Source: Bacteriovoracaceae bacterium
Lineage (GTDB): Bacteria > Bdellovibrionota > Bacteriovoracia > Bacteriovoracales > Bacteriovoracaceae
DNA: 64,000 bases
Direction: 5' to 3'
Assembly (NCBI GenBank): GCA_023701435.1
Contig: JAMPXB010000004.1
Coordinates: forward strand, 62,001 to 126,000
Shown here: piece after piece, positions 1 through 64,000 of the stretch
Numbering within the stretch: position 1 is the stretch's first letter
How the letters are laid out: every line of letters begins with the position of its first letter
The notes under the pieces: generated by a model
Told to the model about the DNA's origin: nothing
The model's input: the letters and a program-made list of their open reading frames with translations, nothing else
Databases searched by the model: none
Made by a program: the position numbers and the translations under genes

Positions 1-2
1 TG

Positions 3-863
3 ACCAGAGCAGCGGAAAGATTGCATATGTCACAACCTCCACTAAGCCGTCAGATCCGCCAACTCGAAGAGGAACTGGGAACTGAATTATTCTTTCGCAA
101 TGGGAAACAACTGACTCTCACACAGGCCGGAAAATTTTTTATCAGTAAAGCGCAGCAGATTCTCGACTCCGTTGAAGAAACAGAAACGGCGATGAAAAGA
201 ATCGGCCGTTCCGGGCATTGCTGGCTCAATATTGGCTTTGTTCCCTCCACCATTTATGGTTTTTTACCTGAATTTCTCCGTCATTACCGCATGACAAATC
301 CCAAGATAGAAATCAGTCTGACTGAACACATAAGCCTTCATCAAGTTCAGGCCCTTAAGTCTGGTCAGATCGATGTTGGTTTTGGTCGCTTGCACTTTGA
401 TGATCCTGACATAAAACAAGAAACGGTTTTAGAAGAAGCACTGATGGTGGTTCTTCCCAAAAATCATCCCCTGGCAAAGAAGGCTTCAGTCAGTCTGAGA
501 AATATAGAAAAAGAACCTTTGATTCTTTATCCTGCACGGCCAAGACCTAATTACTCTGATCAAATTACTTCTTTTTTTTATCAAGAAGGCATTCAACCCA
601 ACGTTATCCAGGAAGTGCAGGAACTGCAGACGACTTTGGGTCTGGTCGCCTCGGGTGTAGGCATCAGCATTGTTCCCAAATCAGTGCAAAAGATGAGATC
701 GGGAGATGTGATTTACATTCCTATTAATAATCCCAAAGTAACTTCTCCCGTGATCATGATGTATCGAAACAAAGAGCAATCTTCTGAGCTCCTTGATTTT
801 TTAAAACGTATCCGATTACTTTCAGGCATCAGTAAACAAAGACAAAAGCTCATGAAAAACTAA
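3..863 (+). CDS. LysR-family transcriptional regulator (5' end outside window)
   Basis: A LysR-type DNA-binding regulator that enters the window already in frame. The first visible codons (T-R-A-A-E-R-L-H) followed by MSQPPLSRQI are the middle of the winged helix-turn-helix of this family, so the ATG at 27 is internal and the true start lies before base 1. The rest is the periplasmic-binding-protein-like effector domain, with the typical LPKNHPLA segment and the GVGISIVP segment near the C-terminus. The stop lies one base from the stop of the convergent yceI gene, with no terminator between them. The effector and target genes cannot be read from the sequence. LysR regulators often act on a divergent neighbour, which would lie outside the window. 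Confidence 0.93.
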   Translation, partial: TRAAERLHMSQPPLSRQIRQLEEELGTELFFRNGKQLTLTQAGKFFISKAQQILDSVEETETAMKRIGRSGHCWLNIGFVPSTIYGFLPEFLRHYRMTNPKIEISLTEHISLHQVQALKSGQIDVGFGRLHFDDPDIKQETVLEEALMVVLPKNHPLAKKASVSLRNIEKEPLILYPARPRPNYSDQITSFFYQEGIQPNVIQEVQELQTTLGLVASGVGISIVPKSVQKMRSGDVIYIPINNPKVTSPVIMMYRNKEQSSELLDFLKRIRLLSGISKQRQKLMKN

Positions 864-864
864 A

Positions 865-1377
865 TCAAACTTTATTGAATTGAACATTTAAGGAGATGTT
901 GACCTCATCACCCACCAGTATCCCTCCAGCCTCCAAAGCTGCGTTCCAGCTAAGTCCAAAATCCTTGCGATTGATTTTGGTCGCGGCTTTGGCCGATAAT
1001 TTATGACCCTTCATCTCGTCCAAAAGTTCCTCTACCTCCAGTATTACCGGTAAAGTCACTCCATGCAGAGTCAGGTCTCCCTTAATTTTTAATTGGCGAA
1101 AGTTTCCTTCAAATTTTTTAGAGATAAAAGTAATGGTGGGATATTTTTTTATATCAAGGAAGTCACTGCCTTTAACCTGATTGTCTCTTTGCAAGTCTCC
1201 CGTATCAATACTTTCCGATTCAATCAAAATATCGACACGTGAATTTTCTAGTTTCTGGGCGTCGTAATCGAGGGTTCCCGAGAACTTCTTAAGTCCTCCC
1301 CGGACTTTAGCAAACATCATGTGTTTCACGTTGAATTCAATTTTGGAATGAACAGGATCAATAAAATAACGACCCAT
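865..1377 (-). CDS. yceI: YceI family lipid-binding-fold protein, cytoplasmic form
   Basis: A 170-residue YceI-domain protein. It begins GRYFIDPVHSKIEFNVKHMM, matching the family's N-terminal strand (D.-H-S-x-I-x-F-x-V-K-H). It also carries the family segments around DFLDIKKYPTITF and GDLTLHGVTLPV. YceI proteins are lipocalin-like beta barrels that bind isoprenoid-type lipids. This one has no signal peptide, unlike periplasmic E. coli YceI, so it is probably cytoplasmic. The start is supported by a strong AAGGAAGGAG ribosome-binding site. It is divergent from the exported-protein gene at 1518 and convergent with the LysR gene. The biological role of cytoplasmic YceI proteins is not established. 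Confidence 0.92.
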   Translation of the reverse strand: MGRYFIDPVHSKIEFNVKHMMFAKVRGGLKKFSGTLDYDAQKLENSRVDILIESESIDTGDLQRDNQVKGSDFLDIKKYPTITFISKKFEGNFRQLKIKGDLTLHGVTLPVILEVEELLDEMKGHKLSAKAATKINRKDFGLSWNAALEAGGILVGDEVNISLNVQFNKV

Positions 1378-1480
1378 GAGCTCCTTCCTTTTTAACCATA
1401 AATCTTACTGAATCCCGACATTTGATAAAGGCCCACAACACCGAAAATCAATCATTTGCTTGAAATATTAAAACATGAGT

Positions 1481-1510
1481 TTGACAATATGCTATAGAGC
1501 ACAATAGTAT
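1481..1510 (+). promoter_or_regulatory. Possible sigma70-type promoter
   Basis: TTGACA (1481-1486) is followed after 18 bases by TAGTAT (1505-1510), four of six matches to a -10 box. A start site about 7 bases downstream would fall at the ATG at 1518, giving a very short or absent leader, although AGGGG also precedes the ATG. Weak evidence. Confidence 0.3.
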
Positions 1511-1517
1511 AGGGGCA

Positions 1518-2351
1518 ATGCAGAAGCTGATGCTTAATCTTATTCCTTTACTCGTCCTAGTGTTGGCCTCCGCGGTAATGGCCGGAGATTTCCAAACACG
1601 GTCCCTCATTGATAAGACCTATGTCCGAGACAACTCTTATTGCCGGTTAAATAACAAAACCATTGAAATAGAAGTAAGAAGCTTTGATAAATACACAGAA
1701 GTTGGAGATTCCGAATATGGCGAACATATCTTCGCACTTCAATCCGGCAGGCCAATTCTATTGCCCCTTAATCATGATAATTTGGGCAGCTATAGGCTTT
1801 TTAAGGGAAAGAGCGACTATTGTTCTAAGTCCCTGGCAATCTCAACGGGAGAGGACGTTCTGGCCCTTTTCTTTTTAAAAGACAATAGACCTCTGGGTGA
1901 TACTCTTTCGATTCTTTTTTATAATGTCAAAACAACAAGATCTCAATTGCTGGAGACAGCATATTCCACCGAAAACGGAATCATTGACCAAGGGAAATTA
2001 AAGTTTCAACTCCTTCAAAAAAATATTGCCCCACAACTGGGAAAAATCAAAATTAAAGGCTCAGACTTTATCTTCCATGAGAAATCAATACGTCCCTGGT
2101 TAGTATTGGAAGGCACAGATTTTGTAACAGATAATTTTCTAACCTATGAAAGATCGGAAGTTCAAATTCATTTTATTAATCAAAATGAATTTGAAAGAAA
2201 CTTTGGCTGGAATCCAAAAAGCAAAAAGTTCCTTCTACAAAAGTACTACTATGCTATAAATCATCAGTTAAAAGAAGAGTGTCTCGCCGTCCCCTACAAG
2301 AAGAAAATGAACCTGGCGACTCACAAATGGAAATGCCGTAAACACCCATGA
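1518..2351 (+). CDS. Exported protein of unknown function
   Basis: No family recognised. The 277-residue product has a clear Sec signal peptide: a short basic start, then a hydrophobic run LIPLLVLVLASAVMA, with likely cleavage before GDFQTR. The mature part is mixed beta-rich and charged, with cysteines near residues 42, 102, 259 and 273 that could form disulfides in the periplasm. The C-terminus is strongly basic (KKKMNLATHKWKCRKHP). It stands alone between a divergent yceI and the next exported protein, 165 bases away. A periplasmic location is inferred from the signal peptide only. Confidence 0.8.
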   Translation: MQKLMLNLIPLLVLVLASAVMAGDFQTRSLIDKTYVRDNSYCRLNNKTIEIEVRSFDKYTEVGDSEYGEHIFALQSGRPILLPLNHDNLGSYRLFKGKSDYCSKSLAISTGEDVLALFFLKDNRPLGDTLSILFYNVKTTRSQLLETAYSTENGIIDQGKLKFQLLQKNIAPQLGKIKIKGSDFIFHEKSIRPWLVLEGTDFVTDNFLTYERSEVQIHFINQNEFERNFGWNPKSKKFLLQKYYYAINHQLKEECLAVPYKKKMNLATHKWKCRKHP

Positions 2352-2516
2352 TGATAGTGAGTGTTAAAATTAATTTGATCCACCTTAAATAATCGAAGCA
2401 ATAGACGAACAAGTTGAGCAAAATGTTTCAATGACCCGCTGCCCTCATTCTTATTGATTTATTGAGAGCGACTTTTCTGCAATCCAGTTTAAATTTAACA
2501 AGCAACTGGAGGAATT

Positions 2517-3350
2517 ATGAGAATACTACTTACTTCTTTGACCTTTGCCTTGTTCACAAGCACCGTCTTTGCCGAGCGCTTCACAGACACCGTTCATTCG
2601 GTCGACAGCGGCCAGCAGGATGAAGAACATCTGGTCTATCTGGACAACGGGCGGGTGGTCTTTGTAGATCCAGAAGAATTTTCTCTGGATGATTTTCAAC
2701 CCGGGACAAACGTGGAGATTGAAGTCGATAAGAAGAACCGTCTTGAATCCGTAAGTACTCTGCCTGATGAAGTTCTTTACTCTGAGGAACCAGTGACTTC
2801 TCATCGTCTTACTGAAGAGCCTACTGTCTTAACAAGTTATAGTGAGGCCAGTTCCATTTTTAGTGGAATGAATCGAAGTTATTATCAAGATACCGAATGC
2901 ACGGACCGCGCACATGTCTGGAGCTATGAGGAGTGGCGCAAGTATCAGCTCATAAGCAGAAAGGTTTTCATGTTTTTTACCAATACCTACATTCGAAGAT
3001 ATAATTACGGCTGGTGGTTTCATGTTTCGCCTTACACCTTAGTCGAAAGTGAAGGGGTAATTAAAGAATATGTAATGGACCGACGTTATAACAGTAGTCC
3101 TCGTTCTATGAAGACCTGGTCTGATGGCTTTATCCAGTCCAAAAAAGAGTGTCCAGTCTCAACCTACAGGTACTATCGGGCGAATAATTATGGACCCGAA
3201 CACTGTTTCCATGTGAAGAGCCATATGTACAACCGCTTGCCCCTTCATGTGGAAAATGAGGAAAACACCGGACGGGTCAGATCAAAATTCAACAACTCAG
3301 AGGTGAATTATTCGTACCGGGCGTTTAGTCGCAGGGGCCCATATAGATAA
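2517..3350 (+). CDS. Exported protein with protein-glutaminase-like Cys-His-Asp domain
   Basis: Secreted 277-residue protein with a signal peptide (cleavage near VFA-ER, residue 19). Residues 21-80 form a small beta-type N-terminal domain. From about residue 125 there is a cysteine-enzyme fold: C128 in ECTDRAHVW, H169 in WWFHVSPY and D188 in YVMDRRY. The order and local motifs (C-x-x-R-A-H, then W-x-x-H-V, then hydrophobic-D) match the Cys-His-Asp triad of Chryseobacterium protein-glutaminase, which deamidates glutamine side chains in proteins. C212 and C230 could form a disulfide. The start has GGAGG 5 bases upstream. The substrate is unknown; a transglutaminase-like protease activity is an alternative. 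Confidence 0.68.
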   Translation: MRILLTSLTFALFTSTVFAERFTDTVHSVDSGQQDEEHLVYLDNGRVVFVDPEEFSLDDFQPGTNVEIEVDKKNRLESVSTLPDEVLYSEEPVTSHRLTEEPTVLTSYSEASSIFSGMNRSYYQDTECTDRAHVWSYEEWRKYQLISRKVFMFFTNTYIRRYNYGWWFHVSPYTLVESEGVIKEYVMDRRYNSSPRSMKTWSDGFIQSKKECPVSTYRYYRANNYGPEHCFHVKSHMYNRLPLHVENEENTGRVRSKFNNSEVNYSYRAFSRRGPYR

Positions 3351-3391
3351 ACTATGATGACAGGAATAAAAATACGGTATAGTTGTTGCCA

Positions 3392-3437
3392 CCTTCGTAC
3401 TCTTTGCTTGCTAAGCAGTACGAAGGGGCTTAAGCCC
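3392..3437. repeat. Strong bulged hairpin followed by a GGGCTTAAGCCC palindrome
   Basis: CCTTCGTACT (3392-3401) pairs perfectly with AGTACGAAGG (3417-3426), and inside the loop GCTT pairs with AAGC (3406-3409 and 3413-3416). A second palindrome, GGGCTTAAGCCC, follows directly (3426-3437). There is no U-tract straight after it. It lies between the exported glutaminase-like gene and the PilZ gene, so it may end the first transcript or be a structured leader of the second. Confidence 0.55.
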
Positions 3438-3534
3438 TTGGGATCATTTAGATGTTTAAAAAAAATTATATCTAATAAATAAAACTTCCGATATGAGCTG
3501 AGGCCATACAGTCACACTTACAGGAAGTAATTCA

Positions 3535-4182
3535 ATGGACTTTAAGTCCCTCAATGAAAATGAAATTTACCGCCTCATCGTAAAAGCGTCCCGCTTCGGA
3601 GGAGTCGTTGAACTTCCGACCCTTACCTCGAACCGAACTTTTGACATACAAAATATCGATATCGATTCAATGGGAATGATGAGAATCGAGTTATCTGAAG
3701 AATTTATTTCAGAAGAAGAACGGCATATCAAAGTTAAGCTCAAGTACCGTAAAATGTATTTTCATCTTATGCCTCAGCAGTTTCTGGTAGAAGGCAAGAC
3801 TCTCGTGGCCAATTTGCCAAAGTCAGCGAAGGCGCTGGAAATAAGAGATAGTGATCGTTACATCATGCCCTTCAACACAGAAATTACCAGTACTCTCCAT
3901 CGAATAGAAAAAAGGGGCGGAACATGTGATCTGAATGTACAAATATTTGATGTTTCAAATATGGGGCTGGGATTTATTCTGCACAATGCAGAGGAGGAAA
4001 CTCTCTTACAAAATGATCACATCTGGATCAAGACGATCAATAACCAGCCGTTGGAAAATTCTATTTTTGGAAGAATCGTCTACGTCAGTAATAATAAAGT
4101 AGGAGTATCATTAGATACTCCCCTGCCAATAGAAATCTTTACGGAACTTCAACACATGAGCCAGGTAGTTTTATCCGCCTAA
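3535..4182 (+). CDS. PilZ-domain protein (putative c-di-GMP binding)
   Basis: A 215-residue cytoplasmic protein with an N-terminal YcgR-like beta domain (about residues 1-95) and a C-terminal PilZ-like domain. The two c-di-GMP contact motifs are visible: R104-x-x-x-R108 (RDSDR) and D139-x-S-x-x-G144 (DVSNMG), so binding is likely. PilZ proteins of this layout usually tune flagellar or gliding output. The stop codon TAA straddles the left end of an insertion sequence (only its T is outside the element), so the original C-terminus may have been a few residues longer or different. Confidence 0.8.
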   Translation: MDFKSLNENEIYRLIVKASRFGGVVELPTLTSNRTFDIQNIDIDSMGMMRIELSEEFISEEERHIKVKLKYRKMYFHLMPQQFLVEGKTLVANLPKSAKALEIRDSDRYIMPFNTEITSTLHRIEKRGGTCDLNVQIFDVSNMGLGFILHNAEEETLLQNDHIWIKTINNQPLENSIFGRIVYVSNNKVGVSLDTPLPIEIFTELQHMSQVVLSA

Positions 4183-4195
4183 TTGTTCGCAGTTA

Positions 4196-4221
4196 AGTGG
4201 GGATAATATCCCCACTTTTTT
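4196..4221 (+). terminator. Intrinsic terminator inside left IS end
   Basis: AGTGGGGAT (4196-4204) and ATCCCCACT (4208-4216) form a perfect 9-bp stem with a 3-base loop, running into six T's (4216-4221). It would stop incoming transcription from the PilZ gene before the transposase. Confidence 0.75.
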
Positions 4222-4328
4222 ACTTACTTCGACAGGTAATTTTTTTAACGCCTTCCTCTGGAATCCCTTTAATTTCATTTAATTAACAGATTTAAACGTT
4301 GGCACTAATTTTTCATTAGTCGTTACTG

Positions 4329-5423
4329 ATGACTAAAATTGCTGATCAATTACAATTGATCCCACCTTATTGCCCAAATTCACGCTGCCTGTTTCATTTT
4401 GGAACGGAATCCAAGTTTTTTGTAAAAAATGGTTGGGCCCTAACGGATAAGCCCCCTTTTAAAAATCAACGCTATAAATGCAAGTCTTGTGGTGAACATT
4501 TTTCGGCGAATACTTTTGGTCTGGATTATCGGCGGCGTCTGGCAGGGCTTTCTGAAAATGTTCTGCACTATTCTCTAAATGGTATGAGTAATAATTCCAT
4601 CGCCAGGCTTCTGGATGTCGCCGAGGGAACGATTCGCGATCGATTGAAAGAAATGGCCCGGCAGTCACTATATTTTGAAAAAGAACATCTGCCTAACAAG
4701 ATCCGTGAAGATGTCGCATACGACGGTTTTGAGACTTTTACTCATTCCCAATTCTCGCCCTGTTATGTGAATACGGCTGTCGGGAGTCACTCGATGTTTA
4801 TTTATCACAACACATTTTCTCCACTAAATCGTAAGGGCCGAATGACGGAGGAGCAAAAAATTAAAAACCGCGAGCTCATTCTTAAACATGGGTTGTACCC
4901 TCGAGACTCAGTCTATGAAGAGACCTGTTATATCCTTAAAAACCTGGCCACCATCGGGGCTGGTCGCACTCTATACACCGACAAACACAAGGCCTATGAG
5001 CGGGCAGTTCACAGTTTTACTTTTCCCATGGATTTTGAAACGATCAGTTCTGAGCGCCGAAGGGATCCATCTAATCCACTATTTCCGGTGAATCATCTGC
5101 ATTCACTTTATCGCCATTTTTTCTCATCTCAAAAAAGAGAAACCATCGCTTTCCAAAAACATGAAGCGGCCCTTTTAGAAAAAATGCAGCTCATGAAAAT
5201 CTATCGTAATTTTATGAATCCTAAATTTGTAAGGAAGAATAAATTCGATCCCCATGCCCATGAATGGTCACCGGCGATGTATGTGGGTGTGATTGATAAG
5301 ATTTTGAATTTCAATGAAGTTTTTGGGATTCGAAAGTTAAAGACGCAAATGAAACTTGATCAGAAGGAAACAAACTTTGTGAACCGGATTTATCCTTATT
5401 CTCGTCAAGTTATTGCCGCTTAA
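4329..5423 (+). CDS. IS transposase with N-terminal zinc ribbon (DDE type, family uncertain)
   Basis: A 364-residue transposase that would cut and join the ends of its own element. Residues 15-54 form a four-cysteine zinc ribbon (C15, C20, C51, C54 in YKCKSCGEHF). A helix-turn-helix follows at about 80-108 (SNNSIARLLDVAEGTIRDRL). The catalytic region has acidic candidates D132 (YDGFETF) and D218 (LYTDKHKAYE), with a conserved NHLHSLYRHF block near residue 255. The zinc ribbon plus HTH plus DDE order resembles IS1-type and related single-ORF transposases, but the third acidic residue could not be assigned. The gene is intact and lies within inverted repeats, so the element may be active. Confidence 0.85.
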   Translation: MTKIADQLQLIPPYCPNSRCLFHFGTESKFFVKNGWALTDKPPFKNQRYKCKSCGEHFSANTFGLDYRRRLAGLSENVLHYSLNGMSNNSIARLLDVAEGTIRDRLKEMARQSLYFEKEHLPNKIREDVAYDGFETFTHSQFSPCYVNTAVGSHSMFIYHNTFSPLNRKGRMTEEQKIKNRELILKHGLYPRDSVYEETCYILKNLATIGAGRTLYTDKHKAYERAVHSFTFPMDFETISSERRRDPSNPLFPVNHLHSLYRHFFSSQKRETIAFQKHEAALLEKMQLMKIYRNFMNPKFVRKNKFDPHAHEWSPAMYVGVIDKILNFNEVFGIRKLKTQMKLDQKETNFVNRIYPYSRQVIAA

Positions 5424-5424
5424 T

Positions 5425-5455
5425 AAAAAAAGTCCACCGGGAGGTAGACTTTTTT
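5425..5455. terminator. Bidirectional terminator inside right IS end
   Basis: An A-run plus GTC-C-ACC pairs with GGT-A-GAC plus a T-run around a GGGA loop. It lies directly after the transposase stop and has A's on one side and T's on the other, so it can serve both this gene and the opposite-strand glutamate synthase-like gene. Confidence 0.72.
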
Positions 5456-5488
5456 GTCGGATTTTATCCTCAGTTAACTGCGAACAAT

Positions 5489-7063
5489 TTAAAACTTATC
5501 TGCTGATGCCAGGTCGAATTCTTTTTGCCAACGTGGTGGAATGATACCCTTGTTATAGGATCCATCTTCTACCCATGGAATTAACTCATCGAGGCTTTTT
5601 ACATCAAATTGGGAAACGCGACGTTTTAAGTAATGAGGATTCAGAGATTGATGATTTTTAACTCCCATCGCTCCCAGCATTTCCGCCACTCCTTTCATCG
5701 TCTGTTCATGAAAGTTCTTAACTCTTGCTCTCTTATTGGACACCACCAATCCCGCCACAAGCTCTGGGTCTTGAGTTGCCACACCTGTAGGACAATCATT
5801 GGTGTTACAGCGCAGGGCCTGAATACAACCTAGAGAAAGCAGGAATGACCTGCCCGCATAACAGATATCCACGCCCAGACACAAATTACGGATTAGACCA
5901 AAGGCCGAAGTAAGTTTACCTGTTGAGAAAACACGGATCTCATTTTTAAGATTGAATCCACGCAAGGTATTGATGACGAATACGATGGCATCTTGTCCCG
6001 GCATTCCAACAGAGTTAGAAAACTCTAATGGAGCAGCACCGGTTCCCCCCTCTGAGCCGTCGACGGCGATAAAATCAGGACAAATGGATGTCTCGATCAT
6101 GGCCTTACATAAACCGATAAACTCTGACTCCCGACCTATACACAATTTAATGCCTATCGGTTTACCACCGGATAAATCACGAAGTTGCTTAATGAATAAA
6201 CACAGCTCCTTAGGAGATGAGAAAGCAGAATGTCCTGGAGGGGAAATAACATCCGTACCAATTGGAACATTTCTGATGGCGGCAATTTCTTTGGTGAGTT
6301 TTTCTTTCGGAAGAATACCACCATGACCGGGTTTGGCCCCTTGAGAGAGCTTAATCTCAATCATCTTAACTTGTTCACTTTGAGCTTTTTGGGCAAATAG
6401 ATTTGGATCAAAATTACCTAAGTGATCCCGGCATCCAAAATATCCCGTGCCAATTTGCCAGATAAGATCCCCACCATTTTCAAGATGATAAGGTGAAATA
6501 CCACCTTCACCAGTGTTATGAGCAAAACCTCCATCCGCAGCTCCTCCATTGAGGGCCAGAATCGCATTTTGGCTTAACGAACCATAACTCATGGCCGAAA
6601 TATTAAAGATAGAAGCCTCGTAAGGTTTTAAACAATCCTTGCCACCAACAAGAGTTCGCAACTTTTTTGGATCATAGTGAGTTGGGGCCATCGAATGGAC
6701 AACATATTCATGACCTACTTCGTAGACGTCTCTTTGAGTTCCAAACGGCAAAGTATCAGTAACTCTTTTAGAGCGCTGATAAACTAATGAGCGCTCCTCG
6801 CGGGAGAAAGGTACGCCATCTGTATTAGATTCAATAAAATATTGGTTAATTTCCGGGCGGATTCTTTCAAACAAATAACGAAAGTGACCCAAAACCGGAA
6901 AGTTTCTGCGGATGGTGTGTCTTTTTTGAGACAAGTCTTTTAATCCGATAATAAACAACGGCAACGTAATCAGCAGTAAGACCAGACTCCAGGGAAAAAT
7001 AAAAAACGAAACGATATGAAAAAGTAAAAGCGTAAGAGAAGACTTCCAGAAAACCTGGCGCAT
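5489..7063 (-). CDS. FMN-binding glutamate synthase family protein, membrane-anchored
   Basis: A 524-residue protein of the stand-alone glutamate synthase alpha-like family. The N-terminus has one long hydrophobic hairpin (about residues 10-40). The family's QKRHTIRRNFPVLGHFRYL block then follows. The TIM-barrel part shows the FMN and cluster segments AKPGHGGILP, DGSEGGTGAAP and a C-terminal CNTNDCPTGVATQDP, which in glutamate synthases belongs to the Fe-S region. The ATG at 7063 is chosen over an in-frame upstream start at 7156, because AAGGGA precedes it at good spacing and the length then fits the family. The real reaction of this family is not settled. The last base of its TAA stop lies in the neighbouring IS, so the C-terminus may be slightly altered. 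Confidence 0.9.
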   Translation of the reverse strand: MRQVFWKSSLTLLLFHIVSFFIFPWSLVLLLITLPLFIIGLKDLSQKRHTIRRNFPVLGHFRYLFERIRPEINQYFIESNTDGVPFSREERSLVYQRSKRVTDTLPFGTQRDVYEVGHEYVVHSMAPTHYDPKKLRTLVGGKDCLKPYEASIFNISAMSYGSLSQNAILALNGGAADGGFAHNTGEGGISPYHLENGGDLIWQIGTGYFGCRDHLGNFDPNLFAQKAQSEQVKMIEIKLSQGAKPGHGGILPKEKLTKEIAAIRNVPIGTDVISPPGHSAFSSPKELCLFIKQLRDLSGGKPIGIKLCIGRESEFIGLCKAMIETSICPDFIAVDGSEGGTGAAPLEFSNSVGMPGQDAIVFVINTLRGFNLKNEIRVFSTGKLTSAFGLIRNLCLGVDICYAGRSFLLSLGCIQALRCNTNDCPTGVATQDPELVAGLVVSNKRARVKNFHEQTMKGVAEMLGAMGVKNHQSLNPHYLKRRVSQFDVKSLDELIPWVEDGSYNKGIIPPRWQKEFDLASADKF

Positions 7064-7180
7064 GATCGATATCCCTTGAACAAAAATTATTCCGTTAATG
7101 TTTAATACAATGAAGTGCGCAATAAGCCAATGCAGATCAGTAAAGACTGTTGGCAAGGTTAAAGAAAATTAATTTATCAC

Positions 7181-9598
7181 TTAGGACAATTCTTTTTGAT
7201 GGTAATCACCTTTCATGCTGAAGTTAAAAAATGACCCCTCCTGAAACTTATAGATTTTACCCCTAAAGCCTAGCTTTCCCTCACTTTCCCAACTCCTATC
7301 AATAGTTATCTTTAAATTCTCATGATCCACATCTACGGAGATCCAATGTCCTTGATATCTCATTGTTAATTCGATGCCTTTTAACTCATCAGGCAACATC
7401 GGATTAAACCATAATATTCCTTCATGCATTTCCATCCCGGTAAAACATCTTTGAACAATATCCACTGTGCCCGACATGGCCCCTAGGTGAATACCTTCAC
7501 TGGTAGTTCCCCCCTGAATGTCGGAAAGGTCACTCATCAGCGCTTCCTGAAAGACTCTCCAAGAGTGCTTACGATCTGATCGTGATAATACCCACGCATG
7601 GACAATGCGACTTAAAGACGAGCCACTGGAGGTGTGACCTAAGTAGTAGAGTATGTTTTTGCTGATTAAGTCCTGTTTAAATTCATAACCCATCCAGGCA
7701 AATCCCTCAGTAATTTCTTCGGCACTAAAAAGGTAGAAAAGCATCAGGACATCCCCTTGCTTGTTTACCTTATAACGATTGATGGAGTCGCCCTCTGCTT
7801 CCAGAATCCGGTCCAGCCGCTGCAGGTCTTCATACATCTGATGATATTTTTCCCAGTTAAAATCCTTCAATTCTTCAAAGCCTTCAAATTGAGAAATGAT
7901 GCCATCCTTCTGAAAAGGAATATAAATATTCCGTCCGACATGTTCCCAATGAACAAGATCACCTTCCGTAACACCTACCATTCTTAGCAATTCATTTTTC
8001 CGGGACTCTGCCAGCGGTTCAAGTAGCTCCAAGGCCTTCCTGATGGACCATGAGGCCATATAGTTAGTATAGGCATTATTGTTAAGCCCATGTTGTTCCA
8101 CCTCAGGGTACTGAGTATGGAATTCATCCGGGCCCACAATTCCTTTTATTTCATAACGCTTCTTTTTGGGATTAAATTCCGCGAGACTGACCCAGAACTG
8201 AGCTATTTCCAGCACAATCTCAGTTCCGTATAAAGAGATAAATTCACGGTCATTGGTCACCTGGAAATATTTAAAAATATTGTAAACAATCGCTCCATTA
8301 ATATGACGCTGCCGGTGAGTATTATCGGGAATCCATCTTCCCGATTCAGGATTCAAATGAAACTTCTGACTCTCCTCTCTTCCATCACTACCGCTTTGCC
8401 AGGGAAACATCGCCCCCTCAAGTCCCTCTTCCTTAGCAAGCCGTCTGGCAACATCAAGCCTGCGATATCGGTACATCAGAAGAGACCGGGCGAGTTCCGG
8501 CATGCGGAAATAAATAAAGGGGAAAATAAAAGTTTCATCCCAAAAGATGTGACCACGATAGGCTTCACCATGAAGTCCTCGTGAAGGAACACTGACGTCC
8601 CTGCCAATAGAATTATGAGAAACAGTTTGAAGCAAATGAAAGATATGAAGCCGCAGAATTTTATTTTCTTCACTCATTCCCTTTAGTGAAATATTAAATC
8701 TTCCCCATAGGCTTTTCCATTTTTCTTTATGGGCTTTGAGCAGATCATCAAACCTTCTCATTTCATTATTTAAATTCCTTGCGGCCTTTAAAGGGTGGCT
8801 GATGGCAAAGTCATGGGAAGTATATAAGGTCACCATTTTCTCTATTCTGACACTTTTCAAATTTCGACACTTGAATTTTAAAAGTTGCCCGGCCTTTTCG
8901 TGCTCAAAGAAACTCTCCCTTACAATCGGTAAGCGGCATTTATTTTCATAAACTCGTGTTTGTACTACTTGTGCCATCATGATTTGAGATTCACGGGTCT
9001 CGCATAAAAGATAAAAGGAGTCTTCGCTTGATAATCCAGTATCCAAAATTTTCAAATGCTTGCCATTTAACTGCCGATATCTGGCGATTCCATTATTAGT
9101 AACAGATCCATCGATCATTGATTTTACTTCAACCTCGCCTTCCCAATTTCGGGGTGTAATAATCCAGGAAATTCCGGCGACATGGGGATTATCCATACTG
9201 ACAAATCTCTTGGTCTCAAGGCATGTCACCATATCATGTGTACGAAAAAGGATGGTCCTGTTCAGCACCCCACTTTTCATATCCAGCTGCTGATGAAATT
9301 TTAAAATTTCAACACGGTCTAAGGAGAACCAATCCCCATTTTTTATCCTAAGATTAAGAGAGGTCCAATCAGGCCAGTTAACCAGGTCTTCATTTTCAAT
9401 AATTTTTCCTTCAATGACAGAATCTGCCCGATTAAATCCACCGCCTAAATAAGTGCCGGCATAACGATCCCGCTCGCAGGATGCCTCTTCACGTGCACCA
9501 CGGGTGGCAAAATAACCATTACCCAAGGTGCAAAGAGTTTCATTCAGGCCTTCTTGTTTTGGATTCCATTCGCTGTAATCAAGTTCCCAGTCAGACAT
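7181..9598 (-). CDS. Glycoside hydrolase family 65 protein (trehalose/kojibiose/maltose phosphorylase type)
   Basis: An 805-residue GH65 protein that would phosphorolyse an alpha-glucoside such as trehalose, kojibiose or maltose to beta-glucose-1-phosphate and a sugar. The catalytic acid region GPDEFH is present (Glu near residue 492), as are the GLHGEAYRGHIFWDE and GAMFPWQSGSDGREE segments and NNNAYTNYMASW. The start is the ATG at 9598, which has AAGGGG upstream and overlaps the previous gene as ATGTCTGA (8 bases), implying translational coupling. The partner gene supplies a beta-phosphoglucomutase-like domain, the usual next step for a GH65 product. Substrate specificity cannot be read from sequence alone. 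Confidence 0.9.
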   Translation of the reverse strand: MSDWELDYSEWNPKQEGLNETLCTLGNGYFATRGAREEASCERDRYAGTYLGGGFNRADSVIEGKIIENEDLVNWPDWTSLNLRIKNGDWFSLDRVEILKFHQQLDMKSGVLNRTILFRTHDMVTCLETKRFVSMDNPHVAGISWIITPRNWEGEVEVKSMIDGSVTNNGIARYRQLNGKHLKILDTGLSSEDSFYLLCETRESQIMMAQVVQTRVYENKCRLPIVRESFFEHEKAGQLLKFKCRNLKSVRIEKMVTLYTSHDFAISHPLKAARNLNNEMRRFDDLLKAHKEKWKSLWGRFNISLKGMSEENKILRLHIFHLLQTVSHNSIGRDVSVPSRGLHGEAYRGHIFWDETFIFPFIYFRMPELARSLLMYRYRRLDVARRLAKEEGLEGAMFPWQSGSDGREESQKFHLNPESGRWIPDNTHRQRHINGAIVYNIFKYFQVTNDREFISLYGTEIVLEIAQFWVSLAEFNPKKKRYEIKGIVGPDEFHTQYPEVEQHGLNNNAYTNYMASWSIRKALELLEPLAESRKNELLRMVGVTEGDLVHWEHVGRNIYIPFQKDGIISQFEGFEELKDFNWEKYHQMYEDLQRLDRILEAEGDSINRYKVNKQGDVLMLFYLFSAEEITEGFAWMGYEFKQDLISKNILYYLGHTSSGSSLSRIVHAWVLSRSDRKHSWRVFQEALMSDLSDIQGGTTSEGIHLGAMSGTVDIVQRCFTGMEMHEGILWFNPMLPDELKGIELTMRYQGHWISVDVDHENLKITIDRSWESEGKLGFRGKIYKFQEGSFFNFSMKGDYHQKELS

Positions 9599-11165
9599 TT
9601 TTTGTGTCCCCTTGAAAATAATCACACATCATTTTTAAAAATTTTTTAATTTCTTCAGGACCTTTTAAGTGATAGCGCGCCAGCGAGGGACGCTTTTCCA
9701 TGCTGGCCAGAATAGGCACTCCCCAATTCCTCATTTCACGAAAAGCATCTTCATCGGTTCGACCATCGCCAAAGTACAATGGTGGATTTTGTTTAGGGTC
9801 CAGATGCAAAACATCATATAACTTTAAAATGGCCTTTCCCTTGTCCCAATTAAGACGGGGCAGAATTTCAATGACTGCTTCCCCTGACATGTATCGCAGA
9901 GATGGATGTTCAAAACAATAATCGCGGATCGCTTCTCGGATGGTGGCAATGTCCGCTGGGGATTTAATCATCCGATAATGAAAGGCCAGACCAAATTTTT
10001 TCCTCTCTATCAAGAGGTCCTCAATTGGTCCCAGCTCCTTAGTTAACTTAAGTTGAGCATCATCCAGGAGCGGGATGAGATCGTGGGCCTCTTTTAATTC
10101 ATAATGATAACCATCTTGTCCGGAGATTTCGAAACCATGACAAGCGGCATAGTACACCTGCGGGAGACTTAACATCTTTTTTATGACTCCAGTATCTCTG
10201 CCGGTAATAATGCATACTGGAAGATACTGAGAACAAGTGTGAATTAACTCCGAGATCCCTTCAAGAGGACGGGCCTTATTTGGATCTAAAACGATGGGAG
10301 AAAGGGTGCCATCAAAATCTAAAAAAAGAAAATAATTTTCTTTGTTGTCATGAGGAAAGATTGCCTCAAAGCATGTCTTAGCATCAGGAAGGTCCAAAAA
10401 GTCTTTCGCCTCGTTTATTTCCCACAGGGAAGAAACGACCTGATCTGCTCCGACATCTTTTAGCCTTTTGAGAACATGCTGATCCTTATAGATATTTATC
10501 CCATAAACTTTTTTAAAATGCCCTTTCCGTCCTGATTTAATTCCCGCCAGGGAATCCTCCACAACAGCACATTCCTCAGGTGAAAGATGAAGTTCCCGTG
10601 ATGCCTCTAAAAAATAATCAGGACTTGGTTTTCCTTTAAGATTTTTAGCTCCTGCCACCTGCGGATCAACGATGACCTGAAAATATTGATCAATCTCAGC
10701 TTCATTCAGGATTAAACGACAGTTCATACTGGATGACACCACTGCCATGGGGATACCGTGATCTTTTAGTTTTTGAATAAAACTAAAACTTTCTTGAATG
10801 AGATGAGGTCCTTCGCGCTCAAGGATCTTCTGGTAATAAGTATTCTTTTTAAGTCCTAATCCCTGGATGGTATTTGCGCTAATGTCGTCTAGGGATGTTC
10901 CCTCATTTAAATGAATGTTTCTGGACGTTAAAAAACCACGTACCCCTTCAAAACGAGGTTTCCCATCAAGGAACTCCTGATAATCTCTGTGAGGATCAAA
11001 ATCATCCAGGATCTCATCATCAGCATGAGGAGAATCTCGTCGTTTCAGCAGAAATTCATTAAACATCCTCTCCCATGCTTTGGCATGAAGGTCATGAGTT
11101 TCAGTAAGGACTCCATCTAGATCGAAAATAAACGCTTTTAAATTATTTTCACCAAGATGGCCCAT
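9591..11165 (-). CDS. Fusion: beta-phosphoglucomutase-like HAD domain + trehalose-6-phosphate phosphatase
   Basis: A 524-residue two-domain protein. Residues 10-250 are a HAD phosphatase/mutase of the beta-phosphoglucomutase type (D15-L-D17 in FDLDGVLTETHDLHAKAW, then KGKPSPDYFLEA and VVEDSLAGIKSG). Residues 278-510 are an OtsB-type trehalose-phosphatase (FLDFDGTLSPIV, ITGRD, GKAILKL, YFGDGRTDEDAF). It would convert beta-glucose-1-phosphate to glucose-6-phosphate and dephosphorylate trehalose-6-phosphate. The ATG at 11165 is preferred over 11171, since AGGAG lies 7 bases before it. With the overlapping GH65 gene it matches the three-domain order of M. tuberculosis OtsB1 (Rv2006), here split in two. 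Confidence 0.9.
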   Translation of the reverse strand: MGHLGENNLKAFIFDLDGVLTETHDLHAKAWERMFNEFLLKRRDSPHADDEILDDFDPHRDYQEFLDGKPRFEGVRGFLTSRNIHLNEGTSLDDISANTIQGLGLKKNTYYQKILEREGPHLIQESFSFIQKLKDHGIPMAVVSSSMNCRLILNEAEIDQYFQVIVDPQVAGAKNLKGKPSPDYFLEASRELHLSPEECAVVEDSLAGIKSGRKGHFKKVYGINIYKDQHVLKRLKDVGADQVVSSLWEINEAKDFLDLPDAKTCFEAIFPHDNKENYFLFLDFDGTLSPIVLDPNKARPLEGISELIHTCSQYLPVCIITGRDTGVIKKMLSLPQVYYAACHGFEISGQDGYHYELKEAHDLIPLLDDAQLKLTKELGPIEDLLIERKKFGLAFHYRMIKSPADIATIREAIRDYCFEHPSLRYMSGEAVIEILPRLNWDKGKAILKLYDVLHLDPKQNPPLYFGDGRTDEDAFREMRNWGVPILASMEKRPSLARYHLKGPEEIKKFLKMMCDYFQGDTKNV

Positions 11166-11186
11166 GATCATCTCCTGAGCTGTTTG

Positions 11187-11447
11187 CTAATCTCTTACCT
11201 GATAATTGCGATGACTCATATTGGAGTTGTAACCAGATCCAGAAATTTCACAAACTCCTTGAGAATCAATCATGGAGTGTTTTCTTCGGGCCATATTCTC
11301 TTCAAAGTTGGGAGAACGTTTATTTTCTTTTTTTAAAAAGTTTTTTTGAAGAACTTCATCTGGCACGGTTTTCCTGACCTTGCTTGGTGAATCCATTTTT
11401 GATTTTTTTAAAAAACCAAAAAACATATTAATAAAATCTATTTTCAT
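11187..11447 (-). CDS. Small basic hypothetical protein
   Basis: No family recognised. An 86-residue, lysine/arginine-rich product with no signal peptide or membrane segment; a short hydrophobic patch FINMFFGFL is near the N-terminus. The start has AGGGGA directly upstream, and the gene ends about 20 bases before the HAD-trehalose-phosphatase gene. It is therefore likely co-transcribed as the first gene of the alpha-glucoside operon. Expression is supported only by the ribosome-binding site and spacing. Confidence 0.55.
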   Translation of the reverse strand: MKIDFINMFFGFLKKSKMDSPSKVRKTVPDEVLQKNFLKKENKRSPNFEENMARRKHSMIDSQGVCEISGSGYNSNMSHRNYQVRD

Positions 11448-11516
11448 ACTTTCCCCTGATTAATGTCATCTCACAATGCTACCCTTCCAAGAGTTCAAGA
11501 GAATCTCAATTCATTA

Positions 11517-11918
11517 TTAATCTTTCATGGATGCGTTCAAGGCCTCTTCTGGATCCTGAAGAGAAGCATAATCACCTCGGAGGGCCTTCAGGGCATGTCT
11601 TTCCTGCTCTATTTCCCGATAGGTTCGCTTTCCCCATTTTCTAAACACAGGAAGTGCTGGATTTTGACCCTGGATGCCATGTAGCAAAAGAAAGGCCATC
11701 ACTATGACCGACAAAAAAAGCCAATAGGGACTAAAGATGTAGGCAAAAAAAATCCCTGAAAGTGCGGTTGATGCCACAATGACTTCAAGTAACCGTTCAA
11801 TGTCCCATTCTTTAGATAGTTCTTTTAATCTTAGATCAATGGATTCTCGATTTCTGCCATAGGTCTGAACAGTATCGAAGGTCGTGATTTTGATTTTTTC
11901 TAAAGGAGAGAGATCCAC
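11517..11918 (-). CDS. DUF2892/YgaP-like inner-membrane protein
   Basis: A membrane protein of about 133 residues. A basic, helical start (RESIDLRLKELSKEWDIERLLE) leads into two close membrane segments (about residues 45-85) and then a short cytoplasmic tail containing YREIEQERHALKALRGDY. The membrane part and tail resemble the YgaP-like DUF2892 proteins. The start is uncertain: a GTG at 11918 has GGAGG 4 bases before it, while an in-frame TTG at 11933 has no ribosome-binding site. The function of the family is unknown. A second DUF2892 protein is encoded at 57518-57784. Confidence 0.68.
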   Translation of the reverse strand: MDLSPLEKIKITTFDTVQTYGRNRESIDLRLKELSKEWDIERLLEVIVASTALSGIFFAYIFSPYWLFLSVIVMAFLLLHGIQGQNPALPVFRKWGKRTYREIEQERHALKALRGDYASLQDPEEALNASMKD

Positions 11919-11940
11919 ATGGCCTCCAATCAAACAACAT

Positions 11941-11962
11941 CATACATCCCGAAGGATGTATG
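11941..11962 (-). terminator. UUCG-capped hairpin after the helicase gene
   Basis: CATACATCC and GGATGTATG form a perfect 9-bp stem. On the minus strand the loop is TTCG closed by C-G, the extra-stable C(UUCG)G type, followed by a modestly T-rich stretch. It lies 45 bases after the helicase stop and just before the next gene, so it probably acts as a terminator or attenuator. Confidence 0.6.
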
Positions 11963-12006
11963 AAGGCTTAATGGAAACTAAATTGAAGTTGATCAAAGAA
12001 TTTTAA

Positions 12007-13338
12007 TTATCTTTTAAAGAAGGAAATTATTCGAGAAAGAATTCCCGGTTTCGTTTGAGGTCCAGCGGCAGCTGCAGCAACTGTTTTTTGCGGCATCTCA
12101 GGAGTCTTAACCGATTGAAGCTTTTCTTTATTTTCAGAACGAGGCCTATGATCATCACGAGGGCGGGATCTTTGAGGTCTATTGCCTTGGGGCCCATCGC
12201 CCTGAGGTCTTGCCGGACGCTCACCAGGTTTAGGGGCCGGAACTCCTCGAAGCTTTTCAATGTCTTTAATGGCCTTGTCATCTTTTCCAGGAACGGCGAA
12301 GGTGCTGGCATGACCGGTTAATCCACGTCTTCCTGTCCGTCCAATACGGTGGACATAATCAGCAGCTTCACGTGGAACATCGTAATTCACCACATGAGCA
12401 ACATCATCTACGTCAATTCCACGCCCCATGACATCAGTGGCGATAATAACCCGATACTTTCCGGACTTAAAATCTGCAACGGCAAGTTCGCGGGCATCTT
12501 GTGGTAAATCTGAATGGATGTAAGTAACACTTTCAAAACCGGCATTCTGTAAAGAGCGCCAAACCTGATAGGCCCGTTCTTTCGCCTTAACGAAGACGAA
12601 CATGGTTCCCTTTTCATGCCTTAAGATACGGATTAAATTTCCCAACTTCTGATCTTCAGAAATCCAAAATAGCCGCTGGTCAATCTTAGGTGCTGACTCT
12701 ACAGTTCGCTTAATAATAACTTCTTTAGGTTCTCTCATCGCCTTGCGGGCCAATTTTTCCACTGTTGGTGAAAAAGTTGCTGAGAACATCAAAGTCTGTC
12801 GTTCTTTGGGAATTTGCTCCGTAATGGTATCAATCTGCTTGGCAAAGCCCATTTCTAGCATCCGGTCAGCTTCATCAAAGATAAGACATTGAATAAAGTC
12901 CAACCAAACGTTACCACGCTCGAGATGATCACAGAGTCTGCCGGGAGTGGCCACGATGATATGGGGAGAAGCGGCCAGTGCTTCTTTTTCCACAGGGATT
13001 GAGGCACCACCGATACAAACGGCCACTTTCATGCCATAGGCAGAAGCAAAAGCTTCAAAGACCGCGCCAGTTTGCTGAGCTATTTCACGAGTAGGTGAAA
13101 GGGCCAGAATATAAGTTCCATTTTTACCTTTAAAGCGTTCAACAGCAGGGATAACGAAACTGGCCGTTTTCCCACTTCCTGTTTGTGAAGAGGCCAAGAC
13201 ATCAAATCCCTGAAGAACAAGTGGGATTGCTTGGGCCTGGACAGCAGTCGGTGTGTTATAGTTGGCCTGTTTGATTTGTTCCAACATTTCAGAAGAGAGG
13301 CCCAAATCGGCCCAAGTAGCAGTATTTTGTATTTCCAT
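12007..13338 (-). CDS. rhlE: DEAD-box RNA helicase, RhlE type
   Basis: A 443-residue ATP-dependent RNA helicase. The motifs appear in order: Q-motif region (NYNTPTAVQAQAIP), motif I ASSQTGSGKT, Ia PTREIAQQ, motif II DEAD (LIFDEADRML), motif III SAT (MFSATFSP), motif V ATDVMGRGIDV and motif VI HRIGRTGR. The tail from about residue 375 is proline/arginine-rich with RPRDDHRPRS, typical of RhlE proteins that act on ribosome assembly and RNA decay. It ends in a hydrophobic-basic SRIISFFKR. The ATG at 13338 is chosen because AGGAT precedes it; an earlier in-frame start at 13359 is poorer. It is divergent from the PPC-domain gene. Confidence 0.94.
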   Translation of the reverse strand: MEIQNTATWADLGLSSEMLEQIKQANYNTPTAVQAQAIPLVLQGFDVLASSQTGSGKTASFVIPAVERFKGKNGTYILALSPTREIAQQTGAVFEAFASAYGMKVAVCIGGASIPVEKEALAASPHIIVATPGRLCDHLERGNVWLDFIQCLIFDEADRMLEMGFAKQIDTITEQIPKERQTLMFSATFSPTVEKLARKAMREPKEVIIKRTVESAPKIDQRLFWISEDQKLGNLIRILRHEKGTMFVFVKAKERAYQVWRSLQNAGFESVTYIHSDLPQDARELAVADFKSGKYRVIIATDVMGRGIDVDDVAHVVNYDVPREAADYVHRIGRTGRRGLTGHASTFAVPGKDDKAIKDIEKLRGVPAPKPGERPARPQGDGPQGNRPQRSRPRDDHRPRSENKEKLQSVKTPEMPQKTVAAAAAGPQTKPGILSRIISFFKR

Positions 13339-13385
13339 AAATTTAATCCTATCATACATTAATTGACTCTGCGATAATTCAATTT

Positions 13386-13880
13386 ATGGGCCGTTTCATT
13401 TTCCTCATTTTAATTTTACCTTTTCTCATCAGCTGGACAGCCTTAGGAGCTGAAGTTCTCCCAATGAAATCAACAGTTGAGGCCCATATCCTGAGACTTG
13501 GTCCTGGCGAAGATCCCAAAACAACTTTAATAAAATATGTTCAAGAAAAAAAGATTCAAGCAGCATCCATTGCATCGGCCGTCGGTAGCCTCTCTGTAAC
13601 ATTTCTGCGCTACGCAAATAAAAATGACTTTGTAAAAATTGAAGGTTTCAGAGAGGTTGTCTCCTTGAGCGGCACTCTCGGCGCCAGTAGTGGAGTTCAT
13701 CTCCATCTCAGTATTTCCGATGATAAGGGCGCGACTCTCGGGGGACATCTGGCCGATGGGTCCAAGGTTTATACCACTCTGGAGATTGTCTTACTTGCTT
13801 ATCCCGAGCTTGAATTCTCTAGAGAAGTTGATCCTAAAACAACATTTAAAGAACTCTCAATCAAGAAATCCTCCAAATAA
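13386..13880 (+). CDS. Exported PPC/DUF296-domain protein
   Basis: A 164-residue protein with a signal peptide (FIFLILILPFLISWTALGA) followed by a complete PPC (DUF296) domain. The family features are visible: the opening LRLGPGEDPKTTL, SAVGSLSVTFLRYA, the metal-type histidines in SGVHLHLSISDDKG, and GGHLADGSKVYTTLEI. In bacteria most PPC proteins are small and cytoplasmic; in plants the domain sits next to AT-hooks. An exported copy is unusual, and its role outside the cytoplasm is unknown. It is followed by the prs gene 94 bases later. Confidence 0.82.
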   Translation: MGRFIFLILILPFLISWTALGAEVLPMKSTVEAHILRLGPGEDPKTTLIKYVQEKKIQAASIASAVGSLSVTFLRYANKNDFVKIEGFREVVSLSGTLGASSGVHLHLSISDDKGATLGGHLADGSKVYTTLEIVLLAYPELEFSREVDPKTTFKELSIKKSSK

Positions 13881-13900
13881 CGGCCTAATGCGAAAGCATG

Positions 13901-13952
13901 GTGGTCCATGACGTCAGCTTAAATTATTCTCTACACTTCCTCACAGGACCAC
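13901..13952 (+). repeat. Inverted repeat in the prs leader
   Basis: GTGGTCC (13901-13907) and GGACCAC (13946-13952) are perfect 7-base arms enclosing 38 bases. CCTCAC just before the second arm can also pair with GTGAGG at 13965-13970, which is the prs ribosome-binding site region. Alternative pairings over the start of prs are therefore possible. Weak evidence for regulation. Confidence 0.35.
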
Positions 13953-13974
13953 TTTGACAACCAAGTGAGGACAT

Positions 13975-14991
13975 ATGGAGCTTCAATTCTTTACTCTCAA
14001 TACGACACAGCAGTGGGGAAAAAAAATCGAAGATCACTTGGAAATCACCATGGGTCTTCATGAAGAAAGAAACTTCGAAGATGGGGAGCACAAGTCTCGT
14101 CCCCTGGAAAATGTTCGGGACCGGGATGTCTTTGTCCTGCAATCCCTTTATAGTGATGCCGAACAAAGTGTTAATGATAAAATTTGTCGCTTACTTTTTT
14201 TCATCGGTGCCCTAAAAGATGCATCCGCCCGGCAAGTCACAGCCGTCATCCCCTATTTCGCCTATGCCCGAAAAGATCGTAAAACAAAAACCCGAGACCC
14301 TGTAACGATGAAATATATGGCACAGCTTCTGGAAGCGGCCGGAGCCGATCGGATCATCACCATGGATATTCATAATCTGGCGGCCTTTCAAAATGCCTTT
14401 CGGATACCAACAGAACACTTAGAGGCTCGAGTTCTTTTTGCCCCCTACTTTTCCCTCCATTTAAAAGATGAAGAAATTGTCATTGTCTCTCCCGATGCCG
14501 GTGGGGTTAAGCGAGCAGAACAATTCCAAAAAACATTATCAGGGCTGATGCATAAAAAGATCGGTCTGGCCTTTATGGAAAAACAACGAAGTGAAGGAGT
14601 TGTTGAGGGCGGTGAGAAAATCATTGGAGATATTAAAGACAAAGTGGTGATCATTATTGATGATATCATCAGCTCAGGAAAAACGATTGAATTGGGATTA
14701 AAGTCCCTCAAAGATCAAGGAGCCTCCAGAATTTTTGTCTGCGCCTCCCATGGCATTCTCACTAAAGAGTCCAATAAAGTCCTGGCGAGTCCTCTCATTG
14801 AAAAGATTTTGATTACCGACAGTATCCCCCCACGCCATGTTGATCAAAATATTCTCCAGGAAAAAATCATTATCATGAATTCTACTCGTCTTTTTGCCAG
14901 GGCGATGAAGCGGGTTCAGGCGGGAGACTCGGTAGTAGATTTGCTGGAACACTATCCAGAAGCTACTCAAGAATTATCTCTGCTAAGCTAA
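13975..14991 (+). CDS. prs: Ribose-phosphate pyrophosphokinase
   Basis: Makes PRPP from ribose-5-phosphate and ATP for nucleotide, histidine and tryptophan synthesis. At 338 residues it is slightly longer than typical Prs. Key segments: SLYSDAEQSVNDKI, the ATP-site region YFAYARKDRKTKTRDPVT, TMDIHNLAAFQ, VSPDAGGVKRAEQF, and the PRPP-binding loop IIIDDIISSGKTI. The N-terminus lacks the canonical FSDGE motif and instead has EERNFEDGEHKSRP, so it belongs to a diverged branch. GTGAGG stands 4 bases before the ATG. Its last 29 bases overlap the end of the opposite-strand kinase-like gene. Confidence 0.9.
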   Translation: MELQFFTLNTTQQWGKKIEDHLEITMGLHEERNFEDGEHKSRPLENVRDRDVFVLQSLYSDAEQSVNDKICRLLFFIGALKDASARQVTAVIPYFAYARKDRKTKTRDPVTMKYMAQLLEAAGADRIITMDIHNLAAFQNAFRIPTEHLEARVLFAPYFSLHLKDEEIVIVSPDAGGVKRAEQFQKTLSGLMHKKIGLAFMEKQRSEGVVEGGEKIIGDIKDKVVIIIDDIISSGKTIELGLKSLKDQGASRIFVCASHGILTKESNKVLASPLIEKILITDSIPPRHVDQNILQEKIIIMNSTRLFARAMKRVQAGDSVVDLLEHYPEATQELSLLS

Positions 14992-15961
14992 GATAATTTC
15001 GAGCCTTCTTCTTCCACTTTTCCTTGTTGCTCACTCTGATATCATCCAGATGCCAGACCGAGATTTTGGCCCTTAAAGCTGCACGAAAACTTTTATAAAA
15101 AACAATCAGCTCCGGTGAGACCCTATCCTGACTTTCCTTTAGATAGGTGTCCAAAAAATTTCTGGCCAGAGAGAAGTCTCCCAACATTTCGCATTCAAGC
15201 ATGAGATAAGTTAATTCATCCACAGGATCAAGGCTTCGGAGATCATGACTAAATTCCAAGCGGTCGATAATAACCGGAGGACTGGTAAGACAAATATGTT
15301 CTGGTCTTAAATCCCCATGACACTCCTTAATCCTGCCTTCTCTCACTCTTTGATAGAATAAATCCCTATGTGAGTGAAGAAAGCGCAGTTGGGCAGCTTG
15401 AATACTATTCACCAGCTTTAAGTCGAGGCCATATTTGGGCAGTGTTAAAGCAGAGCGGTTTTCCTCTACATATTGCAAGAACCTGGCATGGTAGGTTTCG
15501 GAAGATATTTTTACTGACGGTTCTGTGAGATAAAAGTTTGTTAAATTTCTGGCGGCCTCAGTGATTTTGACAATCACCTGTTCCATCGTCAGCTCAAAAG
15601 AAATTCTTTTCATTTTAATAAGCCACTCTACGACCTTGCCAGAAATATCATAATTTTCTAAATGAAGTTGGTTCTCTTCATCCATAACCAGAGGGACGAG
15701 TTCGAGATAGACGCCGGGAGCGAGCCTTTGATTCACTTGCAACTCCGTCTGGGCATTTACAAACCGTTCCCCCAAAGTGTCCAGTTTCAAATGAGGAAAG
15801 CTATTTGGTTTTTTTAATTTATAAGCATATTTATCGGTTAAAAAAACCCATGACATATGAGTTTCCACGGCCACCGCTGAATGGGACTTCATAAAATCAA
15901 CTTTATATTTTAATTCCGCCCACAAATCCTGAGAAGGAATTGTCATTTGAGATAACGACAT
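14963..15961 (-). CDS. Aminoglycoside-phosphotransferase-like kinase family protein (COG2187 type)
   Basis: A 332-residue protein similar to the N-terminal half of the bifunctional 'aminoglycoside phosphotransferase/ATP-binding' proteins. It starts with the typical ETHMSWVFLTDKYAYKLKKP block, where the lysines would bind ATP. The kinase catalytic loop is HGDLRPEHICL and the metal site is in PVIIDRLEFS. No P-loop ATP-binding domain follows, so this is the single-domain form. The substrate is unknown; resistance to aminoglycosides is not implied. It is convergent with prs, with a 29-base tail overlap, and divergent from the SDR gene. Confidence 0.75.
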   Translation of the reverse strand: MSLSQMTIPSQDLWAELKYKVDFMKSHSAVAVETHMSWVFLTDKYAYKLKKPNSFPHLKLDTLGERFVNAQTELQVNQRLAPGVYLELVPLVMDEENQLHLENYDISGKVVEWLIKMKRISFELTMEQVIVKITEAARNLTNFYLTEPSVKISSETYHARFLQYVEENRSALTLPKYGLDLKLVNSIQAAQLRFLHSHRDLFYQRVREGRIKECHGDLRPEHICLTSPPVIIDRLEFSHDLRSLDPVDELTYLMLECEMLGDFSLARNFLDTYLKESQDRVSPELIVFYKSFRAALRAKISVWHLDDIRVSNKEKWKKKARNYLSLAEIILE

Positions 15962-16015
15962 GCGCTCACCTCATCGTGCCTTTTTCTTATGCAAGAACGG
16001 GGCTAGCTTTTAGGA

Positions 16016-16771
16016 ATGAAAAACAACACTTTTGAAAACAAAGTTGTCATCGTTACAGGGGCCGCTTCAGGCATAGGCAGGGCCACAGCATTGGCCTTTG
16101 CCCGGGAAGGAGCCCAGGTCGTGGTCAGTGACGTCAGGGAGGAAGAAGCAAGGGAAACCTGTCGGCTCATAGAACAAGCAGAAGGCAGTGCTTTTTACAT
16201 CAAGTGCGATGTCTCTCTTGAGAGCGATGTAAAAAACATGGTGGAACAGACAATGAAAAAATTTGGTCGTCTCGACTGTGCATATAATAATGCAGGAATT
16301 GAAGGAGTGCCTTCTTCGACAATGGAATGCTCACTTGATAATTGGAATCACACCATTGATATTAATCTCAAGGGTGTTTGGCTCTGCATGAAATATCAAA
16401 TACCCATAATGCTCGCCTCAGGCAGAGGCAGTATTGTTAACTGCTCATCGATCGCTGGTGTCATAGGATTCAAAACAATACCTGCCTATGTGGCCAGTAA
16501 GCATGGAGTTATTGGACTTACTAAAACAGCGGCGCTGGAATATGCTCAAAACTATATTCGAGTCAATGTTGTCTGTCCCGGTGTCATCCACACGCCCATG
16601 CTTGATCGATTTACGCGAGGTCAGGAAGATGCGATGGGCCAGCTCGCTCCCATGGGCCGGGTTGGACAACCGGAGGAAATAGCTGAAAGTGTCTTATGGC
16701 TTTGTTCGGATCAAGCCTCTTATGTTACGGGTCTGACTCTAACCGTAGATGGTGGCTGGACGGCTCAATGA
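16016..16771 (+). CDS. SDR family oxidoreductase
   Basis: A 251-residue classical short-chain dehydrogenase. The NAD(P) site is TGAASGIGRA near the N-terminus, with D (VSDV) after beta-2 suggesting NAD(H). NNAG is present (YNNAGIEG), and the catalytic Ser-Tyr-Lys are in NCSSIAG and YVASKHG. The C-terminus PEEIAESVLWLCSDQASYVTG ... DGGWTAQ is typical of the glucose/3-oxoacyl reductase-like group. The actual substrate cannot be assigned. The gene overlaps the opposite-strand phosphoribosyltransferase by 7 bases at the 3' end. Confidence 0.9.
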   Translation: MKNNTFENKVVIVTGAASGIGRATALAFAREGAQVVVSDVREEEARETCRLIEQAEGSAFYIKCDVSLESDVKNMVEQTMKKFGRLDCAYNNAGIEGVPSSTMECSLDNWNHTIDINLKGVWLCMKYQIPIMLASGRGSIVNCSSIAGVIGFKTIPAYVASKHGVIGLTKTAALEYAQNYIRVNVVCPGVIHTPMLDRFTRGQEDAMGQLAPMGRVGQPEEIAESVLWLCSDQASYVTGLTLTVDGGWTAQ

Positions 16772-17400
16772 TACTTACTCAGTATATCCAGGACCTCTTC
16801 GTCTTCGACTTGTCCGAATTCATCATACCAAAGTCCAATACTGCTTAAATTAGGAAGCACATACAGGCAAACAACTTCATCATACACTTCATTGGCCCGG
16901 TGAATATCTTCCGGGCCAACAGGAACTGCCAGAATTAATTTTTTCGGTCTCAGGGAGCGCAGGTATTTTCCAGCAGCAATGGCGGTAACACCTGTTGCAT
17001 AACCATCATCAATCACAACAATAGTTTTTCCTTCCATATTCGCAAGCGGCTTCCCATGACGATAAAGTTCTACTCTTCTTTTTAGTTCTGATTTTTCATG
17101 CTTAATAATATGTTGAACTTCCATTGAGTCAGGCAAAAATGAATGAGCGATGGTGGGATTAAATGATGGGATTTCATCTTCACAAATGGCCCCGATTCCA
17201 AACTCTGGCTGACCAGGGGCCCCTATTTTTCGGGCAATCACCACATCCACGGGTAGCCCTAACAATTCGGCGACCTCATCCGCAACAGTAACTCCTCCTC
17301 GTGGTAAGGCCAGAATTACAGGATTATCCAAAGACATCTCTGCCAGAGTTCGCGCTAGTTTTTTTCCAGCATCTCTTCTGTCCCTGAATAATGATCTCAT
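16765..17400 (-). CDS. Predicted phosphoribosyltransferase (COG1926 type)
   Basis: A 211-residue type I PRTase-fold protein. It has the typical FRDRRDAGKKLA opening, ALPRGGVTVADEVAELL, the ARKIGAPGQPEFGIGAI block and the PRPP-loop TIVVIDDGYATGVTA. Proteins of this family are conserved but their base substrate is not known. The ATG at 17400 is preferred to an upstream in-frame ATG at 17424, because a G-run that could act as a ribosome-binding site stands just before it and the family starts at this point. Divergent from ppsA. Confidence 0.85.
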   Translation of the reverse strand: MRSLFRDRRDAGKKLARTLAEMSLDNPVILALPRGGVTVADEVAELLGLPVDVVIARKIGAPGQPEFGIGAICEDEIPSFNPTIAHSFLPDSMEVQHIIKHEKSELKRRVELYRHGKPLANMEGKTIVVIDDGYATGVTAIAAGKYLRSLRPKKLILAVPVGPEDIHRANEVYDEVVCLYVLPNLSSIGLWYDEFGQVEDEEVLDILSKYH

Positions 17401-17495
17401 CAGCCCCCCCCACTTAAAGATCATTGTAAAGGAGTGCGCGAGTCTAATGGAATGAAACTTGCAATAAGATTCATCGGATAAAATCAGGAGGTTTC

Positions 17496-19931
17496 ATGGC
17501 GCACTTTATAAAAGATCTGGACACCATCACCATTAAAGATATTCCTTCTGTTGGTGGAAAAACAGCATCACTCGGCGAAATGACCCGTGAGCTCAGTCCT
17601 GAGGGCATAAATATCCCGCCGGGATTTGCCATCACTGCCGATGCTTACGACGAAATAATTTTCCATGGACAGTTGGCAGAAAAGATTGATCAATTGTTGT
17701 CCTCTCTCGATACAAAAGATGTTGCAGCACTGTCACAAGCGGGTCGCAGCATCAGATCCATGATTAAAGAGGTCAAATTTCCAGAAGCGCTCGAACATGA
17801 AATAAGAGCGGCCTATCAAAAACTGAATGAATTAACAGGAACAAAGGACTGTGATATTGCAGTCCGTTCTTCGGCCACAGCTGAAGATCTACCAGATGCC
17901 TCATTTGCCGGGCAACAAGAAACGTTTTTAAATATTCGAGGCGAAGATAACTTGCTACGGGCCTGTAGTCAGTGTTTCGCTTCTCTTTTTACTGACCGTG
18001 CAATCAGTTACAGAGTCAATAAGGGGTTTAAACACTCCGATGTTAAGCTCTCCATCTGTATCCAACAAATGATTCGCTCCGATTTAGCTTCATCCGGAGT
18101 TATTTTCACTCTGGAACCAGAATCAGGTGCGACCAATGTGATTTTAATCACAAGCGCCTATGGTCTGGGTGAAAATATAGTTGGCGGTAAAGTCGACCCA
18201 GATGAATTTCTGGTGCAAAAGGACCTCATCGGTAGAAGTCGCCTCCCCATTATTCGCAGAAAAATTGGGGCAAAACAAATGCGACTTAGCTATGACAGCA
18301 GCGGAACCCAAACAACCAAAAACATTGATGTGCTGGAGGTAGAAAGAACCAGACCCTCACTTTCGGATCAGGAAATCCTTCAATTGGCCAAATGGTCAAG
18401 GATCATTGAAAACCATTATTCAAGCCTTCATAAAAAATACATGCCAATGGATATTGAATGGGCCAAAGACGGAAGAAGTGGAAAATTATTTATCCTTCAG
18501 GCCAGACCAGAAACGGTTCATGGATCTCATAAATCCTCATTCAGCGAATCCTATCGTCTGTTACAAAGATCCCGTATTTTGTTAAAGGGCCGCGCTGTTG
18601 GTTCTAAAATAGGAACAGGTCGCGTGAAAATTATTAACAACGTTGGAGAACTCACAAAGTTTCAACCCGGCGAGGTTTTAGTTACTGACATGACTGATCC
18701 AGACTGGGAGCCGGTGATGAAAAAAGCGGGGGCCATTATTACCAATCGTGGAGGACGAACTTGTCATGCCGCAATTATCAGTCGTGAACATGGAGTTCCC
18801 TGCCTGGTGGGTACTGGTACCGCCACTGAAACGTTAAAAGACAATCAAGAGGTAACTATCTCCTGTGCTCAGGGTGATGAAGGTTACGTCTTTGAGGGCA
18901 TTTTAAAATTTTCCAAAGAGAACATCAAATACACCGATTTACAAAAGACCAAAACCAAAGTGATGGTTAATTTGGGGAATCCCAACGAAGCCTTTCAGAC
19001 TTCCATGTTGCCTGTTTCAGGAGTAGGTCTCGCCCGGATGGAATTCATCATCAATGACATTAAAATACACCCGATGGCCCTCATTAACCTGGAAAAATTA
19101 GACGATCTGGAAACCAAAAATGCCATTCTAAAAACCATCGGTAATTATGCAGACCGACCCACTCGTTATTTTGTCGATAAGCTCGCCGAGGGGGTGGCCA
19201 TTATCGCCGGCGCTTTTTATCCACGCCCAGTCATTGTTCGTTTTTCTGATTTCAAAACTAATGAATATGCACATCTATTGGGCGGTAAATCTTTTGAGCC
19301 CCAGGAAGACAATCCCATGATCGGTTTTAGAGGTGCTTCCCGTTACTATCATCAAAATTATCGGGAAGGATTTGCACTTGAATGTCAGGCAATCAAATTA
19401 GTGAGAGAAGAAATGGGCTTAACCAATGTCAAAGTGATGGTGCCCTTTTGTCGAACTCCGCAAGAAGGCAAAGAGGTTTTGAATGAAATGGCGGCCAACA
19501 ATCTTATTCGTGGGAAAGATGGTCTGGAAGTCTATGTCATGGCCGAACTCCCTTCTAACGTACTTAGTGCTGCGCAATTCGCAGAACATTTTGATGGATT
19601 TTCTATTGGCTCAAATGACCTGACGCAAATGATATTAGGAGTGGACCGAGATTCAGAAATCCTGGAAGGAATATTTGACGAGAGAGATCCAGCTGTATTA
19701 AAAATGCTTGCGATGGTCATCAAGGAAGCCAAAATAGCAAACATCCCAATCGGGATTTGCGGTCAGGCCCCAAGTGACTATCCAGAGATAACCAAATTTT
19801 TGGTAAACAGAGGTATCGATTCAATTTCTGTCACCTCAGATGTGGCATTGAAAACTTTGAAAATAGTCTCTGATGCTGAAAGTAAAAATCTAATGGCCCG
19901 GGATGAATACAACACAAGTGAGCTCATATGA
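17496..19931 (+). CDS. ppsA: Phosphoenolpyruvate synthase
   Basis: An 811-residue PEP synthase converting pyruvate and ATP to PEP, AMP and phosphate, an entry to gluconeogenesis. Domains: the N-terminal ATP-grasp (GGKTASLGEM at the start, AVRSSATAEDLPDASFAGQQETFLN), the central phosphohistidine domain (GGRTCHAAIISREHGVPCLVG, the His being phosphorylated), and a C-terminal PEP/pyruvate barrel with NEYAHLLGG, GFRGASRYY and the near-terminal IGICGQAPSDYP. Length and motifs are complete. AGGAGG lies 5 bases before the ATG. A gluconeogenic enzyme fits growth on amino acids. It is convergent with the cytochrome operon, 8 bases apart. Confidence 0.96.
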   Translation: MAHFIKDLDTITIKDIPSVGGKTASLGEMTRELSPEGINIPPGFAITADAYDEIIFHGQLAEKIDQLLSSLDTKDVAALSQAGRSIRSMIKEVKFPEALEHEIRAAYQKLNELTGTKDCDIAVRSSATAEDLPDASFAGQQETFLNIRGEDNLLRACSQCFASLFTDRAISYRVNKGFKHSDVKLSICIQQMIRSDLASSGVIFTLEPESGATNVILITSAYGLGENIVGGKVDPDEFLVQKDLIGRSRLPIIRRKIGAKQMRLSYDSSGTQTTKNIDVLEVERTRPSLSDQEILQLAKWSRIIENHYSSLHKKYMPMDIEWAKDGRSGKLFILQARPETVHGSHKSSFSESYRLLQRSRILLKGRAVGSKIGTGRVKIINNVGELTKFQPGEVLVTDMTDPDWEPVMKKAGAIITNRGGRTCHAAIISREHGVPCLVGTGTATETLKDNQEVTISCAQGDEGYVFEGILKFSKENIKYTDLQKTKTKVMVNLGNPNEAFQTSMLPVSGVGLARMEFIINDIKIHPMALINLEKLDDLETKNAILKTIGNYADRPTRYFVDKLAEGVAIIAGAFYPRPVIVRFSDFKTNEYAHLLGGKSFEPQEDNPMIGFRGASRYYHQNYREGFALECQAIKLVREEMGLTNVKVMVPFCRTPQEGKEVLNEMAANNLIRGKDGLEVYVMAELPSNVLSAAQFAEHFDGFSIGSNDLTQMILGVDRDSEILEGIFDERDPAVLKMLAMVIKEAKIANIPIGICGQAPSDYPEITKFLVNRGIDSISVTSDVALKTLKIVSDAESKNLMARDEYNTSELI

Positions 19932-19939
19932 AAATTTTG

Positions 19940-21013
19940 CTATTGATCAGTGGTCAGAGACTCGTAATAAAGTGAGACATCTTTAATCTGATCAGAAGTT
20001 AAATCAGTTACTGCTTTTTCCATCAGTGTTACATGCTCCGAGCCACCTCTTTTATTACTCAAGAATAGCTTTAATTGATTCATCAGATAACTCGCAGGTT
20101 GTCCTCTTAAATCTGGAAAATGTGACTTCACAGTCTGTCCACTTTCAGACGGCCCATGACAGCCTATACATGCGGCCACCCTTTGCTCCAGAATTCCTTT
20201 ATGTGCAATCATCTCCCCTCGCTTGATGGCCTTCTCAATTTCTGGCGTCCTTTCCAAGGTTCGCTTGATTCTTTTTTGCTTACTATAAAACCGGGAAAGC
20301 TCTTTGATCATCCTCTCTTCCAGATGCGAGGAAACCAGCTGCATCGTTCCACTATGACGTTTGCCATTAGCATAGGCCTTGAGTGAATGCTCGAGATAGC
20401 TTTCGTTCTGACCGGCAAGTATAGGGAAATCGCCTGCCTTCCTTCCATTACCATCGACTCCATGGCAATTTGAACATGATTTTAAAATCGGATGAACAAT
20501 TTTATCGGCGTCCTCCGCATGGATCATCTTCTGGTAGCTTTCATCATTAAGTTTTGGAAACTTAAGCAAAAAGGCAACCATCGACCACACTTCATCATCT
20601 CTCTGCATTGAAGGCCAGGCCGGCATTCCGGTGAACTTCACTCCATGCTTGATGATTCTAAAAAGTTCTTCCGGTTTCCAATCCGAAACTTTGGTTGATA
20701 AATGAGGTGCCACCGGTGTGGATTTCTGCCCCAGAAAATGTTCTTCTTCAGCACCACCATGGCAGTGACGACATCCAATTTCATAATGACCGGCCCCTCT
20801 TTGAATCATGTCGGCATCATCTAAACGAGGAGGATCCATCATCATCGTGTAAGTAGAGATAGAGCGCTTCATGGAAAAAGTAAGAATCCACTCAGTGATG
20901 GGCCAGTGACCGGAACTGGCACTGATGGGTATAATCCCAGAGAGCATCACTGTGGTGCCGAGAAATCCTATAATGACTAAAAAGATAAGAATTGGTTTAA
21001 ACCATTTTTTCAT
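19940..21013 (-). CDS. Membrane-anchored tri-haem cytochrome c
   Basis: A 357-residue protein with an N-terminal membrane anchor (LIFLVIIGFLGTTVML) and three periplasmic CxxCH haem sites: CRHCH, CSNCH and CIGCH, each in its own cytochrome-c-like domain. Methionine ligands are likely in FTGMPAW and in the later domains. It is the last gene of the caa3 oxidase operon and overlaps the ctaG gene by 17 bases. Its likely role is delivering electrons to the oxidase or linking it to another complex. Multi-haem di/tri-domain cytochromes of this sort are common next to such oxidases. Confidence 0.9.
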   Translation of the reverse strand: MKKWFKPILIFLVIIGFLGTTVMLSGIIPISASSGHWPITEWILTFSMKRSISTYTMMMDPPRLDDADMIQRGAGHYEIGCRHCHGGAEEEHFLGQKSTPVAPHLSTKVSDWKPEELFRIIKHGVKFTGMPAWPSMQRDDEVWSMVAFLLKFPKLNDESYQKMIHAEDADKIVHPILKSCSNCHGVDGNGRKAGDFPILAGQNESYLEHSLKAYANGKRHSGTMQLVSSHLEERMIKELSRFYSKQKRIKRTLERTPEIEKAIKRGEMIAHKGILEQRVAACIGCHGPSESGQTVKSHFPDLRGQPASYLMNQLKLFLSNKRGGSEHVTLMEKAVTDLTSDQIKDVSLYYESLTTDQ

Positions 21014-21602
21014 ATCTTCTTTCCTTCAATAGTTTATATGTGATCCATAATCCGCCAGAAAAATAGGACAGACCTCCTACCACCAACATAATCGCCCCAC
21101 CTAATTGCTGATCCTCAAGTGCTGTGAGAGAACCATGCCCATGGTGATGGGGATAAAGCGGATAAGAAGCGAGCCCCAACAAAACTCCCAGAAAAGTCAT
21201 ATGCATGGATGTCAGGAGAAGCCCTATAATTCCGGCGGCCTTATTTCCAAAAGAGGAAAGCCATACCCAAACACCGGCCAGAAGAAACATCCCTTGTTCA
21301 AGAAAGATTCCCCCTCTTTCATGTCGGGCAAAATGATGAAGCGTGGGAGCATGCCAGATCCAGACAATCAAGAGCTCTCCAAAGGCAGCAGGTATCGGTG
21401 CAAAGAAAACAGGATATGTGATAGTAGGATCAAACTTACTTCCATAAATACCGAGAGCAATAAATGGCGAGGCCAGAGCAACCACCATCATGTGCATAAT
21501 CATGTGTCCATAAAAAGCCGAATGAGCAAGCTCAGGCAATGGACCGGCCCAGGCAAGCAGTAAGATCATTAACCCAATAATCAAATGCTTTATTGGTTTC
21601 AT
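20997..21602 (-). CDS. ctaG: caa3-type oxidase assembly protein CtaG
   Basis: A 201-residue multi-spanning membrane protein of the caa3_CtaG family, which helps assemble the oxidase, probably copper insertion. Histidine-rich stretches suited to metal binding are visible: HMIMHMMVVALASP, LIVWIWHAPTLHHFARH and YPHHHGHG. About six membrane segments are predicted. It overlaps its upstream neighbour by 4 bases (ATGA) and the downstream cytochrome c gene by 17, so translation is probably coupled. Confidence 0.88.
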   Translation of the reverse strand: MKPIKHLIIGLMILLLAWAGPLPELAHSAFYGHMIMHMMVVALASPFIALGIYGSKFDPTITYPVFFAPIPAAFGELLIVWIWHAPTLHHFARHERGGIFLEQGMFLLAGVWVWLSSFGNKAAGIIGLLLTSMHMTFLGVLLGLASYPLYPHHHGHGSLTALEDQQLGGAIMLVVGGLSYFSGGLWITYKLLKERRYEKMV

Positions 21603-21958
21603 TCACAACTCCCGAAAACAAAGACAGCGTAGGCGTTGTAAATAATGGCGATAAAACTCAGGCTAGATACAAGTAACCCCGTGAGCCCCAAAAATCGATC
21701 TCGATCTTGAATCGTATCAGTGTCCTGTGAAGAATGAGCAAGGCCACTGCTATATTTTTTAAGGCCACTCATGATTCCCTGGCCCACGATGACCAGTGAA
21801 ATGAAAGTAAGGCCTCCAATGAGCAGCTTTACTATTTTCAAATCGCTGGCCGGAAATTTTGCACACCATATGGCCGCTATAGTATAGGAAGCCGTAAAAT
21901 GAAGCGACCACACCAGGGGAGAGAGGGCCAAGAGCCATAAAGGGTGTTTTTTTGTCAT
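21599..21958 (-). CDS. Small membrane protein of the cytochrome oxidase operon
   Basis: A 119-residue protein with three likely membrane segments (about 8-28, 45-65 and 90-112). Its start WLLALSPLVWSLHFTASYTIAAIWCAKF resembles conserved small membrane proteins found in oxidase clusters. Start supported by AAGGAG. It lies 14 bases after coxAC and overlaps ctaG by 4 bases. A role in oxidase assembly or as an accessory subunit is inferred from position only. Confidence 0.72.
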   Translation of the reverse strand: MTKKHPLWLLALSPLVWSLHFTASYTIAAIWCAKFPASDLKIVKLLIGGLTFISLVIVGQGIMSGLKKYSSGLAHSSQDTDTIQDRDRFLGLTGLLVSSLSFIAIIYNAYAVFVFGSCE

Positions 21959-21972
21959 CTCAAGTTTCTCCT

Positions 21973-24480
21973 TTATGAAGCCGCCGGAAAACCAGCAATA
22001 ACCATGGCGGTAATAAGACCAGTAATAGCAATGAAACTTTCATATAGGGAAACATTGGTGATATCGGCGTCGTATTTGGCAGTCATCTTCTTACCCAGTC
22101 GTCGTGCCATACAATACAGCTGCATAAGTGCACCTAAAGCTGCATGGAGAGCGGTCCATATGACAAGAATCCATACCGTGGCCTCGTAAACATGATGAGT
22201 GGGATCCATTTGATACTTTAATGGGCCGGCAAGAAAGGCCAGTGCTCCTGCCAAAGAACAGAAAACGGCGAGCAGCAAGATCCCATAAAAAAGTATGGCC
22301 TTATCCTGATTATTTAATTTTTTGGCGAGTTTTGTCAGAAGCCAGGAAAGAGATATGAGCAAGGCCCCGGTCACCGGCCAGAAAATTCCGGGTCCAACAC
22401 TATCCTCTGGCGGAAAATTTTGTTGAATCGTCCAATAAAAGAAATATCCAAAGATAAGAGAAATAAACGCCGTAAGATCGGCCAGCATCGTAATAAACAT
22501 TGCCCACCAACCGACGGCATGAGGTCCCGACTGATAAATGGGAAGGGTTACCCCTAAGCCAACATCTTTCTCTTCTTTCTCCGGAATCCAGGCAGAGCCA
22601 GTCCATAACCAATAGATGATGGTGGCCATTGCGAGAATGCCTGAAATCGTTGTCGCCACCCACCAGTGATAAGTGGCAAAGATAAAAAAGCCTCCAGAAA
22701 AGAGGGCCGCCAGATGAGTAATAAAAGTTGGACCGGGAACCCGCAGGCACTGAACCGGTTTTGCATCAAGGGTGCTGGTCACTAAAGTTTCTCTCATCAC
22801 TTCAGCGGCATCAGGAAGATAAAAATGTCCATTATCCACGTCATGAATAAAGTTTGGTTGTTCCCATAAGGGATAGCGGCTTTTGATCATCGGGATAGAA
22901 CGTATTCCCCACATGCGATCAGGGATTTTCATCGACCATTCAAGAGTTCCTGCCTTCCAGGGATTTCTCTCTGAATAGGACAATTTTCCTTTGGGCCTTA
23001 AAAGATCCCAAAGAAGAACCAAAAATCCTGTCCCCAGGATAAAGGCACCGATGCTTGAAATTAAATTAAGAGTACTCACACCCATGTCATCTGAATAAGT
23101 ATAAATACGCCGAGGCATACCCAGGAGACCACTGGCATGCATGGGAAAGAAAGTGACATTAAAACCAATCAGAACCAGCCAGAAACAAATTTTTCCCAAC
23201 TTATCAGAGAGCTTTTTTCCAATGATGATGGGAGCGTAATAATAAATTCCCGCCAAGATGGGAAAGACACTTCCTCCGATTAAGACATAATGAAGGTGGC
23301 CTACGATAAAAAACGAGTCATGGGCCTGGAAGTTAAAGGGAGCGATAGCCAGCATGACCCCCGTAAGACCACCAATAACAAAGGTAGCAAGGCCTCCGAT
23401 GGCAAAAAGCATGGGAACAGCTTTCACAGAACGCCCTATAAGAAGTGTGGCAAGAAAACAGAAAAGCTGAACTCCCGTAGGTATGGCGACGGCCTGAGAG
23501 GCGGCAGAGAAAATACCAAGAGAGATTCCCGGAAGACCCGTGGTGAACATATGATGAACCCATAGTCCAAAACTCAAAAAGCCAGTCCCCACAGCTGATA
23601 AAACCACCCAACTGTAACCGATCAGAGGTACTCTGGCGAAAGTGGGAATAATGGTTGCAAGGAGGGCGATGGATGGAAGAAAAATAATATAAACTTCCGG
23701 ATGCCCAAAGATCCAGAATAAGTGCTGCCATAAAAGAGGATCGCCTCCCCGACTGGCATCAAAAAATGGCCAGTTAAAGGCCCGCTCCATTTCCAGCAAA
23801 ATGTCTCCCGCAATAAGAGGCGGAAAAGCAAAGAGGATCATGATGGCAACCACTAAAATATACCAGGCATAAATGGGTATGAGGTTGATGCGCATGCCGG
23901 GAGGTCGGCATTTTAATATTCCGACAATCAATTCTACGGATGCTGCAATTGAAGCAATTTCAATGAATGTGAGTCCTAAGAGCCAGATATCGGCCCCTAC
24001 TCCTGGTTGATAACTTGTGGTTAGTGGTGGGTACATGAACCATCCACCCTTGGGGGCAGCACCAAAGAAAAGTGATCCACAGACAAAAATTCCACCTAAG
24101 AGGAAACACCAATAACCATAGGCAGAGAGTCGAGGGAAAGGCAAATCCCGTGCTCCCAGCATCTGTGGCAAAAGAAGAATAGAGATGGCCTCAAAGATAG
24201 GAATGGCAAAGAGGAACATCATCACTGTTCCATGCATGGTAAAGATTTGGTTATACTGCTCGGCCGTGAGAAAATTATTATCTGGTACTGCCAACTGCAC
24301 TCTGATGAGTAGTGCCAGCACTCCAGCGAAAAAAAAGAACGCTAGTGAGGTCACGGTATACCACATCCCAACTTCAGAATTATTGACCTCGGACCAGTAT
24401 CTCCAACCACTAGGCACTCTCCACGCCTTATTCAGTCTTTTTTCCTCTTCCTGACGGATACGATCTTTTACTTCTTCCAT
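21973..24480 (-). CDS. coxA: Cytochrome c oxidase subunit I fused to subunit III (CoxA-CoxC)
   Basis: An 835-residue haem-copper oxidase core. The first about 560 residues are subunit I: low-spin haem ligand in FTMHGTVMMF, CuB site WIFGHPEVY with the cross-link Glu-Val-Tyr, VHHMF, and the haem ligand pair in VGHLHYVLIGG. After a linker (about 560-640), residues about 640-830 form the subunit III part with seven-helix character (SGPHAVGWWAMF, VYEATVWILVIWTALHAALG). It reduces O2 to water and pumps protons. The ATG at 24480 shares its A with the coxB stop (TGATG), and AGGAT precedes it. CoxAC fusions are known in caa3-type operons. Confidence 0.95.
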   Translation of the reverse strand: MEEVKDRIRQEEEKRLNKAWRVPSGWRYWSEVNNSEVGMWYTVTSLAFFFFAGVLALLIRVQLAVPDNNFLTAEQYNQIFTMHGTVMMFLFAIPIFEAISILLLPQMLGARDLPFPRLSAYGYWCFLLGGIFVCGSLFFGAAPKGGWFMYPPLTTSYQPGVGADIWLLGLTFIEIASIAASVELIVGILKCRPPGMRINLIPIYAWYILVVAIMILFAFPPLIAGDILLEMERAFNWPFFDASRGGDPLLWQHLFWIFGHPEVYIIFLPSIALLATIIPTFARVPLIGYSWVVLSAVGTGFLSFGLWVHHMFTTGLPGISLGIFSAASQAVAIPTGVQLFCFLATLLIGRSVKAVPMLFAIGGLATFVIGGLTGVMLAIAPFNFQAHDSFFIVGHLHYVLIGGSVFPILAGIYYYAPIIIGKKLSDKLGKICFWLVLIGFNVTFFPMHASGLLGMPRRIYTYSDDMGVSTLNLISSIGAFILGTGFLVLLWDLLRPKGKLSYSERNPWKAGTLEWSMKIPDRMWGIRSIPMIKSRYPLWEQPNFIHDVDNGHFYLPDAAEVMRETLVTSTLDAKPVQCLRVPGPTFITHLAALFSGGFFIFATYHWWVATTISGILAMATIIYWLWTGSAWIPEKEEKDVGLGVTLPIYQSGPHAVGWWAMFITMLADLTAFISLIFGYFFYWTIQQNFPPEDSVGPGIFWPVTGALLISLSWLLTKLAKKLNNQDKAILFYGILLLAVFCSLAGALAFLAGPLKYQMDPTHHVYEATVWILVIWTALHAALGALMQLYCMARRLGKKMTAKYDADITNVSLYESFIAITGLITAMVIAGFPAAS

Positions 24481-25460
24481 CACTTTAATCCTTCCATCCA
24501 TTCTGAAATGGCCTTTTGTTCATCAACAGGCAACATATCAAAAGCAGGCATCTTAACCTCTGGTTTGATTATTCCGGTCTCACGAATCCAGCGATGAAGA
24601 GATGCTGTATTGTTTTTTAAAATTCCTGCGCCAATGCGGTGGCGACTTCCAATATGAGTCAGATCCGGGCCCACCTGCCCCATAGTGCTTAGACCTCTGA
24701 CGGTATGACAAGAAATGCAGCCACTCGTGACAAAGGCCTTTTCCCCTGTTTGACTCCGAGGTGTAGCGGCCCTCGCGGCAGGTTGCTTCTGCTTTTCCAA
24801 CCATTCATTAAAAACTTTTCTTTCGACGACTTTGACATCGAGATGCATGAGGGCATGGGAAGTTCCACAGTACTCAGCACAGGCCCCTCGGTAATGTCCT
24901 GTTTTGGTGGGAGTAAAACTTAACTTCGTGGTTCGTCCCGGAATCATATCTATTTTCCCTGCCAGAGAGGGAATCCAAAAAGAATGAATGACATCTTCAC
25001 TGGATAAAAAAAATTGCACCGGTTCATTCACCGGGAGCCAAATTTCATTGGCCAGTTCGACCTCTTGCTCTTTCCCTAATGGATACTTTACTCTCCACCA
25101 CCATTGAGCACCACTGACCTTGACCGTTAGGCTTCCTTCGGGAGCGGCCTTCACCAAAACTGGCAAAGGTGAAAGACTAAAATAAATTGAAATGCTAATG
25201 ACGATGACCGGGAACAGAGCACCACCACCAATGACCAAGAAGCGGGTCCTGTTTAATTTATGAGGCCCTGGTCTCACCAAAACGGTGTAGAACTCGAGGA
25301 CAACAAAAAGAATCCAGATAAGAATCGCTATTCCAAATAGCCACCAAAACATATCGGCAATAATTTTGGCCGAGCTACCTGCAGGATTCAGCGCAGAATA
25401 CTGTCCATTGCAGGACACAAGCGTACAGAGAAACAGAAATTCCGCTTTCAGTTGCTTCAT
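24480..25460 (-). CDS. coxB: Cytochrome c oxidase subunit II with cytochrome c domain (caa3 type)
   Basis: A 326-residue electron-entry subunit. The N-terminus has a lipobox (LVSC, Cys17), followed by two membrane helices (about 35-60 and 75-95). The CuA cupredoxin domain shows the ligand run CAEYCGTSHALMHLDV. A C-terminal cytochrome c domain has CISCH and a likely Met ligand in VKMPAFDML, which marks the caa3 type. First gene of the oxidase operon; the 88 bases upstream up to the chrA stop would hold its promoter, but no clear box was recognised. Confidence 0.95.
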   Translation of the reverse strand: MKQLKAEFLFLCTLVSCNGQYSALNPAGSSAKIIADMFWWLFGIAILIWILFVVLEFYTVLVRPGPHKLNRTRFLVIGGGALFPVIVISISIYFSLSPLPVLVKAAPEGSLTVKVSGAQWWWRVKYPLGKEQEVELANEIWLPVNEPVQFFLSSEDVIHSFWIPSLAGKIDMIPGRTTKLSFTPTKTGHYRGACAEYCGTSHALMHLDVKVVERKVFNEWLEKQKQPAARAATPRSQTGEKAFVTSGCISCHTVRGLSTMGQVGPDLTHIGSRHRIGAGILKNNTASLHRWIRETGIIKPEVKMPAFDMLPVDEQKAISEWMEGLK

Positions 25461-25548
25461 AGATAGTATCTACTCCGCAGAAAGTTTTAGTACGACCGCG
25501 TTCTTTTGGGTCCTCTTTTCTAACTCAATTTTTATTGTGCGGCCCGAA

Positions 25549-26844
25549 TTAAGCCCTAGCGTAACTGATAATGATTCCTAAAAGAGTACAAGTTCCTAGG
25601 ATAGTGAAGAGCCCCTTCTTGAATTTAAATTGCAATATCAGAGCTATAAGGCAGATGCCTGTTGCAAAAAGATCAATTGAACTCCAAACCGGATATTCAA
25701 ATTCCAGCCAATAGGCATTAACTTGTTCGGACTGAAGGAATAAGGCTTTTAATACAAACCATACCGAAAGATTGAAAATGACTCCAACCACAGAAGCGGT
25801 GATTGCCTGTAGAGAGTCAGATAAAATTTTCTGGCCCCGAATATATTCAATGTAGGGAGCAAAAGTAAAAATCCACAAGAAGCAGGGAGCGAAGGTCATC
25901 CATGTTGTGAGGACTGACCCTATGAAGGCTGCCACATAGGGCGAACTGACATCAGGAAAACGATAGGCACCCATAAAGCCAACAAACTGAACGGTTTGAA
26001 TAAGTGGGCCAGGTGTGGTTTCCGCCATGGCCAGACCATCGAGCATTTCTGTTCCAAGTAACCATCCATAAACTTCGACTGCTTTTTGGGCCACATAACT
26101 TAGGGCCGCGTATGCTCCCCCGAATGTCACCATCGACATCTTACTAAAGAATATATTCAGAGTATGAAAAGTGGAGTCCTCACCAAAAATAACCAAAGTA
26201 AGGAGGAGAGGGGCCATCCAGACCATCAGCCACACAGCAATGGTTCTTAAAGTCTGAGCAAAAGACGGACGAGGCAGAGCACCCAAATCTGTTATGAGTT
26301 CATGATGGGCATAAAACTTTCCATAGAGGATGCCCACAATAGCAGAAAAAACGACCACGATGGGAAATGAAAGATTGAAGAAGAACAACGCCACGAAGGC
26401 CAAAATGGCCATGCTCCAATAAAATCTGTTCCGAAGAGACTTCTTTGAAATCCTATAAAGTGCGGCCGAAACAATGGCGATAATTGCCGGCTTCATTCCG
26501 TAAAAGAGCCCTTGTACAAAGGGAACATCATTAAAAATCACATAGAAGTAGGATAATAAAAGAATTGAAAGAAAACCTGGCAGAATAAAGAGGCCCCCGG
26601 CAATCAGCCCGCCCCTCCATTTGTTCATGAGCCAACCCATATAGGTCGCCAATTGCTGGGCTTCGGGGCCCGGTAAAAGCATGCAAAAATTCAAAGCGTG
26701 AAGAAAGCGCTCCTCAGATATTAGTTTTTTGTCTTCCACCACTAATTTATGAATAACTGCGATCTGACCGGCCGGTCCACCAAAACTGTGGGCGGCCACA
26801 TGGGACCATACTTTCCATTGCTCTTTAGTTGAGATTTTTTGCAT
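25549..26844 (-). CDS. chrA: Chromate transporter ChrA, two-domain form
   Basis: A 431-residue CHR-family membrane protein made of two homologous halves. The first carries the family motif SFGGPAGQIAVIHK and PGPEAQQLATYMGW. The second carries TFGGAYAALSYVAQKAV and AETTPGPLIQTVQFVGF. ChrA proteins export chromate; some members may transport other anions. The ATG at 26844 is used; an earlier in-frame TTG at 26874 lacks support. It follows the BON-domain gene by 26 bases on the same strand. Confidence 0.92.
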   Translation of the reverse strand: MQKISTKEQWKVWSHVAAHSFGGPAGQIAVIHKLVVEDKKLISEERFLHALNFCMLLPGPEAQQLATYMGWLMNKWRGGLIAGGLFILPGFLSILLLSYFYVIFNDVPFVQGLFYGMKPAIIAIVSAALYRISKKSLRNRFYWSMAILAFVALFFFNLSFPIVVVFSAIVGILYGKFYAHHELITDLGALPRPSFAQTLRTIAVWLMVWMAPLLLTLVIFGEDSTFHTLNIFFSKMSMVTFGGAYAALSYVAQKAVEVYGWLLGTEMLDGLAMAETTPGPLIQTVQFVGFMGAYRFPDVSSPYVAAFIGSVLTTWMTFAPCFLWIFTFAPYIEYIRGQKILSDSLQAITASVVGVIFNLSVWFVLKALFLQSEQVNAYWLEFEYPVWSSIDLFATGICLIALILQFKFKKGLFTILGTCTLLGIIISYARA

Positions 26845-26870
26845 GAAACGATTATAACCAAACAAGGCAG

Positions 26871-27176
26871 TCAAATCAAAGAATCAAATCCTTTATCCAG
26901 CTCTATAAAACTCACAACATCCTCTACTCCATTCACATTTTCCACCAAGGCGGTGATCAAAGCTCGGCTTTGCTCGCTGTCTACAGTTCCTGTCAGTGAA
27001 ACAAAATGGTCCTTGACCGAAACACGGACTTTTGAGGAATCAATTTCTACATGTTTGTGTAAGAGTTCAAGAATAGCCTCACGCAAAAGAAGATCATCAC
27101 GATTACATTCACCAGATAACTCACCAAGATTGTCATCACCTGAGAGAGCGCTGTGTTTGTTTCTTAGACTTCCCAT
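26871..27176 (-). CDS. BON-domain protein
   Basis: A 101-residue protein with one BON domain (about residues 30-95: REAILELLHKH, VRVSVKDHFVSLTGTVDS, ALVENVNGVEDVVSFIEL). There is no signal peptide, so it should be cytoplasmic, whereas most BON proteins are periplasmic and membrane-associated. AGGAGGTGACC precedes the ATG. Probably co-transcribed with chrA. Function unknown. Confidence 0.85.
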   Translation of the reverse strand: MGSLRNKHSALSGDDNLGELSGECNRDDLLLREAILELLHKHVEIDSSKVRVSVKDHFVSLTGTVDSEQSRALITALVENVNGVEDVVSFIELDKGFDSLI

Positions 27177-27250
27177 AGGTCACCTCCTGACAGTATGAAA
27201 GCAGGAATGGTGCCAATCATCATTTTTCTGCTTCGCGCATTGAGGCACGA

Positions 27251-27291
27251 ATAAAGTCCACAATGACTTTATGAATAGGCCGAACTATAAA
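27251..27291 (+). promoter_or_regulatory. Promoter with overlapping 22-bp inverted repeat before the sensor kinase
   Basis: ATAAAGTC (27251-27258) and GACTTTAT (27265-27272) are perfect 8-base arms around CACAAT. ATGACT (27263-27268) and TATAAA (27286-27291) stand 17 bases apart like -35 and -10 boxes, so the second arm of the repeat covers the -35 box, as an operator would. The predicted start site is within a few bases of the ATG at 27300, which has no ribosome-binding site. Confidence 0.5.
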
Positions 27292-27299
27292 GTACGCGC

Positions 27300-29150
27300 A
27301 TGAAAAAGCTCTTTGGCTTAATAACTCTATCAGTCATTTCCATCCTCTACAACTGTATTGCTGTGGCCGCCGCTCCTAAAGTTCTGGTCATGCATTCCTA
27401 TTCCCAGGGTTACCCATGGACCAAATCACAAATGACAGGGATTCAGGAGACTTTTGAAAAGTTTTATCCTGACGTAGAACTGGCCGTTGAGTACATGGAC
27501 TGGAAAAATTATCCGGACGAGGTGAATCTTCGTTTTCAAAAAGAAAAAATCTTTTATAAGTACGCAAAGAAAAACTACGACCTGGTCATCGTCACTGACA
27601 ACGTCGCCCTCGATCTCATCCTCTCGCTCAGAAAAGAATTATTCCCTAATGCTTCGATCATCTTCAGCGGCATCAATCACTTCAAAGACTCTATGCTTGA
27701 GGGAGAAGAGAAAATTGGCGGCATCATCGAGAATGTGGATTACGAGCACACAATTGAACTGATGCTAAATGTGCATCCGGAAACAAAGCAAATTGCCGTT
27801 ATCCTGGATTCCACGCAGATAAGCCAGGAACTCCTGATTGAACTGAAGGAAATTATCCCTCGCTGGAAAAATAAGATCGATTTTAAAATACTCCATGATC
27901 TAACCATGGAAAATGTCTTAACTGAAGTAAGCAAGCTTCCTAAAGACGCCCTTCTTTTAAGCACTAATTTTAGTATAGATAAAAAGAGAAGGATTTATAA
28001 GCAGCGACAGGCCCTGCGAATTTTCAGTGAAAGAAGTCCGGTACCCGTCTATGGTCTTTGGGGAGTGCAATTAGGCTATGGTATTGTGGGAGGCTGGTTA
28101 CTGGATGGAAAGCTTCACGGAAAAGTGGCCGCAGAACTGGCCTTAAAGTCACTAAAGGGTGAGGAAATACCCGTCATAAAGCTTAGTCTTTCCCGCTTGG
28201 TCTTCGACTACAAGCAATTGAAGCGCTTTAATATATCGCTGGATGATATTCCTGATAATGCAGAAGTCATCAATCATCCCTTGTCGCTTTTCAGAAAATA
28301 TCGGCTTCAAATTTTTTTTATTGCACTGATTATAGGAATCTTAATCATTTTAAACTTATTTTTAATGGCCACGATCCGAAGAAGAAAACTGGCGGAAGAA
28401 GAAAGAGACCTGCTGCTCATTGAAGAAAAGAAGGCACGACAAAGTGCTGAAGAGGCAGTTAAGGCCCGGGAAACTTTTATCGCCATCGCCGCCCATGAAC
28501 TGCGCACCCCTCTTACTGTCCTCACTCTCCAACTGCAATTGTTACTGCGGATTGCACAGGGTGAAACAAAAAAAGCTTCTACAGAAGAAGAAACTATTCA
28601 ATCACTCTTCAGGGCCGAAACACAAACCAAGCGCCTAAAATCCCTTATTGAAGATTTAATCTATGTTGCTCAAGAAAATCCAGGACAGATGCGACTCGAC
28701 CTTGAAGAAACGAACCTAAGGGAGATTATCAAAAAAGTTGAAGATTCTTTTGAAAATATGCTCACTGCCAGCGAATCAAAATTAATTATTCAGATTGATG
28801 GAGTTTGCAAGGGTCTTTGGGACAGCAATAAGCTGGAAAAGCTCATTGGCAACCTGCTTAGTAATGCCATTAAATTTGGAAACCAGAGACCGATCGAACT
28901 TTTGGTCAAAGCTGAAAAAAAAGGTATTGTCCTTAAAGTTAAGGATCAGGGTATCGGCATCTATAGGGAAGATCAGGCGCGTATATTTGAAAAATTCGGT
29001 AGGGCCGTGTCGGAACTAAACTTCGGCGGCTTTGGTCTGGGACTTTATATTTCACAACTGATCACTGAGGCCCATAAAGGTACCATTAAAGTGGAAAGCG
29101 AACCGGGAATCGGTTCTGTCTTTACTGTCTTTCTTCCCTACCGCCCTTAG
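27300..29150 (+). CDS. Sensor histidine kinase with periplasmic substrate-binding-like sensor domain
   Basis: A 616-residue orphan kinase. Order: signal peptide (1-25); a periplasmic domain like ABC-transporter substrate-binding proteins (about 27-325: KVLVMHSYSQGYPWTKSQ, DNVALDLI, ALLLSTNFS); a membrane helix (335-357); a coiled linker; the phosphoacceptor H399 in AAHELRTPLTVL; and a HATPase with SNAIKFG, GIGIYREDQARIFEKFG and GGFGLGLYIS. It probably senses a small ligand directly. No response regulator lies beside it. A promoter with an operator-like repeat lies just upstream and the mRNA may be nearly leaderless. The 3' end overlaps the CDF gene by 4 bases. Confidence 0.9.
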   Translation: MKKLFGLITLSVISILYNCIAVAAAPKVLVMHSYSQGYPWTKSQMTGIQETFEKFYPDVELAVEYMDWKNYPDEVNLRFQKEKIFYKYAKKNYDLVIVTDNVALDLILSLRKELFPNASIIFSGINHFKDSMLEGEEKIGGIIENVDYEHTIELMLNVHPETKQIAVILDSTQISQELLIELKEIIPRWKNKIDFKILHDLTMENVLTEVSKLPKDALLLSTNFSIDKKRRIYKQRQALRIFSERSPVPVYGLWGVQLGYGIVGGWLLDGKLHGKVAAELALKSLKGEEIPVIKLSLSRLVFDYKQLKRFNISLDDIPDNAEVINHPLSLFRKYRLQIFFIALIIGILIILNLFLMATIRRRKLAEEERDLLLIEEKKARQSAEEAVKARETFIAIAAHELRTPLTVLTLQLQLLLRIAQGETKKASTEEETIQSLFRAETQTKRLKSLIEDLIYVAQENPGQMRLDLEETNLREIIKKVEDSFENMLTASESKLIIQIDGVCKGLWDSNKLEKLIGNLLSNAIKFGNQRPIELLVKAEKKGIVLKVKDQGIGIYREDQARIFEKFGRAVSELNFGGFGLGLYISQLITEAHKGTIKVESEPGIGSVFTVFLPYRP

Positions 29151-30049
29151 GCTTTCTTGATTTCGGCCACCAATGAGCACTCCTTGCCCTCAAATTGGAT
29201 ATTGGAGTAGAGCACATTTTCTTCCCGAAAAAAGGCTTCAATCTCTTCCCGCAGAATGTCCAAATCATTAATCGTTGTATTCAGGGACACTCGCACATGC
29301 AAAGAGAGATTGAACTTTGATTCATCAATAGACCATCCTCGAACCATGTGAACATCTTCAACATGATCCAGGCCCAAAATTTTGGTCTTGAGCTCTTCTA
29401 CTTTAAGTCCTTCAGGAAATTTTTGAAGCAAGATAGATCCAATATTCTTAAAGTTGGCAAAGACACCTTTTAAAATAATAAATGAGATAAAAATAGATAA
29501 CACCGCATCCAGGACAAACCAAGGTTTAAACAACAAGACGATACTGACTACCAGGACTGCGGCCCATCCCAGAATGTCTTCCAGTAAATGAATCATGATC
29601 ATTCTTGTATTGAGACTATTTTCTTTTTTAAGCTTGAAAGCCGCTAAACCATTAACAGCAATTCCTAGCAAGGAAAACCAGATCATCCCTGAAGCTTCCA
29701 ATGGTTCAGGATTTTTTATCCTCTGGACTGCTTCAAATAAAACATAAATGGTACCACCTAGTAGAACCAATCCATTAATCAGAGCTGCCAGCACAGAAAA
29801 CCGACGATAGCCGAATGTGAAAGTTGCATCTTCTTCTCTATGGCTGAACTTTTCTGCAAAATAGGAAAACAAAAGAGTCAAGCTATCACCAAGATCATGA
29901 ATGGCATCGGACTTAATAGCGACACTATTGGTGTAGATCCCACCAATGAATTCAATCACAGCAAATCCTGCATTCAAGAAGAAGGCAGTCATAATCGCCT
30001 TTCCCCCTAGGGAATCGCCATGATGATGATGATGATGAGAATGGGCCAT
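29147..30049 (-). CDS. Cation diffusion facilitator (zinc/cobalt efflux)
   Basis: A 300-residue CDF transporter. The start is His-rich (MAHSHHHHHHGDSLGG), followed by six membrane helices. The metal site is in helix II (HDLGDSLTLL) and helix V (HLLEDILGWAAV), giving H-x3-D and H/L-x3-D pairs. A cytoplasmic C-terminal domain has DHVEDVHMVRGW. It exports Zn2+ or related divalent ions in exchange for protons. The upstream intergenic region, shared with ompW, holds an FNR-type site. Confidence 0.92.
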   Translation of the reverse strand: MAHSHHHHHHGDSLGGKAIMTAFFLNAGFAVIEFIGGIYTNSVAIKSDAIHDLGDSLTLLFSYFAEKFSHREEDATFTFGYRRFSVLAALINGLVLLGGTIYVLFEAVQRIKNPEPLEASGMIWFSLLGIAVNGLAAFKLKKENSLNTRMIMIHLLEDILGWAAVLVVSIVLLFKPWFVLDAVLSIFISFIILKGVFANFKNIGSILLQKFPEGLKVEELKTKILGLDHVEDVHMVRGWSIDESKFNLSLHVRVSLNTTINDLDILREEIEAFFREENVLYSNIQFEGKECSLVAEIKKA

Positions 30050-30092
30050 AGGTTCCTCTTGTTTAAATCATATCACCTAGACGTTATTTTGG

Positions 30093-30106
30093 ATGATAAA
30101 AATCAC
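30093..30106. promoter_or_regulatory. Candidate FNR-type box between CDF and ompW
   Basis: ATGAT-AAAA-ATCAC matches the TGAT-N4-ATCA core of the FNR consensus (TTGAT-N4-ATCAA). It is centred about 83 bases before the ompW ATG and about 50 before the CDF start. The FNR-like protein at 46699-47400 has a matching recognition helix. Confidence 0.45.
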
Positions 30107-30182
30107 CTCTGTTCCTGATTCAAATAATTACCTCTCCATTTTAAATGACTAATATCAATTCATATTTACTAAGGAGTAAATA

Positions 30183-30803
30183 ATGAAAACAAGAATCAGT
30201 AGTTTGTTAGTGGGTAGCTGTCTTCTTCTCTCATCTGTCTCGGCCATGAGTGCAGATATGATGGTTAGGATGAGAGCGATTAATGTGATGCCGGACGAGT
30301 CAGGCACACCGTCGATTATTGGAGGCGACGTTAATCTAAATAATGACTCAGTTCCAGAAATCGATTTCTCTTATTTCTTTAACAAAAACTTTGCGATGGA
30401 ATTAATTCTCGCAACAACAACACATAAAGCTTCGGCCAGCAATACGGCCCTAAATAACCTGGATCTGGGAGATGTTTCATTACTTCCTCCAACTCTGACT
30501 GCTCAATACCACCACGAGTTTGGCAAATTTAAGCCATACCTAGGGGCAGGTCTGAATTACACTATTTTCTATGGTGCTGACTCTGGTGTTGCTAAAAGCG
30601 TGACTTACGACAACAGCCTTGGCTACGCTCTTCAAGTAGGTGGTGATTACGAGATTGCAGAAAACACCTATATTAACTTTGATATTAAGAAATTGTATCT
30701 CTCAACTGATGTTCACGTTTCAACATATGCTAACGGCAGCGTAGATGCCGAAGTCGATATTGATCCAGTGATTGTTGGTTTGGGTCTTGGATATAGATTC
30801 TAA
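30183..30803 (+). CDS. ompW: OmpW family outer-membrane protein
   Basis: A 206-residue beta-barrel protein with a signal peptide (cleavage near SAMSA-DMM). It has the OmpW features: RMRAINVMPDES near the start, the barrel strands PEIDFSYFFNKNFAMEL, LLPPTLTAQYHHEFGKFKPYLGAGLNYT, and the terminal aromatic VIVGLGLGYRF expected for outer-membrane assembly. OmpW forms a narrow hydrophobic channel for small molecules; in E. coli it responds to oxygen and FNR, which fits the nearby box. AAGGAG precedes the ATG, and a terminator follows the gene. Confidence 0.93.
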   Translation: MKTRISSLLVGSCLLLSSVSAMSADMMVRMRAINVMPDESGTPSIIGGDVNLNNDSVPEIDFSYFFNKNFAMELILATTTHKASASNTALNNLDLGDVSLLPPTLTAQYHHEFGKFKPYLGAGLNYTIFYGADSGVAKSVTYDNSLGYALQVGGDYEIAENTYINFDIKKLYLSTDVHVSTYANGSVDAEVDIDPVIVGLGLGYRF

Positions 30804-30812
30804 TTAAGGGGA

Positions 30813-30858
30813 CGACCAAACGAACCTGCTTGACAGTTGGTCGCTCTCTTTTTTTTTA
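30813..30858 (+). terminator. Terminator after ompW
   Basis: CGACCAA (30813-30819) and TTGGTCG (30837-30843) form a 7-bp stem with a 17-base loop, then CTCTC and a run of T's. The T-run reaches the end of the convergent gene at 30856. Confidence 0.6.
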
Positions 30859-31254
30859 CCAACGATCTAAATGGCAGACCGTTCTTGAATTCCAGCACTG
30901 CTCTTCAACACAGAATTTTCTCTCAATAATGGCACTAGAATTTTCAAAAATCAGACTCATCGTAACGATACCATCGTTTTCCTCAAAGGAAGGCCGAGAA
31001 ACCTTAAAGGACTTATCACTTGCTCCAAATGACAACTGAGGCTCTACCAGGAACTTATTCACCCTTGGGGCCAGCATTTCGACCATGACCGCCCCACCCA
31101 GACGGCGATAAAAATCCACTGAGCACTTCAGACCAGCATCATTAACACCATGGTGATCATATAAAGGGATATAATTTTTGAGGGCCTCGACCGCATTAGC
31201 AGCGGCCAAAGTAGGAAATGAAACGAGTAGGCAAAGAAGTAAGATATTTTTCAT
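30856..31254 (-). CDS. Small exported protein of unknown function
   Basis: No family recognised. A 132-residue product with a signal peptide (LLLCLLVSFPTLAAA), cleavage near ANA. The mature part has four cysteines (in KCSVDFY, FCVEEQCWNS and VCHLDRW), suggesting two disulfides in the periplasm. It belongs to a same-strand run of exported-protein genes (30856-32925), each with its own gap, and is probably the last gene of that run. Confidence 0.72.
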   Translation of the reverse strand: MKNILLLCLLVSFPTLAAANAVEALKNYIPLYDHHGVNDAGLKCSVDFYRRLGGAVMVEMLAPRVNKFLVEPQLSFGASDKSFKVSRPSFEENDGIVTMSLIFENSSAIIERKFCVEEQCWNSRTVCHLDRW

Positions 31255-31294
31255 GAATTAATTCTAGAAAAATAATTCAAGGGAGTAAAGGCGA

Positions 31295-31522
31295 CTAGCC
31301 CTTCCCTGCTTCAAGAACATTCTTGAATCTTAAATCTTTGATCTCTATATAGACTTGATTGGTTCTCTGAGAATTAAGGCGCCACTTCTCTTTATCCTCT
31401 GATGACAGGCCGCTTTTCCGACTGGCAAATTCCTTATGCTCAGCTTTTAATTGGGACAGTTCCTTTTTAAGGGACTCCATCTTTTTCTTATCTTCCTGGC
31501 TTAAAAATTGACCGTCTTCCAT
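31295..31522 (-). CDS. Small charged coiled-coil protein
   Basis: A 75-residue, highly charged, helix-forming protein (KKKMESLKKELSQLKAEHKE, then KWRLNSQRTNQVYIEIKDLR) with no export signal. Heptad-like spacing of leucines and charged residues suggests a short coiled coil. AAAGGGA stands 6 bases before the ATG. No known family; a dimerising cytoplasmic protein is a guess. Confidence 0.55.
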   Translation of the reverse strand: MEDGQFLSQEDKKKMESLKKELSQLKAEHKEFASRKSGLSSEDKEKWRLNSQRTNQVYIEIKDLRFKNVLEAGKG

Positions 31523-31579
31523 AGGATTCCCTTTTGATTTTCGACTTCTATATCAAAAATCCGGGTCCTTTAACATCAA

Positions 31580-32236
31580 TTATTTGAAAAACCAGCAGCC
31601 CGGACGGGGAAGACCTCTCCAACCGGCCATTAAGGTATCTAAACGGCACTGGATTTGTGGATACCCATAGTTAGTTCTGGTCACTCTGCTATCATCACAA
31701 CTATCGAGCTTAGGCTCCGCCTCTCTGGTTACCTGGGCATAAATCTTAGTTAAATTTAGGGCCGCATCCATAAAACTTCTATCATCCAGATCAAAAGTCC
31801 TGGCACAAAAAGAAGTCGAGTAGTAATCGGCCTGACCTTCAGTTGAAGACCAGCCATTTCTTGATTTTAAAGGAGGGCCACCTAATAAGTGACCCAATTC
31901 ATGACAAAGAAGTAACGTGAAAGTATCCGGAGTCATCAAAGGATGACCCAGCATCCCACCCCAAACAGAAACCACAATATCAGTGTCATTTTTAATTATT
32001 TCAGCGTTAATGCGAGGATTGTTGGGCTCCAGATTAATAATAAATTCCTGGCCTTGAGGGAGGTCTCTTACAATCTGTGATTCAAATTCGGTAGCAGCTT
32101 GCTCAATACCTTTAATGTCGATATTAAGGCTTGGAGTTGTGAACAGTGACTTATTATTTAAGACTGGGGAGTCGGGCAGACAAGCTGCCTGAACTCCCCA
32201 TGATGAAAAAATTATACCTATTAAAAGGAACTTCAT
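31580..32236 (-). CDS. Exported zinc metalloprotease-like protein (HExxH ... E)
   Basis: A 218-residue secreted protein with a signal peptide (cleavage near VQA-ACL). It has the zinc signature H112-E113-L-G-H116 in LLLCHELGHLLGG, and a downstream STEGQADYYS in which E133 is a good third zinc ligand, as in gluzincin-type proteases. Six or more cysteines in the mature part suggest disulfides. It overlaps the upstream exported-protein gene by 4 bases (ATGA). A periplasmic or secreted peptidase is likely; its substrate is unknown. In a predatory lineage, prey-envelope digestion would be one possibility, but nothing in the sequence shows this. Confidence 0.8.
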   Translation of the reverse strand: MKFLLIGIIFSSWGVQAACLPDSPVLNNKSLFTTPSLNIDIKGIEQAATEFESQIVRDLPQGQEFIINLEPNNPRINAEIIKNDTDIVVSVWGGMLGHPLMTPDTFTLLLCHELGHLLGGPPLKSRNGWSSTEGQADYYSTSFCARTFDLDDRSFMDAALNLTKIYAQVTREAEPKLDSCDDSRVTRTNYGYPQIQCRLDTLMAGWRGLPRPGCWFFK

Positions 32237-32925
32237 TTCACAGCACCAAAGTCCAAGATAGTGTTAAACGACTTACCATCCATAGTTCTAACATAAATAA
32301 GAGGTTCTTTCGATTTAAGGACCGATAAGTCTAATTTAACCGGGAAAGAAACCGGGATAAACTTCATCGGACAAAAATTAGAAACCTGCTTCATAATAGG
32401 AAGAATAGATAGAGTATCCTTCCCGTTACTAATTACTTCTACTTTCTCCAGCTCAATACAAGGGCTGTAGCGCCAACCGCGAAGCATATATTGGTCAGGA
32501 CCAACTTTTTCTAAATTATCGATCGCGGCATAAAGATGGTCATCAACAGAGTTGGAACTGGCCTCTGCGATAGTCAGTTTATCTTCCAAAGTTTCATTGA
32601 CAGTAATTTGATAATCGCCACCCTGAAGGTTACCCACGGAGACCACTTCTTTGAAAGGCACGGCCATATCCGGACAAGCCTTTTTTTCATCAGAAGTCAG
32701 GGCAGTTACCTCAACTTTGATCCGGTCTTCAACCACATCGACCATCACAGTGTTTCTTGAATAACATGGATTAGGAAAATGACCAGTTACCACAACTTCT
32801 ACAGTGTCATTGCTATCAAACCCCTGTGGAACATAAAGATGTTTCACTGGCGCCAGACCAATACTTGGTGCAGCAAATGCCATGGGTGAAAGAAAAAGAG
32901 CTGTAAGAAATAAAGACTTGTTCAT
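32233..32925 (-). CDS. Exported protein of unknown function, partner of the metalloprotease
   Basis: No family recognised. A 230-residue product with a signal peptide (LFLTALFLSPMAFA-APS). The mature part is beta-rich and carries cysteines at NPCYSRN, KKACPDM, YSPCIEL and NFCPMKF. It shares a 4-base overlap with the downstream metalloprotease gene, so the two are translated together and probably act together, for example as a carrier or inhibitor. GGAGG stands 8 bases before the ATG. An FNR-type palindrome lies about 80 bases upstream. Confidence 0.72.
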   Translation of the reverse strand: MNKSLFLTALFLSPMAFAAPSIGLAPVKHLYVPQGFDSNDTVEVVVTGHFPNPCYSRNTVMVDVVEDRIKVEVTALTSDEKKACPDMAVPFKEVVSVGNLQGGDYQITVNETLEDKLTIAEASSNSVDDHLYAAIDNLEKVGPDQYMLRGWRYSPCIELEKVEVISNGKDTLSILPIMKQVSNFCPMKFIPVSFPVKLDLSVLKSKEPLIYVRTMDGKSFNTILDFGAVK

Positions 32926-32994
32926 AAGGCCTCCTGTTTATTGATACCAAAATATAACGAGCGAATTAATGTGAAACTGAGAAGAGCTGCTTTT

Positions 32995-33016
32995 AAATAT
33001 GATAAGGATCATATTT
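32995..33016. promoter_or_regulatory. Perfect 22-bp palindrome with FNR-type core
   Basis: AAATATGAT and ATCATATTT are perfect 9-base arms around AAGG, containing TGAT-N4-ATCA. It is centred about 80 bases before the start of the exported-protein gene at 32925 and is the strongest FNR-type site in the window. Confidence 0.5.
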
Positions 33017-33095
33017 CCAAAACGCTTGTATCAGATATTGCGTTCAGAAGGATGGATAACGTAATCTCAATTTTAATGAAGAGCTGTGCACAAAT

Positions 33096-33131
33096 GGGTT
33101 ATCGATTAGCACGTTTGTGAATCGATAACCC
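33096..33131 (-). terminator. 12-bp perfect stem after dabB
   Basis: GGGTTATCGATT (33096-33107) and AATCGATAACCC (33120-33131) pair perfectly around a 12-base loop, 11 bases after the dabB stop. The trailing bases are only weakly T-rich. Probable end of the carbon-uptake operon. Confidence 0.6.
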
Positions 33132-33141
33132 AAGATTAAAA

Positions 33142-34956
33142 CTATTTTATCGCAGGTCGGCCCATGAAAAGCCGGCCATAAATTTTAACAAACAAAAGGC
33201 CATTCACCATCAAACAGATGGCGATCAAGGCAGTCATGACTGAAGAATGGTGCAGTAGCTCCTCTAGAAGCATATCCTCTCCCACGAAGGCCGTACTCAC
33301 AGGCATGCCTGATAAAACCATGAAGCAAATCATGAAAAGATTGGCCTGCAGAGTATGCTTTGTGCCGAGGGCATGAAAATTCCTCAAATCGTAGTTTCTA
33401 AAATTCCAGCTAATGACCAGTGCAATGATCAGAAATGGAAGGACTGGAGTCAAATAGGCTTCCAGAGAATGCATGAGATGATGATCCAGCAAATAAGTAG
33501 ATAAAACCCAGCATACCAGAGAGAAACTAAAATCTCTCATTGCCTGAAATGGACGGTGGTTATAAAAAATGGATTTAAAAGAAAAAAACAAAGCGAGAGA
33601 AACAAAAAAGTAAGAAAGTATGTGCTCTTCTACAGGATGACTCCAAAGAATAACCATCGCAAGAACACCGGCAACCACCAAGAAAATTATGGGATGCCCG
33701 ATCAAGAGTTTCATCTTTCGATAAATGGGTTTCCAGGGAATAAAACCAAAACCACGCCAGGAAACATCCATCGAAAAATCAGTCATGCCCAGAAGATAAA
33801 GTGTATTTCTCCAATTTGCAGGGAGTTTATCCGGCCAGTTCTTACGGTTTTGAATTCTGGCATAAATCACCTTGTTCGTTATGCTGGTGGAACTTGCCAC
33901 GATAGACGGTGAAACTAAAAGCTGGAAGCAGCGATAGAGAGCATGACAGAAGAGATGGACCAGCACCAGATTCGTAAATCCTAAACTCAGTTCAATAAAC
34001 ATAATACCAATTTGGGAAGTGCTGGCAAAAGCAATCTGGCCTTTGATATTGGTCTGAATCCTTCTTTGGATGGAAGAAAAGAAAAGTGTCAAAAATCCGA
34101 TAACTCCAATGAGAATCGTCGCGGCCATATTTTGCGACCAGATCGGCTTGGTTCTAATTAATAGAAAAACACCGGCATGGATCGATAAAGCACCATAAAA
34201 AATGGCGCTTGAAGGAGTCGGTCCTTCCATGGCTCGCGAAGGCCAGTTATGAAAAGGAAACTGAGCTGATTTCCCCAAAGTCGCGCAGATAATGGAGAAG
34301 CATAAAATGCCAAGGGCCGTTTGGTTCATGCTTGATAGTGCGAAGGCAGGCATCTCACTGATCACAGAAAAACGAGTGGCCTCATGCCATAATTGATGAC
34401 CAATCACCGCTCCCATCAAGAGACCGATATCACAGAAGCGGTAAATGTTATAAATTCTCCAGGCATTAGAAACAGATCTGGAGTGGGAGCGATAAAAGGC
34501 AATCAAAAGAAAAGAACTAAAGCCCACAATCTCCCAGCCGGCAAAAAAGAGATCCATTGTTCCGGCAAGCGAGAGCATTTCCATTCCAAAGATAAAAAAC
34601 AAAATGGTACTAAAGAAGCGCTGATATCCTTTCTCCAAATGTAAATAGCCATGGGAATATTTCACCACCAGCAAACTCAGGATATGAGTCAGGCCCAATA
34701 TGACAAAAGTCGCCCTATCCATCCAGGCGATAAAAGGAAAACCGTGGTCAGCAATTCTAACAATCGCCAGATTAAGCTCCATGGGAAAAGAGCCAGAATT
34801 AAGTCCCAGCGCCAATAAGAGAATACTCCCTAGAAATGGCAGCACGATGCTCGTGATAGTGAGCCTGGTGATAAATTTTTCTGAATGCCGGAATGGCAAG
34901 GCCAGAAAAGCTGAGGAAAGTAAGGGTAATAAATAAGCAAGAAAGATCGCCTTCAT
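33142..34956 (-). CDS. dabB: DabB: NuoL/MrpA-like subunit of the DAB inorganic-carbon pump
   Basis: A 604-residue membrane protein of the proton-translocating antiporter family (NuoL/MrpA type). About 14 or more helices are expected. Recognisable pieces are GWEIVGFSSFLLIAFYRS and KSAQFPFHNWPSRAMEGPTPSSA (the conserved H-N-W-P-S-A-M-E-G-P-T-P block), which includes residues on the proton path. With DabA it forms the DAB complex, which captures CO2 as bicarbonate in the cytoplasm using the proton gradient. It overlaps dabA by 4 bases (ATGA), so the two are co-translated. It is a single subunit, not part of a complex I operon. Confidence 0.92.
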   Translation of the reverse strand: MKAIFLAYLLPLLSSAFLALPFRHSEKFITRLTITSIVLPFLGSILLLALGLNSGSFPMELNLAIVRIADHGFPFIAWMDRATFVILGLTHILSLLVVKYSHGYLHLEKGYQRFFSTILFFIFGMEMLSLAGTMDLFFAGWEIVGFSSFLLIAFYRSHSRSVSNAWRIYNIYRFCDIGLLMGAVIGHQLWHEATRFSVISEMPAFALSSMNQTALGILCFSIICATLGKSAQFPFHNWPSRAMEGPTPSSAIFYGALSIHAGVFLLIRTKPIWSQNMAATILIGVIGFLTLFFSSIQRRIQTNIKGQIAFASTSQIGIMFIELSLGFTNLVLVHLFCHALYRCFQLLVSPSIVASSTSITNKVIYARIQNRKNWPDKLPANWRNTLYLLGMTDFSMDVSWRGFGFIPWKPIYRKMKLLIGHPIIFLVVAGVLAMVILWSHPVEEHILSYFFVSLALFFSFKSIFYNHRPFQAMRDFSFSLVCWVLSTYLLDHHLMHSLEAYLTPVLPFLIIALVISWNFRNYDLRNFHALGTKHTLQANLFMICFMVLSGMPVSTAFVGEDMLLEELLHHSSVMTALIAICLMVNGLLFVKIYGRLFMGRPAIK

Positions 34957-37379
34957 AAGAGCTCCTGCCCTTTTTCCTTGAGAATCATTTGTCCATTCTC
35001 AAAGAAATATATTTTATCTGTTTTATAATCATAACAAGCATACTGAAGCCAACTGTTGTAGACGATTTGTCTTACCATCGGATTACTCTGAAGAGCAGAC
35101 AGGGCTATATGCGGTTCTTGTTCAACCAAAACCATTAGTCTTAACGGTTGATGTTGATCAATCATCTGAAAAGGCAGACCAAACAGCAGATCACTCTCTG
35201 TCCCGTGGCTTACTCCAAAATTTCCAACAATATTCTGAGGAAGTTTGGAACCGGCCCCGAAACGAAGATTATCAACCCTCGAGAAAAAATAATCCAGGTT
35301 AATACCAGAACATACCGGCACCAATGCTCCCAAGATAGTCGTTAGAAGTCTGCCGTCAGGATCAATCGTTGGATCATAAGACTGATGAAATGCTGGATGA
35401 CCTGGAATAAATCCGGTTTGCATTTCCTTACGTCCAGCTATCGAAAAAGCAACTCCGGTATGACCAAGTTCCGGCCTGGTTTCAAATAAGGAGTAAGATC
35501 TTCTGATCACTTCCTTCTGGGCCTGTTTACTTACCGGCTGATAAGTAACAAGCTTGAAATCTTTCGTTCTGTCTTTGGCATTTTTATAAAGAGCAAGGGA
35601 GAGGTATTTTTTAAACTTATGGTAATCCGGCAGAGACTCCACAGGAACATTTTCCATTTCATAAATTTCAACAGTGTCACGAGTAGTATCATGGAAGCAG
35701 GCCACAAAATGTGTGGTATGCGGGATTTCCAGATTATGCCTCTCCTTGATCAGCTGCCTGACCTGAGGATTATTTGCCATTTCGACAAAGGCGCGGGCAT
35801 TGGCCGCACCTGATCTGCCTGAACAGGCCCCGCAGCCATAGGTTGCGAAGTAAGGATTATTCTCACTATTTGAACCATGACCGAGGATAAATACTAACGG
35901 GGCGAAATGATGAATAAAGCCAATTAACTGGAGTTGCTCAAAAATCAAATTGGCCATTTCATCAAGCGTATAGCCCTCAGGAAGACCGGTCTTCTCTTCC
36001 CTCTTTGAATCAGCATTCAAAACTTTAAGCTTATTTGGAAGCTTAACTTCCTGCACGTTTTCTAAAGACTTAAAGGCCAGAGGAAAAAACATGTTCCTGG
36101 TGAGTTTTAAAACAGAAGCAGGAGCATTGAGATAAGAGAAGAACCAATCATAGATTAAGTTATCTGCAGGCTGATTATGCTTATGATGTAGTTCCTTTCC
36201 ATCTTTTCTGCTTCCGGAATAGTGAAGAGGAACATCTTTCAGAAGAACTTTAGCAGGAGTCGGTGCCGGACATTGTTTTTTGGGAAACACATCATCAGGA
36301 TGATGATAAAGGCAATCAATGCCGAAATGCCCGGGAGTACCAAAAGTTTCAACTCTGCTGGAAGCATTTTCCAAATGACGTCTTAGAGGTGTTTCCCTGT
36401 CATCCATACAAAAGACGGCCTGAATGCTAGGTAGCGCTTTCCCCGGCCAGGGATGAGAAATCATGCTTTGGATATATTTATCATAAGTCGCCTCTTCCAA
36501 AGCTTCCTGACATGCTCTGAATGCCAGAAAGTCTTTCTTATTGGCAGTATTTGGCCTATCCAGCTCTGTCCGCGAAGGAAATTGGGGAGTTTCCTTGGAG
36601 TTCATCTCCTGTTCGATCCAGGCCCTTTCTAAAACCAGTTTTACGGCAAGAAAATCGATCAGATCGATTTTTCTGCCGAAAGGCAATAAGTGAGGAGCCT
36701 TTTGAACGTTATAAATCAAACCCGCCCACCCTCTTAAAGTCATGATGGATTCGATAACATAGTTCTTACGTAATTCTTTATCCGGACAGAGAAATTCAAG
36801 GTGTCGGGAAATGGCCTCTTCCGGACTCGCAGGAAAAAGTGTTTTCAAATTTTTTCGGGTAAAGGGTCTGGGTTTAACCAGGCCGGTGTTCAGAAGATGC
36901 TGGATACAGTGATAGAATCTTTTCTCATCCGATTCAGGCATCTGCCAATGACCAATTCCCTGATCCAGGAACATGGAAAGCCATTTAATCAGCATACCAT
37001 CGGATAACTCGATGATATTAATTCCGATAAGCTCGTTCCAACATTCATGAAGCATGCCCATTCTCGAATCATGGTGGATAAATTCAAAATGACCTTCCAT
37101 GATAAATTTCATCGCCTCATCAGTATCAATTCCATCCAGTGCTTCAAGCTTCTTCTTCAAGAGCGGCAAAGGCAAATCACCATCGTGAATTTTTTTTCTG
37201 TAGTGTTCAAGCTCAGAAAATGGATGTGCTTCAAATCTGGTCCGAACTTCATCAAGCGCTTCCCAGAACGGCAAGTGCTGATAAGGTAGAAGTAAATTCA
37301 AATGAATAAATTCCTTAATCGGCCGGATGATAGGCAGATCCCTTGCGACTTCATTTAAAAAGTCCATATCGATAACCAT
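34953..37379 (-). CDS. dabA: DabA: DUF2309 carbonic-anhydrase-like subunit of the DAB pump
   Basis: An 808-residue DUF2309 protein. The zinc site expected for this beta-carbonic-anhydrase-like enzyme is present: C324-M-D326 in VFCMDDRETPLRRHLE, H501 in LGHGSNSENNPY and C516 in YGCGACSGRSGAANA. In Halothiobacillus DabA the zinc ligands are C351, D353, H524 and C539; the spacing here is nearly the same. It hydrates CO2 to bicarbonate, driven by the partner DabB. Start supported by AGGAG. Placed between a SulP transporter and dabB. Confidence 0.94.
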   Translation of the reverse strand: MVIDMDFLNEVARDLPIIRPIKEFIHLNLLLPYQHLPFWEALDEVRTRFEAHPFSELEHYRKKIHDGDLPLPLLKKKLEALDGIDTDEAMKFIMEGHFEFIHHDSRMGMLHECWNELIGINIIELSDGMLIKWLSMFLDQGIGHWQMPESDEKRFYHCIQHLLNTGLVKPRPFTRKNLKTLFPASPEEAISRHLEFLCPDKELRKNYVIESIMTLRGWAGLIYNVQKAPHLLPFGRKIDLIDFLAVKLVLERAWIEQEMNSKETPQFPSRTELDRPNTANKKDFLAFRACQEALEEATYDKYIQSMISHPWPGKALPSIQAVFCMDDRETPLRRHLENASSRVETFGTPGHFGIDCLYHHPDDVFPKKQCPAPTPAKVLLKDVPLHYSGSRKDGKELHHKHNQPADNLIYDWFFSYLNAPASVLKLTRNMFFPLAFKSLENVQEVKLPNKLKVLNADSKREEKTGLPEGYTLDEMANLIFEQLQLIGFIHHFAPLVFILGHGSNSENNPYFATYGCGACSGRSGAANARAFVEMANNPQVRQLIKERHNLEIPHTTHFVACFHDTTRDTVEIYEMENVPVESLPDYHKFKKYLSLALYKNAKDRTKDFKLVTYQPVSKQAQKEVIRRSYSLFETRPELGHTGVAFSIAGRKEMQTGFIPGHPAFHQSYDPTIDPDGRLLTTILGALVPVCSGINLDYFFSRVDNLRFGAGSKLPQNIVGNFGVSHGTESDLLFGLPFQMIDQHQPLRLMVLVEQEPHIALSALQSNPMVRQIVYNSWLQYACYDYKTDKIYFFENGQMILKEKGQELL

Positions 37380-37391
37380 TTTAAAATTCTC

Positions 37392-38795
37392 CTAAATAAA
37401 GAATACTTCTCTATTCTTTTTTTTGGCCTCTTCTTGATAATCACTAATCAATTCATGAACGTCCACATGGATTCTTACTAATTGCATGCCATGAAAATAG
37501 ACACACTTACCTTCACTCAGTTCATTTAACATTTTAGTAATAGCGGCTTTATGTAAAAATGAGACATCCTTGATGAATTTGAAATGAACCTTATCGTCTT
37601 CATGCACGACTTCCAGACAAGAGATTCCCGGTGCCCGCAGTTCAAAAAGTATCGCCAGGGCCAGTCCACAAAAAATACCTTTAAGAAGATCAGTGGCGAG
37701 TATCACGCCAATGGTGACTGAAAATATAATGAGCTGATGCCATCCGCGATGCCACATCTCCACAAAGAATACTGGTTTTGTCAGTTTATAACCCACGAGC
37801 AGCAGAACACAGGCGAGTGTCGCCAATGGGATAAGATTTAAAAAATTTGGAATAAGTAAAACACATATTAAAATCCAACATCCATGAAAAATGGCCGAAT
37901 ACTTTGTTCTTGCTCCAGCTGCCACATTCGCTGAAGATCGGACAATAACAGCAGTTATAGGAAGCCCTCCTAATAACCCCGACAGAGCATTCCCCACTCC
38001 TTGAGCGAGGAGTTCCTTATTCTTATCTGTCTTGCGTTTAAAAGGATCAATCTTTTCGGCAGCATCGATACATAATAATGTTTCCAAAGAAGCGACCACC
38101 GCAATGGTCAGGGAAATTTGTACCACCGAAAAATTAATCACAGTCAAATCAGGAAACTTCAACCCACTAAAGATGGCGGCTGGAAGATGGACTAACCCTT
38201 CAGAACCAATGAGATGAAAAATTTCATTTACAAGAATTGATACTAATACAGCTATCAGTGGCCCAGGAACTAATTGGAAAAACGTCTTCCCCTTGGCCGC
38301 CAGTTTGTCCCATCCCAGCATAATGGTAAGCGAGAGCAAAGAAATGAAAGCAACATTGCCTTGAATGTTTGTTAAAGAAAAAGATGTTTCACCTAAAGCA
38401 ATCGGTAATTGCTTAATGATAAGAATGAGACCAATGGCGGCGAGCATTCCTTTGATGACGGCAGTTGGAAAATAGTCACCTATGCTTCCCCCTTTCACCA
38501 AACCAAACAAAATCTGTACCAGTCCCGCAAGCAGAATGACTGGAGCAAATTTTTCAAAACTACCCAACTGAGCAATACCACTGGCAACAATAACTGTCAG
38601 TCCGGCGGCCGGTCCGGAGACACTTACTTGAGAAGAACTAAAAAAGCCCACCACGATACCACCGATGATTCCGGCAATGAGTCCTGATGCCAACGGTGCA
38701 CCGGAAGCAAGGGCCACTCCCAGACATAAAGGTAGAGCGACTAAAAAAACAACAATTGATGATTTAACATCAAATTGAACTTGAGGTTTGATCAT
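37392..38795 (-). CDS. SulP family anion (probably bicarbonate) transporter
   Basis: A 467-residue SulP transporter. The start QFDVKSSIVVFLVALPLCLGVALASGAP and VSGPAAGLTVIVASGIAQLG are typical of the SulP group found beside DAB or carbonic anhydrase genes. The substrate region GLLGGLPITAVIVRSSANVAAGA is also present. The C-terminus (about 405-467) is a shortened STAS-like tail (VHFKFIKDVSFLHKAAITKML). It is the first gene of the operon with dabA and dabB, 12 bases before dabA. Bicarbonate uptake is inferred from context; sulfate is the alternative. AGGGGA precedes the ATG. Confidence 0.9.
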   Translation of the reverse strand: MIKPQVQFDVKSSIVVFLVALPLCLGVALASGAPLASGLIAGIIGGIVVGFFSSSQVSVSGPAAGLTVIVASGIAQLGSFEKFAPVILLAGLVQILFGLVKGGSIGDYFPTAVIKGMLAAIGLILIIKQLPIALGETSFSLTNIQGNVAFISLLSLTIMLGWDKLAAKGKTFFQLVPGPLIAVLVSILVNEIFHLIGSEGLVHLPAAIFSGLKFPDLTVINFSVVQISLTIAVVASLETLLCIDAAEKIDPFKRKTDKNKELLAQGVGNALSGLLGGLPITAVIVRSSANVAAGARTKYSAIFHGCWILICVLLIPNFLNLIPLATLACVLLLVGYKLTKPVFFVEMWHRGWHQLIIFSVTIGVILATDLLKGIFCGLALAILFELRAPGISCLEVVHEDDKVHFKFIKDVSFLHKAAITKMLNELSEGKCVYFHGMQLVRIHVDVHELISDYQEEAKKKNREVFFI

Positions 38796-38805
38796 AGGAT
38801 CCCCT

Positions 38806-38820
38806 ATGGAAATATTCCAT
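38806..38820. promoter_or_regulatory. Short palindrome just upstream of the SulP gene
   Basis: ATGGAA and TTCCAT (38806-38811 and 38815-38820) are perfect arms around ATA, lying just before the ribosome-binding site. It could be a small hairpin or a protein site. Weak evidence. Confidence 0.3.
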
Positions 38821-38861
38821 GCTTAAAGCCTGTTTATAAATGTATGAGAAACAGATAAGAC

Positions 38862-39209
38862 TTAAAGAGCTGGAGGGGGAATATTTGTAAAGAGAACAGA
38901 GATTCTTTGAGCAATCCGCGATTGAAAAAAAGAACAGCCCCGCAGAAGATGGCTGATTTTTACATTATCAAAAGAAGTGAAAGAAGAAATGGTATCTAAA
39001 ACATTATCGTCTACCGACTTATCAAAGGAGAAGACAGTCGCAACTTGAGGAGCTTCATCAAAGGTATAAACATCAGAGTTTGTTGTAAGATTGATATTTT
39101 CAAGAGGAAAATTACTTAGACTAAGAAAGATGAGAAAAAAAGCCAGACAGGATAATAAAAATCCTAAACTTTCCTTACGACATGATTGTGTTAAATGTCC
39201 GGGCGACAT
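38862..39209 (-). CDS. Possible small membrane-anchored protein upstream of the carbon-uptake operon
   Basis: A 115-residue open frame with one membrane helix (GFLLSCLAFFLIFLSLSNF) after a basic start, and a mature part of ordinary composition (TTNSDVYTFDEAPQVATVFS). The ribosome-binding site is weak (TTGGAT). It would be the first gene before SulP, 66 bases away. No family recognised. The opposite-strand frame at 39091-39375 is less protein-like. It may not be real, in which case 38796-39388 is a long regulatory region. Confidence 0.42.
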   Translation of the reverse strand: MSPGHLTQSCRKESLGFLLSCLAFFLIFLSLSNFPLENINLTTNSDVYTFDEAPQVATVFSFDKSVDDNVLDTISSFTSFDNVKISHLLRGCSFFQSRIAQRISVLFTNIPPPAL

Positions 39210-39264
39210 ATTTATCCAAGTGAAGTATGACCTGAATCATACACTTAATTCAATAAGAGTAAAA

Positions 39265-39298
39265 TGGCATTTTTTTGCCAGTGATAGATATTTTCTAT
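39265..39298 (+). promoter_or_regulatory. Candidate peroxide-response operator upstream of ahpC
   Basis: Two adjacent palindromes: TGGCA-N6-TGCCA (39265-39280) and ATAG-N7-CTAT (39284-39298). The second has the form of an OxyR half-unit (ATAGnTnnnAnCTAT, one inner mismatch). It lies about 90 bases before the ahpC ATG. A second OxyR unit at the usual 7-base spacing is not clear on either side. Confidence 0.35.
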
Positions 39299-39388
39299 GT
39301 CCCCATCGAAATCAAATATTGGATGAAAAATTACAAATGGACGATGATGTCCCAGTGAACATTTCCACTAATTGATAAGGAGAAGCAA

Positions 39389-39955
39389 ATGAACACATTG
39401 ATCAACACAAAACTACCGGAATTTAAGGCACAGGCCTATCACAACGCAGATTTCAAAACCGTTACGAATAAGGACCTGGCAGGCAAATGGGCCATCTTCT
39501 TTTTCTATCCGGCCGACTTTACTTTTGTCTGTCCGACTGAGCTGGTCGACATGGCGGAGAAGTATGAGGAGTTCAAAAAAATGGGCGTGGAAGTTTATTC
39601 AGTAAGTACTGATACTCACTTCTCACATAAAGCATGGCACGACACTTCAGACTCAATTAAAAAAATCAACTATCCAATGCTCGCCGATCCAACTGGTGCA
39701 TTATCACGCGCCCTGGGTGTTTATATTGAAGAAGAAGGTCTCGCCTACCGTGGAACATTCCTGGTTGATCCTGATGGAGTGATTAAACTTTCAGAAGTGC
39801 AGGACAATGGTATTGGAAGAAACGCGGAAGAGCTGATGAGAAAAGTTAAGGCCGCTCAGTTTATTCGTAGTAATCCCAATGAAGTATGTCCGGCCAAATG
39901 GAAACCAGGTGCTGAAACTCTTAAGCCAGGTCTTGATCTTGTAGGAAAAATCTAA
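39389..39955 (+). CDS. ahpC: Alkyl hydroperoxide reductase AhpC (2-Cys peroxiredoxin)
   Basis: A 188-residue peroxiredoxin that reduces H2O2 and organic peroxides. The peroxidatic Cys is C48 in ADFTFVCPTEL, and the resolving Cys is C167 in NEVCPAKW. The full AhpC pattern (STDTHFSHKAWHD, YPMLADPTGALSRALGV, RGTFLVDPDG) is present. It is followed 24 bases later by its reductase ahpF, so the two form an operon. AAGGAG precedes the ATG. Regulation by a peroxide sensor is likely from the upstream palindromes. Confidence 0.97.
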   Translation: MNTLINTKLPEFKAQAYHNADFKTVTNKDLAGKWAIFFFYPADFTFVCPTELVDMAEKYEEFKKMGVEVYSVSTDTHFSHKAWHDTSDSIKKINYPMLADPTGALSRALGVYIEEEGLAYRGTFLVDPDGVIKLSEVQDNGIGRNAEELMRKVKAAQFIRSNPNEVCPAKWKPGAETLKPGLDLVGKI

Positions 39956-39979
39956 GCCCCCATTTCAGTGAGGTAATTT

Positions 39980-41533
39980 ATGTTAGACAGTCATATTTTG
40001 GAACAACTAAAAAGTGTCTATAAAGCACTGGAAAATGAAGTGACCCTGGTTCTTGCCAAATCAGCGCATGAGAAACAAAACGAACTCATGGTTATGGTAA
40101 AAGATCTGGTCTCCACTTCAGAAAAAATTGTGCTTAAAGAATCGGATGAGGAATCTCCCCTTCCTAAACTCTCCATTGAGTACAAGGGAAGTCCAACCGG
40201 TATCACTTTTTTGGGTATCCCTGGAGGACATGAATTTACCTCACTGATTCTTGCCATTTTGAATACCGACGGAAAAGGCAAGCTGCCCGACGAGTCCATC
40301 TTGGGTCGGGTAAAACGTCTCAAAGGGAATATTGAACTAACAACCTACATTTCGCTTAGCTGTGAGAACTGCCCTGAGGTTGTCCAGGCCCTTAACATCA
40401 TGGCACTTCATCATCCAAACTTTAAGCACACAATGATTGACGGTGGGCTGGTCCAGGATGAAGTGCAGAGGCTAGGAATTCAGGGCGTTCCCAGTGTCAT
40501 GAACGGAGATAAACTTCTGAGTTCAGGTAAAATAGGACTGGTTGATCTCATCTCAAAGATTGAACAAGAATTTGGAATTGATGAAGCCGCGGCCATCGAT
40601 GCGGCCAAGCTTGATCTTGGAAAATTTGATGTGGTGGTCGTCGGTGGCGGACCTGGAGGTGCATCCGCCGCCATCTATTCAGCACGAAAAGGATTGAAGA
40701 CTGCCATCATCGCCGAGAAGATCGGCGGTCAGGTTCAGGACACTAAGGGCATAGAAAATCTTATTTCGGTCAAATACACCGAAGGTCCTCAACTGGCCGC
40801 TCAACTGGCCCTGCATATCAGAGACTACCCTATTGAGCTTTTGGAACACCGTCGGGTAAAAACGGTCAACACCGGTGAAGTTAAAAAATTGGAACTTGAT
40901 AGCGGAGAATACCTTGAAACCAAATCGCTCATTGTGGCGACAGGTGCCAAATGGCGGGAGCTAGGTATTCCAGGGGAAAAAGAATACCTTGGGCGCGGAG
41001 TGGCCTTCTGCCCTCACTGTGATGGACCTTATTTTAAAGGTAAGAATATTGCCGTGATCGGCGGTGGAAACTCTGGTGTGGAAGCGGCGATTGACCTGGC
41101 GGGCATCGTAAAATCCGTCACCGTTTTTGAGTTTACGCCGACCCTTAAGGCCGACAAAGTCTTGGTGGATAAGCTTGAATCTCTCCCTAATGTTAAGATT
41201 CTTAAGAATGCCCGTACCAACCGGGTGATTGGGGATCATGGCAAAGTCACTGGACTGGAATTTGAAGATCGGGCAAGCGGTGAGCTAAAGAGTATCGAAC
41301 TAGAAGGAATATTTGTCCAAATCGGTCTGGTTCCAAACTCCGCTTTTATAAAAGACGTCGTTGAAACCAACAGGTTCGGGGAAATTGTGGTCGATGAAAA
41401 ATGTCGCACGAATGTTCCGGGAATTTATGCGGCCGGAGATGTAACAACAGTACCTTATAAGCAAATTATCATTGCCATGGGTGAAGGGGCCAAGGCCGGA
41501 TTATCCTCTTTTGAAGACATTATGCTTAAATAA
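39980..41533 (+). CDS. ahpF: Alkyl hydroperoxide reductase subunit F
   Basis: A 517-residue flavoprotein that passes electrons from NADH to AhpC. The N-terminal double thioredoxin-fold part carries C128-E-N-C131 (SLSCENCPEV). The C-terminal thioredoxin-reductase-like part has FAD site VVVGGGPGGASAAIYSARKG, redox pair FCPHCDGP, NAD(P) site AVIGGGNSGVEAAIDL, and a second FAD segment YAAGDVTTVPYKQI. Length and domain order are normal for AhpF. Co-transcribed with ahpC. Confidence 0.97.
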   Translation: MLDSHILEQLKSVYKALENEVTLVLAKSAHEKQNELMVMVKDLVSTSEKIVLKESDEESPLPKLSIEYKGSPTGITFLGIPGGHEFTSLILAILNTDGKGKLPDESILGRVKRLKGNIELTTYISLSCENCPEVVQALNIMALHHPNFKHTMIDGGLVQDEVQRLGIQGVPSVMNGDKLLSSGKIGLVDLISKIEQEFGIDEAAAIDAAKLDLGKFDVVVVGGGPGGASAAIYSARKGLKTAIIAEKIGGQVQDTKGIENLISVKYTEGPQLAAQLALHIRDYPIELLEHRRVKTVNTGEVKKLELDSGEYLETKSLIVATGAKWRELGIPGEKEYLGRGVAFCPHCDGPYFKGKNIAVIGGGNSGVEAAIDLAGIVKSVTVFEFTPTLKADKVLVDKLESLPNVKILKNARTNRVIGDHGKVTGLEFEDRASGELKSIELEGIFVQIGLVPNSAFIKDVVETNRFGEIVVDEKCRTNVPGIYAAGDVTTVPYKQIIIAMGEGAKAGLSSFEDIMLK

Positions 41534-41615
41534 TAAGGAGGGCACGAAACTCACTAGTGGTCGAAATATCCGGACTTTGCTAAACTTTGGAAAAAAACCT
41601 AACGGAGAGATTATA

Positions 41616-42002
41616 GTGAAAAGCTTAAAGGACCAACTACTTCAGGCAGGACTCAAGCCAACACAATCACCTAAGGCCCCTAATGAAAGGGAGCAGATTA
41701 AAAAGAAGCAAGTGACTGAGGCCGTTCTGCATCAAGAGCAAAGAAATTTTTGCGAAGAATGCCAACAAGTACGACCAGATGTTGAGCTTTACTACCACAA
41801 CAATCCAACAACTGAAGCTGAATGGATTTGTGTTAAGTGTGCTGACCAATTAAAAATTGCAGACACTTTCCGCCAGACGGCCCAAAGTGATACCTCCATC
41901 AAAAAAATGTTCCGTAGAGAACATGGGGCAACTCGCAATCCAATGGATATAAAAGTCCAGAGAAGTGACAAGCCAAGAGGGCCGGTTAACGGCAATCGAT
42001 GA
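41616..42002 (+). CDS. Small zinc-ribbon protein (DUF2058-like N-terminus)
   Basis: A 128-residue cytoplasmic protein. The N-terminus KSLKDQLLQAGLKP resembles the start of DUF2058 proteins. The middle has two CxxC pairs (FCEECQQ and ICVKCADQ), 32 residues apart, that should bind zinc. The GTG at 41616 is chosen as start, since GGAGA stands 7 bases before it. Earlier in-frame codons run into ahpF and do not look coding. It overlaps the next gene by 4 bases. Nucleic-acid binding is possible but unproven. Confidence 0.75.
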   Translation: MKSLKDQLLQAGLKPTQSPKAPNEREQIKKKQVTEAVLHQEQRNFCEECQQVRPDVELYYHNNPTTEAEWICVKCADQLKIADTFRQTAQSDTSIKKMFRREHGATRNPMDIKVQRSDKPRGPVNGNR

Positions 42003-42889
42003 AAAGAAGAGATTTTGTAAAATATCTTTCTCTTTCTGTTCCCCTTTTTACATGTGGTTGCTCACACAGCTGGCAGAGTTATTTTATCAAAGATAATAAA
42101 CCAGAAAATGAAACGACTCAGCTTGAAGACATCGGGGCCCCAGCGGCCCCACCTGAAAAACAAATCATCACCGATGCTACCGACACCAAAACCAAAAGCC
42201 TTCATTTCGATCAAGACTTCAGTGACGACATCTTCTGTAAAGAAAGTGATCGTCAGCTCCTTGAGCAACTCGTAGAAAAGTTCAGGGCCGTTCAGCGTTA
42301 CGTCGGTAATGGAAATTTTAATCTTCTCGGAATGGATGAATTCTTTTTATATTCCCGGTACGCTCCACGCACTGAAGCTGTCACAAAAAGGGAAAAGCTT
42401 TATTTAGAAAAGCTCTTCTCCTTTGATGCCAAAATCTATGGCTTTTATGGTGAAAAGAACTTTCAGTCGATTACAGAAAATATCCGTAAGAACACTACCG
42501 TTAAAATTCCTCACACCGGTCACTTTCTAAGAAAGGGACAATCTTTCGAAACTTACAACAAGATCAGAAAAGACATTGGCAATACTATCATTCTCACCTC
42601 TGGTGTCCGAGGCCTTGCCAAGCAATTTCATCTTTTCCTGGAGAAGGCATTCATCTCGGAAGGAAATTTATCCAAGGCTTCCCGCTCTCTCGCTCCTCCG
42701 GGGTATTCCTTCCATGGCCAGAACGATTTTGACATTGGAAAAGTTGGCTTCGGTTTAAATAACTTTAATGATGAATTTGCCAACACCAGAGAGTTTAAAA
42801 TTCTCAGTGATCTGGGTTATGTCGATATCCGCTATAAAGAAAAAAATCTTTTAGGGGTACGCTTTGAACCCTGGCATATCAAAATCTGA
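41999..42889 (+). CDS. Exported M15-type peptidoglycan peptidase (VanY-like), Tat-type N-terminus
   Basis: A 296-residue protein beginning KRRDFVKYL, a twin-arginine (Tat) export motif, then a hydrophobic stretch ending in LFTC/GC, a possible lipobox. After a disordered linker (30-80), the C-terminal half carries M15 zinc-peptidase features: SGVRGLAKQ, H239 with D243/D245 in YSFHGQNDFDIG, and E290 with H293 in RFEPWHIKI at the very end. The H-to-D spacing is one residue shorter than in typical VanY. It would cut D-Ala-D-Ala or a related peptidoglycan peptide bond in the periplasm. The gene overlaps its neighbour by 4 bases. Confidence 0.8.
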   Translation: MKRRDFVKYLSLSVPLFTCGCSHSWQSYFIKDNKPENETTQLEDIGAPAAPPEKQIITDATDTKTKSLHFDQDFSDDIFCKESDRQLLEQLVEKFRAVQRYVGNGNFNLLGMDEFFLYSRYAPRTEAVTKREKLYLEKLFSFDAKIYGFYGEKNFQSITENIRKNTTVKIPHTGHFLRKGQSFETYNKIRKDIGNTIILTSGVRGLAKQFHLFLEKAFISEGNLSKASRSLAPPGYSFHGQNDFDIGKVGFGLNNFNDEFANTREFKILSDLGYVDIRYKEKNLLGVRFEPWHIKI

Positions 42890-42891
42890 TT

Positions 42892-43713
42892 TTATTCCGG
42901 AAGTACCAGCAAGTTTCCTTTAAATCCCTCTAAAATACCACGGGTTATTGAGCCGATAAAAATTCGCTCCAAAGGTCCCCTATTATGTCTGGTCATGACT
43001 ACGAAGTCGGCCTGGTTTTGACTCAAAGTCTCAAGCAGTGCCTGAGGAATCTTTTTATGTGTGACCTCAACCTTAATATCGGCTTTTGAATGAGAATCTG
43101 ATTTTTTCAAAATTTCTTCCGTTAAGCGCGAACGCATTAACTCTTTTTCCTCCTCGGTGAAGACGATAGTTGTCTTAAAAAAAGGAACATAGGTGAGACT
43201 TAAAGAATCAATATCCGGTATGACTGAAATGAGGTCCAGCTTACTGGATAACAGAAAAGACATTTCTTCAGCTGCTGCAATAGTTTTGGCCGAAGGTGCT
43301 GCGGGATCAATCAAACCTGCAATATTTTTAAAGTTGCCGAATTGATTTACTACCAAAACAGGCACTTCAGAAGAGGCTATTAATTTTTGAGTTAAACTGC
43401 CCAGGTGTAAGAGGGCGGATTTCCCATGACGGCCCATGATGAGTAGATCAGGCTTCATCTTTTCGATGGCTTTATGTAATCCTTCATAAGCATTGGCCGT
43501 GATGATTTCAGAGCTACACTGGATGTCACATTGTTTTATCTGCTCTTTCATACTGTGCTCAAGAGCATCTAAAAGGGCCCCCTGTGCTTGTGTGAAATGC
43601 ACTAGCTTAATGGAACCACCTGTTCTCTTACGAATCTCCTGCCCCATCTTTAAGGCCGCTTCTGAAGCATAAGAAAAATCTGTACCAATAAGTATTTGAG
43701 GTTTGCTAAACAT
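42892..43713 (-). CDS. Tandem-domain universal stress protein
   Basis: A 273-residue protein of two UspA domains (about 1-145 and 146-273). The first has the ATP-binding signature MGRHGKSALLHLGSLTQKL (G-x2-G-x9-G-S/T form). The second ends MTRHNRGPLERIFIGSITRGIL, a similar loop. The opening ILIGTDFSYASEAALKMG is typical. Usp proteins support survival under starvation, respiration block or oxidative stress. It follows a single-domain Usp gene on the same strand, 10 bases away. M15 peptidase and Usp genes are convergent. Confidence 0.92.
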   Translation of the reverse strand: MFSKPQILIGTDFSYASEAALKMGQEIRKRTGGSIKLVHFTQAQGALLDALEHSMKEQIKQCDIQCSSEIITANAYEGLHKAIEKMKPDLLIMGRHGKSALLHLGSLTQKLIASSEVPVLVVNQFGNFKNIAGLIDPAAPSAKTIAAAEEMSFLLSSKLDLISVIPDIDSLSLTYVPFFKTTIVFTEEEKELMRSRLTEEILKKSDSHSKADIKVEVTHKKIPQALLETLSQNQADFVVMTRHNRGPLERIFIGSITRGILEGFKGNLLVLPE

Positions 43714-43723
43714 AATGTCTCCC

Positions 43724-44167
43724 CTATCGCAGCACTAACACATTGGCAGGTGCATATTTCAGTTGATGTTGGGCAAAAGAGCTATCGAAGAAATTTTTGA
43801 TTCCATGTCTTCCTCTGGTTGCCACTACAACAAGATCGGCTTTTTGTTCTTGTACATAATCATTAAATGCTGCTTTCTCATTGGCATCAAAAAGGCATTT
43901 AAAAGTAACATTTTTGTGATCCGGAAAAATCTCTTTTTTGACATCCGCAAGCTTGGCCATAATTGATTCTTCAATCTTCGGACGCTCCTCTGGCAAAGGA
44001 TAAGTCAGGACAGAGAATTGCATGCCTCGAGCATAAATGATGGTAGGAATGACATGAACCAGATGAATCTCGGCGTCCTTTTCAATGTTCATCGATTTTA
44101 ATTGCATGAGAGGTCGATGAGTTTCTTCTTCAAGACTTACAGCAACAATGATTTTCTTCGCATTCAT
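43724..44167 (-). CDS. Universal stress protein, single domain
   Basis: A 147-residue UspA-family protein (IIVAVSLEEETHRPLMQL, DLVVVATRGRHGIKNFF, ANVLVLR). The loop after the last beta strand is G-R-H-G but lacks the final G-S/T of the ATP-binding signature, so it may not bind ATP. It is the first gene of the two-gene Usp operon. The 150 bases upstream to the divergent exported-protein gene show no clear FNR-type site. Confidence 0.9.
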   Translation of the reverse strand: MNAKKIIVAVSLEEETHRPLMQLKSMNIEKDAEIHLVHVIPTIIYARGMQFSVLTYPLPEERPKIEESIMAKLADVKKEIFPDHKNVTFKCLFDANEKAAFNDYVQEQKADLVVVATRGRHGIKNFFDSSFAQHQLKYAPANVLVLR

Positions 44168-44317
44168 AAGATTCCTCCAGATAGGTCACTATAGTACCAA
44201 ATTTGTAAAAATAGTCTGCTTAAGATCAGGAAAATTTGAAAGCAAGGAGTTATGACAAAGAAAGTTTCATAGTGATAAAAGGCATGGCCTTCAAAGAATT
44301 AAAACTCAGGAGTAGAC

Positions 44318-44773
44318 ATGAAAAAATTGATGATTGCGTCTCTTATTCTTGGTGCCTCCCTCGTCCAGGCCGCAGAAGTGACTGTTTTAGAAGAAAATGT
44401 TCGAAGACTGGAAACTTATTATCCAAGGGTCCACACCCAATTTCACATGGATCAAACCACTGGGGAGGGTTTTGCCAAAGTCGCTGTCATCGAAGACCGT
44501 CCCTACATGGACTGGCGTTATGATCGAGGAGGCCGTCGTGTTCCAGAACATACAACCAGATCTGTGGTTGTTTTTCAGGAAACCGTCAAGATTGATGGCC
44601 TGATGCTCATGGATGATAAGGTCATTTATCATGGTGAGGATGGTGATGTGGATTGCGGCACCATGGGTGTGAGCCGTATTTTTCGCCGCCCGACCATCTA
44701 TCTAAGCGGTAATTGCAAACTCTCCGGCTCTATGTCCCGTAATCAACTTACTGTAAAACTTAAAACCAAGTAA
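44318..44773 (+). CDS. Exported protein of unknown function
   Basis: No family recognised. A 151-residue product with a signal peptide (LMIASLILGASLVQA-AEV). The mature part is strand-rich (YYPRVHTQFHMDQTTGEG, TTRSVVVFQETVKIDGLML) with two cysteines (VDCGTMG, GNCKLSG) that could pair. It ends in an alternating basic tail KLKTK. A stable hairpin with a GCAA loop follows the gene. Confidence 0.72.
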   Translation: MKKLMIASLILGASLVQAAEVTVLEENVRRLETYYPRVHTQFHMDQTTGEGFAKVAVIEDRPYMDWRYDRGGRRVPEHTTRSVVVFQETVKIDGLMLMDDKVIYHGEDGDVDCGTMGVSRIFRRPTIYLSGNCKLSGSMSRNQLTVKLKTK

Positions 44774-44779
44774 TTCCTA

Positions 44780-44797
44780 GGCCACCGCAAGGTGGCC
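44780..44797 (+). terminator. GNRA-capped hairpin after an exported-protein gene
   Basis: GGCCACC (44780-44786) and GGTGGCC (44791-44797) form a perfect 7-bp GC-rich stem capped by GCAA. There is no T-tract, so it may end transcription only weakly or protect the 3' end of the message. Confidence 0.5.
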
Positions 44798-44837
44798 CCA
44801 TTGACAACTCCTCACTTTAAAAGTGATTATCCGTGCC

Positions 44838-45290
44838 ATGAAAAAGACATCCTTATTCCTGGCAATTTTTATCTCTATTCCTAGTTTGTTTGCGGCCACC
44901 TTCGAGGTGATTGGACCTTGCAGTGAACGCCCGCTTCTTTCGGTGGAAGTAAATGCATCATCCTTTGAAACCATTGGTGACCTGACCATTTTTCAATTGA
45001 GTAAAAATAAGGTCCCCTACTTAGGAGACGAGAGAGGAATTAACCAGATCTTCAATTCTCCTCTGGGATTGGACGCACTGGAAGTGATCAGTGACACCCA
45101 AATGCTTGCCTACGGTTGGTGCTATAGTGTGGATGGCCTGGTGAGCATGGAGTATCCCATCGATTACTACACTGAGGATAAGATCAAAAATGTAACTTGG
45201 TTTTATGGTTATTCACGTTTTGATAAAACCCAGTGGGTCTCAATGTGCGAGCCTTCCTATAAAAGAAAATCTGCATTCATTTGTAAGTAG
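44838..45290 (+). CDS. Exported protein, possibly DUF4430-like
   Basis: A 150-residue product with a signal peptide (FLAIFISIPSLFA-ATF). The mature part FEVIGPCSERPLLSVEV ... YGWCYSVDGLVSMEYPID has the general layout of small DUF4430-type beta domains, with the paired cysteines in GPCSER and YGWCYS. A C-terminal pair is at SMCEPSYKRKSAFICK. The ATG at 44838 is preferred to an in-frame GTG at 44823, because the signal peptide then has normal length. The function is unknown. Confidence 0.72.
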   Translation: MKKTSLFLAIFISIPSLFAATFEVIGPCSERPLLSVEVNASSFETIGDLTIFQLSKNKVPYLGDERGINQIFNSPLGLDALEVISDTQMLAYGWCYSVDGLVSMEYPIDYYTEDKIKNVTWFYGYSRFDKTQWVSMCEPSYKRKSAFICK

Positions 45291-45297
45291 TAGCATC

Positions 45298-46545
45298 TTA
45301 TATTAAAAAGACAGGAGCAAAACCACCACCAAAGGTTCTGAAATTGGTGGTCTGTCCTGAATAAAGACGTGAGGTCAGGAGCTGTATCTTTCCATTATAG
45401 GTATAGGCCCGAATATCCATCTTCAGTTCGCTCTGCTCTTCCCCGACCTTAATCGCTCTATAGCCAGGCAGGGCCATCTCTTGGGCCACATAGCAGCCCT
45501 GGTTGATCTCTTCCCAAACCCGATGAGTGATCTTATCACCACGATAAGCAGCCTTACTGCCAAAGCCTGAAGCCGGCTTGAAAAAATAATTTTTCCTATT
45601 GCTCCAAAGGAGCTCTTTATTTAACACTGAGAGGCCTACAGTTTTAGGTATGCCTGAGGCTAGCTGCTCAATCAGGACCGAATCGATCCCGAGTCCGGCC
45701 AAAACTTCCGGATTAGTGAGTGTTTCTAAATTCATTTTATTGGCAAATAAGGCATGATGGTGTGGATTAGGAGTTACCACCACATCCCCTTTTCTATAAG
45801 CACTGAGGAGTTCGGCATTCTTCTCCTCAGTAAAATAAAAATCCGTTAAGCGGTTATAAACGAGATCAATCTTTTTATTTTCAAACCAAAGACCATCATT
45901 CTTATGAAGGACCTCTCGAGGATCAAGGATGAGACAATCAATTCCAAAACTTTTAAACAATTTTAAAAAGAGCTGAAACTCCGGATAAAGGTATTGTTTT
46001 TCCGGATCCTCATCAATAATCGCAATACAATTCAGAGGCAAATCTCCTCTTTGCGATGCCCATTCCGTTAAAAACATTTTAATAAACGTATCTTCCAAAC
46101 TATCCAGATCAGAAGGGAGTTTTACTCCTTCGCAACAGGCGACTTGGGCCCGGGCCAAAATAAGATTAAGAAGAGCTCCTCCCGCATTGGTATTTATCTC
46201 AATGAGCTTTGGCCCTTTGTCGGTTAGATGAAAATCGTACCCCATGAAAACACCTTGGGGGCCATTCTCAATAAGAGCTATTGATGGTGCTTTTTCTAGC
46301 ACAAAATTTTTAAAGGCCGGTGATTTGACCGCGGTCTCAACAGTATGGATCACTACCTCGATTTTGTTCAATTCTTCCTGGGAAAGATAAATGGAGGTGT
46401 TCGAAAATAAATGAGGGCGATCTTCCAAGAGTTTTTCAATATTTATTTCATGCTCAAGATGAGTTTTTAAGATTTTCTTATCAAGAGTCTGACAAAGACA
46501 CTGTTTATTTATTATCTGAGCGCGGGAATTTTTATTACTTAGCAT
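45298..46545 (-). CDS. ATP-grasp-like protein of unknown specificity
   Basis: A 415-residue protein with an ATP-grasp-like layout. KLIEINTNAGGALLNLILA is a substrate/metal segment. The C-terminal part has the lysine-bearing strand YFFKPASGFGSKAAYRG, DIRAYTYNGKIQLLTSRLYSG and the acidic/basic pairs expected for ATP and Mg2+. The order of parts resembles circularly permuted ATP-grasp enzymes that make peptide-like amide bonds (for example glutathionylspermidine synthase-like). The product cannot be named. Divergent from the FNR-like regulator across a 153-base region rich in inverted and direct repeats. Confidence 0.65.
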   Translation of the reverse strand: MLSNKNSRAQIINKQCLCQTLDKKILKTHLEHEINIEKLLEDRPHLFSNTSIYLSQEELNKIEVVIHTVETAVKSPAFKNFVLEKAPSIALIENGPQGVFMGYDFHLTDKGPKLIEINTNAGGALLNLILARAQVACCEGVKLPSDLDSLEDTFIKMFLTEWASQRGDLPLNCIAIIDEDPEKQYLYPEFQLFLKLFKSFGIDCLILDPREVLHKNDGLWFENKKIDLVYNRLTDFYFTEEKNAELLSAYRKGDVVVTPNPHHHALFANKMNLETLTNPEVLAGLGIDSVLIEQLASGIPKTVGLSVLNKELLWSNRKNYFFKPASGFGSKAAYRGDKITHRVWEEINQGCYVAQEMALPGYRAIKVGEEQSELKMDIRAYTYNGKIQLLTSRLYSGQTTNFRTFGGGFAPVFLI

Positions 46546-46624
46546 AAGTTTGAATTGTCGGACTCGTGAGAGTGAATTTCAATATATAAATTACTTAAGG
46601 TTAAATTTAGGTTAAGAGAGCTGG

Positions 46625-46642
46625 TGCGCCAATTTTGGCGCA
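46625..46642. promoter_or_regulatory. 18-bp palindrome between the ATP-grasp and FNR-like genes
   Basis: TGCGCCAA and TTGGCGCA (8-base perfect arms around TT). AGGTTAA occurs twice just upstream, and CTTAAGGT recurs on both sides (about 46593 and 46657). The cluster looks like an operator or regulatory region of the divergent pair. Confidence 0.4.
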
Positions 46643-46698
46643 TTCTAAGAATAACTCTTAAGGTAATTTGTTAGAGGGAAACTAAACAGGAGAATTTT

Positions 46699-47400
46699 CT
46701 GGGTATCGGTTGTGAAAATTGTCATTCTAAAACCAAAGGTTTTTTTTGTGGGCTCGCCCCCGGAGCCATACTGGATTTAAATGCCAATAAAGAGGCCCGT
46801 ACAGTTAAAAAGGGTCAGATCCTTTATGTGGAAGGTAAACCCGTCGACGGTTTGTATTGCATCCAAAGCGGTAAAGTTAAAGTCATCAAAAATATTGATG
46901 GCAGAGATGCCATTGTTCGAATTTCCAGTTCAGGTGACCTCTTAGGGCACTATGGTCTGTTCACCACTAATAAACATTTTTCAACAGTAACAGCACTAGA
47001 AGACGTTCAGTTGTGTTTTCTGGATAAAAAGTTAGTTTCCCAGTTAATGCAAAAGCATCCGGACATATCGAGTTTGTTCATAAAAAAGCTTTGCCATGAA
47101 ATGAGTTCCACTAAAACTAAGCTTTCATCCATTATGAATAAAAATATCCGGGAAAGACTGGCGGAGCTATTGCTGACACTCTCAGAATCATACGGCGAGG
47201 CCAATGAGGACCGGATTAAGCTTGAAATTCGGTTAACTCGTGAGGAAATGGCCTCAATGATTGGAACGGTTAATGAGACCGTCACCCGCTTTATCACGGA
47301 ATTTAAGAGTGACGGTCTCATCGAAGAAGAAGATAAGGTAATCTATATCACTAATCAGGAGAAATTGAGGAAGGTGGCCCGGGTTACACACGCCTCGTAA
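46699..47400 (+). CDS. FNR-type [4Fe-4S] transcriptional regulator, probable CTG start
   Basis: A 233-residue Crp/Fnr regulator. The cysteine set of oxygen-sensing FNR is present: C5, C8 and C17 at the N-terminus (GCENCHSKTKGFFCG), plus C106 in the beta-barrel (VQLCFLD, equal to E. coli C122). The cyclic-nucleotide-like barrel spans about 25-140. The HTH recognition helix GTVNETVTR matches FNR's ETISR pattern, so a TTGAT-type half-site is expected. Nearby in-frame ATG/GTG/TTG codons are absent upstream of 46828; AGGAG at 46688-46692 points to CTG at 46699. An in-frame stop lies at 46672. A GTG start at 46828 would lose all three N-terminal cysteines. Confidence 0.9.
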   Translation: MGIGCENCHSKTKGFFCGLAPGAILDLNANKEARTVKKGQILYVEGKPVDGLYCIQSGKVKVIKNIDGRDAIVRISSSGDLLGHYGLFTTNKHFSTVTALEDVQLCFLDKKLVSQLMQKHPDISSLFIKKLCHEMSSTKTKLSSIMNKNIRERLAELLLTLSESYGEANEDRIKLEIRLTREEMASMIGTVNETVTRFITEFKSDGLIEEEDKVIYITNQEKLRKVARVTHAS

Positions 47401-47402
47401 AT

Positions 47403-48245
47403 TCAGGCCGCTTTAGTACCTGCCTCTTTTATTCTATAAATCACTGCCCCATCGATAAAGTGCTGCTCGTAGTCCGTGGAAAGTCCAAACAGGCTTTCTC
47501 CGGAACCGAGCACTAAAAATCCTCCTGGTGCCAGCAAATCAGTAAGCTTCTTTAGAATTTCCGTTTTCCCCTCAACACTCTGATAAATGAGAACATTCCG
47601 GCAGAGGATGAGATGAAATTTTTCACTAAAAGGAAATGGTTCTTTTAGGTTTAATTTTTTGAATTCAATGTTCTTTATTAATTCAGGTTTGGCGATCCAC
47701 TGATCAGCTCCGCCCTTGATAAAGTGCTTATAGAGTCGTTCCGGGGAAAGCCCGCGATCCACTTCCAGCCGTGAATACCTCGCCTCTTTCGCCTTAGCTA
47801 AGGCCCGCTCCGAAATATCTGTTCCGATGATCGAGAACTGGATTTTTGAATTAAGTCTCTCTTTATACTCATTAAGCAGAATCGAAAGTGATATCGCTTC
47901 CTGACCAGTTGAACTGGCGGCCGACCAGATTCGCAACTGTTGGGTATGAAATTCATCCTCAGAAGCAGCCTTTAAAAAAATCGATTCAATGGCCGCAAAA
48001 ACTTTGGGATCTCTAAAAAATGATGTCTCATTGTTAGTCGCTTGATCCAGCAGCATTTGTTTAAACTGACCACACATGCCTTGCTGGCAATTGGCATACA
48101 ATTCCTGCAAATTTCGGGCCCCGATCAACTTGGATATTTCCTCTAAGCGGTTTTGCAGCTGGAAATAATTATGTTCAGCATAGACGATTCCTAGTTCAGA
48201 CTTAATATAATTGGCAAAAAATTTCAGAATCTCGTTGTCTTGCAT
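47403..48245 (-). CDS. cheR: Chemotaxis methyltransferase CheR
   Basis: A 280-residue SAM-dependent methyltransferase that adds methyl groups to receptor glutamates. The CheR N-terminal helical domain (about 1-80) is followed by NNETSFFRDPKVF, the SAM site IWSAASSTGQEAISLSILL (AASS-G-E pattern), IIGTDISERAL, and ILCRNVLIYQSVEGK. Last gene of the cheA-cheW-mcp-cheB-cheR operon, 6 bases after cheB. Convergent with the FNR-like gene, 2 bases apart. Confidence 0.95.
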   Translation of the reverse strand: MQDNEILKFFANYIKSELGIVYAEHNYFQLQNRLEEISKLIGARNLQELYANCQQGMCGQFKQMLLDQATNNETSFFRDPKVFAAIESIFLKAASEDEFHTQQLRIWSAASSTGQEAISLSILLNEYKERLNSKIQFSIIGTDISERALAKAKEARYSRLEVDRGLSPERLYKHFIKGGADQWIAKPELIKNIEFKKLNLKEPFPFSEKFHLILCRNVLIYQSVEGKTEILKKLTDLLAPGGFLVLGSGESLFGLSTDYEQHFIDGAVIYRIKEAGTKAA

Positions 48246-48251
48246 AAAAAC

Positions 48252-49337
48252 CTAGGAAGAAATCCTTGAACTCGTTAAGCGTTTCGTAGTGGCCACTTTA
48301 TCTTGTAATATTTCGATTATCTCATCCGGTGTGGCGATCCGGTCATAAGCACCCACCGAAAATACCGCCCCAGGCATTCCAAAAACCACACATGATTTTT
48401 CCTCTTGAATAATCATGGTGCCGCCATTTTGTTTAATAACTTCAGCTCCGTCTTTTCCATCTGCACCCATGCCGGTTAAAACAAAACCCAGGCATTGATC
48501 TTTGAAAATCTCGGCGGCAGTAGAAAACAGCGGATCAACTGCTGGTCTGACGGAATTTATTTGGGGACCTTGATCCAAGGTAATTGTCGTTTTTAAGGCC
48601 GTACCCTGCAAACGCAGATGGTAATCTCCTGGAGCGATGTAGATACAATTTTTATCCAGCACTTCTCCATGAATCGCCTCTCGAACAGGGATACCGCTCA
48701 ATTTAGTAAGACGCTCGGCAAAAGCTGCGGTAAAAACTGGCGGCATGTGCTGAGCAATCACAATGGGACATTTAAGCGGTGGGGCCAGTTCAGAAAATAT
48801 CTTCTCCAGCACAGTCGGGCCTCCCGTCGAGGAGCCTATCACAACGATCTTAGGCTTAAAGAGTTCCCAGATGATTGTAGGGTACTGATCATTTCTCTTA
48901 ACGGCAGGCCTTTCAACTTTGGCCGGAGCAACTTCTGGAAAAAGAGCATCAATCTTAGGTCCAATGAGTGCCCTGATTCTTTCAAAAGGTTGAAGGTCTG
49001 AAGCTCCGTTAGGCTTGGCAATAAAATCATTAGCACCGAGGCGCAAGGCCTCCATTGTTACTTCAGCACCGCGCTTAGACGTTGATGAAAAAATGATCAC
49101 CTCGCATTTTAGACCCCGCTTGGCGATCTCCTGCAAAGTTTGAGTTCCGTCCATCTCAGGCATCTCAAGATCCAAAATCAAAAGATCAACCGGAGTCAAA
49201 ACCAGTCTCTCAATCGCCAGTCTTCCGTTAGAAGCAGTCCCGACAACTTCCACTCTAGGGAAGTTGTCGAGGGCCGCTCTGATCTGTGACCTGTAAATAA
49301 CGGAATCATCAACAATGAGAACTTTGATCTTTTGCAT
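48252..49337 (-). CDS. cheB: Chemotaxis response regulator methylesterase CheB
   Basis: A 361-residue protein. The N-terminal receiver domain has VLIVDDSVIYRSQ and the phosphoacceptor Asp in LLILDLEMPEMDG. The C-terminal methylesterase/amidase has the catalytic triad Ser in VIGSSTGGPTVL, His in IAQHMPP, Asp in GMGADGKDGA. It removes receptor methyl groups when phosphorylated by CheA. It starts 3 bases after the MCP gene stop. Confidence 0.96.
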   Translation of the reverse strand: MQKIKVLIVDDSVIYRSQIRAALDNFPRVEVVGTASNGRLAIERLVLTPVDLLILDLEMPEMDGTQTLQEIAKRGLKCEVIIFSSTSKRGAEVTMEALRLGANDFIAKPNGASDLQPFERIRALIGPKIDALFPEVAPAKVERPAVKRNDQYPTIIWELFKPKIVVIGSSTGGPTVLEKIFSELAPPLKCPIVIAQHMPPVFTAAFAERLTKLSGIPVREAIHGEVLDKNCIYIAPGDYHLRLQGTALKTTITLDQGPQINSVRPAVDPLFSTAAEIFKDQCLGFVLTGMGADGKDGAEVIKQNGGTMIIQEEKSCVVFGMPGAVFSVGAYDRIATPDEIIEILQDKVATTKRLTSSRISS

Positions 49338-49340
49338 TTT

Positions 49341-51251
49341 TTATTTCTGTGCTTTCTTAGTTAAGGCCGTTAGCTTCTCAGCAAGGTTTGCCAGCTCTTT
49401 CGAAGCATCCAGCGTCTGATTTGAGCTGATGGTGCTTTCATTGGCCGCTGCTGAGACGACTTTAATCGTGCCCGCAATGCTTTCGACCCCTTTTTGAGAT
49501 TGTACAACCACTCGTGAGATTTCATTGGTAGTAGCTGTTTGCTCTTCTACTGCAGCGGCAATCACACCGGAGATGCCATTTAGTTTTTCAACCGCATCAG
49601 AGATCCCGGCAATGGCGTCAACAGCACTCTTGGTGTCAGTCTGGATGGCACCAATTTTATTGGTGATATCATTGGTCGCCTTCGCTGTTTGTTTGGCGAG
49701 TTCTTTTACTTCATTGGCAACTACGGCAAACCCCTTACCTGCTTCACCAGCACGGGCCGCTTCAATGGTTGCATTCAATGCCAGAAGATTGGTTTGCTGA
49801 GCAATGGAACTAATAACTTTAATGACGTCACCAATTTCCTGGCTGCTAGTGCCTAATTTCGTAATGGTCACATTCGATTCCTGCGCCTTAACGAGGGTCA
49901 TCTTGGCCATTTTAGATGACTCATTGGTAGAGCGGCCAATTTCCTTGATCGAGGCCACCATCTCTTCCATATTGGTTGCAACAGTCTGAACGGCAATGGC
50001 CACTTCCTCTGCCGTGGAGGCAGCACTTTGTGATTCACGGCTGGTCTTATTGGCAGTGTTGGACATTTCTGAAGCAGTCGCTGTTAGTTCAGCTGAGGCG
50101 CTTGATAGAGCATTCGCTGTTTCCTGAATAGCAGTAACAATTTGCTGTTCAGTGACGTCAGTGGCGATAATAACGACTTTGAACACTCTGCCAGTTTCAT
50201 CAACCACCGGTGAATAAACAGCTTGAAACCAAACTTCTTTTCCTGAACGGGTCATTCTTTTGAAGACACCACTCTTTTTCTGACCGTTTTTAAGATCTGC
50301 CCAGAACTGAGAGTATTCAGGAGAATTAACATAAGAAGATTCGCAGAAAATTCTGTGATGTTTGCCCTTAACTTCATCAGCAGAGTATTCCATCAATTTC
50401 TGGAAAATATTGTTCCCGGTTAAGATATTCCCGCTAGGGTCACATTCAATAAAGATAAATGAAGTATCAATGGCATGAATCACACCCAGCATATTCTGGC
50501 GTTCAATTTCCGTTTCGGTAATATCATAGCGCACCCCTAGGTACTTCTTGGGTTTGCCATTATCTCCCATAATCGGCGCAATCACAGCATCAACATAATA
50601 GGGAGTGCCGTCTTTGGCCCTATTCTTCACTACCCCACGGAATAAATTTCCGCGACCGATCGTCGCCCACATCTCTTTAAATACTTCCTTAGGCATATCC
50701 GGGTGTCTGGTGGTGTTATGAGGCTTACCCAAAAGTTCGTCTCGACCGTATTTAGAAACCTGGATAAATTTCTCATTAATGGAGAGGATATTACCTTTAA
50801 GATCTGATTCCGAAACAATACTGGTAATATTCATAATGTCTGTACGAACTTTCAATTCAGACTTAAGTTCTGAAATGTCAGTCGCCAGCATAATCACTTT
50901 ATATGGCCTTTTATTTTCATCAAACAGCGGATTAAAGTAAGCAATGATCGACAATAACTTCCCATTTTTACCGATGCAATTATATTCGTTAGTGACAAAT
51001 TCACCTTTATTTAGTTTGTCCCATATTTGTTTAAATTCAAAACTTTGGGCATATTCGTCTTCACAAAGATGCTTATGATGCTTACCCGTAATATCAGACA
51101 GCTCAAGGCCCAGAATTTTAAGAAAATTATCATTGGCAGTGATAACAGTTCCATCAAGATTGAACTCAATAATGGACTGAGAGCGTTCAATGGCCTTAAC
51201 CTTCGCCTTCTGTTCATCAATCATCATTTCCGTTACTTGTAATGCGCTCAT
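49341..51251 (-). CDS. Cytoplasmic methyl-accepting chemotaxis protein with three PAS domains
   Basis: A 636-residue chemoreceptor with no membrane segment or signal peptide. Three PAS repeats occupy about 20-375, each with the same [15 protein letters not shown] / [16 protein letters not shown] / [15 protein letters not shown] element. The MCP signalling domain follows (about 390-636) with the conserved hairpin tip [35 protein letters not shown]. The layout is like BdlA/Aer2-type sensors; PAS domains could bind haem, FAD or other cofactors. No C-terminal NWETF-type tether. Encoded within the che operon. Confidence 0.93.
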
Positions 51252-51268
51252 TATTACTCCTTTAATAA

Positions 51269-51730
51269 TTAATTTAATGATTCCATTGCAGGTGATAATT
51301 CTTTTGAAAGCTGATCCAGATCTATGACACTAAGTAGGACTCCATCCATCTTAAAAATACCTTTTATATATCGTCTAATATTCAGAGGGATGGTTTCTGG
51401 TACGGCTTCAAAACGATTTCCATCTACCTCCACCACATCGCCAATGGAGTCGACGATGACAGAAACCAGGTTTCCATCGATTTTACAAACCACTGACATT
51501 TGATCTGATAGTTCTGTTGTTGGCCTGCCAAAAAGTTCCCTCAGTCCCAAAGCTGTTGCAATTTGTCCGCGAAGATTTATTAATCCCCTTACAAAATTAG
51601 GTGCGAGTGGAACCGGTACGACGGAAGGATTTCTAAAGACTTCCTGCACTTTCATGACTTCTATTCCGAACAAGTCTGAACCGATATAAAATGTAGTCAG
51701 CTGTTCTATTGTATTTTGTTTGGTATTCAT
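51269..51730 (-). CDS. cheW: Chemotaxis coupling protein CheW
   Basis: A 153-residue CheW that bridges receptors and CheA. The start [18 protein letters not shown], the [22 protein letters not shown] loop and [13 protein letters not shown] are typical. Its ATG overlaps the cheA stop by 4 bases (ATGA), so CheA and CheW are translated in fixed ratio. The MCP gene starts 17 bases downstream. Confidence 0.95.
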
Positions 51731-54648
51731 GCAACATTCCTGGTCTTAGTCGTTAATTCCACGACTGCTGCTAATAACACTGATGGTTTTAGTTTTTCCA
51801 AATAGATATCAAAACCTGACTTCACGCCCTCGGTTTGATACTGCTTATCCGCCCGGGAGCTGATCGCCAGCATCGGGATCTTAGAGAAAACAGGATGCTT
51901 ACGAACGTTGGTTGCCAGTTGGAAGCCGTTCATTCTTGGCATTTCAATATCTGAAACGATGAGATCAAAGGACTGATTATGCTCATTTAAAATATCTAAG
52001 GCTTCTTTCCCGTCCTCAGCAGTCACGACTTCATAACCTCTTTCTTCAAAAAGATGCTTCATCGATTTACGGAAAAAGACCGTATCCTCAACGAGAAGAA
52101 TGCGCAGACCATTATCAGTTTTAACAGAAGCTATTTTACCCTCTGGAAACTCTCTATTAATAAGTTCAAAAGGATTAATCACCACAATCAGTTCTTCACT
52201 GGTATTTAGATTACCAAAGATACCGGGATGAGGGATAAGACTTGTATCCATCTCCAATGTCGTTGATAAAGTATCGAGAATTTCATCTACCTCAAGCCCA
52301 AAAAGTTGTCCTGACCTTTGAATGACCACTACAGGGAATGTCTCACTCTCTACTTTCCGAGAAGCATAACCTAAGTGTTCACTAGCAGAGACTAGTGGCA
52401 GAATAATATCGCGGTAGCGAATGACCCTTTGAGATCCGGAATATTCGATATCTTTCCGCTTGAACTCTTCCAATCTATTGACATAGGCCAGAGCGAGAGC
52501 GTGCTTGGCCGGAGAATTTAATCTGACCAGCAAGAAGTCCTGCAGATCGGCGGTCTTTCTCGCTTTTTCTGATTGAATATCGAGCTCGGCATTTTGAGCA
52601 TTTTCCTGCCCCAACTGAGCAACTTTGGAGATCCCAACGACATCAAAAATAAGCGCGACGGAGCCGTCGCCCAAGATAGTTGCACCGGAATAAACTTTGA
52701 GGGATTTAAGCAGTCGATTAAGAGGTTTTACGACAATGTCGGCAGTGTCATGAATTTCATCAATGATGACTCCGAATGAGCACTGTTCTGCGTTCAGGAC
52801 GGCAATGGTGATGATTGAATTATCATCAATGATCTTATTATTAGTTTCAATTCCCAAAACCTTATTAAGATCCACCAAGGGAAGAATATTTCCTCTTAAA
52901 CGGTAAACCAAGGCCCCATGCAAAGTTTCAATTCTATTTTCTGTATTTGACTGATCAATCCGCAACAGTCCTTCAAGTTTGACTTGGGGAATGGCAAAAG
53001 TGCCTTCACCGCATTTCACAATCAGAGCAGGAACAATCGCCAGAGTCAGAGGAATTTTAATCTTTATGGATGTTCCAATTCCCGCAGCTCCGTTAATTTC
53101 TACCGTTCCACCAATGCGCTCAATATTAGTCCGGACCACATCCATCCCCACACCACGACCTGATAGATTAGTCACTGCTGCGGCGGTAGAAAAGCCAGGT
53201 GCAAAAATTAAATGATAAATTTCTTTTTCAGTTAATTTATTGGCCTGCTCCTGAGTAATCAGTCCTTTTTCCATCGCTTTTCTTAGAAGCACATCAGTGT
53301 GGAGACCTTTCCCGTCATCACTCACTTCAATGACGACCTGTCCGCCCTCATGATAGGCCTTGATATTAATAGTACCCGTTTCTGATTTACCGTGCTTACG
53401 TCTTACTTCAGGAGCTTCAATTCCATGATCGCAGGAATTTCGAACGATGTGAGTAAGAGGATCTTTAATGGCCTCAAGAAGCGATTTATCAAGTTCTGTA
53501 TCAGCTCCATGAAAATTAAGGGTGATACTCTTTTTTAATTCTTGTGAGAGATCGCGAACCACGCGGTTAAATTTGTTTAAAACATTACCTATCGGTTGCA
53601 TGCGCGTTTTCATCATCTCGCCCTGAATTTCACTGGTGACAGCATTCAGGCGTTTACTCATGCTTAAAAATTCCATGTCCTCAGACTTATTCGAGTACTG
53701 CAGAACCTGGTTTCGCACCAATACCATCTCCCCCATCAGGGCCATCAGGTTATCGAGTAAAGAAACAGAAACTCTGATGGAAGCCGTTCCTTCATTTTCC
53801 GATTCTTTCTCTTTTGGAGTGACGACAGAAACAGTCTCCACTTCCGGCTCCTTTTTCTGAGTTGGTCTTGATTCAAGTTTTTCGGCAGATAAATTAAGCG
53901 CTCTGATAATGGCAGAAACGATCGAGGCAAAATCCTTGTCGGGTGCTTTTTGCTTTATTCTTTGTATGAGAGATTCAATCACGCCAATGCTTTTAAACAA
54001 GCAATTAATCAGGGCAGTCGAGGGTAAATGACCACCTGCCCGGATTTTTTCCAGGCTTGACTCCATGGCGTGAGCGAGATCCCCCACGAGGGAAAAAGAA
54101 AAAAGATACGCCCCCCCTTTAAGCGAGTGGACGTCCCGGTAAAGAGCATCAACTGTATCTGAAGTGTAGGATCCATTTTCCAGTTGCTGGAGACCAACTG
54201 AGATCCTTTCGATAACTTCTTCACATTCACAAACAAATTCATCCAACGCCAAGGCCGGCACTTCGGAGACCTTGGTCACTTGCACCTGCGCAGGACTCAC
54301 CTGAGTAGATTGCTCCATCTTGTAATTAAATGAAATTTTTTGCCCATCCAGGATGGATTTGACCCCATCAATTCCTCTGAGAAATAAACTGATATAGGGC
54401 TTGGGAATCGAGTCCCCATCCTTAAAACTCATGAGAATATTTTCCAGCTCATGAGTATGGGCCTGAAGCTCCATCAGCTCCATCATCCCCGCTGCCCCTT
54501 TGAGATTGTGAAATCCACGGAAGATGGCATCAAAGGACGGACGAAACTCGGCCCCACTGTCCAGTGCCAGCAAACTTTTCTCAGCAATCTCAAGAAGCTC
54601 TAAAGCTTCCGCTTTAAATTCTTCTATTTCCTGATCTGAAAACGACAT
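51727..54648 (-). CDS. cheA: Hybrid chemotaxis histidine kinase CheA with two Hpt domains and a receiver
   Basis: A 973-residue CheA. Order: Hpt 1 with H47 (FHNLKGAAGMM), a second Hpt with H174 (DVHSLKGGAYLF), linker, dimerisation helices, HATPase (NSCDHGIEAPEVRR, DDGKGL, GRGVGMDVV), a CheW-like domain (ALIVKCGEGTFAIPQ), a second CheW-like domain (about 670-810) and a C-terminal receiver with Asp in LIVSDIEMPRMNG. No separate CheY is encoded in the operon, so the receiver may act as phosphate sink or output. The ATG at 54648 follows AAGGGGA. First gene of the operon. Confidence 0.95.
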   Translation of the reverse strand: MSFSDQEIEEFKAEALELLEIAEKSLLALDSGAEFRPSFDAIFRGFHNLKGAAGMMELMELQAHTHELENILMSFKDGDSIPKPYISLFLRGIDGVKSILDGQKISFNYKMEQSTQVSPAQVQVTKVSEVPALALDEFVCECEEVIERISVGLQQLENGSYTSDTVDALYRDVHSLKGGAYLFSFSLVGDLAHAMESSLEKIRAGGHLPSTALINCLFKSIGVIESLIQRIKQKAPDKDFASIVSAIIRALNLSAEKLESRPTQKKEPEVETVSVVTPKEKESENEGTASIRVSVSLLDNLMALMGEMVLVRNQVLQYSNKSEDMEFLSMSKRLNAVTSEIQGEMMKTRMQPIGNVLNKFNRVVRDLSQELKKSITLNFHGADTELDKSLLEAIKDPLTHIVRNSCDHGIEAPEVRRKHGKSETGTINIKAYHEGGQVVIEVSDDGKGLHTDVLLRKAMEKGLITQEQANKLTEKEIYHLIFAPGFSTAAAVTNLSGRGVGMDVVRTNIERIGGTVEINGAAGIGTSIKIKIPLTLAIVPALIVKCGEGTFAIPQVKLEGLLRIDQSNTENRIETLHGALVYRLRGNILPLVDLNKVLGIETNNKIIDDNSIITIAVLNAEQCSFGVIIDEIHDTADIVVKPLNRLLKSLKVYSGATILGDGSVALIFDVVGISKVAQLGQENAQNAELDIQSEKARKTADLQDFLLVRLNSPAKHALALAYVNRLEEFKRKDIEYSGSQRVIRYRDIILPLVSASEHLGYASRKVESETFPVVVIQRSGQLFGLEVDEILDTLSTTLEMDTSLIPHPGIFGNLNTSEELIVVINPFELINREFPEGKIASVKTDNGLRILLVEDTVFFRKSMKHLFEERGYEVVTAEDGKEALDILNEHNQSFDLIVSDIEMPRMNGFQLATNVRKHPVFSKIPMLAISSRADKQYQTEGVKSGFDIYLEKLKPSVLLAAVVELTTKTRNVA

Positions 54649-54692
54649 AATTCCCCTTGGAGAAACCAAAGAAATCTTTTCGATTTCTTCTT

Positions 54693-54707
54693 AAGTTAAT
54701 TTAACTT
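54693..54707. promoter_or_regulatory. 15-bp palindrome upstream of cheA
   Basis: AAGTTAA and TTAACTT are perfect arms around T. It lies 45 bases before the cheA start; CTTAAGGT, also found near the FNR-like gene, recurs about 50 bases further upstream. Function unknown. Confidence 0.3.
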
Positions 54708-54779
54708 CTGGGGGGAATTATTCTATTTGTTAATTGTCAGGAACTTTTTACAAGAATTGTCTTAAGGTAAAATTAAATA

Positions 54780-54793
54780 CTGATATTTATCAG
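54780..54793. promoter_or_regulatory. Candidate FNR-type box upstream of the che operon
   Basis: CTGAT-ATTT-ATCAG contains a perfect TGAT-N4-ATCA core with an extra matching C/G pair. It lies about 138 bases before cheA and 20 bases after the stop of the haem chemoreceptor gene on the same strand. Confidence 0.45.
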
Positions 54794-54813
54794 CTCCAAA
54801 ACTCAGCACATTA

Positions 54814-56421
54814 CTAGATCTTAAATTTTTTGATCAATTCATTTAGTTGATGAGCGAGAAGACTGAAATCTGAACTTACTTCACCTATCCGTTGGGCAGC
54901 GATAGTCGACTTATTAGAAAGCTCCATGATCGAATTAATATTACTTTCAACTTCCCTCGTAGCTTTACTCTGCTCCATCGTACTATTCGCAATATCCATC
55001 ATGACATCTTTGAGCTTGGCCATTTCCATTGCTACGTTTTTGAAGGCTTCATAGGAAGTATTCACTTCATTTCTTCCCTCTTCGGCCAGAACTTTGGTCT
55101 CTCTGATAACCGCTACTGTTTCCTGCATCAACACTTTCAGTTGATTGGTACATTCTTCAATTTCCAGATTAGAAACTTTTGTTTGCTGGGCAAGCTCGCC
55201 TATCTCATTGGCCACTACCGCAAATCCTAGTCCCGCGGAGCTGGCCCTGGAAGCTTCCACGGAGGCATTGAAAGATAATAAGCGGGTCTTCATGGTGATA
55301 TCATCCACCACTTTGACAGTCTGAGCGATGCGAAGAGTTTCTTTTTCCAATTGTTCAGCAATAGATGAAACTTGCTCAATATGTTTGAAGAGATCATTAA
55401 TTTTTTCTCTTGCCGAGAAGGCCTTATTGGCCCCATCGGCTACTTCGGCTTCCACATTACTTGTAAAGCTTTGTGACTGAAGAGAACTGTTAGCCACATA
55501 CTGGGAAGAGTCGCTCATTTTACGTAAAGCAAGGCCAACCTGATTTGTTTCTTCCTTTTGCTGCAAGATATCTGAAATCGTGAGAGTTGTGATATTGGTG
55601 ATTTCATCTGATCCATGAACAATTTTTTCAGTAGAAGCTTTCACTTGGGTAAGACTAAGACGGATTGTTTTCAACATTTCATCAAAAGCATGGGCCATTT
55701 TAGAAATTTCATCCCGTGAACCGTTTCGACTAAGGATTTTGGTCAAATCCATCTTCTGGGCGATGTATTCAATTTCCTGCTGAATATTTTTTATTCTTTT
55801 TACGGCAATTAGTCTTAGTGCTACCAAAACAATAATGAGAGCGGTAATAAACAACCCTACGACAATTTTCCCAACGTATATGCTGCTTTCTCTGACTTCC
55901 CTATCAAGGCGATTCAGTGAATAAGTAATGCGAGCGGCACCCAATACCGTCCCTTCAGGGACTTCATGGCATTCCATGCAATTTGTTCCCCGATAATTGG
56001 AACTGGCCCTTACCGGCAGTAGTACCGTCAAGGTTCTTTTGTCCTTAAAGCTTTGTATCAGCTGGATTTCTTCACCTAAAAGACCTCTCTTGTCTAAAGC
56101 ATCCTGAGCGCTTTCATACTTAAAGCCCTCTCCATACATCTCTTTAACTTTGTCACCACGGACGATTCGCACATCTTCGATGTCTTTATTCTCCAGGAGC
56201 TTGCTCCGTAAAATTTCACGATTCTCCATGGTCCCGGTAATCATCATGGCATTGACACTGTCAAAATACTGGGAAGCCGTTTGCATGGCCTGCTCTTCAA
56301 TGAATCTTTCAACAAATTTCTGCTGATTGGTGAAGCTGATGAAAATCACCACCCCTGTCATGAGACTGAAAATAACCAACAGGGGAATTAAGATTTTTAA
56401 TTGAATATTCAAACTCCCCAA
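54814..56421 (-). CDS. Membrane chemoreceptor with periplasmic c-type haem motif
   Basis: A receptor of about 535 residues. Two membrane helices (about 9-30 and 182-204) enclose a periplasmic sensor domain of about 150 residues. That domain carries C148-M-E-C151-H152, a haem-c attachment site, in RGTNCMECHEVPEG. A HAMP segment (about 205-255) and an MCP signalling domain follow, with the tip [32 protein letters not shown]. Similar haem-c chemoreceptors are known in Geobacter and probably sense redox state. The start is uncertain: a TTG at 56421 is used, but GGGGAG sits directly after it and 7 bases before an ATT. Confidence 0.9.
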   Translation of the reverse strand: MGSLNIQLKILIPLLVIFSLMTGVVIFISFTNQQKFVERFIEEQAMQTASQYFDSVNAMMITGTMENREILRSKLLENKDIEDVRIVRGDKVKEMYGEGFKYESAQDALDKRGLLGEEIQLIQSFKDKRTLTVLLPVRASSNYRGTNCMECHEVPEGTVLGAARITYSLNRLDREVRESSIYVGKIVVGLFITALIIVLVALRLIAVKRIKNIQQEIEYIAQKMDLTKILSRNGSRDEISKMAHAFDEMLKTIRLSLTQVKASTEKIVHGSDEITNITTLTISDILQQKEETNQVGLALRKMSDSSQYVANSSLQSQSFTSNVEAEVADGANKAFSAREKINDLFKHIEQVSSIAEQLEKETLRIAQTVKVVDDITMKTRLLSFNASVEASRASSAGLGFAVVANEIGELAQQTKVSNLEIEECTNQLKVLMQETVAVIRETKVLAEEGRNEVNTSYEAFKNVAMEMAKLKDVMMDIANSTMEQSKATREVESNINSIMELSNKSTIAAQRIGEVSSDFSLLAHQLNELIKKFKI

Positions 56422-56503
56422 ATTATGTATCCATTTGATTTTTCAAAACATGATCTAAAGCATCTTTTTTCGCCAATCCTCTTGTTCAATAAAGTTTATT
56501 ACA

Positions 56504-56535
56504 TGTCAGGTTTTGTGAAATTGTTTTACCTGACA
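56504..56535. promoter_or_regulatory. Operator-like inverted repeat upstream of the ParB-like gene
   Basis: TGTCAGGT (56504-56511) and ACCTGACA (56528-56535) are perfect 8-base arms separated by 16 bases. The spacing fits binding of a dimeric protein on one DNA face. It lies about 62 bases before the GTG at 56597 and within the divergent region shared with the haem chemoreceptor gene. Confidence 0.45.
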
Positions 56536-56596
56536 AGAAGTCTTCACTAAAGGACCATAACTACTCATCATTTTTATCTATAAAGGGAGTCCAATA

Positions 56597-57508
56597 GTGG
56601 AAACAAGAAAGCTCAATGAGCTGAAGGCTACCAATCCATATCTACGTCTGGGAACAGATGTAACTGAACTAGAAAAATCAATCCAGACCCTGGGACTTAT
56701 TGCTCCGCTGGTTATTTCACCAGATAATGTCATCCTGGCGGGCGCTCGCCGTTACCAGGCACTCTTAAATTTAGGGTATACCGAAGCCCCAGTGATGGTG
56801 ATTGACCGCAATCCTCTAGAAAAAGAACTGGTATCAATCGATGAGAATTTGGTCCGTAAGGATCTTTCTAAAATTGAAATTGAAGCCCATCTTCGCCGCG
56901 CTAAAGAGATTTATCAGGAGCTGAATCCTGAAGTTGAGTCCCCTGCTGCCCTGGCCGATACCCCGGAAGAAGAAGAGGAAGACACACCTAAAGTAAAAAA
57001 AGTCGTATTGCCGGCCGAAAAATTTCTCAATATGGTTTCAGAGAAAACGGGGCTATCTCCTAAACAGATCCACGAAGCCATTAACCGTGATGAAATGGCC
57101 TCTCCTATGGTGAAAGAGGCCCGCCGAAACGGGGAGCTTTCTCTCAGTCAGACTAATGAGATCGTAAAACTTAATAAAGAAGATCAACAAGTAGCGATCG
57201 ACCACATTAAAGAACTCCCTGTGCGTGAAATTAAAAAATTCGTAAAGATAGCCAAGACTCAAGGTGTTCAAGAGGCCATCACGGCCACGCCCAATCTTCC
57301 TTATCAAAAAGAATTTCAAGAAATTGATCAGGCCCTTAAAAAGCTCATCAAAAAATTCAAGCAGCTTGAAATTGAAGGTTTTGAATTTTCAAGTTTACCA
57401 AGTGAGACTCAAAAGCTCTTCGGTGAACTGGTTAATATCTCGGAAGAAAATAGCTTCAGTGGCCACATGAGAGAGCGTGACCTGGATATGGATTCTCTTC
57501 ATCAATAG
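56597..57508 (+). CDS. ParB-like DNA-binding protein, orphan
   Basis: A 303-residue protein with a ParB/Srx N-terminal domain (ATNPYLRLGTDVTELEKSI, LAGARRYQALLNLGYTEAPV, ENLVRKDLSKIE). A helix-turn-helix region follows (TGLSPKQIHEAINR, NGELSLSQTNEIVKL). A very acidic insert (PEEEEEDTPKV) separates the two. The helical C-terminus (about 235-303) could dimerise. No parA gene is adjacent, so it is probably not the main chromosome partition protein and may act as a regulator. The GTG start has AAAGGGAG upstream. Confidence 0.85.
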   Translation: METRKLNELKATNPYLRLGTDVTELEKSIQTLGLIAPLVISPDNVILAGARRYQALLNLGYTEAPVMVIDRNPLEKELVSIDENLVRKDLSKIEIEAHLRRAKEIYQELNPEVESPAALADTPEEEEEDTPKVKKVVLPAEKFLNMVSEKTGLSPKQIHEAINRDEMASPMVKEARRNGELSLSQTNEIVKLNKEDQQVAIDHIKELPVREIKKFVKIAKTQGVQEAITATPNLPYQKEFQEIDQALKKLIKKFKQLEIEGFEFSSLPSETQKLFGELVNISEENSFSGHMRERDLDMDSLHQ

Positions 57509-57517
57509 AAACGGCTT

Positions 57518-57784
57518 CTAGGAAACTCCTACAATGGGATGACCAGCTGCCTCTTCTGAAATACTTTGAACCGGAAAATACTCATTGTCCTGATCCTTTG
57601 TTTCTTTGCGGGTGCTGATACCCAGCGCTGAATACAAAGGACAGGTACCACTGAGACCAGTCGCCATAGGTATGACAAAACCAAGAAAACCTATTTTTTT
57701 GGGTCCCCAGAAGGCCAGGGAAGAAAGGAAGGCTCCGCCTGCAAAACGGGCCACTCTTTCATAGTCATGGATGTTCTTTTTCAT
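57518..57784 (-). CDS. DUF2892 (YgaP-like) small membrane protein
   Basis: An 88-residue protein starting MKKNIHDYERVARFAGGAFL, typical of DUF2892. Two close membrane segments follow (about 15-28 and 30-45), then the family ending GTCPLYSALGIST and a short cytoplasmic tail. Function unknown; such proteins are linked with rhodanese-like YgaP in some bacteria. Probably the last gene of the mgtC-alkB group. Confidence 0.85.
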   Translation of the reverse strand: MKKNIHDYERVARFAGGAFLSSLAFWGPKKIGFLGFVIPMATGLSGTCPLYSALGISTRKETKDQDNEYFPVQSISEEAAGHPIVGVS

Positions 57785-57835
57785 AACCAGCTCCTTCTAC
57801 AGCTTATTTTAAGCCGAAGAGGACCAGGATAAAAT

Positions 57836-58414
57836 CTATATCAGAATTCTAAAGGTAAGATTGATTCTAGGACCTACCGGAGTGGAGTTCTTTGGAATAC
57901 TATGAAGCCAGTGTTGTTGGGTTTCGCCTTTCATGAGTAAAAAACTTCCATTAACCAGATCAAGCGAAGTCTTTAATCCATTATCACGAATATGCTTTAA
58001 GACAAATGTACGGGTAGCGCCCAGACTGACTGATCCAATGACCGGATTAGTCCCTAGCTCCTTCTCATCATCTTTGTGCCAGCCCATACTGTCTTTTTCA
58101 TCTCGGTATAAATTCAATAAGGCACTGGTAAAGGAAACCTCGGCCACAGCTTCAATTTTCAATTTAATATTTAGTAAGGTCTCGGTCCATGGAAAAGGAT
58201 TCATGGTTATGCCGGAATAGCTATAGGATTTTTGAGTATCCCCATGCCAGGCGGTAAGGCGTGGCTGCATAATTTCTTTACCGAAGAGTTTAATGGGCTC
58301 TTGCTTCCACTCAATCTCATGCAAAAGCTTATAAAAATAATGAATACTCTCTTCTGGAGTGAAAAAATCAGAAAAGTAATAAACCTCACCGTCTTGAGGT
58401 AAAAGCGAAATCAT
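57836..58414 (-). CDS. alkB: AlkB-family DNA/RNA demethylase
   Basis: A 192-residue Fe(II)/2-oxoglutarate dioxygenase that removes methyl damage from bases. The iron ligands H-x-D are in MGWHKDDE, and the distal His is in HWLHSIPK. The 2-oxoglutarate Arg motif is R-x5-R in GPRINLTFRI. NLYRDEKDSMGW and GATRTFVLKH are family segments. It follows the mgtC-like gene by 9 bases on the same strand. Confidence 0.92.
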   Translation of the reverse strand: MISLLPQDGEVYYFSDFFTPEESIHYFYKLLHEIEWKQEPIKLFGKEIMQPRLTAWHGDTQKSYSYSGITMNPFPWTETLLNIKLKIEAVAEVSFTSALLNLYRDEKDSMGWHKDDEKELGTNPVIGSVSLGATRTFVLKHIRDNGLKTSLDLVNGSFLLMKGETQQHWLHSIPKNSTPVGPRINLTFRILI

Positions 58415-58423
58415 TGTTATCCG

Positions 58424-59131
58424 TTAACTTTCTTTTTCTAGCTTAATCACATAAGGCTGAATGGCCAATTCACTTAAAAATCTTTGATGAGGTCGGTGCA
58501 GAGGCGAAAGTTTTATTTTCCAGACCTCTACATTGGGGCCCAGGGCAGGAGATGTTTCTATATCCACCCTATGTCCCCAGTCTCTAACGATTTCACCGAC
58601 AAGGATTGATCCCTTACCATCTAGTGCATCCACATGAATAAAATAATTAATCGACAACCTTGCATCGAGATTTCTTTTGTCCATATAAGAATGGATCCAC
58701 AGCAAGACAAAAATCATGAAGGTAATGCTTAGACCAAACATAAAAAAACCAAGACCAAAGACCAGTCCCACAGCGGCCGTGGCCCAAATTCCCGCGGCCG
58801 TCGTTAAGCCGCTGACAATTCGTCCTGAACGAAAAACCGCACCGGCACCTAAAAAGCCGACCCCACTTACAATTTGAGCAGGAATACGGGCCCCATCAAG
58901 GAAGACATGCTGATGGAGCACCAGTCGGGCCGTTAAAGTGAAAACGCAAGAACCTAAGGCAACCATGGCAAAAGTTCTAAGTCCTGCTGCCTTTTGGGCC
59001 TTTTCCCTCTCCTTACCCACAACCGTTCCAGCAAAAATCGCTCCTAAGCTGCACAGGAAATAAGAGTACACAGGGTCCATATACTCAAAAAGATTAATGA
59101 GAAAAATTCGATTCAATAGTTCAGTATCCAT
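58424..59131 (-). CDS. mgtC: MgtC/SapB family membrane protein
   Basis: A 235-residue MgtC-type protein with about five N-terminal membrane helices. The family core AGTVVGKEREKAQKAAGLRTF, DGARIPAQIVSGVGFLGAGAVFRSG and GLTTAAGIWATAAVGLVFGLG is present. The C-terminal cytoplasmic part (about 150-235) is ACT-like. MgtC proteins affect survival at low Mg2+ and inhibit ATP synthase in some pathogens. A role for this one is not shown. The 330 bases upstream include the lipoprotein leader. Confidence 0.9.
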   Translation of the reverse strand: MDTELLNRIFLINLFEYMDPVYSYFLCSLGAIFAGTVVGKEREKAQKAAGLRTFAMVALGSCVFTLTARLVLHQHVFLDGARIPAQIVSGVGFLGAGAVFRSGRIVSGLTTAAGIWATAAVGLVFGLGFFMFGLSITFMIFVLLWIHSYMDKRNLDARLSINYFIHVDALDGKGSILVGEIVRDWGHRVDIETSPALGPNVEVWKIKLSPLHRPHQRFLSELAIQPYVIKLEKES

Positions 59132-59331
59132 ACTAATAGAGTAATAGGATTGAGATCATAATGACAAGAAACTCATTTACCCTACCACCTAACAAATATC
59201 AGTGGCACAAAATCCAAAATTCCAAAAGGCATAGGGGATCAGGAGCTTTTAACTGTTTGAATTATGGGGAGTAGTTAAGATTAATAAAAAGTAAGCATTT
59301 TGATACTACAATTCACCCAAGTCATATTTTT

Positions 59332-59456
59332 TCGATTTTGTTGTTGGACGTTTATCCCCGCAGCACGTTTACGGAAGAACGAAATCGAGAAAAGCCGCAA
59401 GGTCTGGACCAAAAGTTTAGGAAAAACTTTTAACAGTACCTTACGCTCTTCGGAGC
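59332..59456 (+). promoter_or_regulatory. Structured mRNA leader that hides the ribosome-binding site (candidate riboswitch or thermosensor)
   Basis: Several inverted repeats lie in order. Stem 1: TCGATTTTGTT (59332-59342) with AACGAAATCGA (59378-59388), 11 bp with one G-U. Stem 2 (outer): CGCAAGGT (59396-59403) with ACCTTACG (59438-59445), one mismatch. Stem 3 (inner): AAAAGTT (59411-59417) with AACTTTT (59425-59431), perfect. Stem 4: GCTC-TTCG-GAGC (59445-59456), an extra-stable UUCG loop that contains the GGAG ribosome-binding site of the gene at 59462. No known riboswitch class was recognised. The rest of the 59132-59331 gap shows no gene. Confidence 0.55.
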
Positions 59457-59461
59457 ATTTT

Positions 59462-60112
59462 ATGAAATTCAGTTTTTTTAGAAATGGACACATGGGTCTA
59501 GTTCTCGCCCTTTCCGTTCTAGTCTCCTGTAACCAGGATGAGTTCTTTCCAACGGAAGAATTGATCGCTGGAGCAGATGCCTATTGCGCAAAAGCTGTGG
59601 ACTTAAACTCCTGTCAACAGATGGCCGACGTTTGTCAGCCTGCCTATGAACCTTCGGCCAATGAGATTGATGAGCCGGTCTATGCCTCATGTGTGGCCAA
59701 TCCTGATCTATGGGTCACTCCACCAGATGGCAGTGATACCATAGTCGATGATGGCTCAAGTGAAACTCCAGTTGATTCCGAAGGATCAGAGGGATCTGAA
59801 GATCCAATTATTACAGATGGGTCAGGAGACCCGGTAGTTCCCGGTGACTCTTCGGACCCTGTCATCGATGATCCGGCCTCAGCTCCGGCACCAACTCTTG
59901 ATGAAGCCTTTGCTTCTAAGTGTGCCAACCTTGATGATCAGTATCTATTGGTGAAGAAGATTATTAAGAAGAAGAAAGTAGTTAATGTGGTTTCAAAAGT
60001 TAAAGTCTGTCACATGACTGGCAATGGATCCTCTCACACTATTGTGATTGCTTGTCCGGCCTTAAAGGCCCATGCCAAACATGACGATTATCTAGGAGCC
60101 TGTTCACTGTAA
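59462..60112 (+). CDS. Lipoprotein with acidic linker and C-terminal Cys-His repeat-type domain
   Basis: A 216-residue lipoprotein: lipobox LVSC with Cys23 as the lipid-modified residue. The N-terminal mature part has cysteines (YCAKAVDLNSCQQMADVC). A long acidic linker rich in D, S, P, E and G follows (about residues 90-145). The C-terminus KVCHMTGNGSSHTIVIACPALKAHAKHDDYLGAC matches small domains of the form VCH...HT...KAH..HGDYLG.C seen at the ends of many secreted proteins. An upstream TTG at 59300 keeps the frame open but looks non-coding. The start at 59462 has GGAG hidden in a hairpin. Function unknown. Confidence 0.78.
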   Translation: MKFSFFRNGHMGLVLALSVLVSCNQDEFFPTEELIAGADAYCAKAVDLNSCQQMADVCQPAYEPSANEIDEPVYASCVANPDLWVTPPDGSDTIVDDGSSETPVDSEGSEGSEDPIITDGSGDPVVPGDSSDPVIDDPASAPAPTLDEAFASKCANLDDQYLLVKKIIKKKKVVNVVSKVKVCHMTGNGSSHTIVIACPALKAHAKHDDYLGACSL

Positions 60113-60148
60113 AAAAAAAGGGCCTCTACGGAGGCCCTTATTTTTTAT
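60112..60148. terminator. Bidirectional terminator with UACG loop
   Basis: GGGCCTC-TACG-GAGGCCC, a 7-bp GC stem with a UNCG-type loop, has A's before and T's after. It ends both the lipoprotein gene and the convergent ppa gene. Confidence 0.85.
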
Positions 60149-60669
60149 TTAAAAGTCTTTTTATAAAAGGCAATGGATTCGTGAATGACTTTAATCGCTT
60201 CTTTCTCATCATCAATTGAACGAATTTCGACACTCTTCTTTTCAAGCTCTTTATAACTTTCAAAGAAACGACGAATTTCGTTAATTTTATGAGGAGCCAC
60301 TTCTTTGATCGACTTGATGTGGTTATATTCAGGATCATCAACATGAACAGAAATGACCTTGTCATCCCCTTCGCCCTGATCAATCATTCGAATAACACCA
60401 ATAGGTCGAACTTTCATAAGGGAAAGTGGTACTACCGGTAACTGGCCGATAACCAGTACATCTAGTGGATCCCCATCATCACAAAAAGTCTGAGGAAATA
60501 GACCATAGTTACATGGGTAGTGAACCGAGCTATAAAGAATTCGATCTACTTTTAGTAGTCCTGTTTTTTTGTCAATTTCGTACTTAATTTTAGTGCCTGC
60601 TGGAATTTCGATCAAACAAGTCAAAGTATTGCCATCAAATTCTAAATCAATATCGTGCCATGGATTCAT
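60145..60669 (-). CDS. ppa: Inorganic pyrophosphatase
   Basis: A 174-residue family I pyrophosphatase that hydrolyses PPi and so drives biosynthesis. The core signature DDGDPLDVLVIG with the metal-binding Asp residues, EIPAGTKIKYEIDKKTG at the start and GVIRMIDQGEGDDKVI are present. GGGG stands before the ATG. The 3' end runs into the shared terminator. Confidence 0.96.
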   Translation of the reverse strand: MNPWHDIDLEFDGNTLTCLIEIPAGTKIKYEIDKKTGLLKVDRILYSSVHYPCNYGLFPQTFCDDGDPLDVLVIGQLPVVPLSLMKVRPIGVIRMIDQGEGDDKVISVHVDDPEYNHIKSIKEVAPHKINEIRRFFESYKELEKKSVEIRSIDDEKEAIKVIHESIAFYKKTFK

Positions 60670-60718
60670 TTCTACCCCTTCAATTTTTTAATGTTTTGTA
60701 TAATATTTGCAAGTTCTG

Positions 60719-61873
60719 TCAGTGTCTATAGATGGAATGATTTCCCATTAAAAATCTGCTTAAGTAACAGCTAATCAGACAAAGACACCCTACTTTCCAG
60801 CCAAAAAGTTCTCCGGCCATAACCGCCGAGGCGAGTGGAGTGCCAGTAACGGCCCCAAACAAACTCGTCATTCCCAGAGAAGAACTTAAGGCAAAATTGT
60901 TGAAATTAAAAAAACTAGCCATACTATTAGAGAAAGTGGACCCCATGAAGAACAACGGGGTTACCTCTCCCCCTTTAAATCCTATTGAAATTGTCATGAT
61001 GGTAAGAAGGCATTTCATAGCGAAATCGTAAAAGCTCATCTCTGAAATAAATGATTCTGCAATGGTATTAGTCCCGATCCCAATATAGGCGTAGCTTCCA
61101 GTGAAATAAACAAGAAAACTGACTAGTAGTCCACCGATTGTGAGCTTCAGTACGATATGTGGAAATAAATAAGAAATGAGACGGGTATAGCCCTTCATTC
61201 CCCAATAAAAAAGATGCCCTCCAAGAGCGGAAGAAAGAGAGGCCAAAATAAGGTAAGGAAGGAGCTCCCAACTAAACAAAAAACCCACATGGTAATTCTG
61301 ATGAGTGACCTCCAAGAGCTTGGGGACCAATACAGCAATAAAAGAGGCCACCCCGGCGCACATAACTAAATTATATTTCCTGATGTGCTTGAAGCCCTGA
61401 AGCTCAAAAGCAAAAACGATGGCCGCTAAGGGAGTCGCAAATATCGAAGAAAAGCCTGCGGCCAGTCCTGCATAAATAAGAAAAGGGCGCATCGACTGAA
61501 AAGAAGTTCGAAGTTTCGGTAATAAATGGGCGGCACTGGCCCCCATAATAACCCCCACTCCTTCCCGTCCTGCCGAGCCACCGAAAAGATGAGTTCCCAA
61601 TGAAGAAAAAAAAATAAACGGAGTCATCCAAGGGGATACCTTGGCCTTATCATTTTCTAATTCCTCAAGGATATAAGGAACTCCCTGGTTTACATGATGG
61701 GGAATTATTTTAATCAACAGGCCAAAGAACAAACCGAAAATGGGCAAGCCCCAGATGAGGTATGAATTTTCAGCTCGAAAAGAAGTGACCCAGGAAAGTG
61801 AGTATAAGAACAAGGTCGATAGAGCACCTGATATCAGACCAACGAAGAGGGAAATAATAGGTATTTTAATCAA
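60719..61873 (-). CDS. ClC-family anion channel/antiporter, divergent branch
   Basis: A 384-residue ClC protein, shorter than ClcA because it lacks cytoplasmic domains. The gating-glutamate loop is GSAGREGVGVIMGAS (GREG with V where ClcA has P). The usual GIFAP loop is replaced by FKGGEVTPLFFMGSTFSNS, which resembles the fluoride-exporting ClC-F branch. Substrate is therefore open (Cl- or F-). The start is a TTG at 61873 that overlaps the CapA stop by 8 bases (TTGATTAA), with AGGT upstream, so translation is coupled. Confidence 0.85.
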   Translation of the reverse strand: MIKIPIISLFVGLISGALSTLFLYSLSWVTSFRAENSYLIWGLPIFGLFFGLLIKIIPHHVNQGVPYILEELENDKAKVSPWMTPFIFFSSLGTHLFGGSAGREGVGVIMGASAAHLLPKLRTSFQSMRPFLIYAGLAAGFSSIFATPLAAIVFAFELQGFKHIRKYNLVMCAGVASFIAVLVPKLLEVTHQNYHVGFLFSWELLPYLILASLSSALGGHLFYWGMKGYTRLISYLFPHIVLKLTIGGLLVSFLVYFTGSYAYIGIGTNTIAESFISEMSFYDFAMKCLLTIMTISIGFKGGEVTPLFFMGSTFSNSMASFFNFNNFALSSSLGMTSLFGAVTGTPLASAVMAGELFGWKVGCLCLISCYLSRFLMGNHSIYRH

Positions 61874-62942
61874 GGGTGTACCTGAATGATGAATTTAAAA
61901 AGAGTGAACTTACTTTCTTTAATGTTTCATTCATCCATTTTACATCCGAAGGTTGCGCCAAACAAAGCTTAAATCGTTTCATCTGCAAACATTTTAAGCT
62001 CAAAGAAACAAGCCTGAAGGGTCTGAGAGTGCATTCAACAAAGTACATAAGGGTCAAGTCTCCCCGGTATTGGTCATAGCCGTGAATGCCTTCATAATCG
62101 TTGATGAAATCTCCACAGCCATAAAGTATCAGTCTATTCTGATAGATCTCAATGCCCTTAGGATGATGGGAGGAATGCCCATGGATGATATCAACATTGG
62201 CCTCATCAATGAGTTTGTGGGCAAAATTGATCTGAGCCTGAGGTATCTCATATCCCCAATTTCCACTCCAATGAATGCTGACAATCACCAGATCCCCGGG
62301 ACGTCGGTATCTTTCAATTATTTGGCGCACTTCTTTGATCTGACTGTCCTTTAGCGAATAGAGAAGATGCACACCCGGAATATGCTCCTTTGCTTCCCAA
62401 CTCCAGGGAACGCCGCTGGACTCAAGACACATGGAGAAAGTCAGAACCCGTCCAGCAGGAGTTTCAAAAACTGCCGGGGCCTGTGCTTCCTCCAAAGTCT
62501 TTCCCGCACCGGAATGTGCTATTTGAAACTTCTTAAGAGAAGAAATAGTTTCAACAAGTCCTTCTACTCCCCAATCCAGAACATGATTATTAGCAAGGGT
62601 GCAGATGTCGATGCCTGCACTTTTAAGGACCGAAAGATTTTCAGGATGCATTCGGTAGTTAATCCCCTTGCCTATCATGGGTGTATCACTAGTAGTGACC
62701 GCGGTTTCAAGATTAATAATTTTAAGATCAGGGGCCTCTGCTCTCCATATTTCCAGAGCGGCTCCCCAGATATAATCATCAGCTACTTTTCGCGCAATTT
62801 TTCCATTCATTTTTTCAGCTAAAAGAACATAGTCCCGGGCGTCTTTGACATAACCTTCATAAAGCTCAGGAGAGACCGAGTGATGCAGAATCTGATCAAT
62901 TCCCCTTCCTGTCATGACATCTCCACATAAAAAAATCTTCAT
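61866..62942 (-). CDS. CapA-family metallophosphatase-fold protein
   Basis: A 358-residue CapA-type protein (poly-gamma-glutamate synthesis family). The metal-site segments are FLCGDVMTGRGIDQ, IINLETAVT, CTLANNHVLDWG, SIHWSGNWGYE and IIHGHSSHHPKGIEIY, in the family order. There is no signal peptide, so it is likely cytoplasmic. The ATG at 62942 with GGGAG upstream is used; the open frame to 63071 is extra. Divergent from the archease gene across 46 bases. Its exact reaction is unknown. Confidence 0.9.
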   Translation of the reverse strand: MKIFLCGDVMTGRGIDQILHHSVSPELYEGYVKDARDYVLLAEKMNGKIARKVADDYIWGAALEIWRAEAPDLKIINLETAVTTSDTPMIGKGINYRMHPENLSVLKSAGIDICTLANNHVLDWGVEGLVETISSLKKFQIAHSGAGKTLEEAQAPAVFETPAGRVLTFSMCLESSGVPWSWEAKEHIPGVHLLYSLKDSQIKEVRQIIERYRRPGDLVIVSIHWSGNWGYEIPQAQINFAHKLIDEANVDIIHGHSSHHPKGIEIYQNRLILYGCGDFINDYEGIHGYDQYRGDLTLMYFVECTLRPFRLVSLSLKCLQMKRFKLCLAQPSDVKWMNETLKKVSSLFLNSSFRYTLD

Positions 62943-62988
62943 GTTTCTCCCGGTCACAATTTGGTGTTTAACTTGCAAGAATAAATCC

Positions 62989-63420
62989 ATGGCGACATTA
63001 ACAGAGCAAAATACCTTTGAACTTTTCCCCCATGTGGCCGACATCGGAATAAGGGGCCAGGGACAGACCATGGAGAAGGCCTTTGAAATGGCGGCAATGG
63101 CGCTGACATCAGTGGTTACTGATCCTCAAAATGTTTCCCCTACAATTCATGTAAGGATTCACCTTGAGGAAAAAGACCCTGAACTATTGTTTCTTGATTG
63201 GATCAATTCAGTGATCTATGAAATGGACATCAAAAGGATGCTTTTTTCAGTTTATGAAGTTTCTATAAAGTCCGGAGTACTGGAGGCCCAAATCAAAGGT
63301 GAAACAGTGGATCTTCATAAGCATGATCCGGCGGTGGATATCAAAGGGGCGACGCTGACGGAACTCAAAGTGATTGACCTGAATGGACAATGGCTCGCTC
63401 AATGTGTGGTGGATGTTTAA
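62989..63420 (+). CDS. Archease (RtcB activator)
   Basis: A 143-residue archease. ELFPHVADIGIRGQGQTMEKAFEMAAMAL is the family N-terminus. The acidic metal-site residues are in FLDWINSVIYEMD and in VDLHKHDPAVDIKGATL, with LTELKV close behind. Archease helps RtcB complete its guanylylation and turn over. The next gene, 12 bases away, is rtcB, so the pair is co-expressed. The ATG at 62989 follows the divergent promoter region; the longer frame from 62914 is not needed. Confidence 0.94.
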   Translation: MATLTEQNTFELFPHVADIGIRGQGQTMEKAFEMAAMALTSVVTDPQNVSPTIHVRIHLEEKDPELLFLDWINSVIYEMDIKRMLFSVYEVSIKSGVLEAQIKGETVDLHKHDPAVDIKGATLTELKVIDLNGQWLAQCVVDV

Positions 63421-63432
63421 TGAGGATAAACG

Positions 63433-64000
63433 ATGGAACTCAATCTTTTTCAAAAAATAAATGAGACCACTTGGCAAATCAGCGCCCATGGAAACATGAG
63501 GGTACCGGCCATTATTTATGCCAGTGAAGAAATCATTCAAAATATGGACAACAAAGTCTATGAACAGCTTTGCAATGTTGCTGGTCTTCCCGGCATTGTA
63601 GACAAGGCCTATGCCATGCCTGATGCTCATTGGGGCTATGGTTTTCCCATTGGAGGTGTGGCCGCTTTTGATCCGGAACATGGTGGAGTGGTTTCTGCAG
63701 GGGGTGTCGGTTTTGATATATCCTGTGGAGTCCGGCTCCTGCATACTGGCATGAAGATAGATGAACTTCGTTCTCAGTTGCCGGCAATTGCAGATCTTCT
63801 TTATAACGCCGTCCCTTCTGGGGTGGGCAGTAAAAGCAGAATTAAACTCACCGACAAAGAGATGAAAGATATGCTCCAAGGCGGTGCCAGGTGGGCCTTG
63901 CATCAGGGCTTTGGTGAAAGTGAGGATCTTGAATTTATCGAGGAGCACGGCCACATGACAGGTGCTAGACCAGAGTACATCTCCGCTCGCGCTAAGGAGC
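63433..64000 (+). CDS. rtcB: RNA ligase RtcB (3' end outside window)
   Basis: The first 189 codons of RtcB, the GTP-dependent ligase that joins 2',3'-cyclic-phosphate or 3'-phosphate RNA ends to 5'-OH ends. D64 and H66 are in MPDAHWGYGFPIGGV, and D95 and C98 are in GGVGFDISCGVR; these match the metal-binding Asp95/Cys98 of Pyrococcus RtcB. GAGGAT precedes the ATG. The remaining histidine ligands and the guanylylated His lie beyond base 64000. It runs off the window without a stop. Confidence 0.95.
   Translation, partial: MELNLFQKINETTWQISAHGNMRVPAIIYASEEIIQNMDNKVYEQLCNVAGLPGIVDKAYAMPDAHWGYGFPIGGVAAFDPEHGGVVSAGGVGFDISCGVRLLHTGMKIDELRSQLPAIADLLYNAVPSGVGSKSRIKLTDKEMKDMLQGGARWALHQGFGESEDLEFIEEHGHMTGARPEYISARAKE

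Follow-up and report, generated by a model that had tools for sequence, protein, structure and literature searches.

A probable CTG start codon on an FNR-type regulator gene of a Bacteriovoracaceae bacterium

In Escherichia coli FNR, the cluster ligands are C20, C23, C29, and C122 (PMC5398030; PMC4214427). Regulator genes with start codons other than ATG have been described. The fitness of gut E. coli is altered by non-ATG starts on sugar regulators (PMC11445065), and in Staphylococcus aureus the ccpN gene combines an AUA start with a strong Shine-Dalgarno sequence and yields about 10-30% of the output of AUG (PMC13009471). In E. coli, complexes formed on CUG have reduced stability, and initiation from them is poor (PMC11497404). 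When the evolution of start codons was reconstructed, 2 of 61,358 ancestral AUG starts had switched to CUG, or approximately 3e-5 per start (PMC5622118). An earlier sequence-only reading of the present locus called a CTG start on a regulator unusual. Bacterial CUG starts are very rare, and they lie outside the scope of routine gene callers.

This study analyzed a 64,000-nucleotide stretch of the genome of an uncultured Bacteriovoracaceae bacterium (GCA_023701435.1, contig JAMPXB010000004.1, positions 62,001 to 126,000), hereafter the window. A gene at 46699-47400 of the forward strand encodes a Crp/Fnr-family regulator of the FNR type for which we propose the start codon CTG (46699-46701). The kind of regulator is ordinary; its start codon is the very unusual part.

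Identity of the regulator and its family

The 233-residue product contains PF00027 at residues 34-120 (1.2e-20) and PF13545 at residues 152-225 (3.2e-18), both above the cut-off, and so shows the cNMP-type barrel followed by a Crp-type helix-turn-helix that defines the Crp/Fnr superfamily. Its nearest solved or curated sequence relatives are likewise Crp/Fnr regulators. The AlphaFold model has a pLDDT of 88.8, and a Foldseek search matched it to CRP and holo-FNR structures along its full length. The four cysteines that mark an FNR are present: an N-terminal CxxC and a third cysteine (C5, C8, and C17, with codons at 46711, 46720, and 46747), which form the cluster loop C5-x2-C8-x8-C17 (46711-46749), and the barrel cysteine C106 (47014-47016), which aligns with C122 of E. 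coli FNR. The same alignment places E193, T194, and R197 at the recognition-helix motif E-T-x-x-R. The curated NCBIfam models scored below their cut-offs (PRK11161, 86 bits vs 228; FnrL, 81 vs 300), and because these scores are far too low for the name Fnr, we use the term FNR-type. The genome contains 26 exact matches to the FNR site TTGATNNNNATCAA, compared with 2 for the reversed control, and 13 of the 15 inspected sites overlap listed open reading frames. The Pfam domains, the four cysteines, and the predicted fold uphold the FNR-type identity proposed in the sequence-only reading and suggest that the gene encodes a real regulator with a [4Fe-4S] loop, a cNMP-type barrel, a dimerization helix, and a helix-turn-helix, most likely an oxygen sensor.

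We compiled 108 related proteins, drawing on GTDB contigs and on the genomes of the GTDB family to which the source organism belongs. The motif C-x2-C-x7-9-C was found near the N-terminus in 95 of them, and among these 95, C106 is kept in all and C54 in 92. A canonical start precedes the first cysteine in 94 of the 95 motif-bearing members, and in 85 of these it is an ATG; the window copy is the sole exception. This pattern, together with the universal retention of C106, exceeds what chance would give. The loss of the three cysteines from orthologues had been named as an outcome that would speak against the sequence-only reading; the orthologues retain them.

The source genome contains three family members, and the window copy is 42-45% identical to its two paralogues (L002/L063 and L003/L064). 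It is the most divergent of the three FNR-type paralogues, and this third copy evolves fast relative to the other two. A universal stress protein (Usp) gene lies near the window copy (43724-44167, reverse strand), and homologues of it lie near the paralogues in this and other genomes; E. coli fnr likewise adjoins uspE.

The reading frame and its syntenic orthologue

The frame of the regulator (46675-47400, forward strand) is limited upstream by an in-frame stop, TAG 46672-46674, and remains open through to TAA 47398-47400. The codons that follow the TAG are AGG GAA ACT AAA CAG GAG AAT TTT CTG GGT ATC GGT TGT GAA AAT TGT. The sequence-only reading correctly placed the iron-sulfur cysteines upstream of the first ordinary start, GTG 46828-46830, in the same open frame. 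Its statement that no ATG, GTG, or TTG precedes 46747 was true but understated, as none occurs in frame between the TAG and GTG 46828. That GTG encodes residue 44, inside the barrel, and is the likely pick of a routine gene caller; the mechanical list of open reading frames indeed uses it, giving a product of 190 rather than 233 residues, as had been anticipated. Because routine callers skip CUG, the putative oxygen sensor would be annotated as a truncated protein that lacks the iron-sulfur loop.

The Shine-Dalgarno sequence AGGAG (46688-46692) ends 6 nt before CTG 46699, a gap that falls within the range of 5-9 nt set for a CTG-initiated gene and suits this start as had been supposed. A 5-nt Shine-Dalgarno match located 3-12 nt upstream was found for 3.9% of random positions in the window. 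RNA structure around CTG 46699 gave no unusual signal (z 0.64), and a sigma-70 promoter scan of 46500-47500 found no match on the forward strand. Three other accounts of the 5' end were rejected. Initiation at GTG 46828 would remove the first barrel strands, 32-36 and 41-43, together with all loop cysteines, and the Shine-Dalgarno match there is only 3 nt. Readthrough of TAG 46672 from the in-frame GTG 46624 disagrees with the orthologue L021, which starts at the CTG position and has an in-frame TGA abutting its ATG. The third, a frameshift within the stretch of T nucleotides at 46739-46746, is contradicted by the flanking cysteines, which share one frame and match those of relatives.

L021 (G003:C19), from the same genus, pairs with the window copy on the tree (SH-aLRT 100), and both branches are long. 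The two regulators are 43-44% identical, and their loci share neighbors on both sides: peroxiredoxin (84%), an AhpF-like protein (82%), Usp (77%), and a conserved protein of unknown function (47%), and then a methyl-accepting chemotaxis protein (MCP, 73%), a ParB-like protein (72%), and MgtC (75%). The regulator (44%) is far more diverged than most of these neighbors (70-84%). The interval from Usp to the regulator holds two genes, 45298-46545 (reverse strand) and 44823-45290 (forward strand), for which no counterpart was found in the G003 syntenic stretch; neither matched a Pfam or NCBIfam model. Directly downstream of the regulator in the window lie CheR, CheB, and further chemotaxis-type genes (47403-54800); at the orthologous place in G003, the regulator is followed directly by the MCP gene corresponding to 54814-56421.

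The sequence-only reading had suggested aligning orthologues to see whether the CTG codon is ATG elsewhere, and L021 carries ATG exactly there. The alignment of ATG GGC ACC AGC TGC (L021) with CTG GGT ATC GGT TGT (window) is gapless and sets ATG opposite CTG. The Shine-Dalgarno spacing is similar, with TAAGGAG 5 nt before the ATG in L021 and AGGAG 6 nt before the CTG in the window. The identities at the three codon positions of the two genes (0.56/0.74/0.35) indicate protein-level constraint. We compared 15 pairs of homologous genes from the window and the syntenic stretch; 14 have a usable canonical start and the regulator is the exception. Usp belongs to the 14, as its ATG 44167 lies two codons within the edge of the BLAST match. 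Three observations support initiation at CTG, in agreement with the sequence-only reading: no ordinary start precedes the cysteines, the orthologue has its ATG at this codon, and a Shine-Dalgarno sequence lies at a similar distance in both genes.

The promoter region contains an 18-bp inverted repeat, TGCGCCAATTTTGGCGCA (46625-46642), with the arms TGCGCCAA and TTGGCGCA around a central TT, and this sequence is unique in the genome. Its core, GCCAAWTTTGGC, lies 71 nt before the CTG in the window and is conserved in L021, 75 nt before the ATG; it was absent from the 300-nt upstream regions of the other 106 family members. As a sequence, TGCGCCAATTTTGGCGCA matches neither the FNR box nor the CRP box. 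The palindrome is most likely the operator of the regulator gene and would be bound by the gene's own product or by another regulator.

An ATG-to-CTG change and its alternatives

We consider it probable that this gene encodes an FNR-type regulator in which an ancestral ATG became CTG by a single base change and that CUG is used as the start, at low output. This reading infers three things: the C is genuinely present in the organism, ribosomes initiate at CUG, and little product results. In the proposed mechanism, the one-base change would have occurred in this lineage, the AGGAG 6 nt upstream would position ribosomes, and the initiator tRNA would read CUG as fMet with low efficiency. Such weak initiation may yield small amounts of the full-length sensor. 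By analogy with E. coli FNR, the sensor would gain its cluster without oxygen, dimerize, and bind DNA, and oxygen would cause loss of the cluster. The change probably lowers the dose of the regulator. A tentative extension, which we regard as rather unlikely, is that the dose-limiting CUG has been selected: the third FNR paralogue would be kept at a very low level, with an oxygen threshold unlike that of its two ATG-started paralogues and with the lineage-specific operator GCCAAWTTTGGC.

The inefficiency of CUG, the rarity of the switch, and the long branches of the orthologue pair count against the favored reading. The rarity makes a base error in the draft assembly a serious competitor. According to this account, the true codon at 46699 is ATG, the assembled C reflects a minority variant or a mistake in the consensus, and the gene starts as an ordinary FNR gene does. 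It is favored by the single-base difference from the ATG of L021, by the draft state of the genome (53 contigs), and by the prior for a true switch, which at approximately 3e-5 per start is little above plausible per-base error rates (PMC5622118). Nevertheless, the gene is otherwise clean, with 233 open codons and no frameshift, the other 14 homologous pairs all have usable canonical starts, and site 46699 is outside any long homopolymer. We searched the DNA of 129 genomes of the order for a near strain in which base 46699 could be verified, and only distant matches were found. On balance, we judge such an error unlikely, though to be taken seriously.

A real change that newly silenced the gene, or left it with a truncated product from GTG 46828, appears improbable. 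Both orthologues have long branches, which make relaxed constraint on the window copy and L021 possible; the two paralogues, whose starts are ordinary, could take over its role, and this orthologue pair is unrepresented in most genomes of the genus. However, the intact frame, the conserved motifs, the Shine-Dalgarno sequence, and the promoter palindrome are all retained, and GTG 46828 lacks a good Shine-Dalgarno sequence, cuts the barrel, and drops C5, C8, and C17. A start at some other near-cognate codon ahead of C5, such as ATC 46705 (or AGG 46675), is very improbable: AUC, too, can serve E. coli as a weak start and ATC 46705 lies two codons before C5, but it is 12 nt from AGGAG compared with 6 nt for CTG, and L021 carries ACC at that codon, with its ATG opposite the CTG.

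If the ATG-to-CTG reading is true, the two loci would form a clean pair, with ATG in L021, CTG here, and similar Shine-Dalgarno spacing, for dose tuning of a redox regulator by a weak start. Annotated FNR-like proteins "without cysteines" would be worth checking for missed starts.

Comparison with known systems

The window regulator shares with E. coli FNR (b1334) the CxxC, the third N-terminal cysteine, the barrel cysteine (C122 = C106), and E-T-x-x-R. The two are only 24% identical, however; the cysteine spacing is C-x2-C-x5-C in E. coli and C-x2-C-x8-C here, the N-terminus of the window regulator is 15 residues shorter, and its start is CTG rather than ATG. The Crp/Fnr fold of Aliivibrio fischeri FNR (PDB 8QTO, 5CVR) is matched along the whole chain (8QTO, 234 columns, TM 0.84). 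The best Foldseek matches of the model are actinobacterial CRP/GlxR proteins (PDB 4BYY, 3I54). Those proteins bind cAMP, whereas their arginine-bearing site, GPRTS in 3D0S, corresponds to NKHFS in the window regulator, and an alignment with mycobacterial CRP revealed no evident cAMP-site arginine. Within Bdellovibrionota, the FNR-like family has the same four cysteines, C54 (92 of 95), length, and domain order as the window copy, but the other motif-bearing members have ATG, GTG, or TTG before the first cysteine and the window copy does not.

With respect to the start codon, the closest parallels are ccpN of S. aureus and Bacillus subtilis, in which a weak start (AUA) on a regulator is likewise combined with a strong Shine-Dalgarno sequence (PMC13009471), and E. 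coli lacI, also a regulator with a non-ATG start (PMC11445065). The window gene differs from both in that its start, predicted from sequence, is CTG rather than AUA or GTG, and in that this CTG is not kept in L021.

Follow-up and report, generated by a model that had tools for sequence, protein, structure and literature searches.

The c-di-GMP-I (GEMM) riboswitch, RF01051, is a class of leader RNA in Bdellovibrio, and in other bacteria it precedes surface and motility genes. The guanidine-II riboswitch (mini-ykkC) has two units that each include ACG, and the central C-G of these units could pair mutually. The Agl-Glt gliding machinery of Myxococcus has relatives in Bdellovibrio, and to our knowledge no leader RNA is known for it; our search of the open-access literature found none. 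GEMM RNAs in Bdellovibrio aside, we know of no regulatory RNA for the genes by which these predators and their relatives adhere or glide.

The leader described here lies at 59327-59461 of a window of 64,000 nucleotides, the whole stretch analyzed, from a Bacteriovoracaceae bacterium (contig JAMPXB010000004.1, positions 62,001 to 126,000). It consists of four stems, the last of which, GCUC-UUCG-GAGC, covers the ribosome-binding site of a lipoprotein gene whose ATG is at 59462. Its parts, and those of the gene that follows, are these:

59327..59342, + strand: P1 stem, 5' arm (fold; covariation of P1 among homologs)
59378..59393, + strand: 3' arm of P1 (fold; homolog comparison)
59327-59342 with 59378-59393: the 16-bp P1 stem of the computed fold
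59344..59351, + strand: core repeat unit 1, UUGGACGU, near-invariant among homologs, repeat offset 17
59361..59368, + strand: core repeat unit 2, CAGCACGU, near-invariant among homologs
59369..59375, + strand: tail of unit 2, UUACGGA in the window and NNGUUGA in most homologs
59399..59442, + strand: extended hairpin P2/P3, AAGGU.CUG...CAG.ACCUU around AAAAGUUU...AAACUUUU (fold; orthologs)
59399-59406 with 59434-59442: P2 stem of the computed fold
59411-59418 with 59424-59431: P3 stem of the computed fold
59445..59456, + strand: hairpin P4, GCUC-UUCG-GAGC, carrying the ribosome-binding site (fold; GCUC-UACG-GAGC in orthologs)
59445-59448 with 59453-59456: P4 stem arms of the computed fold, loop UUCG
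59462..60112, + strand: predicted regulated gene for a 216-residue Cys-rich lipoprotein, without a Pfam match, N-terminus like that of MIDAS/CglD-like adhesin lipoproteins
60118..60139, + strand: intrinsic-terminator-like hairpin 3' of the lipoprotein gene

The four stems, with a last hairpin holding GGAG, had been proposed in the initial annotation and are confirmed by the computed fold: 59325-59465 has a folding energy of -37.8 kcal/mol compared to -28.4 ± 3.7 kcal/mol for dinucleotide shuffles (z -2.57), 3 of 200 shuffles being equally stable. The GGAG occupies 59452-59455: the UUCG loop ends with its first G, and its remaining three bases belong to the P4 stem. The same annotation could not match the leader to a known class, naming GEMM and fluoride, and this also held. 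Rfam 15 at gathering thresholds gave 0 matches in the window and 0 in 12 homologous loci, the fluoride riboswitch model included, and permissive thresholds gave only chance-level matches on the leader. Unlike RF01051 members, the window leader and its homologs lack the GEMM core; a GEMM search of the genus found none, and as control genomes likewise gave none, this search is not informative on the absence of GEMM. A promoter scan of the window leader returned a single site, which was badly placed and not above shuffles.

Stem P1 is real and strongly supported by covariation, the check on homologous leaders that had been suggested for this locus. Among 58 distinct sequences, two-sided changes were found at 13 of the 13 tested pairs. 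The number of two-sided cells was 186 compared to 52 after shuffling, with a score of 0.557 compared to 0.189 for shuffled and at most 0.130 for slid controls, and sliding the structure lowered the paired fraction from 91% to 30-51%. This alignment was fitted to a covariance model, and two results are independent of that fit. When 3' arms were exchanged among leaders, an alignment-free swap, a leader's own arms gave -13.9 kcal/mol and permuted arms -7.7 ± 0.44 kcal/mol. For leaders found by DNA similarity alone (BLAST only), and thus not selected for pairing, the values were -14.1 and -11.2, and none of 20000 permutations was as good. Leaders from other genera, which were selected by the model, gave -12.1 for their own arms vs -7.4. 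RNAalifold on a MAFFT alignment showed invariant ACGU pairs only, owing to misalignment of the P1 3' arm; the P1 stem of the covariance model was written by hand to remedy this.

A plain DNA search located a second copy in the same genome, before another lipoprotein gene, and showed that most genomes of the genus carry copies too; 24 of these copies were used to build the first covariance model. By covariance model, 24 of 26 genus genomes carry homologs, one to four copies each, and a model made from 60 matches found the RNA in 48 of 115 sampled Bacteriovoracaceae genomes (20 of 48 genera). All matches in a phylum sample of 192 genomes fell in this family except one weak match. In a pattern scan of 84,980 named genomes, hits were confined to Bacteriovoracaceae (some of these records bear just the title "Proteobacteria") and a single Bdellovibrionales bacterium. 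A pattern search of viral contigs gave no match. These leaders form a real conserved structured RNA family, absent from Rfam 15 and previously uncatalogued.

A lipoprotein gene comes next in 39 of 58 genus leaders, and 16 of the other 19 are of the exbB type; in other genera a lipoprotein gene follows 32 of 41 matches, compared to 26 of 600 random places. In a complete locus, the lipoprotein behind the first copy of the RNA weakly matches the models for the Bdellovibrio MIDAS adhesin and for CglD; next to this adhesin-like lipoprotein come an OMP_myx_plus barrel and then a GltC-like protein. About 4 kb on, a second copy precedes MotA/ExbB, two ExbD, TPR proteins, and an FHA protein showing GltG and AgmX/PglI C-terminal matches. 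Another two copies stand before other lipoproteins, including that of the window. The operons resemble Agl-Glt in their matches to GltC, GltG, the ExbB/ExbD motor, and a CglD/MIDAS-type lipoprotein, but most of the gliding-protein matches are far below the NCBI equivalog cut-offs, and "gliding machinery" here means homology plus gene order. A Bdellovibrio mutant lacking the MIDAS adhesin Bd0875 is described in PMC11003981 as killing prey that it does not invade. One match (L171, G143:C79:6254-6311) departs from the lipoprotein/gliding pattern and lies upstream of a 619-residue membrane protein.

Since the flanking genes of the window lipoprotein gene are on the opposite strand on both sides and a terminator-like hairpin follows it, this gene appears to be transcribed alone. 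Its product shares with the adhesins a CNxDEF start after the lipobox, so the leader probably travelled together with the gene start here too. The C-terminus of the lipoprotein (59900-60110) carries the motif CHMTGNGSSHTI...ALKAHAKHDDYLGAC, and a 494-codon frame from a different genus of the family (G032) matches its residues 178-215 as well. Further along the + strand, at 62914-63999, adjacent open reading frames resemble, by eye only, archease and the RNA ligase RtcB.

Leaders of the exbB type, for example L026 8106-8306 and L108 8249-8461, carry, between RNA and exbB, a short open reading frame about 30 codons long. In 15 leaders a frame of 29-41 codons begins at the codon found at fixed distance, and in those leaders that were read through, its stop adjoins the ribosome-binding site or start of exbB. 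The upstream frame is joined in frame to exbB in one genome (G004), and in another (G093) the exbB leader and first codons align throughout with an adhesin leader and signal peptide. A simple history would be that leader and signal peptide were duplicated before exbB and a remnant was retained for coupling.

In 44 of 94 leaders, 53-61 nt separate the core from the start codon that follows; these leaders span genera and include both lipoprotein genes and the open reading frame upstream of exbB, and some of the remaining distances reflect upstream in-frame or chance ATGs chosen by the script. Hairpins between P1 and the start have many stem sequences (GAGAC/GUCUC, GUGAC/GUCAC, GUAGC/GCUAC, GGGAC/GUCCU), and long leaders, the window's included, have a separate hairpin over the ribosome-binding site. 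This start-site hairpin varies with gene type: it is GCUC-UUCG-GAGC in the window, GCUC-UACG-GAGC in orthologs, and CUCC-nnnn-GGAG in adhesin leaders. Close orthologs retain P4 with UUCG changed to UACG, and other family members use different hairpins. The AAGGU/ACCUU-type stem is likewise present in three orthologs (L030, L032, L033) with a changed inner stem and in a fourth (L029) without the inner hairpin. The ribosome-binding site has a mean unpaired value of 0.33, compared to 0.39 in control genes of the same genomes (p = 0.03), computed AUG accessibility was not lower than in control genes, and no mutually exclusive on/off structure was found. Because site accessibility is only slightly below that of controls, masking of the ribosome-binding site would rest more on conservation than on energy.

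Stem covariation in homologous leaders and a consistent position before functionally linked genes, both general marks of structured cis-regulatory RNAs, are thus present here. We consider it somewhat better than even (probability about 0.55) that these RNAs are an undescribed family of structured 5'-UTRs through which Bacteriovoracaceae control the translation of a regulon for surface adhesion and gliding; of the readings considered, this has the best support. The initial annotation had likewise proposed a leader for translational control, and the P1 covariation and the start-site hairpins support that part; the informative portion has turned out to be stem 1 and the tandem-repeat loop that it closes rather than the UUCG hairpin, and what was described there as a property of one lipoprotein gene is instead a multicopy element of a gliding/adhesion regulon.

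The conserved loop inside P1 is made up of two direct repeats (about UUGNACGUNNGUUGAAG) at a spacing of 17 nt, with a core consensus of about GUUGNACGUNNNUYNAAG YUGNACGUNNGUUGA. Half-to-half profile similarity was 0.241 at an offset of 17 and at most 0.119 at the other tested offsets, and in one leader (L100) both copies of GUUGCACGUUUGUUGA are identical. The base before ACGU is G in one unit and C in the other, in either order, in many leaders, and C in both units in others. Outside the genus, CGU is kept in most units, the preceding bases vary, and each unit is only partly conserved. In guanidine-II RNAs each ACGR, with a purine as fourth base, forms the loop of a separate hairpin, whereas the units here stand in tandem in one large loop with U as the fourth base; the two hairpins with ACGR tetraloops are absent, and Rfam gives no match. 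Leaders bound by CsrA/RsmA are similar in having two sites about 17 nt apart and a structured ribosome-binding site; moreover, UUGGACGU includes GGA, and CsrA is encoded in the genome. We nevertheless rejected CsrA as the reader of the core, many cores having no GGA in either unit (GCACGU twice in L040, L090, L094, and L100). A second small hairpin in the loop, UCAA/UUGA, is plausible by eye and broken in many leaders, and we do not claim it.

The strongest alternative is that the core is a small-molecule aptamer of a new riboswitch class, for a cyclic dinucleotide for example, in which the CGU units would form a pseudosymmetric pocket and binding would stabilize P1. A closed stem around a near-invariant loop of nearly fixed length, placed before several functionally linked genes, is consistent with this, and the two ACGU could pair mutually in almost all genus leaders. 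PMC9140294 connects cGAMP made by Bd0367 with regulation of gliding prey exit in Bdellovibrio. The ACGU-ACGU pairing, though possible, shows no covariation, and in other genera the A varies (CCGU and UCGU units) while the opposed U is constant. The exchange of G and C before ACGU between units, and the partial conservation of each unit outside the genus, also argue against a pocket. The core resembles a recognition site present twice more than it does a single compact pocket, and we therefore rank a protein reader above an aptamer, by a small margin, and hold the aptamer to be possible but on balance unlikely.

The leader could also be a passive structure without a specific sensor, acting in RNA stability or processing or, through its last hairpin, as an RNA thermometer. 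The stable fold of the entire leader and the shortness of the window's last hairpin (4 bp and a stable UUCG loop) are compatible with such a role, yet conservation is highest in the loop that P1 encloses, which neither a thermometer nor a simple stabilizer needs; this conservation and that of the start-codon spacing make a passive role improbable. That the repeats are a DNA operator and the stem a by-product of an inverted repeat is very hard to credit: a direct-repeat pair about 17 nt apart is a common layout for DNA-binding proteins, but the P1 arms diverge widely with pairing kept, pointing to selection on pairing and not on sequence, and in adhesin leaders promoter-like sites (recognized by eye) precede the element, whose spacing to the start codon is often constant.

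Tandem UUGNACGU cores were also found 9-13 nt downstream of sigma-54-like -24/-12 sites at five loci, namely L134 2648-2680 of Bdellovibrionales RBG_16_40_8 and L199, L206, L207, and L208 of genomes G204, G221, G283, and G237. Only eight sigma-54-like sites occur in the 40.5 kb (both strands) of these loci, and a reversed-pattern control gave no matches. L134 aligns well above shuffles with L196, which occupies the same genomic place as L206. In four of the five loci, a hairpin region containing a C-rich run comes after the core; the exception is L207. At L206 and L207, no open reading frame of at least 60 codons starts within about 280 nt on that strand. Given the missing frames and the common C-rich run, the sigma-54-linked cores of other Bdellovibrionota families are possibly small RNAs, which we offer as a lead. 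Tandem UUGNACGU might even be a phylum-wide Bdellovibrionota recognition module, serving as a cis leader for gliding and adhesion and elsewhere as the 5' end of sigma-54-driven small RNAs, with one dedicated RNA-binding protein or second messenger reading all of them; we find this broader proposal doubtful.

Returning to translational control in Bacteriovoracaceae, the tandem-repeat conservation of the core suggests that the repeats would be recognized most likely by an RNA-binding protein touching both units. Recognition would alter whether the downstream hairpin hides the ribosome-binding site, and adhesins and motor would then be produced jointly; for the motor operon, the relay would be translational coupling through the small upstream open reading frame, whose stop lies at the exbB start. 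The leader is probably a common switch for the surface machinery of Bdellovibrio-related bacteria. An RNA family that stands before both adhesin and gliding motor genes offers a direct handle on how this machinery is switched, and its repeated core could serve directly as bait for the sensor.
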